Shown: positions 1 through 35,044 of the stretch, one piece after another | Layout: every line of letters starts with the position of its first letter | How positions within the stretch are numbered: position 1 is the first letter of the stretch | NCBI GenBank assembly: GCA_027002405.1 | Contig: JALWZT010000324.1 | Coordinates: 1 to 35,044 of the forward strand | DNA length: 35,044 nt | Direction: 5' to 3' | From: Anaerolineae bacterium | GTDB lineage: Bacteria > Chloroflexota > Anaerolineae > J102 | Program-made: the position numbers and the translations under genes | The notes under the pieces: generated by a model | The model's input: the letters and a program-made list of their open reading frames with translations, nothing else | Told to the model about the DNA's origin: nothing | Database searches by the model: none

Positions 1-1461
1 CCCGCCTCCCCCGCGGTCTACGTGGGCACCAGCCAGGGACTTTGGCAAAGCGAGGATAAAGGCGGCCATTGGCATCCTGTGTTCGAATCCGGAAATGTGG
101 TGGCGGTCACCGTGGATGCCGCGGGGGTGGTTTTCCTGGTCACCTACGAACAGGATGAAACCCTCACCTTATGGCGGGGGCCTCAGGGCCAGAATTGGCA
201 ACAACAGGGCCCGCTTCCTGTGACCGGCGCCATCCAGCTCCAGGCGCATCCCCAGCAACCGGGGCTTCTGACCCTCACCGGCCCTTGGGAAGGGCTTTGG
301 GTCTCGGTGGATGAGGGGCGCACCTGGGAACGTCGCGACCGGGGCATCTCCACGCCCACGCGCTGGCGCGCAGGCGCGGCCGAACAGGCTCCGGGCCCCA
401 ACCTGCTCGCTCTGTACATGGACCCCATCACGGGCGTTTGGTGGGCGGGCCGCGATGGGGGCGGCGTCTATCGCAGCATCAACAACGGGGCCCAATGGAC
501 CGATGTCACCGATGATCTGGGGGATGTCCTCTTCCTCAGCTTCGCCCGCAGCAAGCAAACCCTGGTCGCAGGATCGGCCACGGCTGGTGTCTTCCTGTGG
601 CAAAAAGACCACAACAGCGCGTCGGAACCCCCCGCGCAGGTGGACGCTCGCATCGAAATCTTCTGGCCCCATGATTTTGCGCCCGTCACCTCGGCCCAAA
701 AAGCCAACCTGGGCTTACGTCTTTATCAGGACCACAGCCTGGAGCCTCCCCCTTGCGCCTGGTCTCCCAACATCATCCTCTGGGCAGCGCGAGATGCCGA
801 ACCCTTACGACGCCTGGGCCTGGCCGACCATCGCGATGTGGAAGGCCATCCCTTCCCCTTCTGGGTGATGAATGATGTGGATGTCACCTGGGCCAACGAT
901 CCGGAGCACCAGCTCATCTACATGGCTCAGGTGGCGCCGGGCCTGGCCGAAAGCCACAGCTCGGTATGGGTGCACGCGGCCGATGCGCGCACCCGTCTGC
1001 CTCATCCCCCTCAGCCGCAGGGCCTGGCCCCTGCCGGCGTCACGGCCTGGGATGGCCGCATCCTGGTGGTATGGCCCCACGATACCCACGGCCAACAGGT
1101 GCCTCCGGACCAAGCGCCCTTGGTCAACATCACCGCGGCCCTGTTCCAGCGCGACACCCTGCTGGCCCTGGATGAGGCCGATCTGCCCGAACGTCTGTGG
1201 TTGGTGGGCGCACTGGATAATCAGGTGGGCCGGCGCCTGGCCGTGGGCAAGCCGCGGCAGGTGACATCCAACGGGCTCCGCTACACGGTGTACGATTTCA
1301 ATGATATCGATGTCCGCGCGGCTCAGGATTCCAACCATCATTGGGCCTTTTGGTTGGAAGCTTCCCATGCCGACCTTACCAGCAACGTCTGGATTCATGG
1401 CTCGGACCCTCGCACCATGGCCCCTCGGGTTTTGGAGCCCATCACAGCCTGCCAACCATGA
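1..1461 (+). CDS. Asp-box (BNR/sialidase-like) beta-propeller protein, 5' partial
   Basis: The frame is open to the window edge (codons for PASPAVY precede the GTG at 22), so the true start lies upstream. Numbering from that GTG, there are Asp boxes of the SxDxGxxW type at residues 10-17 (SEDKGGHW) and 95-102 (SVDEGRTW) and a degenerate one near 152-159, typical of BNR/photosystem-II-stability-like propellers. The C-terminal half is different: residues about 211-327 and 346-468 are two copies of one domain, each starting with a WPHD motif, passing through ND-[VI]-D-V, and ending with S-x-VW-[VI]-H...D-x-RT-x-x-P. Such proteins are usually exported, but the signal region is outside the window. 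The stop overlaps the next start (ATGA). Substrate or ligand unknown. Confidence 0.8.
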   Translation, partial: PASPAVYVGTSQGLWQSEDKGGHWHPVFESGNVVAVTVDAAGVVFLVTYEQDETLTLWRGPQGQNWQQQGPLPVTGAIQLQAHPQQPGLLTLTGPWEGLWVSVDEGRTWERRDRGISTPTRWRAGAAEQAPGPNLLALYMDPITGVWWAGRDGGGVYRSINNGAQWTDVTDDLGDVLFLSFARSKQTLVAGSATAGVFLWQKDHNSASEPPAQVDARIEIFWPHDFAPVTSAQKANLGLRLYQDHSLEPPPCAWSPNIILWAARDAEPLRRLGLADHRDVEGHPFPFWVMNDVDVTWANDPEHQLIYMAQVAPGLAESHSSVWVHAADARTRLPHPPQPQGLAPAGVTAWDGRILVVWPHDTHGQQVPPDQAPLVNITAALFQRDTLLALDEADLPERLWLVGALDNQVGRRLAVGKPRQVTSNGLRYTVYDFNDIDVRAAQDSNHHWAFWLEASHADLTSNVWIHGSDPRTMAPRVLEPITACQP

Positions 1462-2249
1462 CCGCGCATCCCCTGCTTGTTCTCTTCCTGCTCCTCCTCA
1501 GCATCCTCTTGCTCATCCTTTGGTGGGTAAGGGGCTTTTCGCGCGGGCTTATTTGGGTCACGGTGGCCATCCTGGGGGCCGTCGGGCTTAGTTATCTTTC
1601 CTCTCTCCTCTTTCGCGTGCCCCCCTATCATGTGAGCTGCCCCGAAACGGTCTGTGCAGGCTGGGCCGGGTATCCCTATCCGGTCTACCACCTGGCCCCC
1701 GATGGCACGGTCACGTGGGATGGGCCCTCCTTTGTTCTGAACAGCTTCTTCTATGATGCCGCGCTTTTGGCTTTCAGCGCGCTGGTGGCAGGTCTGGCCC
1801 GCGGCTTTCGCTGGGGGCAACGGGCATGGCGTACCCGGGTGGTGTTCATCCTGGTCGTCGTGCTCCTGCCTTTGGCCACCCTGCCCATCTGGGTTCCGCC
1901 GCCCCAGCCGCCCACCAGCATCCCCGAGCGGCGTTTGGTCAACAACGCAGCCCGGGCCTGGCGTTGGCAGCTTCACATGCGAGGATGGATGGACCGGCGT
2001 CTGGCCCTGGAAGACGTGCTGGCCACCCCCGAAGGGCCGGGCTCGCGCGTCTGCTTCCGCGTCTATACCTGGTTCTACCTCCCCTATCGCCGCGTGGTCA
2101 TCGACCTGGATGAAGCAGGCGTGCGCGCGCGTGATGGGCAGATCTTGCCGCTATCCGCGCGCTGCTATGTAAATAGGATTCGGATCAGGATTAGGATTGA
2201 GGATCGTCAGGCCAACGTTGAGCGAGGCGACAACGGGCGTGATGCGTGA
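1458..2249 (+). CDS. Membrane protein of unknown function, C-terminus derived from a repeat
   Basis: The ATG at 1458 overlaps the preceding TGA (ATGA), indicating translational coupling, so it is preferred over the in-frame ATG at 1341 inside the upstream gene. 263 aa. Two hydrophobic helices lie near residues 5-20 and 28-50, then an external loop with a CPETVC cysteine pair, then helices near 95-112 and 120-140, and a C-terminal soluble part of about 90 residues. I do not recognise the family. From about residue 236 the sequence reads into the intergenic repeat (composite unit beginning CTGCTATGTAAATAGG at 2162), giving an Arg-Ile-rich tail of about 26 residues and the stop. The tail is therefore probably not ancestral. 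Confidence 0.7.
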   Translation: MTAHPLLVLFLLLLSILLLILWWVRGFSRGLIWVTVAILGAVGLSYLSSLLFRVPPYHVSCPETVCAGWAGYPYPVYHLAPDGTVTWDGPSFVLNSFFYDAALLAFSALVAGLARGFRWGQRAWRTRVVFILVVVLLPLATLPIWVPPPQPPTSIPERRLVNNAARAWRWQLHMRGWMDRRLALEDVLATPEGPGSRVCFRVYTWFYLPYRRVVIDLDEAGVRARDGQILPLSARCYVNRIRIRIRIEDRQANVERGDNGRDA

Positions 2250-2808
2250 AACGTAAAACGTGAGAGCCTTACGCATCACGCATTACGTTTCACGGTCCGC
2301 CAGCCTGGCCGCGACGTTTTCATTCGTATCGGCGAGCTATCGCTCGTGGCGACTGCTATGAAAATAGGATTCGGATCAGGATTAGGATTAAGATCGCCAG
2401 ACCCACGTTGGGCGAGTCGGCAAAGGTTCGTATTGCGTATTCCGTATTCCGTCCAGTCGTTACGCAATACGCAATACGGAATACGAGTCACGCCGCCCTG
2501 GCCGCGAGGCGTTTTCATCCGTATCGGCGAACTGCCGTTCGTGATGACTGCTTTGAAAATAGAGTAATCAGTGATCAGTTATCAGTAATCAGTGTTCAGT
2601 AGCGCCGTGCAACGTCATTCCGAGGGAGCGAAGCGACCGAGGAATCTAGCGAAGCGCAAAAAACCACGGCATGGCGCTCGCTTCGCTCGCTAGATGCTTC
2701 GCTCCCTTCGGTCGCTCAGCATGACGAACATCTGCGCAAATCTGCGTTCCCTTTTCTTCGGTACCGGCGAGCTGCTGCCCCTGATGTCTGAACCCCGCCC
2801 CATCCATC
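2162..2808. repeat. Intergenic repeat mosaic (composite units, heptamers, palindrome B)
   Basis: No gene seen. About 2162-2358 and 2359-2555 are two tandem copies of the ~195-bp composite unit: AGGATT hexamers, an ACGTTGRGCGAG box, a heptamer inverted repeat, the GCGAGGCGTTTTC/TCGGCGA anchor, and TGCTWTGAAAATAG. The inverted-repeat cores differ: CGTGATG-type at 2235-2294, CGTATTC-type at 2430-2488. Five TNATCAG heptamers follow at 2565-2599, then palindrome B at 2613-2726, then a CTGCGCAAAT segment. The mosaic begins inside the upstream coding sequence. Confidence 0.85.
2613..2726. repeat. Palindromic repeat B, copy 1
   Basis: Starts CGTCATTCCGAGGGAGCG and ends GCTCAGCATGACG; the two ~45-50-bp arms are imperfect reverse complements around an A-rich AAAAAACCACGGCATG core. 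Other copies: 9403-9539 (same orientation), and 13826-13938, 15286-15398, 25250-25362 (opposite orientation). Confidence 0.9.
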
Positions 2809-3570
2809 ATGTATCTCCGTATTCATGACTATCGCGTTTACTACGAAGAGCAGGGATCAGGCCCGGCGTTGATCCTGCTGCACAATGCCACGGGCTCCAC
2901 CCGAGACTGGCGTAAGATCGCGCCCCTTTTGGCCCAGCAGGGACTGCGAGTCATTGCGTATGACCGCGGGGGGTTCGGGCGTTCGGACCCATGGCCCCAG
3001 CCCCACTGGCCCCTGGATTATTTGCACCACTACCGGGATGAACTCCTGGCCTTCATGGATGCGCTGCACCTGGAAGAAGCCGCGCTCATGGGGACCAGCG
3101 ATGGTGCCACCATCGCCCTGTTGGCCGCGGCCGCCTCGCCCCACCGCATCCGCTCGGTGGTGGCAGAATCGCCTCACATGTGGTACGAAAAGCGCACCCT
3201 GATCCCCATGTTCCAACAATTCGAAACCACCATAGGCCAGGACCCCCGTTTTTGGAAAGCCATGGCCCGGGCCCATGGAGAGCGGGCGCAAGAGGTCGTC
3301 GCGCGTTGGCTCAATCGCTGGGGAGACCCCGCGTTCATGGATTGGGACGAACGAGAAGCCCTCTCCCACATCACCTGCCCCGTGTTGGTGGTCCATGGCC
3401 GCCGCGATCCCTTCTTCCCCCTGGCTCACAGCCAGACCATTGCCCAAGCCCTGCCCCGGGCGCGACTGGTGGTCCTGGAAGATATCGGCCACGCCCCCCA
3501 TCTGGAGGCGGACCCGCACGGCTACGCCCGACTGCTGAGGGAATTTTGGGACCAGGATTGTCGTGATTAG
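2809..3570 (+). CDS. Alpha/beta hydrolase
   Basis: A 253-aa single-domain alpha/beta-hydrolase-fold protein. The oxyanion-hole segment is LLHNATGS near 23-30. The nucleophile elbow is GTSDG with Ser97, the acid is Asp200 in VVHGRRDPF, and the base is His228 in EDIGHAPH, so the triad is complete. No signal peptide or membrane segment, so cytoplasmic. The GTSDG elbow, rather than GHSxG, and the HNATG motif are seen in many uncharacterised lipase, esterase and C-C hydrolase relatives; substrate cannot be assigned. There is no strong ribosome-binding site before the ATG. The last codons (CGT GAT TAG) lie in a TNATCAG-type heptamer array, so the stop belongs to the repeat. Confidence 0.9.
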   Translation: MYLRIHDYRVYYEEQGSGPALILLHNATGSTRDWRKIAPLLAQQGLRVIAYDRGGFGRSDPWPQPHWPLDYLHHYRDELLAFMDALHLEEAALMGTSDGATIALLAAAASPHRIRSVVAESPHMWYEKRTLIPMFQQFETTIGQDPRFWKAMARAHGERAQEVVARWLNRWGDPAFMDWDEREALSHITCPVLVVHGRRDPFFPLAHSQTIAQALPRARLVVLEDIGHAPHLEADPHGYARLLREFWDQDCRD

Positions 3571-3798
3571 TGATCAGTCATCAGTAATCAGTGTTCAGTT
3601 GACTCTGCGTCCTCTGCGCTCTCTGCGGTAAGTACCCTTTCCGCAGGGGAGTCAGGGATCAGTCATCCAGTGTTCAGTGTTCAGTGTTCAGTGTGTGACC
3701 ACTTGCCACTTGCCACCTGCCACCTGCATCCCCATTTTCGTCGTTATGGCGTGAGCCCTCGCTCATGGCGACGATATCCCATACCCTTTGGAGGATTC
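3564..3798. repeat. Intergenic repeats: TNATCAG and CACYTGC heptamers, CTCTGCG module
   Basis: Heptamers of the TNATCAG family run 3564-3598 (TGATTAG, TGATCAG, TCATCAG, TAATCAG, TGTTCAG). The CTCTGCG module H at about 3600-3665 recurs at 34790-34857. Three perfect TGTTCAG copies lie at 3671-3691 and four CACYTGC copies at 3700-3727. A short remnant of the TCGTTATGGCG/CGATA anchor precedes coaD. Confidence 0.85.
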
Positions 3799-4317
3799 AT
3801 GTCTATCATCGCTCTTTACCCTGGCACCTTTGACCCGGTGCATTATGGCCACATCGACATCACCCGCCGGGCGGCCGCGCTATGGCCCAAGGTCATCGTC
3901 GCGGTCTATGACCGGCCCAGCAAAAACCTGCTCTTCACCACCGAAGAACGGGTGGCCCTCTTTGCCGAAGCTGTGAAAGACCTTCCCAACGTGGAGGTCA
4001 AGGCCTATGCCGGCCTGACCGTAGAATTTGCTCGGGAGGTGGGGGCCAAAGTCATGGTGCGGGGCTTGCGAGCGATCACCGATTTTGAGTACGAATTCCA
4101 GATCGCGCTCACCAACAAGCAACTGGCCCCGGATATCGAATTCGCAGCTCTCATGACCAGCCAGGAACACACCTTTCTTTCTGCCAGCATTCTCAAAGAG
4201 GTCGCGCTTTTGGGCGGAGACACATCGGCCATGTGCCCGCCCCACGTGAGCGAAGCCCTGCGCCGGATGGCAAAAGCCCGAGGCTACACCGGCAGCGCCA
4301 AGATCAAACGCATTTAA
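3799..4317 (+). CDS. coaD: Phosphopantetheine adenylyltransferase
   Basis: CoaD transfers AMP from ATP to 4'-phosphopantetheine, the penultimate step of coenzyme A synthesis, in the cytoplasm. 172 aa, the usual length. The N-terminal PGTFDPVHYGHIDI carries the nucleotidyltransferase HxGH motif (His15-Tyr-Gly-His18). RGLRAITDFEYEFQ is the conserved substrate-binding stretch, and FLSASILKEVA corresponds to the C-terminal (I)SSxxVKE signature. The ATG at 3799 follows a strong GGAGG four bases upstream (3790-3794). An in-frame extension back to 3670 is only repeat sequence and is rejected. The next gene starts 7 bp after the stop, so the two are probably co-transcribed. Confidence 0.97.
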   Translation: MSIIALYPGTFDPVHYGHIDITRRAAALWPKVIVAVYDRPSKNLLFTTEERVALFAEAVKDLPNVEVKAYAGLTVEFAREVGAKVMVRGLRAITDFEYEFQIALTNKQLAPDIEFAALMTSQEHTFLSASILKEVALLGGDTSAMCPPHVSEALRRMAKARGYTGSAKIKRI

Positions 4318-4324
4318 CCCTCCC

Positions 4325-6538
4325 ATGCCCGGATTCCTGCGCCGCTCCATCCTGCCTCTGCTTCTCATCTATCTCGCTTTGGGAGGGCTCTACGCGTTTG
4401 CCACGCCCGTGTTCGAAGCTTCGGATGAGATCTGGCACTATCCCGTGGTACGCGAAATCCGCCATCATGGGCGGCTTCCCGTGCAAATCGCGGGCCAAAC
4501 CACGGACTGGGCCCAGGAAGGAAGTCAACCGCCCCTCTACTATGGGCTGGCAGCCCTGGCCACGGCCTGGATCGATGACAGCGATTACCGGGCGGTGATG
4601 ATTCGCAATCCTTTTGTCAAAGCCGGAATCCCGGGCACGCCCGACAACGTCAATTTCATCGCCCATCCTCCAGGCCAAGGCCCGTGGCAGGGGGGCACCG
4701 TGCTGGCGGTGTTTGTCATCCGGGGGCTTTCCCTGCTCCTGGTCGCGGGCATGGTTTCCTTCACCTGGCGCCTGGCCCGGACCATGTATCCCCAGCACCC
4801 GGACCTGGCCTGGCTGGCCGCGGCCCTGGTCGCGTTCAACCCCATGCTCCTTTTCATCAGCGCGTCCGTCAATAACGACAATTTGCTCATGGTGTTGGCC
4901 GCGGCCACCCTGTGGCTTTTGGTCCAGGAAGTTCTGGACCCCAGGCCGGGCGTGCAAGGGCGGCGCACCTTGATTTTGGGCCTGCTTTTGAGCCTGGCCG
5001 CGCTGACCAAACTTTCGGGCTTGATGCTGTGGCCTGTGGCCGCATTGGCCCTCACCTGGACCGCCTGGCGGACCGGGGACTGGCGCGGCTGGCTGCTGCG
5101 AGGCCTGGTCCTGGCTGGGCTGGGCATCGGGTTGGCAGGATGGTGGTACGCGCGCAACTGGCAGCTTTATGGCGAACTCACAGGCACGGCCCGGATGGCC
5201 CTGATCGCGGGCCCGCGGCCCGAAGGGTTCGGATTGCGGCAACTGTTGAAGGAATGGTCCAGCTTTTGGTATGCCTATTGGGGGGTGTTTGGCGCCTTCA
5301 ACATCCTGGCCCCGTCCTGGTTCTTCGCCGCGGTCGCGGGGTTGACGTTGCTCGCGGGCCTGGGCCTGGGGCGCCTCCTTTGGGAGTCTCGCCGCGGGGG
5401 CCTCAAGCCCCATTCAGTGGCTCATGGGATATTGGGCCTCTTCCTGCTTCTCACCCTGGTAGGGATTATCCGTTGGTCTTTGCTCACCCCCGCGTCGCAG
5501 GGCCGCTTGCTTTTTGGCGGCGCAGGGGTCATCGCCCTGTATCTGGCTTTGGGATTGACCCATCTGGTTCCCGGCCCGTGGCGGGGGCGTGTCGCGGCCA
5601 CGGCCGGCGGCTTCATGATGCTCAGCGCCCTCCTCATCCCCTTCATCAGCATCCGGCCCGCGTATCAGCCCCCCCAACCCCTGGCTGCTCTTCCCCAGGA
5701 CGTGCGTCCTCTCGATGCCCGCTTCGGTCCCCACATCCAACTCCTGGGCTACACCCTGCCTCGAACCACCTTCATGCCCGGGGAGGCCATCGCCATCACC
5801 CTCTACTGGCGAACAGACACCCCCATGGCAGAAAACCTGGACCTCTCCCTCAACGGGTTGGGATTCCATGAACAGAATCTTGCTAAGCTGGATACCTGGC
5901 CCGGCGGGGGATTGTGGCCCACCTCCTTCTGGCGCCCGGGCGAGATTTATCCCGACCCGTACCTGCTCCCCATTCGTGGGGACGCAGACACGCCCACCTT
6001 GCTCAAACTTTCGGTGCATTTTTCCCGTAACCTGATCCGAGATGGCATCGGGGACCCCGTGCCCGCCTACGCCAACGGGCAGCCGGTCGATGCCATCATG
6101 CTTGATGCGGGCGCGTTGTTGACGCCTCCCGACCGGATCCAAAAACCCCGGCATCCGCCCATCGCCCTGTTGGACCACGGCATCCAATTGCACGACTACC
6201 GTTTGGAACCCGAACCTGATGGATTACGGGTGCGCCTTTTCTGGTCCACCACCCAACCGGTGCCGGAGGACTACACCATCTTTGTGCACCTCCGGGACTC
6301 CCAGGGAGAGCTCCTGGCCCAGGGGGACGCGCCTCCACGGGAGGGGTACTGGCCCACATCCCATTGGCAGCCCGGCCAGGAGGTGGTTTCGGTCCACTGG
6401 TTGCCCTGGCCCCATGGGCGAGCCGTTCCAGAAAGCACCCTGTGGGTGGGCATGTACCAACCCGCCACAGGCGCCCGGCTGACCATCCGTCCGCCCCAAG
6501 CCCCCCCCTGGCCCGATGGGGCGATGCGGCTTCGTTAA
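4325..6538 (+). CDS. DUF2142-type GT-C membrane glycosyltransferase with duplicated C-terminal beta domain
   Basis: 737 aa. The first ~445 residues contain about 10-12 hydrophobic helices. After TM1 comes the loop motif EASDEIWHYP (Asp34-Glu35, His38), the acidic pair typical of lipid-phosphosugar-dependent GT-C enzymes. It resembles the DUF2142 group of predicted transferases that use polyprenyl-linked sugars at the outer face of the membrane; the acceptor is unknown. The remaining ~290 residues form an extracytoplasmic region with two related halves, starting at about 470 (HIQLLGY) and 618 (HGIQLHDY). Each contains an L-x-W-x-T-x-x-P strand and later a WPTS-[FH]-W-[RQ]-PG motif. The gene lies 7 bp after coaD. 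Confidence 0.8.
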   Translation: MPGFLRRSILPLLLIYLALGGLYAFATPVFEASDEIWHYPVVREIRHHGRLPVQIAGQTTDWAQEGSQPPLYYGLAALATAWIDDSDYRAVMIRNPFVKAGIPGTPDNVNFIAHPPGQGPWQGGTVLAVFVIRGLSLLLVAGMVSFTWRLARTMYPQHPDLAWLAAALVAFNPMLLFISASVNNDNLLMVLAAATLWLLVQEVLDPRPGVQGRRTLILGLLLSLAALTKLSGLMLWPVAALALTWTAWRTGDWRGWLLRGLVLAGLGIGLAGWWYARNWQLYGELTGTARMALIAGPRPEGFGLRQLLKEWSSFWYAYWGVFGAFNILAPSWFFAAVAGLTLLAGLGLGRLLWESRRGGLKPHSVAHGILGLFLLLTLVGIIRWSLLTPASQGRLLFGGAGVIALYLALGLTHLVPGPWRGRVAATAGGFMMLSALLIPFISIRPAYQPPQPLAALPQDVRPLDARFGPHIQLLGYTLPRTTFMPGEAIAITLYWRTDTPMAENLDLSLNGLGFHEQNLAKLDTWPGGGLWPTSFWRPGEIYPDPYLLPIRGDADTPTLLKLSVHFSRNLIRDGIGDPVPAYANGQPVDAIMLDAGALLTPPDRIQKPRHPPIALLDHGIQLHDYRLEPEPDGLRVRLFWSTTQPVPEDYTIFVHLRDSQGELLAQGDAPPREGYWPTSHWQPGQEVVSVHWLPWPHGRAVPESTLWVGMYQPATGARLTIRPPQAPPWPDGAMRLR

Positions 6539-6566
6539 GTTCATACTCCACCCCCTCAAACTGCCC

Positions 6567-7724
6567 ATGTCCTCTTCACATCCGCCTCAACGCCGATTCA
6601 ACAAGGATATCTTTGCCGTCGCCCTTGGGCACTTCACCCATGATGTGTACAGCTCTTTTCTGGCCCCTTTGCTGCCGGTGCTGCAAGACCGGCTGGGCAT
6701 TGGGTACGCGCTGACGGGGAATCTGGCGGTCTTCACCCAGGCGCCCAGTCTGCTGAATCCCTTTATCGGTTTGCTGGCCGACCGGGTAAGCCTGCGCTAT
6801 TTTGTCATCTTCGCGCCCGCGGTCACGGCCACCCTCATGAGCAGCATGGGCCTGGCGCCGAATTATCTCACATTGGCCTTTTTGCTGCTGGCCGCGGGGG
6901 TGAGTGTGGCCGCGTTCCACGCGCCGGCCGGCGCCATGATCGGGGAGCTGGCAGGGAATCGCGTGGGCGCGGGCATGAGTATCTTCATGGCCGCGGGGGA
7001 ACTGGCCCGTACCCTGGGGCCCATCCTGGCCGTGGCAGGGGTGGGGTGGTTCGGCCTGGAAGGGCTGTGGCGCCTGGCGTTTGTGGGATGGGCTGTCACG
7101 GGTATCCTTTTTTGGCGATTGCACCGCATCCAGGCCCGGCCTCGTCCTCCGGGAAGCGATGATTGGGCCCGACTCAAGCCCCGGCTCCTGCGCGTTTTCC
7201 CCTACCTCACCTGGCTGGTGATAGGGCGTGTGGCCATGCAAGCGGCCATCACCACTTATCTTCCCATCTACATGCGAGACGCCCGCCATGTGAGCCTGGG
7301 ACTGGCCGCGGCTTCCCTCACCGTGCTGGAAGCTGCGGGATTTGTGGGAGCCTTGCTTTCCGGCTCTCTCAGCGACCGGGTGGGGCGCCACCGTATGCTC
7401 GCTTTCCTTCTTTTTGTTGCCCCCTTGCTTTTGGTCCTCTTTCTATTCGCGCCCATTTGGCTGCTTTTCCCCCTGCTCATCGCCCTGGGCCTCACAGCCA
7501 TCTCCTTACAGCCGGTGATCCTGGCCCTGGTGCAAGACCTCTTCCCCGACAACCGGGCCCTGGCCAATGGCAGCTACATGGCCCTAAGCTTCGCGCTGCG
7601 AGCGGTGGGCATCTGGGCCATCGGGCTCACGGCCGATGCCTGGGGCCTGACCGCGGCCTTCATGCTCAGCGCCATCATCGGCCTCCTCTCCCTCCCCTCC
7701 ATCCGATTCATCCCTCGCTCGTAA
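6567..7724 (+). CDS. MFS transporter, Fsr (fosmidomycin resistance)-like
   Basis: 385 aa, the normal size for a 12-helix major facilitator superfamily antiporter. The N-terminal GHFTHDVYSSFLAPLLPVL resembles the signature helix of the Fsr family (GHFTxDxYxxxLPxLLP). A loop with ADRVSLRYF follows TM2, and SGSLSDRVGRHRM is the canonical MFS loop motif in the C-terminal half. Family members are proton-driven drug exporters; the substrate here is unknown. The ATG at 6567 is chosen because the in-frame ATG at 6516 lies within the upstream coding sequence. The gene ends directly against the convergent hypothetical gene (stop at 7724, next stop at 7725). Confidence 0.87.
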   Translation: MSSSHPPQRRFNKDIFAVALGHFTHDVYSSFLAPLLPVLQDRLGIGYALTGNLAVFTQAPSLLNPFIGLLADRVSLRYFVIFAPAVTATLMSSMGLAPNYLTLAFLLLAAGVSVAAFHAPAGAMIGELAGNRVGAGMSIFMAAGELARTLGPILAVAGVGWFGLEGLWRLAFVGWAVTGILFWRLHRIQARPRPPGSDDWARLKPRLLRVFPYLTWLVIGRVAMQAAITTYLPIYMRDARHVSLGLAAASLTVLEAAGFVGALLSGSLSDRVGRHRMLAFLLFVAPLLLVLFLFAPIWLLFPLLIALGLTAISLQPVILALVQDLFPDNRALANGSYMALSFALRAVGIWAIGLTADAWGLTAAFMLSAIIGLLSLPSIRFIPRS

Positions 7725-8111
7725 TCACCTCCCGTTGGGGTCCACAAAGGTCAAAGGAAAGGTGGTGGTCGCCTGGGTCAGCACGTCGCCCCCGCGCTCC
7801 ACTCGGATCTGGAATTGATACCGGGCATCGGGCTGGGGCGGGCGCTTAAGGTGCATGGTCAGAGAAATGTAAGGGTCTCGCCAATCCACCAGCAGCATAC
7901 TCCCCACTTCCCGACCTTCCGGGTCCAGGCAGCTCATTTCGACCACCACCGGGGTGGCGAAGGAGGTAAGCTGGACGCGCACCCACAATCGGGTGAGATC
8001 GGGATAGGGGTAGATGGCGATGCGTTCTACCTCGAACTCCGGTTTATCAAAACGAAAGGTCAGGCCCTTGGCCATCTCTTGCTGGGCCGTGGTTATCTGG
8101 CAACTGCTCAT
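7725..8111 (-). CDS. Hypothetical protein, 128 aa
   Basis: I do not recognise this protein. It is mostly beta-strand in character, with alternating hydrophobic residues such as RLWVRVQLTSF, VVVEMSCL and YQFQIRVERGG, suggesting a small immunoglobulin-like or jelly-roll sandwich. There is no signal peptide or transmembrane segment. The longer frame back to 8216 runs through the selenocysteine tRNA and is not credible; the ATG at 8111 lies 27 bp downstream of the tRNA 3' end. It may be transcribed by read-through from the tRNA promoter, since no separate promoter is evident. Confidence 0.6.
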   Translation of the reverse strand: MSSCQITTAQQEMAKGLTFRFDKPEFEVERIAIYPYPDLTRLWVRVQLTSFATPVVVEMSCLDPEGREVGSMLLVDWRDPYISLTMHLKRPPQPDARYQFQIRVERGGDVLTQATTTFPLTFVDPNGR

Positions 8112-8138
8112 GGGCGATCTGGGGTTGAAAGATGAAGG

Positions 8139-8234
8139 CGGGAGCGAATGGGAGTCGAACCCACCGCGGACGTCTCCGCGACGCCCGCCACCGGTTTTGA
8201 AGACCGGGACGTCCACCGGGACGCATCCGCTCCC
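8139..8234 (-). tRNA. selC: tRNA-Sec (anticodon TCA)
   Basis: The minus strand folds as a bacterial selenocysteine tRNA. It has an 8-bp acceptor stem (GGGAGCGG with TCGCTCCC), a 6-bp D stem (GCGTCC/GGACGT) with a 4-nt loop, anticodon stem CCGGT/ACCGG around loop CTTCAAA (anticodon TCA), and a long variable arm with a 9-bp stem (GCGGGCGTC/GACGTCCGC). The 5-bp T stem has loop TTCGACT, and the discriminator is G followed by CC; the terminal A is not encoded. The 8+5 layout and 6-bp D stem separate it from tRNA-Ser and from opal suppressors. It reads UGA as selenocysteine together with SelA, SelB and SelD, none of which is in this window. Confidence 0.96.
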
Positions 8235-8254
8235 ACAAAAGGAAGGACGCTGTC

Positions 8255-8283
8255 ATCGTACTCGCGATGGGGAAAATGGTCAA
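8255..8283 (-). promoter_or_regulatory. Sigma-70-like promoter of tRNA-Sec
   Basis: On the minus strand TTGACC (8283-8278) is followed by a 17-bp spacer and TACGAT (8260-8255). Predicted initiation is about 12-15 bases before the tRNA 5' end. The -35 lies in a local duplication TTGACCCTTGACC. The promoter sits between the TyrA-like gene and the tRNA, so the tRNA need not depend on read-through. Confidence 0.65.
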
Positions 8284-8302
8284 GGGTCAAGACCTTCCCC
8301 GT

Positions 8303-9280
8303 TCAATCCTTCCACAATTTTTCACGTTTGCGCGAGAACGCGCCCGCGCCAAACATCCTGCTGAAGAAGCCCGCGTATTCCACGTTGCTCTCCTTCCGGC
8401 GCTCCTCCCAATCGCCGGTGGCTTGCAGTTCCAGCCAGGTCTGGCGTTGTTGGATGGCTTCCTGGAACCACGCCACCAGGCGATCCGGGTTTTCTTCCCG
8501 GAGGGCCTGGGCCCACCGGTCCAATTCCCGGCTCATGGCATCCACCCAATGGATGACATTATCCCGATTTTCGAAGACCACGCGGGCCAGGGTTTCGGGT
8601 TCGAAATGAGGTAAGGCCGTGGTCCGCTGGAACTGGGCCCCTGCCATCTTCCGGATCTCCCGCCAGGCGGGATCCTGGCTGACCCCATGCATCAACGCCG
8701 CGGCCATCAGGGTGGGCAGGCTTTCGGCCGCGGCCGCGAGGCCGTCGTGCTCCTCGGGGCTGAGAAAGTAGGGTCGGGCCCCCAAAGCCTGGACCATGTT
8801 GGCCACCACATTCACCGCGTCCTGATGCACCTCGCTGCTGGGGCACAGGGCCCAAAGCACCCCCTCAAAAAGCTGGGCCGAGGCATCCTCGACCTTCAGG
8901 TCTTCCCCTTGGGGCAGGATGGGATCGGTGCCGATGAAATGGACGTGGTCGGGCAGATACCTGGCCGCGGCCTGTTGGGTCGGGCGCTTCAGAGGCGCGG
9001 TATCCAGGACCAGGGCCCCTGATTTGAGGTCCTGCCGGATGGCTTCAAAGGTGGGGGGGATGGCATCGAGGGGGATGGCCGCGATGATCATGTCCGCGTC
9101 TTCGCAGGCCGCGATGAGATTCCAATGGGTCTTATCCACCGCTCCCAGCTTTTGGGCTCGATCCATGGCTTTGGGGTCTTTGTCGTGCCCCATGATGGTG
9201 TAATCATGCCCCAGGGCTTTGAGTCCTAAGCCCATGGAGGTGCCGATCAGTCCTAGTCCGATGATGGTGATTTGTGACAT
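8303..9280 (-). CDS. TyrA-like (prephenate/arogenate dehydrogenase family) protein
   Basis: 325 aa. The N-terminus is a Rossmann NAD(P)-binding fold with IIGLGLIGTSMG (GxGxxG, residues 6-17) and the helical C-terminal dimerisation domain of the TyrA family follows (PYFLSPEEHDGLAAAAESLP, 170-189). The family oxidatively decarboxylates prephenate or arogenate in tyrosine synthesis. Two hallmarks deviate: the usual GGHPM/GSHPM catalytic-His motif reads GTDPIL (117-122), and the usual F-R-D-T-T-R around the substrate-binding Arg reads F-Q-R-T-T-A (217-222). The fold is clear but the reaction is uncertain; no other aromatic-pathway gene is adjacent. The ATG at 9280 has an AGGA about 9 bases upstream. 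Confidence 0.75.
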   Translation of the reverse strand: MSQITIIGLGLIGTSMGLGLKALGHDYTIMGHDKDPKAMDRAQKLGAVDKTHWNLIAACEDADMIIAAIPLDAIPPTFEAIRQDLKSGALVLDTAPLKRPTQQAAARYLPDHVHFIGTDPILPQGEDLKVEDASAQLFEGVLWALCPSSEVHQDAVNVVANMVQALGARPYFLSPEEHDGLAAAAESLPTLMAAALMHGVSQDPAWREIRKMAGAQFQRTTALPHFEPETLARVVFENRDNVIHWVDAMSRELDRWAQALREENPDRLVAWFQEAIQQRQTWLELQATGDWEERRKESNVEYAGFFSRMFGAGAFSRKREKLWKD

Positions 9281-9330
9281 GAAGCGATTCCTGAGAGGAA
9301 GAAGGCGTGGCGGGCAAATCCGCAGGGGTT

Positions 9331-9339
9331 ATTATACCA
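9331..9339 (-). promoter_or_regulatory. Extended -10 promoter of the TyrA-like gene
   Basis: Minus strand TGGTATAAT (TGn plus a perfect -10 at 9336-9331) lies about 50 bp before the ATG. No good -35 is visible; at that distance the sequence is the edge of the repeat unit (CTTTGAAGATAG on the plus strand). Confidence 0.55.
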
Positions 9340-9349
9340 CATCGCCGCT

Positions 9350-10005
9350 TTGAAGATAGAGTAATCAGTGAGCAGTTATCAGTAATCAGTAGAGCCCCGC
9401 GACGTCATTCCGAGAGAGCGAAGCGACCGAGGCATGTCCTGAGCGCAGCCGAAGGGAATCTAGCGAAGCGCAAAAACCACGGCATGGCGCTCGCTTCGCT
9501 CGCTAGATGCTTCGCTCCCTCCGGTCGCTCAGCATGACGAATATCTGCGGGAATCTGCGTTGCAGTTGCATCTGCGTGCATCTGCGTTCCCTCCACCTGC
9601 CACTTGCGACTCAGGATTAGGATTGCGGATCGCCAGGTCCACGTTGGGCGAGGCGGCAACGGGCGTGATGCGTGAAACGTGAAACGTGAGCTCATTACGC
9701 ATTACGTATTACGCATCACGAACTCGGCTTCCCGCGCCGCCCTGGCCGCGAGGCGCTTTCGTCTGTATCGGTGCGCCGCCGCGCGTGGCGCCTGCTATGA
9801 AAATAGAATGATCGCTGGTTGCTGAGGAATCGCCAGACCGACGTTGGGCGAGTCGGCAAAGGTTCGTATTGCGTATTCCGTATTCCGTCCAGTCGTTACG
9901 CAATACGCAATACGGAATACGAGTCACGCCGCCCTGGCCGCGAGGCGCTTTCGTCTGTATCGGTGCGCCGCCGCGCGTGGCGCCTGCTTTGAAAATAGAA
10001 CACGG
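9350..10005. repeat. Intergenic repeat mosaic
   Basis: No gene. Order: four TNATCAG-type heptamers 9362-9389; palindrome B 9403-9539, a longer variant with a ~25-bp insert (GGCATGTCCTGAGCGC); CTGCGTG segments; CACYTGC remnants near 9595; AGGATTAGGATT; CGTGATG/CACG inverted heptamers 9662-9720; anchor module; a second CGTATTC-type inverted heptamer block 9864-9923, almost identical to 2430-2488; and a second anchor ending in CTTTGAAAATAG about 10000. The segment 10006-10119 before the DUF4139 gene is non-repeated leader sequence. Confidence 0.85.
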
Positions 10006-10119
10006 ATGAACACAGAAAAACCCGGAAGCCGGAACAAATGCTTGCCTCCAAACGTTTCAGGGATAGACCGGACACCCTGTCGATGCGTCCCATTCACCCC
10101 TCATTCAAGGAGGCCCCTT

Positions 10120-11544
10120 ATGCGACGTCGTTTGATCATCCCCCTGTTGCTTCTTCTGATTTTCCTTGCCGGAGGTGCTCTGCTCATGAGCCTTCGTTCA
10201 CCCATCGCAGCCCAGGCTCAACACCCCCAACTGGACCTGACTGTCTATAATGACAACATCGGTTTGGTGAAAGAAATCCGCAGCTTCGACTTGAAAACCG
10301 GGGTCAATCAAGTCGCGGTGACCGATGTGCCCGCCCAGATCATCCCCGAAAGTGTTCACTTCCGTTCTCTGGATGACCCCGATGCCATGGTCCTGGAACA
10401 GAATTACGAGTATGATATCGTCGGATCGCAAAAACTGCTGACCAAATACGTGGACCAACCCATCGAAGTGATAACCCAGGATGGGAGCAAGCATCAAGGG
10501 GTTTTGCTCAGCGGAAAGGATGACATTATCCTCCAGACCGAAGAGGGAGGCGTGGATGTGCTGAAATATGACCAGGTGCGGCAATTCCGCTTCCCGGCGT
10601 TACCCGAAGGGCTCATCACCAAGCCCACCCTGCAATGGCTGGTGGATGCCAGCAAAAAGGGAAAGCAGGATGTGGAGATCGCGTATCTCACCCAGGGCAT
10701 TTCCTGGGAGGCCAATTATGTGTTGGTACTGAGTCGGGATAACCAAAAGTTGGACCTGGATGGCTGGGTGACTCTGGATAATCGCAGTGGCGCGGCTTAT
10801 AAGGATGCGCGGTTGAAACTGGTGGCGGGCGAAGTGCACCGAGCCGAGACAGAAAGGCCCATCCAGATCATGGAAGACAGAATGCTGGCTAAAGCCCCGG
10901 CCCAACCCCCGGTGGAAGAGCGGGAATTTGCAGAATATCACCTTTACGAGATTTCCCGTCCTGTCACCATCAAGAACAACCAAACCAAACAGATTCAATT
11001 TTTGAGTGCCCACGATGTCTCGGCCGAAAAGATCTTTGTGTTCGACAACCAGATCAGCCCACGCACCCCTACCGACTCGGGCGGGATGAAGGGCAACGTG
11101 CAGGTGAACGTGCGTTTTGAAACAGGCGAGAAAGGCGTGAATGCCCAATTGCCCGCGGGGGTGGTGCGCATGTATCAGCCCGATGAAGACGGCTCCCCCC
11201 TGTTCATCGGCGAAGACCGCATCGACCACACGCCCAAAGGCGAGATGGTCACCCTGGTGGTGGGCGAAGCCTTCGACCTGGTAGGCGAACGGAAACAAAC
11301 CAGCAGCAAACGATTGGGCGATGCGGGTTGGCGAGAATCCTACGAAATCGTTCTCCGCAACCACAAGGATCAGGATGTGACCATCCATGTGGTGGAACAT
11401 CTCATCCCCTGGATGAACTGGGAGATTACCCAGGCTTCGCCCGAGGATTACCAGGCATTGAATAGCAGCACCATCGAATGGGTGATTCAGGTCCCGGCCA
11501 ACGGGGAGGCCAAAGTGCGCTATACGGTGGAATACACCCGTTAA
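10120..11544 (+). CDS. DUF4139 domain-containing secreted or membrane-anchored protein
   Basis: 474 aa. The N-terminus MRRRLIIPLLLLLIFLAGGALL is a signal peptide or anchor, ending near an AQAQ segment at about 32-35. The mature protein begins LTVYNDNIGLVKEIRSFDL, followed by a long beta-rich region with TQGISWEANYVLVL and a C-terminal part (ESYEIVLRNHKDQDVTIHVVEHL), the pattern of DUF4139 proteins whose molecular role is not established. It probably acts outside the membrane. The ATG at 10120 has AGGAGG 7 bases upstream; the much longer frame back to 9844 is repeat sequence and is rejected. A hairpin follows the stop. Confidence 0.85.
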   Translation: MRRRLIIPLLLLLIFLAGGALLMSLRSPIAAQAQHPQLDLTVYNDNIGLVKEIRSFDLKTGVNQVAVTDVPAQIIPESVHFRSLDDPDAMVLEQNYEYDIVGSQKLLTKYVDQPIEVITQDGSKHQGVLLSGKDDIILQTEEGGVDVLKYDQVRQFRFPALPEGLITKPTLQWLVDASKKGKQDVEIAYLTQGISWEANYVLVLSRDNQKLDLDGWVTLDNRSGAAYKDARLKLVAGEVHRAETERPIQIMEDRMLAKAPAQPPVEEREFAEYHLYEISRPVTIKNNQTKQIQFLSAHDVSAEKIFVFDNQISPRTPTDSGGMKGNVQVNVRFETGEKGVNAQLPAGVVRMYQPDEDGSPLFIGEDRIDHTPKGEMVTLVVGEAFDLVGERKQTSSKRLGDAGWRESYEIVLRNHKDQDVTIHVVEHLIPWMNWEITQASPEDYQALNSSTIEWVIQVPANGEAKVRYTVEYTR

Positions 11545-11561
11545 CGAGAGCATCAGCATGC

Positions 11562-11593
11562 GACCTCGGAGGTCTGCGCAGGCCTCCGAGGTC
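11562..11593. repeat. GACCTC inverted repeat / hairpin after the DUF4139 gene
   Basis: GACCTCGGAGG and CCTCCGAGGTC form a perfect 11-bp stem around a 10-nt loop. There is no T-tract, so it is not a classical terminator. A hairpin of the same design (GACCTTGAAG/CTTCAAGGTC) occurs at 34973-35004, suggesting a repeat family rather than a gene-specific terminator. Confidence 0.7.
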
Positions 11594-11619
11594 TGAGTGA
11601 AGCGCGGCAATATCGCATC

Positions 11620-12522
11620 ATGTCTCTACTTGGCCCCATTACCGCCCTTGGCACTTCCTTCTGTTGGTCCTTTACGTCCACCTTCTTCACCCTGGCCGGG
11701 AGACGGGTGGGGTCCATGGTGGTCAATCGCATCCGGCTTGTGCTGGCCGTCATTTTTCTCATGCTTACTCATTGGGCCATGCTGGGAACGTTCTTCCCCT
11801 GGCATGTATCGCCCGAGCGTTGGTTCTGGCTGGGGTTATCGGGTGTGTTGGGGCTGCTCATCGGCGACGCCATGCTCCTCCAAAGCTTCGTCTGGCTGGG
11901 GCCGCGGCTCTCCATGCTGATCATGAGCCTGGTGCCCGTGATCAGTACCCTGTTTGCCTGGATTCTGCTGGGCGAGCGGCTGTCCACCCTGCAAATGATG
12001 GCCATCTTGATCACCGTGGGCGGCGTGGCCTCGGTGATTCTAGATCAGAAGGGGAATAACGCAGCTATCGTGACGGGAAGAGCGTATTTGATCGGCGTGT
12101 TGTTCGGATTGGGAGGTGCGCTGGGGCAGGCTTCTGGCCTTATCGCGGCCAAAAAAGGGCTGGCAGGGGATTTTTCGGCGCTGTCGGGCACGTTCATCCG
12201 CATGTTCGTGGCGATGATTGCATTGTGGATTGTCACCTTCCTCATGCGCCAGGGCCAGGAGACGCTACGCAAGCTGAAAGAGGACCGCCAGGCGTTCAAA
12301 TACCTCTTGGCCGGCGCGTTCTTTGGCCCGTTCCTGGGTGTCTACCTTTCCCTGGTGGCCATTCAAACCACGGAGATAGGCATCGCCAGCACGCTCATGT
12401 CCCTCCCTCCCGTCTTTCTCCTGCCCATGAGTCATTTCGTCTTCGGGGAGCGTATCGGCGTCAGGGCGGTGCTTGGGACGCTGATAGCTATCACGGGCGT
12501 GGCGATGTTGCTGTCCATGTAA
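11620..12522 (+). CDS. EamA/DMT-family transporter
   Basis: 300 aa with about ten hydrophobic helices in two similar halves, the layout of the drug/metabolite transporter (EamA) superfamily. The first half ends SLVPVISTLFAWILLGERLSTLQ and the second ends SLPPVFLLPMSHFVFGERIGVR. These matching P-x(5)-[LF]-x(2)-[IF]-[LF]-GE segments are the family signature. It is an inner-membrane exporter or importer of small metabolites; the substrate is unknown. A lysine-rich cytoplasmic loop (LRKLKEDRQAFK) separates later helices. The start at 11620 agrees with the first helix. Confidence 0.88.
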   Translation: MSLLGPITALGTSFCWSFTSTFFTLAGRRVGSMVVNRIRLVLAVIFLMLTHWAMLGTFFPWHVSPERWFWLGLSGVLGLLIGDAMLLQSFVWLGPRLSMLIMSLVPVISTLFAWILLGERLSTLQMMAILITVGGVASVILDQKGNNAAIVTGRAYLIGVLFGLGGALGQASGLIAAKKGLAGDFSALSGTFIRMFVAMIALWIVTFLMRQGQETLRKLKEDRQAFKYLLAGAFFGPFLGVYLSLVAIQTTEIGIASTLMSLPPVFLLPMSHFVFGERIGVRAVLGTLIAITGVAMLLSM

Positions 12523-12579
12523 TGGCATCGGAAGCACCCGAGGCGGAACCCCCGGGCTGCGCGTGCAAAGCCCATTCAG

Positions 12580-12608
12580 TTGCACGGCCTGCCCCGTCGC
12601 TGTATAAT
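12580..12608 (+). promoter_or_regulatory. Consensus-like promoter upstream of the Nudix gene
   Basis: TTGCAC (12580-12585), exactly 17 bp, then TATAAT (12603-12608). Predicted initiation is near 12615, about 12 bases before a 38-codon open frame and 125 bases before the Nudix ATG. Confidence 0.8.
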
Positions 12609-12626
12609 CACTGCATCCGGGCATAT

Positions 12627-12743
12627 ATGGCCAACATACCCAATCCATCCAGGCGGTTCGTCATGCCTGAATTGAGTATCACAAAATTCCATGCTCTGCC
12701 ACATGCCATGCCGAGCGCCCTAAAACCATCCTCCCACTTATGA
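12627..12743 (+). CDS. Possible 38-aa leader peptide upstream of the Nudix gene
   Basis: An ATG 12 bases after the predicted transcription start opens a 38-codon frame (MANIPNPSRRFVMPELSITK...) that ends exactly across the Nudix start (ATGA, stop 12741-12743). There is no ribosome-binding site, but leaderless-type starts are possible. It could couple translation to the Nudix gene or be chance. No homology recognised. Confidence 0.3.
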   Translation: MANIPNPSRRFVMPELSITKFHALPHAMPSALKPSSHL

Positions 12744-13234
12744 AAGCTCGAGGCGTGTATCGTTACTGCCCATATTGTGGGCACCCGTTGGAAAGGCAAT
12801 TCCGCTTTGGTGCGGTCCGCCCTGTGTGCCCCCAGTGTGGGTTTGTGCATTTTTGTGACCCCAAGTTGGCGGTGGGAGCATTAATCTTGCAAGAGAACCG
12901 GATTTTGCTGGTACGTCGGGGTGTGGTGCCCAGGAAGGGCTACTGGGCCATGCCCTCGGGCTTTGTGGAATGCGACGAACAACCCCGGCCCGCGTTGGTC
13001 CGGGAAATCCAGGAGGAAACGGGCCTGGCAGCCCGGGTGGGGCGACTGATTGACCTCTTCCCCATCGCGGACCCCAACAAATCGGGCATCTTTTTGCTTT
13101 TTGAAGCCCATATCACAGGAGGGACCTTACAGCCTGGGGATGATGTGGATGAAGTGCGTTGGTTTCCCCTGGACGCGATCCCCTGGGAGCGCATGGCCTT
13201 CCCTCAATTACGGGGGCTGGATTTGAACAGGTAA
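12740..13234 (+). CDS. Nudix hydrolase with N-terminal zinc ribbon
   Basis: 164 aa. A zinc ribbon (C10-P-Y-C13 and C30-P-Q-C33) precedes a Nudix domain with a perfect box: G74, E80, R88-E89, E92-E93, G95 (G-x5-E-x7-R-E-x2-E-E-x-G). Nudix enzymes hydrolyse nucleoside diphosphates linked to another group using Mg2+ bound by the box glutamates. The ribbon-plus-Nudix order is shared with NudC-type NADH pyrophosphatases, but this protein lacks their large N-terminal domain; an ADP-ribose/NADH pyrophosphatase-like activity is an inference. A strong promoter lies 130 bp upstream. Confidence 0.88.
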   Translation: MKARGVYRYCPYCGHPLERQFRFGAVRPVCPQCGFVHFCDPKLAVGALILQENRILLVRRGVVPRKGYWAMPSGFVECDEQPRPALVREIQEETGLAARVGRLIDLFPIADPNKSGIFLLFEAHITGGTLQPGDDVDEVRWFPLDAIPWERMAFPQLRGLDLNR

Positions 13235-14209
13235 CCCCCTCGGCAGTGTGCCGATACGGAGGGAAATGGGGACGCAGTCTGCAGGTTTGCAGGTGGCACG
13301 TGGCAAGTGGTCACGGTGTGCGTCTCAGACATTTGGCGTGGTTTAGCCGAGCGAAGTGGCGTCCACCACGCCCGCCCGGCGATGAAGTCGCCGGGCTATA
13401 AAACGGCGCCGGATGATGGAGTTTTACAAATTAAACGGGTCATAGGCCTCATTCTATTACCAGATTGTTTTGTAAACGTTCATAATCCGGCTAGTCCCGC
13501 AACTGATTACTGATGACTGATCACTGATTACTCTATTTCCAAAGCAGTCACCCCGAACGGCAGTTCGCCGATACGGATGAAAACGCCTCGCGGCCAGGCT
13601 GGCGCGGGAAGCCAAGTACGTGATGCGTAATGCGTGATGCGTAAGGTTTTCACGTTTCACGTTTCACGCATCACGTCCGTTGCCGTCTCGCTCAACGTCG
13701 GCCTGACGACCTCAATCCTAATCCTGATCCTAATCCTATTTACATAGCAGTCCAACGGCTGGCTCGCCCGCGCCGATACCGAGGAAAATGAGAACGCAGA
13801 TGCAACGCAGATTTCCGCAGATGTTCGTCATGCTGAGCGACCGAAGGGAGCGAAGCATCTAGCGAGCGAAGCGAGCGCCATGCCGTGGTTTTTGCGCTTC
13901 GCTAGATTCCTCGGTCGCTTCGCTCCCTCGGAATGACGTCGCACGGCTCTACTGATTACTGATAACTGATCACTGATTACTCTATTTCCAAAGCAGTCAC
14001 CCCGAACGGCAGCTCGCCGATACCGAGGAAAACGTCTCGCGGCCACGTTGGCGCGGGAAGCCAAGTACGTGATGCGTAATGCGTGATGCGTAAGGTTTTC
14101 ACGTTTCACGTTTCACGCATCACGCCCGTTGCAGACTCGTTCAACGTGGACCTGGCGATTCGCAATCCTAATCCTGATCCGAATCCTATTTCCAAAGCAG
14201 GAGTTGCTT
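13235..14209. repeat. Long intergenic repeat mosaic with a duplicated ~240-bp block
   Basis: No gene seen. Contents in order: CACGTGGCAAGTGG remnants near 13290; hairpin G 13374-13396 (GCCCGGCGA/TCGCCGGGC); an AT-richer unique stretch 13415-13490; CTGATNA heptamers 13503-13530; composite unit to about 13750 with CGTRATG heptamers at 13619-13646 and inverted TCACGTT heptamers at 13650-13675; CGCAGAT segment; palindrome B 13826-13938; heptamers 13952-13979; a second composite unit to 14198. The blocks 13503-13735 and 13952-14190 are direct duplicates in the same order. The last unit ends in CCAAAGCAG, whose final AG begins the AGGAG ribosome-binding site of the next gene. Confidence 0.87.
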
Positions 14210-15043
14210 ATGTGTCGTTGGTTAGCTTATGCTGGCCCGGAGATCTTCATGGATGCGTTGTTGATTCGGCCCCAGCACTCTCTGATTGATCAAAGCCTGC
14301 ATGCCAAGATGAACTTTGTGCCTGGCGAGGGCAAATGGACCACCAATGGGGATGGTTTCGGGTTGGGATGGTATGGGGCCCGGCCATTCCCGGGGCTCTA
14401 TCGTAGCATCCGCCCGGCCTGGAATGATGAAAATCTGCGCCATCTGGCCCAACAGATTCGCTCCAACCATTTCTTTGCCCACGTGCGCGCAGCTTCGCCG
14501 GGTACCGAAGTCCAGCGCACCAATTCGCACCCTTTTCTTTACAAAAACTGGCTTTTTCAACATAATGGGGATGTGGGTGACTTCTCACGTCTGCGTCGCG
14601 ACTTGCAATGCGCGGTAGCCCCTCATCTTTTTCATCACATCCGGGGAACCACCAGCAGCGAAACCCTGTTTTATCTGGCCCTGACTTACGGCCTGGAAAA
14701 TGACCCCCTGGATGCCTTGCGCCGTACCATCGATTTCGTGGAAACCTTGCGCGACCGCCATGGCGTTGAAACCCCGGCCCATCTCACCCTGGCTGTGACC
14801 AATGGCCGCACCATCTACGCCTTGCGTTACGCCAGCCACGGCCAACCCAAAACCCTGTTCTACAGCCTCAATCTACGGGCCATACGCGAACTCGATGGCG
14901 ACTACGAGGCCATCCCCCCAGGTGCTCGCATGTTGGTGAGCGAACCTTTGGATGATCTGAGCGAGGACTGGGCCCCCGTGCCCGAATCCAGCTTCGTTAT
15001 CATGGAAAACGGAGAGATCACCACCATACCCGTTCATGGATAG
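14210..15043 (+). CDS. Class II glutamine amidotransferase
   Basis: 277 aa. The chain begins M-C-R-W-L-A-Y; Cys2 becomes the N-terminal nucleophile after Met removal, as in Ntn glutamine amidotransferases. The family pattern continues with NGDGFGLGWY (about 46-55), the FFAHVRAASPG segment (about 89-99, binding the glutamine carboxylate) and LFQHNGDVGDF (about 117-127). This is the stand-alone YafJ/EgtC-like group that hydrolyses glutamine or a gamma-glutamyl compound; the substrate is unknown and no ergothioneine genes are adjacent. The start at 14210 is required by the catalytic Cys and has AGGAG 7 bases upstream; the longer frame from 14129 is repeat. Confidence 0.9.
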   Translation: MCRWLAYAGPEIFMDALLIRPQHSLIDQSLHAKMNFVPGEGKWTTNGDGFGLGWYGARPFPGLYRSIRPAWNDENLRHLAQQIRSNHFFAHVRAASPGTEVQRTNSHPFLYKNWLFQHNGDVGDFSRLRRDLQCAVAPHLFHHIRGTTSSETLFYLALTYGLENDPLDALRRTIDFVETLRDRHGVETPAHLTLAVTNGRTIYALRYASHGQPKTLFYSLNLRAIRELDGDYEAIPPGARMLVSEPLDDLSEDWAPVPESSFVIMENGEITTIPVHG

Positions 15044-15109
15044 CCCCATCCTATTCTGGAGGCCCTTGAACGGTGAGCCCGGTCCGCACCGATATCAAGG
15101 AGAAACGAA

Positions 15110-15535
15110 ACAGGCGCCACGAGCGACTATTCGCCGATACCGAGGAAAACGCCTCGCGGCCAGGTTGGCGGGCCGTGAAACGTCATGCGTGACGCGTAAG
15201 GTTCTCTCACGTATCACGTTTCACGCATCACGACGAAAATAGGACGCAGATTTGCGCAGATGCGACGCAGATTGACGCAGATGTTCGTCATGCTGAGCGA
15301 CCGGAGGGAGCGAAGCATCTAGCGAGCGAAGCGAGCGCCATGCCGTGGTTTTTGCGCTTCGCTAGATTCCTCGGTCGCTTCGCTCCCTCGGAATGACGTT
15401 TCGTTGTCGCCTTTTCCATCGTGTCCTATTTTCGGAACAGTCGCCATGAGCAAGAGCTCACCACATAACGACGAAAATAGGACGCAGATTCCCACTGATT
15501 ACTGATAACTGATCACTGATCACTGATTACTTCAT
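15110..15535. repeat. Intergenic repeat mosaic
   Basis: No gene between 15044 and 15557. 15133-15232 holds the anchor (CGCCGATACCGAGG) and a CGTGACG/TCACG inverted block. GACGAAAATAGGACGCAG occurs twice (15232 and 15470), bracketing palindrome B (15286-15398) and a GGAACAGTCGCCATGAG anchor remnant. Five CTGATNA heptamers fill 15495-15529. The ribosome-binding site of fmdB follows at once. Confidence 0.85.
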
Positions 15536-15557
15536 CTACGGAGTAGCGAGGTGAGTC

Positions 15558-15965
15558 ATGCCGATTTACGAATACTACTGTGTCGATTGTCGCAAAAAGG
15601 TGTCTCTCTTTTTCCGTACGGTGACCGCGGCCCAGGAGGCGGAGCCCGTTTGCCCACGCTGCGGGGGCCGACGGTTGCATCGGCTTATCTCCCGGGTGGC
15701 CGTGGTCCATTCCGAAGAGGACCGATTAGAACGATTGATGGATGATACATCCCTGCTCGCGGGCCTGGAAAATGAAGACCCCCGGGCCCTGGCCCGTTTT
15801 ATGCGCACCATGCAGAACGAATTGGGCGAAGAGCTGAATGATCCCGAATTGGAGGACATGATCGATCGCCTGGAAGCAGGCGAATCGCCCGAGGCCATTG
15901 AAGCCAGTTTGGGCTTGAATGAGCCGGGCCATGAAAAAAGCGCCGGTTCCACGACCGACGCTTAA
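15558..15965 (+). CDS. FmdB-family zinc ribbon protein
   Basis: 135 aa. The N-terminus MPIYEYYCVDC is the FmdB/CxxC regulatory-domain signature; C8, C11, C32 and C35 would bind one zinc. The rest is acidic and helical (LGEELNDPELEDMIDRLEAGESPEAIE). The family is named after a putative regulator of formamidase and amidase genes, but its role is not established. A GAGGTGAG ribosome-binding site precedes the ATG. The final codons also encode, on the opposite strand, the terminator of tRNA-Leu. Convergent to that tRNA with a 3-bp gap. Confidence 0.88.
   Translation: MPIYEYYCVDCRKKVSLFFRTVTAAQEAEPVCPRCGGRRLHRLISRVAVVHSEEDRLERLMDDTSLLAGLENEDPRALARFMRTMQNELGEELNDPELEDMIDRLEAGESPEAIEASLGLNEPGHEKSAGSTTDA
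15934..15963 (-). terminator. Rho-independent terminator of tRNA-Leu, inside fmdB
   Basis: On the minus strand AAGCGTCGGT, a 6-nt loop, ACCGGCGCTT (10-bp stem with one G-U) and then a run of T (plus strand AAAAAA at 15934-15939). It begins 6 bases after the tRNA CCA end and lies within the last ten codons of fmdB. Confidence 0.8.
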
Positions 15966-15968
15966 ACA

Positions 15969-16054
<86 letters not shown>

Positions 16055-16066
16055 TTACCACGTCCA

Positions 16067-16095
16067 ATTATACGGAAGCAGGGCTTATTTGTCAA
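16067..16095 (-). promoter_or_regulatory. Perfect consensus promoter of tRNA-Leu
   Basis: Minus strand TTGACA (16095-16090), 17-bp spacer, TATAAT (16072-16067): both hexamers and the spacing match the sigma-70 ideal. The -10 ends 12 bases before the mature tRNA 5' end. The -35 overlaps that of the divergent plsX promoter. Confidence 0.88.
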
Positions 16096-16118
16096 CCTTT
16101 CACTTGATCCATTAGAAT
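16089..16118 (+). promoter_or_regulatory. Promoter of plsX-fabF, sharing its -35 with the tRNA-Leu promoter
   Basis: TTGTCA (16089-16094), 18-bp spacer, TAGAAT (16113-16118); predicted start near 16125. Five bases of the -35 are also the -35 of the opposite tRNA promoter. Confidence 0.65.
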
Positions 16119-16190
16119 AGTGTTTTGGCGCGACCTCACGCGCCGCCACTTGTTATACAAACTGATAACAACCCCTTCTACGAGCTCAAC

Positions 16191-17330
16191 ATGCCCTTGC
16201 CCCCATTACCCTCCTTTTCTCTTCCTTCTTTTTCTCGCCCCTTCTCTTCCGCCCCTGCTGCGGACCCTTCTCCCCTTTCCCCGTCATCTCCCTCGCCCTC
16301 GGTGCGTCTGGTCCTGGACGCCATGGGCGGGGATTACGCGCCCGAAGAAACCGTGGCCGGTGCCGTGCAATACGCCCGCGCCACCGGGCATACCGTCTTC
16401 CTTGCCGGAGACGAAGCCCGGATCCGTCAGGAATTGGCCAGGTATGACACCACGGGCTTAGAACTCCCCATCGTCCACGCGCCCGACGCCATCCACATGG
16501 ATGAAAAACCGGCCATTGCCGTGCGTCGGAAGAAAGACAACGCCATGGTGGTGGGCATGCGCCTGGTCAAAGCCGGAGAAGCCGATGCCTTTTGTTCTGT
16601 GGGCAATACGGGTGCTGTGCTCACCGCGGGACACATGGTATTCCGTCGCATCCGCGGGGTGCATCGGGCCGTGCTCACGCTCCCCTTTCCTAATCTCAGG
16701 GGGCTGCACATTTTTGGCGATGCAGGCGCCAACGCGGATTGCCGGCCCGAATGGCTGGTGCAGTGGACCTACATGCTTTCCATCTATGCCCAGGTCTTGC
16801 TCGAAATCCCCGAACCCCGGGTGGCCTTCCTGGCCAATGGGGAGGAAGCAGGCAAAGGGAACCGGGTGGTGCAAATGGCCCAGGCCCTGATGGCTCGCCG
16901 TAATCACATTCACTACGTCGGTGTGGTCGAACCCAAAGAAATGATGAACGGCCATGCGGATGTGGTGGTGACCGATGGCTTCACCGGCAACATCGCCATG
17001 AAACAGTCCGAGGCCGTGGCTAATTTGATCTTCAAGCTTCTGAAGCAGGAGATCATGGCCCGATCTCGGGCGAAAGTGGGGGTGGCCCTGGCCAGACCGG
17101 CTTTTCAAGCCACCCTGGCTCGCCTTGATAACCGCGAGTTTGGCGCGGCCCTGCTTTTGGGCCTGAATGGTCTCGTCACCCTGGCCCATGGCCGTTCCAA
17201 ACGGGATGACATTTACCACGCGCTGAAAACCACCGCCTTCCTGGTGGAAGCCGATATGCTGAATCGAACCCGCCACGAGATCGAACGTCTTCTCCTTATC
17301 GCGTCACAAACTCAAGAGGAGCCCGTATGA
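16191..17330 (+). CDS. plsX: Phosphate acyltransferase PlsX
   Basis: PlsX converts acyl-ACP and phosphate into acyl-phosphate, the donor for PlsY in membrane phospholipid synthesis; it is a peripheral membrane enzyme. The core begins VRLVLDAMGGDYAPEETVAGA and continues with VGNTGAVLTAGH, GDAGANADCRPEWLVQW and VTDGFTGNIAMKQSE, all diagnostic. With the ATG at 16191 the protein is 379 aa and carries a ~37-residue Pro/Ser-rich leader ahead of the core, longer than usual. A GTG at 16302 directly before the core is an alternative start, and a TTG at 16125 coincides with the predicted transcription start. The end overlaps fabF by ATGA. Confidence 0.95.
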   Translation: MPLPPLPSFSLPSFSRPFSSAPAADPSPLSPSSPSPSVRLVLDAMGGDYAPEETVAGAVQYARATGHTVFLAGDEARIRQELARYDTTGLELPIVHAPDAIHMDEKPAIAVRRKKDNAMVVGMRLVKAGEADAFCSVGNTGAVLTAGHMVFRRIRGVHRAVLTLPFPNLRGLHIFGDAGANADCRPEWLVQWTYMLSIYAQVLLEIPEPRVAFLANGEEAGKGNRVVQMAQALMARRNHIHYVGVVEPKEMMNGHADVVVTDGFTGNIAMKQSEAVANLIFKLLKQEIMARSRAKVGVALARPAFQATLARLDNREFGAALLLGLNGLVTLAHGRSKRDDIYHALKTTAFLVEADMLNRTRHEIERLLLIASQTQEEPV

Positions 17331-18793
17331 CATTGGAACCCATGACTCGGGATCAACTGGCCGAGTTGGCCCGCCGCCTGCAAGACGCCCCTGCGGCAGT
17401 ACGCGCCCTGATCCTGGAAACCCTTAAATCATTGGAAAAACCTCACCTTTCTCCCACCGCTGTGGCGGAAGATGTGCTACAAAAGACCAAAGGCCTTTCC
17501 GCGAGTGTGGTCGAACAGGCTTTGCATTTCGCCCGGGAAGGCGTACGGCGCCGGGTGGTGGTGACCGGCCTGGGCGCGGTCACGGCGGTGGGGCAAAATG
17601 TATCTGACATGTGGGAGAACCTGGTGGCCGGCCGTTCCGGCATCGATTACGTCACCCTTTTCGACGCGTCGCCCTATCCCACACGCATTGCGGCCGAAGT
17701 CAAGGATTGGGACCCCACCCGCTATATGCCCCGCAAAGAGGCGCGACGCATGGCCCGGTGTTCCCAATTTGCCATTGGCATGGCCCAGCAGGCCCTGGAA
17801 GATGCCGGTCTTTCGACCCAGGGGGACCTGGGCGACCGGGTGGGCACCGTCATCGGCACGGGCCTGGGGGGCTTTGAAATCTACCAGAAAGCCATCACCG
17901 ACGCGGCCAAACGAGGGCGTTTTCGCGTGCCTCCTATGACCGCGGTGGGGGGCCTGCCCAACATGCCCGCGTTTCACATCAGCCAGCGTTTTGGCGCCAT
18001 GGGCCCTTTGAACACCATCGTCACCGCGTGTGCCGCGGGCACTCAGGCCGTGGGCGAGGCCGCGGAATATATCCGCCGAGGCTACGCGGATGTGATCATC
18101 GCCGGCGGGGTCGAAGCCCTCATCGGCGATATGTTCTTCGCCAGTTTCTCCTCCATGAAAGCCATCAGCACCCGCAACGATCCGCCGCACAAGGCCAGTC
18201 GACCTTTTGACGCCAATCGGGATGGCTTTATCATCGGGGAAGGGGGCGCGGCGTTGATCCTGGAGGACCTGGAGCATGCCCTGGCCCGGGGCGCACATAT
18301 CTACGCGGAAATCATCGGCCATTCCGCCTCGGCCGATGCCTATCATGTGGCCGCACCCCATCCCGAAGGTCTGGGCGCACAAAATGCCATGCGCTGGGCC
18401 CTGGAGGATGCCGGGATCCGACCCGAAGACGTGGATTACATCAACGCGCATGGGACCAGCACCAAGCTCAACGACAAAACCGAAACCTACGCCATCAAAA
18501 AACTCTTTGGCGAACACGCCTACAACCTGGCCATTAACTCCACCAAATCGATGATCGGCCATGCCTTCGGCGGTGCAGGGGCTATCGAGGCGGTGGTATC
18601 GGTGCTCAGCGTCTTCCGGGACCTGCTCCACCCCACCATCAACTACGAAACCCCGGACCCCGAATGCGACCTGGATTATGTGCCCAATCAGGCTCGACAC
18701 CAACGGGTGAATATCGCCCTTTCCAATTCCTTTGGCCTGGGCGGCCAGAATGCCTGCCTGGTGGTCAAAAAATACACCCCTTCCACGCCTTAA
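17327..18793 (+). CDS. fabF: Beta-ketoacyl-ACP synthase II with N-terminal helical extension
   Basis: The KAS II enzyme condenses malonyl-ACP with acyl-ACP in fatty acid elongation. The catalytic triad is complete: Cys235 in TACAAG, His375 in HGTST and His412 in SMIGHAFGGAGA. The synthase domain starts near residue 75 (RRVVVTGLGAVTAVG) and fills the usual ~410 residues. Ahead of it is a ~74-residue charged helical extension (for example LAELARRLQDAPAAVRALILE) not found in standard FabF. The ATG overlapping the plsX stop makes the extension part of the reading frame as translated, though an internal start cannot be excluded. acpP, fabD and fabG are not in the window. Confidence 0.94.
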   Translation: MTLEPMTRDQLAELARRLQDAPAAVRALILETLKSLEKPHLSPTAVAEDVLQKTKGLSASVVEQALHFAREGVRRRVVVTGLGAVTAVGQNVSDMWENLVAGRSGIDYVTLFDASPYPTRIAAEVKDWDPTRYMPRKEARRMARCSQFAIGMAQQALEDAGLSTQGDLGDRVGTVIGTGLGGFEIYQKAITDAAKRGRFRVPPMTAVGGLPNMPAFHISQRFGAMGPLNTIVTACAAGTQAVGEAAEYIRRGYADVIIAGGVEALIGDMFFASFSSMKAISTRNDPPHKASRPFDANRDGFIIGEGGAALILEDLEHALARGAHIYAEIIGHSASADAYHVAAPHPEGLGAQNAMRWALEDAGIRPEDVDYINAHGTSTKLNDKTETYAIKKLFGEHAYNLAINSTKSMIGHAFGGAGAIEAVVSVLSVFRDLLHPTINYETPDPECDLDYVPNQARHQRVNIALSNSFGLGGQNACLVVKKYTPSTP

Positions 18794-18807
18794 CTTCATC
18801 TTAAACT

Positions 18808-19620
18808 ATGTACGTTTACGCCAACAACGATGCCATCGCCAAAAAAGGCAAATGGGGCCGTCGTCTGAGCATGATCGGCCTGCTTATTTTGGGGCTGGGG
18901 ATGCTTTTTTCCCTGGCCCCCAGCACCATCCAGAAATGGATCGACACAGGCAATTCCCTGGCTCAAATCCCCTTTGTGTTGTGGGTTTATCAAGTGGGTT
19001 GGATTTATCTTTCCATGGCCGCTTTGATTTTGGGGTTTATTTTGGGACAGATAGGCAACGGCATGATGCGTCGCTATCTGCGCCCCAATCGCCCGGATAT
19101 GGTGATCGCCAAAGCCCTGAAAGGATTCGACAATCGGAATCGCCTCTATGTGTGGGCCAGCCCCATTGATTTGGCCTTTGTAGGGCCCGCGGGGGTCTAT
19201 GCCATCATCGGTCGAGACCACGCTGGCGAGATCACGGTCGAGGGCTACGAAGCGAAAACCCCCTTCTCCTTCCGCAAAATTCTCTTCTTCTTTGGCGATG
19301 AGGGCATGGGGCGGCCTCTGGTGGAGGCCGAAGCGGACGCGGAAAAGCTGCAATCCTGGTTACAGGAGCAATTAGGCACCGAAACCGAGGTCCAGGTGCA
19401 GCCGTTGGTGCTTTTCACCCATGACCGGGCCCAGCTCCAGGTGCAAAATCCAGCCGTGCCTGTGGTGCATTACAAACAGCTCAAATCCTATCTGCGAAGC
19501 CAGGCCAAGCGGAAACCCATTCCCAAATCGGTCCTCCAGCAGGTGACCGAGGTTTTGGACGCCTACGCGGCCAGCCAAGGCGCGCGGCCGGTGCAGGAAC
19601 TGGAGACGACGGTTAAATAG
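18808..19620 (+). CDS. Two-TM membrane protein, possibly NERD-related
   Basis: 270 aa. A basic N-terminus precedes two hydrophobic helices at about 20-37 and 58-85, separated by a short loop. The ~180-residue cytoplasmic region contains LYVWASPIDLAFVGPAGVYAIIGRDHAGEI, and later VQPLVLFTHDRAQLQVQNPAVPVVHYKQLKSYL. The order, a strand with a hydrophobic V-[FY]-x-I core, then VLFT and a pair of later strands, is reminiscent of nuclease-related (NERD) domains, but I see no convincing catalytic set. The assignment is weak. It starts 15 bp after fabF and may belong to that operon. It converges on the regulator below with a 7-bp gap. Confidence 0.7.
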   Translation: MYVYANNDAIAKKGKWGRRLSMIGLLILGLGMLFSLAPSTIQKWIDTGNSLAQIPFVLWVYQVGWIYLSMAALILGFILGQIGNGMMRRYLRPNRPDMVIAKALKGFDNRNRLYVWASPIDLAFVGPAGVYAIIGRDHAGEITVEGYEAKTPFSFRKILFFFGDEGMGRPLVEAEADAEKLQSWLQEQLGTETEVQVQPLVLFTHDRAQLQVQNPAVPVVHYKQLKSYLRSQAKRKPIPKSVLQQVTEVLDAYAASQGARPVQELETTVK

Positions 19621-19627
19621 GGCCCCG

Positions 19628-22600
19628 CTACCGATTCCCTCGGGTAGGGGTGGGGTGGCCCGCGCGACGGAGCGCGGCCAGGTCTCGTTTGATGGTGGCT
19701 GGGCTCACGTCCAGCACTTGAGCCAGATGCGCTACCGTGGGGGCAGCGCCCTGGGCTTCGGCCTCCCGCAAAAGCCGTAAGATGCGTTGACGGCGCCGCT
19801 CAACTTTGCTGGGGATCTGATCATCTTCGGGCAAAGCCACCGTCCAGGTGACCTCCACCCATTCATCCTCGCGCAAGGGGCGGCCTGTGGGCGCGTCTCG
19901 ACGGGGGAGCCGCACCCGATATTGGTGCTGGTCTTGTCGGACCGCCTGGGCGATGGCCCGATGGTAGGGCATCTCTTCCACACTGCGCTTCTGCCAATCC
20001 GGGGGCAGCTCGGCCAGGAAACGTTGCAGCCATTCCCATGCCCGCAAACGCCACCTTTGCGCCTGGTCGGTTTGGCCCAGCGCCTCGGCAGCTTGGGCGC
20101 ACCAGTGGGCGATCAGATGACTCTGGTAGGTTTGAGGTGTGATCCGCTGTGCGACCTCTTCCAGGTACTCCTGGGCCTGAAGGGTATGCCCCAGCCGCGC
20201 GTGGGCCAGAGCCAAAAGCGCCGCGTCGGTCAGGTCCAGTTCATCAATGCCCAGGGTTTGGCCGTAACGTTGACCCCGTTTCAGCGCGTCCAGGGCCTGA
20301 GCAGGTTCCTCCAAAGCCAGAAAAATTCGAGCCATGACGCGCACCCCTTGTTGCGCCATCCAAAGCTGCCCTGTTTCCTCCATGATGCGGATGCTCTTCT
20401 GCAGCCAGGGCAAGGCTTCGTGCGCGCGGCCGGCGTGAAGCTCGAATTCCCCCTTCAGGGCATAAACATGGGCCAGGCTAGGGGCTTCTCCCAACCGTTC
20501 CGCTTTGGCCATCCCCATCTCCAAAAGCTCCTGGGCTTCCGGACAGGCCCCGAACAAATCCATCCATACATTCATGCTATTGGCCAGAGCGGTGATCTCG
20601 GCTCGGGGGTTGCGAAGCGGTTGGATGAGTTCCCGGGCCCGGGTGTATCGCTGCAGGGCCTGATACGCTCGGCCTTCCAGCCAATCCAGATTCCCCAGAT
20701 TACTCTCTGCTTTGCTGATACCCGCGAGATAACCAATCCCCTGACTCAGTTCGATCTCACGATGATAGTACGCGCGAGCTTCATCCAACTCCCCTTGCTC
20801 CGTCACCAAAATCGCCAGCAAATGGATGGTGCGTATCTGTTCCAGGGGGTCCTTGATGCTTTCGAACAGGCTCAGAGCTCGTTCCAGATATTCCCGGGCC
20901 CGGACGTGATGTCCTGTACTCAGGAACGCATCTCCCAGCTCTCGATAAACCAGGGCCTGTAAACGCGTATCTTGAACGCGAGCGGCCAGGGGAAGCATGG
21001 TATGGGTCAGGGCCAGGGCATCCTGCGAACGGCCCGAGAGGATGAAGGCATGGCTCTGTTCGAGAAGGGCCTGGAGTTCCCATCGAGGTTCTTGGTTCTC
21101 CCGGGCCAAAGTCAACGCCTCCTGGGTCAGGTGGCGCGCTTCCTCGAACCGGGACGTTTGAGAAGCATATCGGGCCCGACGCAGCAAGACCTGGATCTTG
21201 CGTTCGGGACGCGAACCGGCCAACTCGGCCATCCGCTCCAGGTCCCGGGCTTGGGCGTCTCGTTCCCCCAAAATGCTTAGGGCCTCCTCGCGCTGGGCCA
21301 GAAGGCGATAAAGCAGGTCCTGAGGTTTGTGCAGAAGGGTGGCCAGGCGAATGGCCGCGTCCAGATGTTCCCGTACATGGGGATAGGCGTACAGGTTCCG
21401 CGCCTGACGGGCAGCCAGCCGGTGATAACGCAACGCGTCTTCATGCAACGCGCCCTGTTCAAAATGGTAGGCCAGGATTGCGGGAGGGACATCGCCCTGG
21501 ATCTCCAGGGCCCGGGCGATGCTCCGATGCCACTGTTGGATTTCTTCCGGAGGCAGGAGGGTTGAGACCACCTCGCGCAGGGAATCATGGGCCAAACGCA
21601 GGCCGCGCGCTTCTTCCCGCAAAAGACGTAAGGTCACGAGTTCTTCGGTAGCCCGCACAATGGCCTGGGGGGTCGCGTCCAGGGTGCGTTGCAGAAAACG
21701 AGGGGTAAGCGGCATGGAAACCAGGCTCGCCACCGCCATGATCTCCCAGGCTACCGGGGAAAGCTGAGCCAATCGCTGTTCATACAGGGCTTGCAGGCGA
21801 TTGGTAAGGGGGAGCTCCGCGTAGTCTTCGGTAGTCTCATCCCAGCGGGTGCTCCATCGTCCTTGGGCGTTACGGAAGAGGGTGCCTTGCTGGTGTAAAG
21901 CCCGGAGGGTTTCCAACACAAAGAGCGGGTGGCCCTGGGTGGCGCGGTAAATGCGATGGCTAAAGTGGGGAATGGGATAGGAGATCCCCAGGGAAGCCTG
22001 GATGAGTCGTTCTGTGGCTTGGGGTGAGAGATGATCGAGCGCGATCACTTGGGGGGGGATGGGCATGCTCTGAAGGAGCGCTTCCATCCTCCGCCGAGAA
22101 AGGATTTCGTCATCCCGAAAACCCAGCACCAGCAGAATGGGATGTTGAGCGGTCTCCTCGCTAAGATGACGGATGGCCTGCAGGCTGGTGGTATCGGCCC
22201 ATTGACTGTCATCCAGCAAGATGAGCAAAGGGGCACGGCGGGCCGAAGCCCGGAGGAAATGGCGCAAGGCCAATTCGAGGCGTTGCGAGGCTTCTTCACC
22301 GGGGAGCGCGGGGGCCGGTGCAAATTGCGGGAGCCAGTGCTTGAGTTCGGGCAGGATGGCTGTGAGAGAAGCCAAAAGCACCGGGTCCAATTCCATGGCC
22401 AATTGTTCGGCCCGCAAAGGAGTCAAATGAGAACGGAAGACCTGCCGCCAAAGATGGTAAGGTTCCAGATAATGTTCCTGAGAAGCCTGCCCGGACCATA
22501 CCTGCATGCCCGACCATTCCCCGTGCAAAGCCAGTTCGGCCAAAAAACGGGTTTTGCCAATGCCTGTTTCCCCTCGTACCACCAGGATGCCCCCATGGCC

Positions 22601-23440
22601 TTGCCTCAGTCGCTTCAGCATCCCCTGGGCCTGACCCCATGCCTCTTCTCGGCCGATGAGGGGCAGGGCATCGATGTTTTCGAAAAGCAAGGCAGGCGCG
22701 GACGAAACCTCGGTGGCGCTTTGCTCGCGAATGCGCTGCATCAAACTTTCGGTTTGCTCAGTGGGTTGGGTGCCCAGGCTCTGCTCCAAAATCTGACGCA
22801 GCTCCTCATACTGAGCCAACGCATCCTCATGTTGCCCCAACAGTGCGCACAAGCGAATAATCTGCCGATGGGCCTCTTCATTCAAAGGCTCTTCCTGGAC
22901 CAGCCGCCGAGCCAAGGCCAACGCGGCTTCGTAGCGTCCTTCCCGCATGTGATATTGCAAAAGTGCGTCCAGAGCCTGAAGATATTGCTGGTGAAGCCGC
23001 TCCCGTTCCAAAAGCACCCAATCTTCATAAAACCCCGCCAGCAAAGGCCCGCCATAACTGAGGATGGCATCCTCCCATGCCTGTTTTCGCAGGAAATCCG
23101 ATTCCGCCCGGTCGGCTTGAGCCAGGGCCCGGCGAAATGCCACCACATCTACCCACAGGTCGTCATGCAACAGCACCTGAATGGTCTGGCGATTGCTGGC
23201 GAGGTGAGGAAAACAGCGGCGCACCTGCCACAAGGTCTGGCGCAGACGTCGGCGGGCATCGGCTTCGGGGAGATCGGGCCAGAGCAACCCCGCGAGCAAA
23301 GCCCGGGTGTGGGCCCGCTGCGGATAAAGCAGAAGATAGGCCAAAAGCAATCGCGCGTGATGGGTGGCAGGAAGGGGCAAGGGCGTGCCATCCTGCTCTA
23401 TGTGGAGACTGCCGAGAAGATGGACGCGCAACAGGGGCAT
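19628..23440 (-). CDS. SARP-like regulator: winged helix, BTAD, AAA ATPase, TPR, C-terminal HTH
   Basis: 1270 aa. Residues 1-100 resemble the OmpR-type winged helix of SARP regulators (LLRVHLLGSLHIEQDG...LLAYLLLYP...LLAGLLWPD); 100-240 is a bacterial transcriptional activation (BTAD) domain. A STAND/AAA-type ATPase follows, with Walker A GETGIGKT (290-297) and Walker B LLILLDD (405-411). From about 690 to 1150 there are TPR-like helical repeats. The last 55 residues (RRQRILRLLREAEAQG...DVSPATIKRDLAALRRAG) form a second, DeoR-like helix-turn-helix. It is presumably a signal-dependent transcription activator; the ligand and targets are unknown. The ATG at 23440 is chosen because the 28 residues upstream are non-homologous and repeat-like. 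Confidence 0.88.
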   Translation of the reverse strand: MPLLRVHLLGSLHIEQDGTPLPLPATHHARLLLAYLLLYPQRAHTRALLAGLLWPDLPEADARRRLRQTLWQVRRCFPHLASNRQTIQVLLHDDLWVDVVAFRRALAQADRAESDFLRKQAWEDAILSYGGPLLAGFYEDWVLLERERLHQQYLQALDALLQYHMREGRYEAALALARRLVQEEPLNEEAHRQIIRLCALLGQHEDALAQYEELRQILEQSLGTQPTEQTESLMQRIREQSATEVSSAPALLFENIDALPLIGREEAWGQAQGMLKRLRQGHGGILVVRGETGIGKTRFLAELALHGEWSGMQVWSGQASQEHYLEPYHLWRQVFRSHLTPLRAEQLAMELDPVLLASLTAILPELKHWLPQFAPAPALPGEEASQRLELALRHFLRASARRAPLLILLDDSQWADTTSLQAIRHLSEETAQHPILLVLGFRDDEILSRRRMEALLQSMPIPPQVIALDHLSPQATERLIQASLGISYPIPHFSHRIYRATQGHPLFVLETLRALHQQGTLFRNAQGRWSTRWDETTEDYAELPLTNRLQALYEQRLAQLSPVAWEIMAVASLVSMPLTPRFLQRTLDATPQAIVRATEELVTLRLLREEARGLRLAHDSLREVVSTLLPPEEIQQWHRSIARALEIQGDVPPAILAYHFEQGALHEDALRYHRLAARQARNLYAYPHVREHLDAAIRLATLLHKPQDLLYRLLAQREEALSILGERDAQARDLERMAELAGSRPERKIQVLLRRARYASQTSRFEEARHLTQEALTLARENQEPRWELQALLEQSHAFILSGRSQDALALTHTMLPLAARVQDTRLQALVYRELGDAFLSTGHHVRAREYLERALSLFESIKDPLEQIRTIHLLAILVTEQGELDEARAYYHREIELSQGIGYLAGISKAESNLGNLDWLEGRAYQALQRYTRARELIQPLRNPRAEITALANSMNVWMDLFGACPEAQELLEMGMAKAERLGEAPSLAHVYALKGEFELHAGRAHEALPWLQKSIRIMEETGQLWMAQQGVRVMARIFLALEEPAQALDALKRGQRYGQTLGIDELDLTDAALLALAHARLGHTLQAQEYLEEVAQRITPQTYQSHLIAHWCAQAAEALGQTDQAQRWRLRAWEWLQRFLAELPPDWQKRSVEEMPYHRAIAQAVRQDQHQYRVRLPRRDAPTGRPLREDEWVEVTWTVALPEDDQIPSKVERRRQRILRLLREAEAQGAAPTVAHLAQVLDVSPATIKRDLAALRRAGHPTPTRGNR

Positions 23441-23499
23441 GGTAGGTAGCCTGATTTGGCCTGGAAAACGCCTTGCCACGAAGGCTCGAAGGAACGAAG

Positions 23500-23600
23500 A
23501 CGAGGTAAGTTTGCAGGTTTGCAAGTCGCAAGTGGCAAGTTCTTCTGGCGGCGATGTTTTTCACCTGTCACCTGCCACCTGCTGCCACCTGCCCTCACGC
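23500..23600. repeat. Intergenic heptamer remnants (CACYTGC family)
   Basis: 23509-23535 reads TTGCAGGTTTGCAAGTCGC and onwards, and 23565-23592 reads CACCTGTCACCTGCCACC: opposite-strand degenerate CACYTGC heptamers. The remainder of 23441-23619 shows no gene; 23600-23619 contains the left copy of the target duplication of the mobile element that follows. Confidence 0.6.
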
Positions 23601-23619
23601 CATGGCTGCTGGCTTCTAG

Positions 23620-23926
23620 GGGTGCGTCCTATTTCGGTTGAGGCTGTACTCACCGACTGAAGTCGGACACTTAAGGCCTGTGGCCAGACCCCCTCTTCAT
23701 CTCCCCCGCAAGCGGGGGAGAACAGCGGAAGGGAATCAGATGGCGGCCTTCGCCGTCCAGTCGTCCGGTCGACGGAGGTCGACCGTCGGCGCCATCTAAT
23801 GCAGTTTCCTTATCTCCTCCCCCGCCCGTGTCGGAGTGGGGGAGGAACCAAAGGAGGGGGCTTGCGCCTAAAGAGTCCGAGTTCACTCGGATAGGAGGCT
23901 GGCGCCAACTCATTTAGGACGCACCC
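23620..23926. mobile_element. MITE-like element, copy 1 (307 bp)
   Basis: Perfect 12-bp terminal inverted repeats GGGTGCGTCCTA (23620-23631) and TAGGACGCACCC (23915-23926). It is flanked by a 9-bp near-duplication, GGCTTCTAG (23611-23619) and GGCTTCTGG (23927-23935), one mismatch. It encodes no transposase. The interior is rich in small hairpins (CCGAC-TGAA-GTCGG, CTCCCCCGC-AA-GCGGGGGAG, CCGAG-TTCA-CTCGG). It is the inverted homologue of 32273-32511, with about 68 extra bp around 23792-23866. Its right end supplies the stop of the methyltransferase gene. Confidence 0.9.
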
Positions 23927-24714
23927 GGCTTCTGGCACACCAGGGTGAAGACACGATGGGGAACATGGAGGGGTTCGTGAGGAAAGCGTTGTTCCAATAT
24001 GCGGGCCAGGTCCCGGTCGAACGCGGCAATGGTTTCCGCAGAAAGCCCCCCGGCGGCCACGCCCGCGCTGGCACGAATGCGACCTCGCCACGCCTCGTGG
24101 GTATAGAGAACGTCCACATCAAAGGAGAAGGTTTCAATCTTCTGGAACCCGGCCAGGGTCACATCCAGAATCCATTCCCGGTAAATGCTCACACCGCCCG
24201 ACCATTTCAGCACGGGCAGGTCGGCCCAGGGGGGATTGTAACGGATAATGAGGGTTTCGGTGGCTTCCACCACGTTGCCGGGGAGGGATAACCAGTCGAA
24301 ATGCGCGATGACCAGGTGGCCTTCCGGCTTCAGAACCCGAAAAGCCTCTTCGGCCGCGCGAGCGCGGTCGAACCAATGCCAGCATTGCCCTGCCGTGATG
24401 CCATCGAAACTGTCCGAAGCCAGAGGCAGGGCCTCGGCCACCCCTTGCACCAGGGCCAGTCGGCTTCCTGCTTCCTGGGCCAGGTCCCGGGCGGCCCTCA
24501 ACAACGGGACCGATGGGTCCAGGGCCGTAACCTGGCAGCCTCGGGTTGCAAATCCCCGGGCCAGGGTGCCTGTGCCCGTGCCTATATCGAGCAAACGTTG
24601 GCCCGGGAGGCCCACCCGATGGTAAGCCTGGAGTCTGCGAAAAAGTTCGGGCGGGAAACCGGCCCGGTGACGGGCGTAATCATGGGCCGCGCGACCGAAA
24701 TCGATGGAAGACAT
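23914..24714 (-). CDS. Class I SAM-dependent methyltransferase
   Basis: 266 aa. Motif I LLDIGTGTGTLA (41-52) binds S-adenosylmethionine, with Asp66 in TALDPS as the expected ribose ligand; GVAEALPLASDSFDGITAGQCWHWFD matches motifs II/III of the UbiE/Methyltransf_11 group. The N-terminus (FGRAAHDYARHRAGFP) is typical of small-molecule methyltransferases of this group. Substrate unknown. The ATG at 24714 is chosen because the frame upstream to 24867 is repeat. The last codons and stop (G-A-S-stop) come from the terminal inverted repeat of the adjacent mobile element, so the native C-terminus was probably replaced or trimmed slightly. Confidence 0.87.
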   Translation of the reverse strand: MSSIDFGRAAHDYARHRAGFPPELFRRLQAYHRVGLPGQRLLDIGTGTGTLARGFATRGCQVTALDPSVPLLRAARDLAQEAGSRLALVQGVAEALPLASDSFDGITAGQCWHWFDRARAAEEAFRVLKPEGHLVIAHFDWLSLPGNVVEATETLIIRYNPPWADLPVLKWSGGVSIYREWILDVTLAGFQKIETFSFDVDVLYTHEAWRGRIRASAGVAAGGLSAETIAAFDRDLARILEQRFPHEPLHVPHRVFTLVCQKPGAS

Positions 24715-24776
24715 GGCTTCTATGTTAAACGGAAGTCGCGGAATATGCAAGCCGCGATCTTTAAATTTAAATGACG

Positions 24777-25592
24777 ATTTGCCGATATCAAGGAAAACAC
24801 CTCGCGGCCAGGCTGGCGCGGAAAGCCGAGCCCGGGATGCGTAATGCGTGATGCGTAAGACTCTCACGTTTCACGTTTCACGCATCACGTCCGTTGCCGC
24901 CTCGCCCAACGTCGGCCTGGCGCTCCTTCCGCAACCGACGGTCATGCTATTTTCAAAGCAGTCGCCACGAGCCACGGCTCGCCGATACCGAGGAAAACGC
25001 CTCGCGGCCAGGCTGGCGCGGAAAGCCGAGCCCGGGATGCGTAATGCGTGATGCGTAAGACTCTCACGTTTCACGTTTCACGCATCACGTCCGTTGCCGC
25101 CTCGCTCAACGTTGTCCTGACGATCCTCAATCCTAATCCTGATCCGAATCCTATTTTACAAAGCAGTCACCACCAGCCACGGCTCGCCGATACCGAGGAA
25201 AATGGGAACGCTGATTTGCGCAGATGCGACGCAGATTTCCGCAGATATTCGTCATGCTGAGCGACCGAAGGGAGCGAAGCATCTAGCGAGCGAAGCGAGC
25301 GCCATGCCGTGGTTTTTGCGCTTCGCTAGATTCCTCGGTCGCTACGCTCCCTCGGAATGACGTTTCGTTGTCGCCTTTTTCGTGGCCCTATTTTTCGGCG
25401 TTGTCTAGCCGACCGAAGTGGCATCTGCCACGCCCGCCCGCCCGGCGATGAAGTCGCCGGGCTACAGAACGGCGCCGGATAATTCCGGCTACTCCCGTGA
25501 ACACTGATTACTGATAACTGATCACTGATTACTTCTGCTCCCGCCTAGCCTCGGCCTGACAATCCTCAATCCTAATCCTGATCCTATTTACG
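24777..25592. repeat. Intergenic repeat mosaic with tandem 200-bp composite units
   Basis: No gene between 24715 and 25657. Units begin at 24781, 24981 and 25186 (GCCGATAYC), so the period is 200-205 bp; 24836-24908 and 25036-25108 are nearly identical, with CGTRATG heptamers and inverted TCACGTT heptamers. The third unit switches to the CGCAGAT segment, then palindrome B (25250-25362), hairpin G (25440-25462), CTGATNA heptamers (25504-25531) and the AATCCT hexamer array ending CTATTTAC at 25592. That last end forms the -35 region of the gmk promoter. Confidence 0.88.
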
Positions 25593-25615
25593 GAACGGCA
25601 AGAACAGGGTATAAT
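25587..25615 (+). promoter_or_regulatory. Promoter of gmk-priA at the repeat edge
   Basis: TATAAT (25610-25615) lies 17 bp after TTTACG (25587-25592), a partial -35 formed by the end of the composite repeat. Predicted start near 25622, 36 bases before the first ATG. Confidence 0.6.
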
Positions 25616-25657
25616 AGAACCCATCTTTACAATCCACGAAATCGCCATCCCCCAAAC

Positions 25658-26335
25658 ATGCCCCATCACAACCCCTCCATGTCATCCCATCCTTATGCTT
25701 CTCAACCCACGAGCCATTTCGGCGTGCCCGATGAACCACGCCCTGTGGTCATGATCCTCTCCGGGCCTTCGGGCGCGGGGAAAGATTCGGCCCTGGACGC
25801 GCTGGAGCGTCTGGGCGTTCCCTTCCATCGTGTGGTCACAGCCACCACCCGCCCCCCACGGCCTGGTGAAGTCGATGGCGTGGATTACCATTTTGTGTCG
25901 ATGAAGCGCTTTGCAGAAATGATTGACAAGGACGAGCTGATCGAATATGCCATGGTGTACGGGGATTACAAAGGCGTGCCCAAAAGTGAGATCATCGAAC
26001 CTTTGGCCCGGGGGGAAGATGTGATCATGCGGGTGGACGTTCAGGGTGCGGAGACCATGGCCAAAAAACTCCCGGGCGCGGTGACCGTGTTCCTCACCGT
26101 GCCCAGCGAGGAGGAGTTGATCCAGCGCTTGCAAGAGCGCAAGGCCGATTCTGATGAGCAGATCGCGATCCGCATCGCCCACGCGCGCAAGGAGCTGGAG
26201 GAACTTCCCAAATTCCAATACGCGGTGGTGAATCGACGCGACATGCTGGAAGAAACCGCTCGGGTGCTCTGGGCAATCCTCACAGCCACTCGGGCCCGGA
26301 CCGACTACCAACGGGTCGAAATCCAAGACTGTTGA
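25658..26335 (+). CDS. gmk: Guanylate kinase
   Basis: Phosphorylates GMP to GDP with ATP in the cytoplasm. The P-loop GPSGAGKDS lies at 36-44 and the GMP-binding segment TATTRPPRPGEVDGVDYHFVS follows, with Y-G-D-Y-K-G-V-P matching the conserved YGT-x-YGT region and VDVQGAE the downstream motif. The P-loop residue after Lys is Asp rather than the usual Gly/Ser, which is unusual. 225 aa from the ATG at 25658; a second ATG at 25679 would give 218 aa and both leave a tail of ~20-28 residues before the core. The stop overlaps the priA start (TGATG). Confidence 0.93.
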   Translation: MPHHNPSMSSHPYASQPTSHFGVPDEPRPVVMILSGPSGAGKDSALDALERLGVPFHRVVTATTRPPRPGEVDGVDYHFVSMKRFAEMIDKDELIEYAMVYGDYKGVPKSEIIEPLARGEDVIMRVDVQGAETMAKKLPGAVTVFLTVPSEEELIQRLQERKADSDEQIAIRIAHARKELEELPKFQYAVVNRRDMLEETARVLWAILTATRARTDYQRVEIQDC

Positions 26336-29100
26336 TGCCCACCGAGATATCCTCCCCATCTCCTCGATTCGCCCGGGTGGTGGTGCTGGCCCCCATCGAC
26401 TATCGCACCCCCAGGCTGGATAAACGAGGCCGCCTGGAAACCCTGGTGGACTTCGATCCCCGTCATCAGGTCTTCACCTATGGCATCCCGCGGGATTTGC
26501 GGGGGCTCATCGAACCGGGCCAGGTGGTGGAAGTGCCTTTCGGGCGCAGCCAACAGTTGGGGTTGGTCCTCAGCCTGGAAGAAAGCGCGCCGCCCGAGGT
26601 GAAGGTCAAGCCTTTGGGCCCGCCCATCAGCGAAGGCCCGGCTCTGACCCCCCAGCAAATGGACCTGGCCCTTTGGATGAGCCGATATTACCTCGTGCCT
26701 CTCAGCGAATGCGTGCGCCTCATCCTGCCGCCGGGCTTTGCCGCCAAAAGCGACCTGTGGGTCACCTATGTGCCCGACGCACCCATCTACCCGGATGAAC
26801 TGACCCCCGGGCAGCAGGCGTTGCTGCTTCGTTTGAAAAAGGCCCCCATGCGTCTGAAGGAGCTGCGCCAGATGGATCGGCGCCTGGTCTCTGATGCAGT
26901 ATTGGGGGAATTGCGACGGCAAGGGCTGGTGCGTGTGGTGGACCGGGGCAAGCTCAAACGCCCCAAACCCCGCATAGAACGCGTCCTGACTCTGGCTGTT
27001 TCCCCAGAGGAGATGGGCCGGGCTCTGCTGGCCCGGGCGCGTGTCAGCCGCATGGCCCGGGCTTTGCAATGGTTGGTGGCCCAGGGCGGGCGTGGAGAGG
27101 TGGCTCGGCTGAAACGGGAAACCCAGGTGCCCCCCGGCCAGGTGCAAAAGATGGTGGCCCAGGGCTGGATCCAGGTGGAAGGGGAAGAGGTAGTTCTGAC
27201 ATTGTCTCCGGAACAGATTTTGGCCCAAAGGATGGCGTTGCAGGGGGTGGATCGGTTGTACCAGGGGCTACAGGCCCTGGCCCAGGCCCCTGGTCAACAG
27301 ATGGGGCTTACCGACTGGCGACGGGCCACAGGGCTGCGACTGGCCGACGCGCGCAAGCTGGTGCAATGGGGGCTGATCACCTGGGAGGAGGTGGATATCC
27401 TGCGGGACCCGCTGGCAGGCCGGGTTTTTCATTCCCCCCGCCCCGCGCAGCTTTCGCCGGACCAACAGCGGGCCTGGAAGGCCATCGAAGCCGCGTTGAC
27501 GATGGCGGATTCGAACACGAGCCCGGCTTCGCCGCCCCCCCCGCCCCCGGTTTTCCTGCTGCATGGGGTGACCGGCAGTGGCAAGACCGAGATTTACTTG
27601 CGGGCTTTGGAAAAAGTCGTGGCCGCGGGCCGCCAGGGCATCGTGCTGGTGCCCGAAATCAGCCTCACGCCCCAGACCATCCGCCGCTTTGCCGGGCGTT
27701 TTCCGGGCCGGGTAGCCGTGATCCATTCCAGGCTTTCCTCCGGGGAGCGGTTCGACACGTGGCGGCGAGCCCGTTCGGGCCAGGTGGATGTGGTGGTAGG
27801 GTCCCGTTCCGCGCTGTTCGCGCCTTTGCCCCGCATCGGGCTCCTGGTGGTGGATGAGGAACATGATCCCGCGTACAAGCAACAGCGGACGCCCCGTTAT
27901 CATGCGCGCGACACAGCCATTGAACTGGCGCGGCTGCACGGCGCGGTGACCATCCTGGGCTCCGCCACTCCTTCTTTGGAGAGTCAGTTCAAGGCCCGAC
28001 GGGGGATCTACACCCTGCTGCGGCTCCCCCGCCGGGTGATGGGCCACCGGGAAGAAGGCGCGGTGCGCATGGCGGACCTGCCTCCCATCACCGTGGTGGA
28101 TATGCGGGCCGAACTGCGGGCGGGGAACCGTTCCATGTTCTCCCGCTTACTGCAAGACGCATTGCGTGGAACCCTGGACCGGGGGGAGCAGGCCATCCTC
28201 TTCCTCAACCGCCGGGGGTCCGCCAGTTTTGTCATGTGTCGCGATTGCGGGCATGTGGTCAAATGCCCCCGCTGCAATATCCCCCTCACCCATCATCAGG
28301 GGGATGTGTTGATCTGTCATCATTGCAACTACCGCCAACCCATGCCCCGCACATGCCCCAAATGCGGCAGTCTTCGCTTCAAGACCTTTGGCGCGGGCAC
28401 GGAACGGGTGATCCAGGCCTTGCAGGCGGCTTTTCCCCAGGCCCGACCTCTGCGCTGGGACCGGGACGCGGTGCAAGGAAAGGGGAGCCATGAAGCCATT
28501 TTGCAAGATTTCATTGACCATAAGGCCGATGTGTTGGTGGGGACGCAGATGATCGCCAAGGGACTGGATTTGCCACTGGTGACCCTGGTGGGGGTCTTGA
28601 GTGCGGAGATGGGGCTCTTTTTGCCCGATTTTCGGGCCGCGGAGCGGACCTTTCAGATATTGATGCAGGTGGCGGGCCGGGCCGGGCGCTCGGAGCGGGG
28701 AGGGCAGGTGATCTTCCAGACCTATCACCCCACCCATTACGCCATCCTCGCGGCCAGCCGGCATGATTACGAGGGATTCTACCGAGTGGAGATGCGCTAT
28801 CGGCAGAGCATGGGCTATCCTCCCTATCGGCGACTGACTCGGCTGCTTTATCTGGATTCCAATCAAGAACGATGTGAGCAGGAAACCGCGCGCGTCGCGG
28901 CCCACTTGCAGCGTCGGGCCCGGGAGTTGGGCATAGAGGATTTTTCTTTGATCGGCCCTGCGCCCGCGTTTTTCAGCAAGGAGCGGGGCAAATTCCGCTG
29001 GCATCTCCTTTTTCGGGCCCAGGATCCCGCCATGCTCCTGGCCGGGGTCCCTCTCACACCCCACTGGCGCATCGATGTGGACCCCGTGGATGTGCTGTGA
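26335..29100 (+). CDS. priA: Primosomal protein N' (replication restart helicase PriA)
   Basis: PriA recognises stalled forks and reloads the replisome. 921 aa, longer than the ~730 aa of E. coli. The N-terminal DNA-binding region includes the 3'-OH binding part (VEVPFGRSQQLGLVL). The helicase core has Walker A GVTGSGKT (411-418), DEEH (507-510) and the family segment YKQQRTPRYHARD. Eight cysteines (635, 638, 644, 647, 661, 664, 674, 677) form the two zinc sites inserted in the helicase. GTQMIAKGLDLP and QVAGRAGRSERGG are later helicase motifs. The extra length is a ~150-residue insertion between the DNA-binding and helicase regions. The ATG at 26335 overlaps the gmk stop by one base. Confidence 0.96.
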   Translation: MPTEISSPSPRFARVVVLAPIDYRTPRLDKRGRLETLVDFDPRHQVFTYGIPRDLRGLIEPGQVVEVPFGRSQQLGLVLSLEESAPPEVKVKPLGPPISEGPALTPQQMDLALWMSRYYLVPLSECVRLILPPGFAAKSDLWVTYVPDAPIYPDELTPGQQALLLRLKKAPMRLKELRQMDRRLVSDAVLGELRRQGLVRVVDRGKLKRPKPRIERVLTLAVSPEEMGRALLARARVSRMARALQWLVAQGGRGEVARLKRETQVPPGQVQKMVAQGWIQVEGEEVVLTLSPEQILAQRMALQGVDRLYQGLQALAQAPGQQMGLTDWRRATGLRLADARKLVQWGLITWEEVDILRDPLAGRVFHSPRPAQLSPDQQRAWKAIEAALTMADSNTSPASPPPPPPVFLLHGVTGSGKTEIYLRALEKVVAAGRQGIVLVPEISLTPQTIRRFAGRFPGRVAVIHSRLSSGERFDTWRRARSGQVDVVVGSRSALFAPLPRIGLLVVDEEHDPAYKQQRTPRYHARDTAIELARLHGAVTILGSATPSLESQFKARRGIYTLLRLPRRVMGHREEGAVRMADLPPITVVDMRAELRAGNRSMFSRLLQDALRGTLDRGEQAILFLNRRGSASFVMCRDCGHVVKCPRCNIPLTHHQGDVLICHHCNYRQPMPRTCPKCGSLRFKTFGAGTERVIQALQAAFPQARPLRWDRDAVQGKGSHEAILQDFIDHKADVLVGTQMIAKGLDLPLVTLVGVLSAEMGLFLPDFRAAERTFQILMQVAGRAGRSERGGQVIFQTYHPTHYAILAASRHDYEGFYRVEMRYRQSMGYPPYRRLTRLLYLDSNQERCEQETARVAAHLQRRARELGIEDFSLIGPAPAFFSKERGKFRWHLLFRAQDPAMLLAGVPLTPHWRIDVDPVDVL

Positions 29101-29139
29101 TATACTGGTTCCGTAGATAGCGTCGAGTTCGTTTGCAAA

Positions 29140-29430
29140 AGCAACTCGAAGCCCACGTTGGACGAGACAGCAATGGGCGTGATGCGTGAAAGGTGAAAAC
29201 CTTACGCGTCACGTATCACGTTTCACAGCCCGCCAGCCTAACTGCAAGGCGTTTGTTTCGAAAAGAGAGGACGCAGATGAACGCTGATAGAAACAGATCA
29301 CGCAGATAAAATTAAAATAAAAATCATCTGCGAAAATCTGCGCTGCGGAGCATTGGCGCAAATCAGCGTTCCCATTTCCCTCGGTATCAGCGAACTGTCG
29401 TTCGTAGCGCCTTGGCAGGGACCTCATTCT
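29140..29430. repeat. Degenerate composite repeat with AT-rich hairpin
   Basis: No gene between 29101 and 29452. ACGTTGGACGAG box at about 29154; inverted heptamers 29178-29225; anchor (TAACTGCAAGGCGTTTG); then CGCAGAT segments. 29301-29343 contains CGCAGAT and ATCTGCG arms around an A/T-only core, unlike anything else in this GC-rich window. The second anchor (CTCGGTATCAGCGAAC) ends about 29405. The copy is more diverged than others. Confidence 0.75.
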
Positions 29431-29452
29431 GCAATAATTCAGGAGTTTTCTT

Positions 29453-29614
29453 ATGCATCTTGACGAAGCATACAGCGAATGGCAGAAGAATAGCCTGTGG
29501 CACATGCGCCGCGCCGAGGATTGGAAGCCCGTGTGGCTCGGTTTTGCCCTGCTGGTTTTCCTGCTGGGGCTGGTTTTTTTGCGCTCTTATTGGGAAAATC
29601 AGCCTTCCCGTTGA
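29453..29614 (+). CDS. Small single-pass membrane protein, 53 aa
   Basis: Sequence begins MHLDEAYSEWQKNSLWHMRRAED and has one hydrophobic helix (about residues 27-44, PVWLGFALLVFLLGLVFL), then a short polar tail. AGGAG at 29441-29445 is well placed, and the TGA overlaps the TTG start of the following glycosyltransferase (TTGA). The tryptophan-rich amphipathic N-terminus would lie on the cytoplasmic face. I know no family for it; coupling suggests a partner or anchor for the glycosyltransferase. Confidence 0.7.
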   Translation: MHLDEAYSEWQKNSLWHMRRAEDWKPVWLGFALLVFLLGLVFLRSYWENQPSR

Positions 29615-30753
29615 GTTCCAGGCGTTTCCTGCTGTTATTTTCGGATACAGGCGCGGGGCATCGCGCGGGGATGGAGGCGGTCGCCCAGGCCCTGCGCGCG
29701 CGGTACGGGGCCCGGGCCCAAGTCCATGGAGTGGATGTGTTTGTGGCGTCGGGGCGTTGGCCTTTTTATCATCTCCCGGCCTGGTATCCTGCCATGCTCA
29801 AGGGCCGGGGGATTTTCTGGCGCCTGGGGTTTGGGATGCTAAATGGCCGTCGTCGGGTGGTGGCCCTGACCCGGCTGCTGTTCCCCTACGTGGCGCCCGC
29901 TTTGCGCGCGTTGTTGGCCCGCTATGAACCGGATCTGGTCGCCAGTTTTCATCCCCTCCCCAACCGGCTGCTGGCCCTGGTAGGCCGGGAACAAGGAATC
30001 CCCACCGCCACCGTGGTGCTGGATTTTCTCACCGCGCCCGCGTTTTGGTTTGCGCCGGGGCTGGACCTCTACAGCGTGGCGTATCCCGAAATGCGTGCCC
30101 GGGCTTCTCGGTTGGGGGCGCCCCCGGAACGGGTCGAAGTGCTGGGGATGCCCGTGCGGCAGGCCATGGTTCGGGCCCAGGACCTTGCGCCCCAAGAGGC
30201 CCGAAAGCGCTTGGGCCTGGCTGCGGAACAACCGCTGGTGCTGGTTCTGAGCGGTGGCGATGGCGTGGGGCCTCTGGAGGCACTGACCCGGTCTTTGTTA
30301 TCCTCCCTGCCCCAGGTCACCCTCGCGGTGGTGACCGGTCGCAATGAGCGGATGCGACAACGTTTGCAAAGGATGCGGGATCCTCGTCTCTATGTTCTGG
30401 GATTCGTGAAGGAGACGTTGCCTTTGTGGATGCGGGCCGCGGAGGTGCTGGTGACCAAGGCCGGGCCCAATACTCTGGCCGAGGCTTTTGTGATGGGGCT
30501 GCCCACGGTGCTTTTTGGCGCGATCCCGGGCCAGGAGGAAGGGAATGTGCAGTTGGTGCTGCGTCATCATGCAGGGGTGTGGGCCCCGGGCCCGGAGCGG
30601 AGCGCGCGGGCCGTGGCCCGGCTGATGGAAAACCCCCACACGCGCGCAGCCATGCGCCAACAGGCCCGGGCCCTGGCTACCCCCCAGGCCGCAGACAGGA
30701 TCGCGCAACGGTTATGGCACATGGCTTCTCATCAGCGAGGATGCCGGGCTTGA
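29611..30753 (+). CDS. MGDG-synthase-like glycosyltransferase (GT28/GT-B)
   Basis: 380 aa from a TTG start. The N-terminal [23 protein letters not shown] is the acceptor-side motif (SDTGxGHR) of monogalactosyldiacylglycerol synthase-like enzymes. The middle has [22 protein letters not shown], and the C-terminal nucleotide-sugar domain has [12 protein letters not shown], the [21 protein letters not shown] stretch and [16 protein letters not shown], typical of GT28. It probably glycosylates diacylglycerol at the cytoplasmic membrane face. TTG at 29611 is preferred because it overlaps the preceding stop and sits immediately before the conserved core; the frame is open back to 29497. Its 3' end overlaps the convergent regulator by 22 bp. 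Confidence 0.88.
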
Positions 30754-31772
30754 TTCAGTGCCATGGCCACGGCCGCGGCCCGATTGTTGACTCCCAGCTT
30801 TTCGAAAATGGACCGCAAGTGGCGCTTGACCGTATTGGGGGAGATCACCAGCTCCTGAGCAATGGCTTTGTTGCTTTTCCCTGCCACCAAAAGGCTGAGC
30901 ACCTCGCGTTCCCGGGGGGAGAGGCGATCCCAAATGGATTCCGTTTCTGTGTGCATCCATGCCTGGACCGCTTGCAAGAAGGCATGGCGATCAAAAGCCT
31001 GTTTTTCAAAAAAAGCCGCGGGCCGATAGGTCGCCATGATGCGGTCCAGGCTTTGGGGCGAGGCCGCGCCGCTGACCAGAATCACAGGGACCCCTTGCGC
31101 TTGCATGTGCCCCAGAAGACGCAAGCCATCTTCATTGGTTTCAGGCTGCAGAGAACTGGCCAGCGCGATATCCAACACGGCCAGATGAATGGGCTGGTCT
31201 CGCCAGGCCACCAGGGCCTGGCCATAACTGCTGGCAGTGACCACGACCAGGTTTTGTTCTTCCAGCAATTCTGTGAGCAACGTCTGCCATCCCGCGTCGT
31301 CTTCCACCAAAAGGACCCGACCTCTGGGCGGGGTGGCTCGGGCCGAGGATGTCGTGTCCGGGGGGGATGGGTGAGAACTCCGGGGCCGGGCCAGGGCCTG
31401 ATGGACCAGGCTCTTAAATTCTCGGCGGCTAAACCGACTTTTTTCCAACAGGGTCAGGGCCCCATACTGCCGCAGCGCGGTGACTGTGACTTCCACCGTG
31501 GCGTACCCCGTGAGCATGATGGTTTGGCATTCGGGGTCCTGGCGTTGCAACGCGGCCAGCAGGGTGAGGCCATCTCGGTTGCGGTGATCGCGACCAGCCA
31601 GGGCCAGGTCGACCACCGCGATGCGATGCGGATAGCCGCGAATCAACCCCATGGCCTCGGCGGCCGACGTGGCCACATCCACCTCCAACCCCATGTCCTC
31701 CAATAATTCGATTAAAATCTGACGCCAGGCCTTGCTATCTTCAACGACCAGCGCGCGATCCTGGGGGGTCAT
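30732..31772 (-). CDS. Response regulator with two receiver domains and LuxR HTH
   Basis: 346 aa. First receiver 6-128: acidic Glu11-Asp12, phospho-acceptor Asp55 (VVDLALAG), conserved Lys111. A Pro/Ser linker is at 130-150. The second receiver, 152-275, has Glu157-Asp158-Asp159, acceptor Asp201 and Lys257. The C-terminus is a GerE/LuxR helix-turn-helix ([36 protein letters not shown], 284-319). Both receivers appear intact, so two inputs could converge on one DNA-binding output. No histidine kinase is nearby. Its ATG overlaps the stop of the FHA gene (ATGA). Targets unknown. Confidence 0.92.
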
Positions 31773-32236
31773 GGCCTTGGGATGGCAATCCGATAGATGG
31801 GATGTCCTTCAGGACTGGTCGCGGCGGGCTGTATGGGCTGATGGACGGCAGCGGGAGCAGGGGGCGCATCGAAGCGGAACATGGCAAAGAGCACTGCGAG
31901 CCCGGCCAAAATCGAAAGCAAAATCAGCAGCAACCCTAACCAGGGGCCTTGTTGGGCTTGAGAAGGTAAGGGGTCGTGCCAAACCAGGGTCACATTGTCT
32001 CCAATGCGGATGTGATCCCCATCCTGCAACAGGGCAAGACCGTACACGGGCCGGTCATTGATGTAAAAAGGCGTATGCAATTGCAAGGTCGCGGCCTGCC
32101 ATCCCTGTTCCCGCGGTTGGATGATGAGATGTCTGGCTGCAATCCCGGGTCCCTGGATCGAAAGATCGCAGGTGGGATCGGAGCCAATGGTCAGGGTACG
32201 TTTGCCTTGAATGGGTACCAAGCGATGGTCGGGCAT
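31769..32236 (-). CDS. FHA-domain protein with C-terminal TM helix
   Basis: 155 aa. Residues 1-88 match the forkhead-associated fold: [22 protein letters not shown] and a NDRPV...[12 protein letters not shown] turn. One hydrophobic helix (about 99-119) follows, then a Pro/Ala-rich tail of ~35 residues on the far side. FHA domains bind phosphothreonine peptides through an Arg after the first Gly and a Ser before the conserved RxH; here these are Ser19 and Ala33-34, so binding may be lost or altered. It is coupled to the response regulator downstream by ATGA. The mobile element copy 2 lies 37 bp upstream. Confidence 0.82.
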
Positions 32237-32272
32237 GGATATAGCTACGAAGAGAGGAGCGAGGAATGTTTT

Positions 32273-32511
32273 GGGTGCATCCTAAATGAGTTGGCGCCAG
32301 CCTCCTATCCGAGTGAACTCGGACTCTTTAGGCGCTTCGCGCCGACGGTCGACCTCCGTCGACCGGACGACTGGACGGCGAAGGCCGCCATCTGATTCCC
32401 TTCCGCTGTTCTCCCCCGCTTGCGGGGGAGATGAAGAGGGGGTCTGGCCGTAGGCCTTAAGTGTCCGACTTCAGTCGGTGAGTACAGCCTCAACCGAAAT
32501 AGGACGCACCC
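32273..32511. mobile_element. MITE-like element, copy 2 (239 bp) with perfect 9-bp target duplication
   Basis: Terminal inverted repeats GGGTGCATCCTA (32273-32284) and TAGGACGCACCC (32500-32511), one mismatch. The flanks are the exact duplication GAATGTTTT (32264-32272 and 32512-32520). No transposase. The reverse complement aligns with copy 1 over its whole length except for a ~68-bp segment absent here. It sits between the divergent FHA and DUF2304 genes. Confidence 0.95.
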
Positions 32512-32558
32512 GAATGTTTTTTCAGATCCTGCCTCAGGCAGGGGAAATTGTCAAGTTA

Positions 32559-32567
32559 TGTTATACT
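32559..32567 (+). promoter_or_regulatory. Extended -10 promoter of DUF2304-GT39, leaderless
   Basis: TGTTATACT (TGn plus TATACT at 32562-32567). Normal spacing puts transcription initiation at or next to the ATG at 32574, implying a leaderless mRNA. A short perfect hairpin CCTGCC-TCA-GGCAGG lies upstream at 32528-32542, directly beside the mobile element. Confidence 0.5.
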
Positions 32568-32573
32568 TGGCCC

Positions 32574-33017
32574 ATGTCCATCCGAGCCCGCATCCTGCTT
32601 TTCTTCATCGGATTGGTGGTGTTGGCAACCATCATCAATCTGATGCGCACGCGACGGTTGAAGGAGGAATACGCCTTGCTGTGGCTCCTGGCTGCTTTGG
32701 CCCTGGTAGCCACTCCCATCTTGATCAACCCCCTGGATCGGATCGCTTTCTGGCTGCAAATTGAGTATCCCCCTGCGCTCTTCCTGGGCCTGGGGGTGAT
32801 TGGGCTGCTTTTGATCATTTTCCAACTGACTTTGGTGATTTCCAAGTTCAGTGATCAGATCCGCACGCTGACGCAAGAGGTGGGCATCTTGCGTGAACGC
32901 CTGGAATCTTTGGAGCGTTTGGCGGACCCCCAAGCCTCTGTTTTGGAGGAGGAGGAGCCTCAGAAAGGCGCGGGGGAAGCCATCCATGATCCTTCCTCTA
33001 TCACCCGTGATCCGTAG
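32574..33017 (+). CDS. DUF2304 small membrane protein
   Basis: 147 aa. Three hydrophobic helices (about 5-22, 34-52, 65-90) with the pattern RRLKEEYALLWLLAALALV between the first two, which is characteristic of DUF2304. A coiled-coil tail follows (FSDQIRTLTQEVGILRERLESLERL, about 91-115), then an acidic end. DUF2304 proteins commonly sit beside polyprenyl-phosphate glycosyltransferases and their role is unknown. The GT39 gene starts 8 bp downstream, fitting that context. The ATG at 32574 is supported by the promoter; the frame upstream is mobile-element sequence. Confidence 0.85.
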   Translation: MSIRARILLFFIGLVVLATIINLMRTRRLKEEYALLWLLAALALVATPILINPLDRIAFWLQIEYPPALFLGLGVIGLLLIIFQLTLVISKFSDQIRTLTQEVGILRERLESLERLADPQASVLEEEEPQKGAGEAIHDPSSITRDP

Positions 33018-33025
33018 AGTGTGGC

Positions 33026-34702
33026 ATGGTTCCATCACGATCATCGATAAAACCCTCGGCGCTGCGTTCGTATCTTCCCGTCATCTTCCTGGCCCTCCTG
33101 GCGTGGGGGGTGCGCTATGGGTACGCGGCCGCGCCCCGCATTGTGTGGGGTGATGAGCCTTTTTATGCATGGCTGGGGCGGAATTGGTTTCAGGGACGCG
33201 GGTATCATTTGGGATTCGTCACCCATTGGGATTACCACCACACGCCCGGCTATCCCTTCATTCACGCCACCCTGGCCCTTTTCACCCATGACCTGACCCG
33301 GGCCAGTGATTGGAGTTTCATCCTTTTTGGCACCTGGACAGTCCTGGCGATCTATGGTTTGGCTCGTCGCGTCTACGGGCCTTCCAGCGCCCTGGCCGCG
33401 GGCCTGCTGGTGGCGTTGGCTCCTGCCACCGCGTTGATGCCCCTCTATTGGGGGACCCTTACCGAGCCCCCCTATTGGGCCTTTGCCTTCACCGGCCTTT
33501 TCTTTGCCCATCGCGCGTATGAACGCTTTCGGAGCCTGGATATCCTCCTGGCCGCGTTTTTTCTGGCTTTGGCCTATTATGTGCGCCCCGAAGCCATCGT
33601 CTTTTGGGGCGCCATGGGGATCGCCCTGGGATTGCGGGCCCTGGCCCGGCCCCCTCGCATACGCCGTTTGGGATACCCCCTCTTGCTGGGCGTGGTGTTC
33701 TTGCTGCTGCTCTTCCCCTATCTGGCCAAAGTGCATCAGGTCACAGGGGTATGGACCATCAGCCAGAAAGTGGGGGCGAATTTTGCCACGGCCGAAGGCC
33801 TGGCGTTGGGGCGTTTCCAACAGTTTGATGTGGAAACCTGGGGCCTGGATAGTACGGGCAAACAAGTCCGCTTTTTCAGTGAAGAAACCGCGGACGCGTC
33901 TGCCCTGGCCTACATTTTGGGGAATCCCGGGGCTTATGCCCGCATTTTGTACGGCAATACCCTCAAACTTTTCGCCCTGCTCTTCCATATCCATCTTTTC
34001 CCCTGGTATTTGCTCATCCCCCTGGCTCTAGGGCTTTTTGGGCAGGTATGGGACCGGGATCGAGCCTGGCAGGAGCTTTTTTTAGGCCTGAGTCTGTTGC
34101 CCGGTCTGAGTTTTATTCTCTTTTTTGTGCAGGAACGCTATATCGCGGTGTTGGTGCCTGTGCTCTTCATCTGGGCCGGGCATGGGCTGATGCGCCTGGG
34201 GTTCTGGTTGCGCGACACCCTGGCCCGGTTGTTCTGGCCCGAACGGCAGAGCCTGAATACAACCCGGCGTCTGCGAGGGATGGCGTGGGTACCTTTGGGG
34301 CTTTTGGCGCTCTTTTTCCTGGTGATGACCCCTCGCCAGGCCGATACGGCCTATCTGCGGGGCTCGGCCCGGCCTGTGCATCGCCTGGCCGGGGAGGCTT
34401 TGGCGCCCTATGTGCATCCGGGGGATGTGGTGATGAGTCGATACGTGGCCATTGCCTATCACGCGGGCGCGGAGTGGGTGCCGACCCCCGCGGCCAGTGT
34501 GGAAGAGGTGCTCGCCTATGCCCGCTATCATGGCGTGCGTTTCTGGGCGATTGATGGCTACGAAGCCCATCACTTACGTCCCCAGTTTGCGCCCCTGGTG
34601 GATGATCCTCAACACCCGCCCCCTGGTCTGGTGCTCCGGCAAATCGTCTCGGACCCCGACGATGATGAGCCGGTGGTGATTTACGAGCTGTTCCGTAAAT
34701 AG
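33026..34702 (+). CDS. GT39/PMT-type membrane glycosyltransferase
   Basis: 558 aa with about 11-12 hydrophobic helices. After the first helix the loop has WGDEPFYAWLGRNWFQGRGY (Asp43-Glu44), the acidic pair of dolichol/polyprenyl-phosphate sugar transferases of the ArnT/PMT superfamily; HTPGYPFIHA and RPEAIVFWGAM also fit. The ~130-residue C-terminal part after the last helix is extracytoplasmic. It probably transfers a lipid-linked sugar to a protein or lipid on the outer face. Operon with the DUF2304 gene. The final codons and stop (TTC CGT AAA TAG) match the start of the repeat unit, so the 3' end has merged with it. Confidence 0.87.
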   Translation: MVPSRSSIKPSALRSYLPVIFLALLAWGVRYGYAAAPRIVWGDEPFYAWLGRNWFQGRGYHLGFVTHWDYHHTPGYPFIHATLALFTHDLTRASDWSFILFGTWTVLAIYGLARRVYGPSSALAAGLLVALAPATALMPLYWGTLTEPPYWAFAFTGLFFAHRAYERFRSLDILLAAFFLALAYYVRPEAIVFWGAMGIALGLRALARPPRIRRLGYPLLLGVVFLLLLFPYLAKVHQVTGVWTISQKVGANFATAEGLALGRFQQFDVETWGLDSTGKQVRFFSEETADASALAYILGNPGAYARILYGNTLKLFALLFHIHLFPWYLLIPLALGLFGQVWDRDRAWQELFLGLSLLPGLSFILFFVQERYIAVLVPVLFIWAGHGLMRLGFWLRDTLARLFWPERQSLNTTRRLRGMAWVPLGLLALFFLVMTPRQADTAYLRGSARPVHRLAGEALAPYVHPGDVVMSRYVAIAYHAGAEWVPTPAASVEEVLAYARYHGVRFWAIDGYEAHHLRPQFAPLVDDPQHPPPGLVLRQIVSDPDDDEPVVIYELFRK

Positions 34703-35004
34703 GATCAGGATTAGGATTGAGGATTGTTAGGCCGAAGTTAGGCGCGAGCAGGAGTAATCAGTCATCAGTTATCAGTAATCAGTGTTCAGTTGACTCTGCG
34801 TCCTCTGCGTTCTCTGCGGTAAGTACCCTTTCCGCAGGGGAGTCAGGGAGCGGTCACCCAGTGTTCAGTGTTCAGTAGCATCGAGGTTAGAAACAACGCC
34901 CCTGCGGGAGTAGCCGGAATTATCCGGCGCCGTTTTATAGCCCGGCGACTTCATCGCCGGGCGGGCGTCAAAGACCTTGAAGGTCTGGGAGACGCTTCAA
35001 GGTC
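34694..35004. repeat. Intergenic repeat mosaic, inverted relative to 25440-25600
   Basis: No gene seen from 34703 to the window end, though 35005-35044 might begin one. Order: GTAAATAG and AGGATT hexamers to about 34732; GCGCGAGCAGGAG; TNATCAG heptamers 34755-34789; CTCTGCG module H (as at 3600-3665); TGTTCAG pair 34862-34875; a GGAATTATCCGGCGCC segment; hairpin G 34940-34962; inverted repeat GACCTTGAAG/CTTCAAGGTC 34973-35004. Confidence 0.85.
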
Positions 35005-35044
35005 TGGGGCTGGCGTTGGCCCCGTGGATGGCGATGCGAGGGGC

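Follow-up and report, generated by a model that had tools for sequence, protein, structure and literature searches.

The tRNA-Leu/plsX locus

The window, that is the whole stretch of DNA that was analysed (35,044 nucleotides of contig JALWZT010000324.1 from an Anaerolineae bacterium), carries on its minus strand a tRNA-Leu gene with the anticodon GAG (15969-16054) and, divergently on the plus strand, the core of plsX (16302-17330), followed by a fabF-like ketoacyl synthase gene (17327-18793) whose start overlaps the plsX end. The tRNA was called by ARAGORN and has DNA matches (E≤1e-8) in 46 of 61 genomes, its own included; although both lines of evidence support the tRNA, no Rfam match was obtained for 15969-16054. 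The plsX core (VRLVLDAMGGD...), the start of which was placed by comparison with relatives, belongs to the Pfam family FA_synthesis (PF02504, E 1.5e-81), and the fabF-like protein to ketoacyl-synt (E 3.7e-54). The plsX open frame extends upstream of 16302, where starts at ATG 16191 or TTG 16125 are possible. Between 16125 and 16302 this frame encodes a proline/serine-rich N-terminal extension, while the proteins of relatives begin at the core, and by eye the stretch has no obvious ribosome-binding site for the plsX frame.

Downstream of the tRNA a terminator-like hairpin with a T run (about 15938-15965, minus strand; terminator scan and sequence) is situated within the 3' end of a zinc-ribbon gene, which is convergent to the tRNA, lies upstream of plsX and is read in the same direction as plsX. 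No Rfam family indicative of a leader RNA was detected at E≤1 within 15900-16330, a stretch in which the tRNA is likewise without an Rfam match. Farther away in the window, both ARAGORN and Rfam identified a selenocysteine tRNA (8137-8234).

Predicted divergent promoters with a common -35 element

On the minus strand, TTGACA (16095-16090), a 17-nt spacer and TATAAT (16072-16067) make a 12/12 promoter match, seen in the sequence and in the promoter scan, and 12 nt separate the end of this TATAAT from the tRNA. On the plus strand the scan returned TTGTCA (16089-16094), an 18-nt spacer and TAGAAT (16113-16118), a 10/12 match directed towards plsX-fabF, which is the sole plus-strand promoter-like site of at least 9/12 between 15400 and 17400. 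Each strand has a sigma-70-type pair of -35 and -10 hexamers at a distance of 16-18 bp. The sequence-only reading of this region had proposed two divergent promoters on one -35 box, with hexamers overlapping by five bases and the tRNA side the stronger. Overlapping divergent promoters at 16067-16118 are confirmed: the five bases are 16090-16094, the scan reproduces the asymmetry in strength, and the box layout together with its conservation supports two promoters, the activity of which we infer.

The two -10 boxes stand 40 bases apart (16072 to 16113) and the -35 is the element in common, a heptamer TTGTCAA (16089-16095) that can be read as a -35 on both strands; in its general form, TTGNCAA, it is its own reverse complement except for the middle base. 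Assuming a start 7 nt past each -10, the predicted divergent starts lie back to back, about 65 bp apart.

Part of this overlap comes free. Any TTGACAA promoter has a 5/6 -35 on the opposite strand (on the other strand TTGACA becomes TGTCAA, and one preceding T suffices). The same genome has 27 perfect promoters, 15 of which have this T, so the overlapping -35 is by itself unremarkable. On the other hand, a single one of these 27, that of the window, is accompanied 16-18 nt away by a reverse -10 with a match of 5/6 or more, and dinucleotide shuffles of the downstream 60 nt produced a plus -10 in 0.76% per locus (96/12600). Judged from these counts, the informative part of the overlap is the second -10, not the doubled -35.

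Gene order in relatives

Searches placed plsX in 277 of the 296 class genomes and in 56 of the 61 relatives. Upstream DNA was read at 122 plsX loci, chosen from the matches listed together with the relatives' loci and hence not a random sample, with at least 300 bp available at 117 of them and less than 300 bp at five. A tRNA was present within about 1.4 kb of plsX at 36 of the 122 loci; in all 36 it is a divergent tRNA-Leu(GAG), beyond which a tRNA-Thr lies in one genome (G129). The same divergent tRNA was found at 11 of 80 named plsX loci from other genomes, some of the 80 having little upstream DNA; eight of these 11 are from Anaerolineae, Anaerolineales, Anaerolineaceae or Anaerolinea and three from Chloroflexi bacteria. 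A degV-family gene is inserted between tRNA and plsX in G011 and G048.

Promoter comparisons were made on 37 plsX-adjacent class loci (the 36 and G025), extended to 48 by the eleven named loci; L071 and G092 seem to represent the same genome. Two loci, L035 (plsX start motif not found) and L016 (without plsX start), were left out of the plsX loci, and five others (G058, G089, G092, G102 and G124) stand outside the 37 although in them, too, the tRNA adjoins plsX and the pattern is present.

Conservation of the shared-promoter layout

A plus-strand -10 was scored when a hexamer matching at least 5/6, A2 and T6 included, lay at a spacing of 16-18 nt. Such a -10 occurs at 27 of the 37 plsX-adjacent class loci, in each case as TA[CGA]AAT together with TTGTCA, against 0.76% in the shuffles, the other 10 lacking the shared plus promoter. 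The 27 loci span nine families (f1, f2, f7, f10, f17, f23, f24, f34 and f36), which do not represent independent events because one ancestral arrangement may have been inherited. TTGTCA is present in all 28 plsX-adjacent loci with a plus -10, and the third base of the plsX-side -10 is C, G or A in 28/28; the consensus T, and with it TATAAT, never appears, and the plsX side is therefore kept below consensus. The tRNA promoter matches at 11-12 of 12 positions at 48/48 plsX-adjacent loci.

Comparison of nine genus genomes showed the tRNA -10 and the heptamer (7/7 positions) to be invariant, and the plsX -10 to be invariant save for its third base (5/6 positions; TAGAAT in the window, TACAAT in the other eight members). 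Not one of the 60 positions in 16131-16190 is invariant in the same genomes; the plsX promoter boxes are conserved beyond the neighbouring sequence. Conservation in relatives had been named by the sequence-only reading as a check on the overlap, and both the 27 class loci in nine families and the near-invariance of the boxes in the genus speak for it. Also invariant in all nine genomes of the genus is an ATCC situated two bases ahead of the plus -10. In the own genome ATCCNNTANAATG has 14 occurrences versus 0 for the reversed control; it may be a lineage-specific element preceding the -10, and its excess may just mirror -10 enrichment.

plsX and fatty-acid genes are known to be under lipid regulators such as FapR. 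In contrast to control of this type, no conserved operator was seen here: an inverted repeat, TTGTTAT-8-ATAACAA at 16150-16171, which is placed after the plsX promoter and ahead of the open frame, lies in the stretch without genus-invariant positions. This repeat, as well as the hairpin GGCGCG-6-CGCGCC (16127-16144) just beyond the predicted plsX start, was rejected as an operator, neither being conserved in the genus.

Other layouts at the same locus

At 12 short-spacer loci without the shared -35 promoter (in G045, G201, G261 and nine named genomes), a palindromic -10, ATTATAAT, provides TATAAT on both strands. This element is found at 12 of the 20 plsX-adjacent loci that lack the shared -35 promoter versus none of the 28 that have it (Fisher p 2e-6, relatedness ignored), and at 2 of 81 other perfect promoters counted in four genomes (G045, G201, G261 and G246). 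A good plus-strand -35 for ATTATAAT was not found in G045, G201, G261, L060 and L086. Its geometry resembles that of described bidirectional promoters, and we regard a role in plsX expression as a candidate, to be taken as a lead.

In G012 and G227 a plus-strand TACAAT is accompanied by its own -35 (TTGTAA and TTGGCA, respectively), and TGTCAA is preceded by C. These separate boxes imply that sharing of the -35 is not obligatory, and suggest that any coupling between tRNA and plsX can be lost. Six loci (G037, G049, G072, G140, G293 and the named L049) show no plus-strand promoter of at least 9/12 in the first 330 nt. The distance from the tRNA -35 core to plsX is just 20-45 nt or so in some relatives.

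Orientation of the facing gene

From DNA matches, 25 further tRNA-Leu(GAG) loci that are not beside plsX were collected, a second copy in G050 being excluded for too little sequence. Six of the 25 have the plus -10. In five of these six the facing gene points away from the tRNA, the contig of the sixth (G004) ending too early to judge; the genes in these five are degV-plsX (G048), a gene which we take from its domains to be radA-like (G034), a tRNA-Arg (G046), a histidine kinase gene (G047) and a membrane protein gene with plsX farther along the same contig (G042). The plus -10 is absent from all six loci where the next gene, Pfam-supported in each case, is on the minus strand, and the tRNA promoter is still 12/12 there. 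The genes in question encode a VanW-like protein (G018), an ABC transporter (G038), the TRCF helicase (G024), CarD (G040), an ABC-ATPase-domain protein (G021) and a FAD-binding protein (G036). A Pfam-supported divergent gene is nonetheless found without a shared plus -10 in G053 (phosphoribosyltransferase) and G044 (radical SAM). Among the 19 loci without a plus -10, these eight have neighbours that could be assigned and enter the comparison. In the loci compared, the plus -10 goes with the presence of a divergent gene, although not as a strict rule.

The extra T that turns the opposite strand of the tRNA -35 into TTGTCA goes with the same -10: among 67 loci with a TTGACA at the tRNA it is present in 34/34 with the plus -10 and in 20/33 without (Fisher p 2e-5, relatedness ignored).

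Occurrence elsewhere in the class

The composite pattern was returned in 85 rows from 66 of the 296 class genomes, and a control with the last -10 at a wrong distance in 27 rows (24 places) from 22 genomes; the built-in reversed control was 0 for both versions. The wrong-distance count is not a pure chance level, because some of the 27 rows carry an additional, separate -35, and such rows would partly be real separate promoters.

Among those of the 85 rows whose neighbours were inspected, further recurrent pairs without tRNA-Leu are formed, for instance, by a gene with DHH/CBS domains and an unknown gene, by a zinc-ribbon gene and an acyl-CoA dehydrogenase gene, and by a tRNA-Val and an unknown gene. 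TATAAT is often the second -10 at other shared -35 sites, unlike on the plsX side.

Single sites were also inspected. A DHH-family gene and an unknown gene share one -35 at L320, L321, L322, L325 and L326 (families f6 and f36), the assignment being by Pfam for L320 and L325 and by resemblance for L321, L322 and L326; in L163 and L164 (f2) a similar gene comes after the site. In L315 and L316 (f39) an acyl-CoA dehydrogenase gene is placed opposite the common -35, each side having a consensus -10; it was recognized by Pfam in L315, where the other gene is a zinc-ribbon gene, and by resemblance in L316. In L210 and L312, tRNA-Leu(GAG) and tRNA-Arg(CCT) diverge from one TTGTCAA, again with consensus -10s on both sides.

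A proposed bidirectional housekeeping promoter

We propose that a near-palindromic -35 (TTGNCAA) is most likely the basis of a conserved bidirectional housekeeping promoter at the tRNA-Leu/plsX site, with a sub-consensus plsX side. The proposal is carried by the anatomy of the site, its conservation and the co-occurrence of the plus -10 and divergent genes, as found in the genomes compared; the fact that the layout is kept in many relatives suggests that both promoters work. The heptamer would be read as a -35 on both strands, as TTGACA towards the tRNA and as TTGTCA (5/6) towards plsX, with a -10 lying 16-18 bp off on each side. The two directions would be mutually exclusive at any moment, because a polymerase in one orientation would cover the -35 needed by the other; that two polymerases do not occupy the site simultaneously we infer from this geometry and from established promoter knowledge. 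The ratio between the directions would be set by sequence, with a consensus tRNA side against a sub-consensus plsX side.

For bidirectional promoters of E. coli with a common -10, it is described that, as long as strength is basal, a weaker promoter on one side hardly changes the other, and that strong competition appears once one -35 is improved (PMC12825309). The consensus tRNA promoter should belong to the strong-competition class, and for this reason the output of plsX-fabF is probably limited by the occupancy of the tRNA promoter. The main role of the arrangement is probably the compact constitutive expression of both units, and a regulated anti-correlation between tRNA and plsX is possible.

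A serious alternative to regulation, to which we give only slightly less than an even chance, is that the layout was locked in without function: a -10 was gained opposite the strong tRNA -35 and was kept since each gene depends on a promoter and no single mutation can pull the two apart. The gain of one -10 beside a TTGACAA promoter is sufficient for this, separated forms exist, and the users of the site at tRNA-Leu(GAG) are varied (plsX, degV-plsX, the radA-like gene, tRNA-Arg and the histidine kinase gene). Lock-in alone, however, does not account for a plsX -10 that is never consensus in 28 loci when TATAAT is often found at other shared sites.

The sequence-only reading had suggested that competition at the common -35 raises plsX-fabF when the tRNA promoter is less occupied, which we consider unlikely. 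The conserved asymmetry (the tRNA promoter at 11-12/12 in 48/48 loci, the plsX -10 never TATAAT in 28/28) is in line with such a regulatory effect, as is the competition between the two sides of E. coli bidirectional promoters once one side is strong; in that study, however, the promoters have the -10 in common, not the -35 (PMC12825309), and another E. coli study describes -10 and -35 boxes that gave no repression (PMC11661796). Moreover, the -35s are separate in G012 and G227 and the layout is another one in the 12 short-spacer loci, and starvation could either empty or stall the tRNA promoter, which leaves the direction of the effect unpredictable. A fortuitous plus-strand match, or one that serves as an upstream element of the tRNA promoter, with plsX being read from elsewhere, for example through from the codirectional zinc-ribbon gene, is very improbable: TTGTCA is nearly free with TTGACAA and the tRNA -35 core comes close to plsX in some relatives, but the plus -10 is kept at promoter spacing in nine families, is absent at 6/6 loci without a divergent gene and occurs at 0/26 other perfect promoters of the own genome.

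Relation to known bidirectional promoters

Bidirectional promoters of E. coli and Salmonella were reportedly the subject of work by Warman et al. in 2021. The bidirectional housekeeping promoter proposed here is similar to that group in that divergent transcription would proceed via a near-symmetric core element, with one polymerase orientation at once (PMC12825309, PMC10268837). In E. coli and Salmonella the -10 is the common element and the starts are 7-25 bp apart (PMC12825309, PMC10268837), whereas in the window the -35 is common, the -10s are separate and a tRNA occupies one side; the window has no common symmetric -10, and its predicted start distance of 65 bp falls outside the 7-25 bp by which bidirectional promoters are defined in PMC10268837. 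A likeness also exists to ilvY-ilvC of E. coli, where two promoters fire apart from one intergenic region; coupling is described there as supercoiling (PMC4469952), while in the window the core elements themselves overlap. No description of divergent promoters with a common -35, or of a tRNA-plsX pair, was found in the open-access literature, which is weak evidence of absence.

Relative to the bidirectional promoters described, the new trait of this putative promoter would be symmetry at the -35 instead of the -10. We tentatively suggest, at somewhat less than an even chance, that -35 symmetry (TTGNCAA) defines a second class of bacterial bidirectional promoter, recurrent in this Chloroflexota class, that three layouts (shared -35, palindromic -10 and separate) are used at tRNA-Leu/plsX, and that the shared form fixes an exclusive ratio of tRNA to membrane-lipid expression. 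If the -35 can be the common element, a definition of 7-25 bp (PMC10268837) would overlook pairs whose starts are separated by about 65 bp. The natural variants with a shared -35, a palindromic -10 or separated promoters would be material for the study of polymerase competition between a tRNA and lipid genes.
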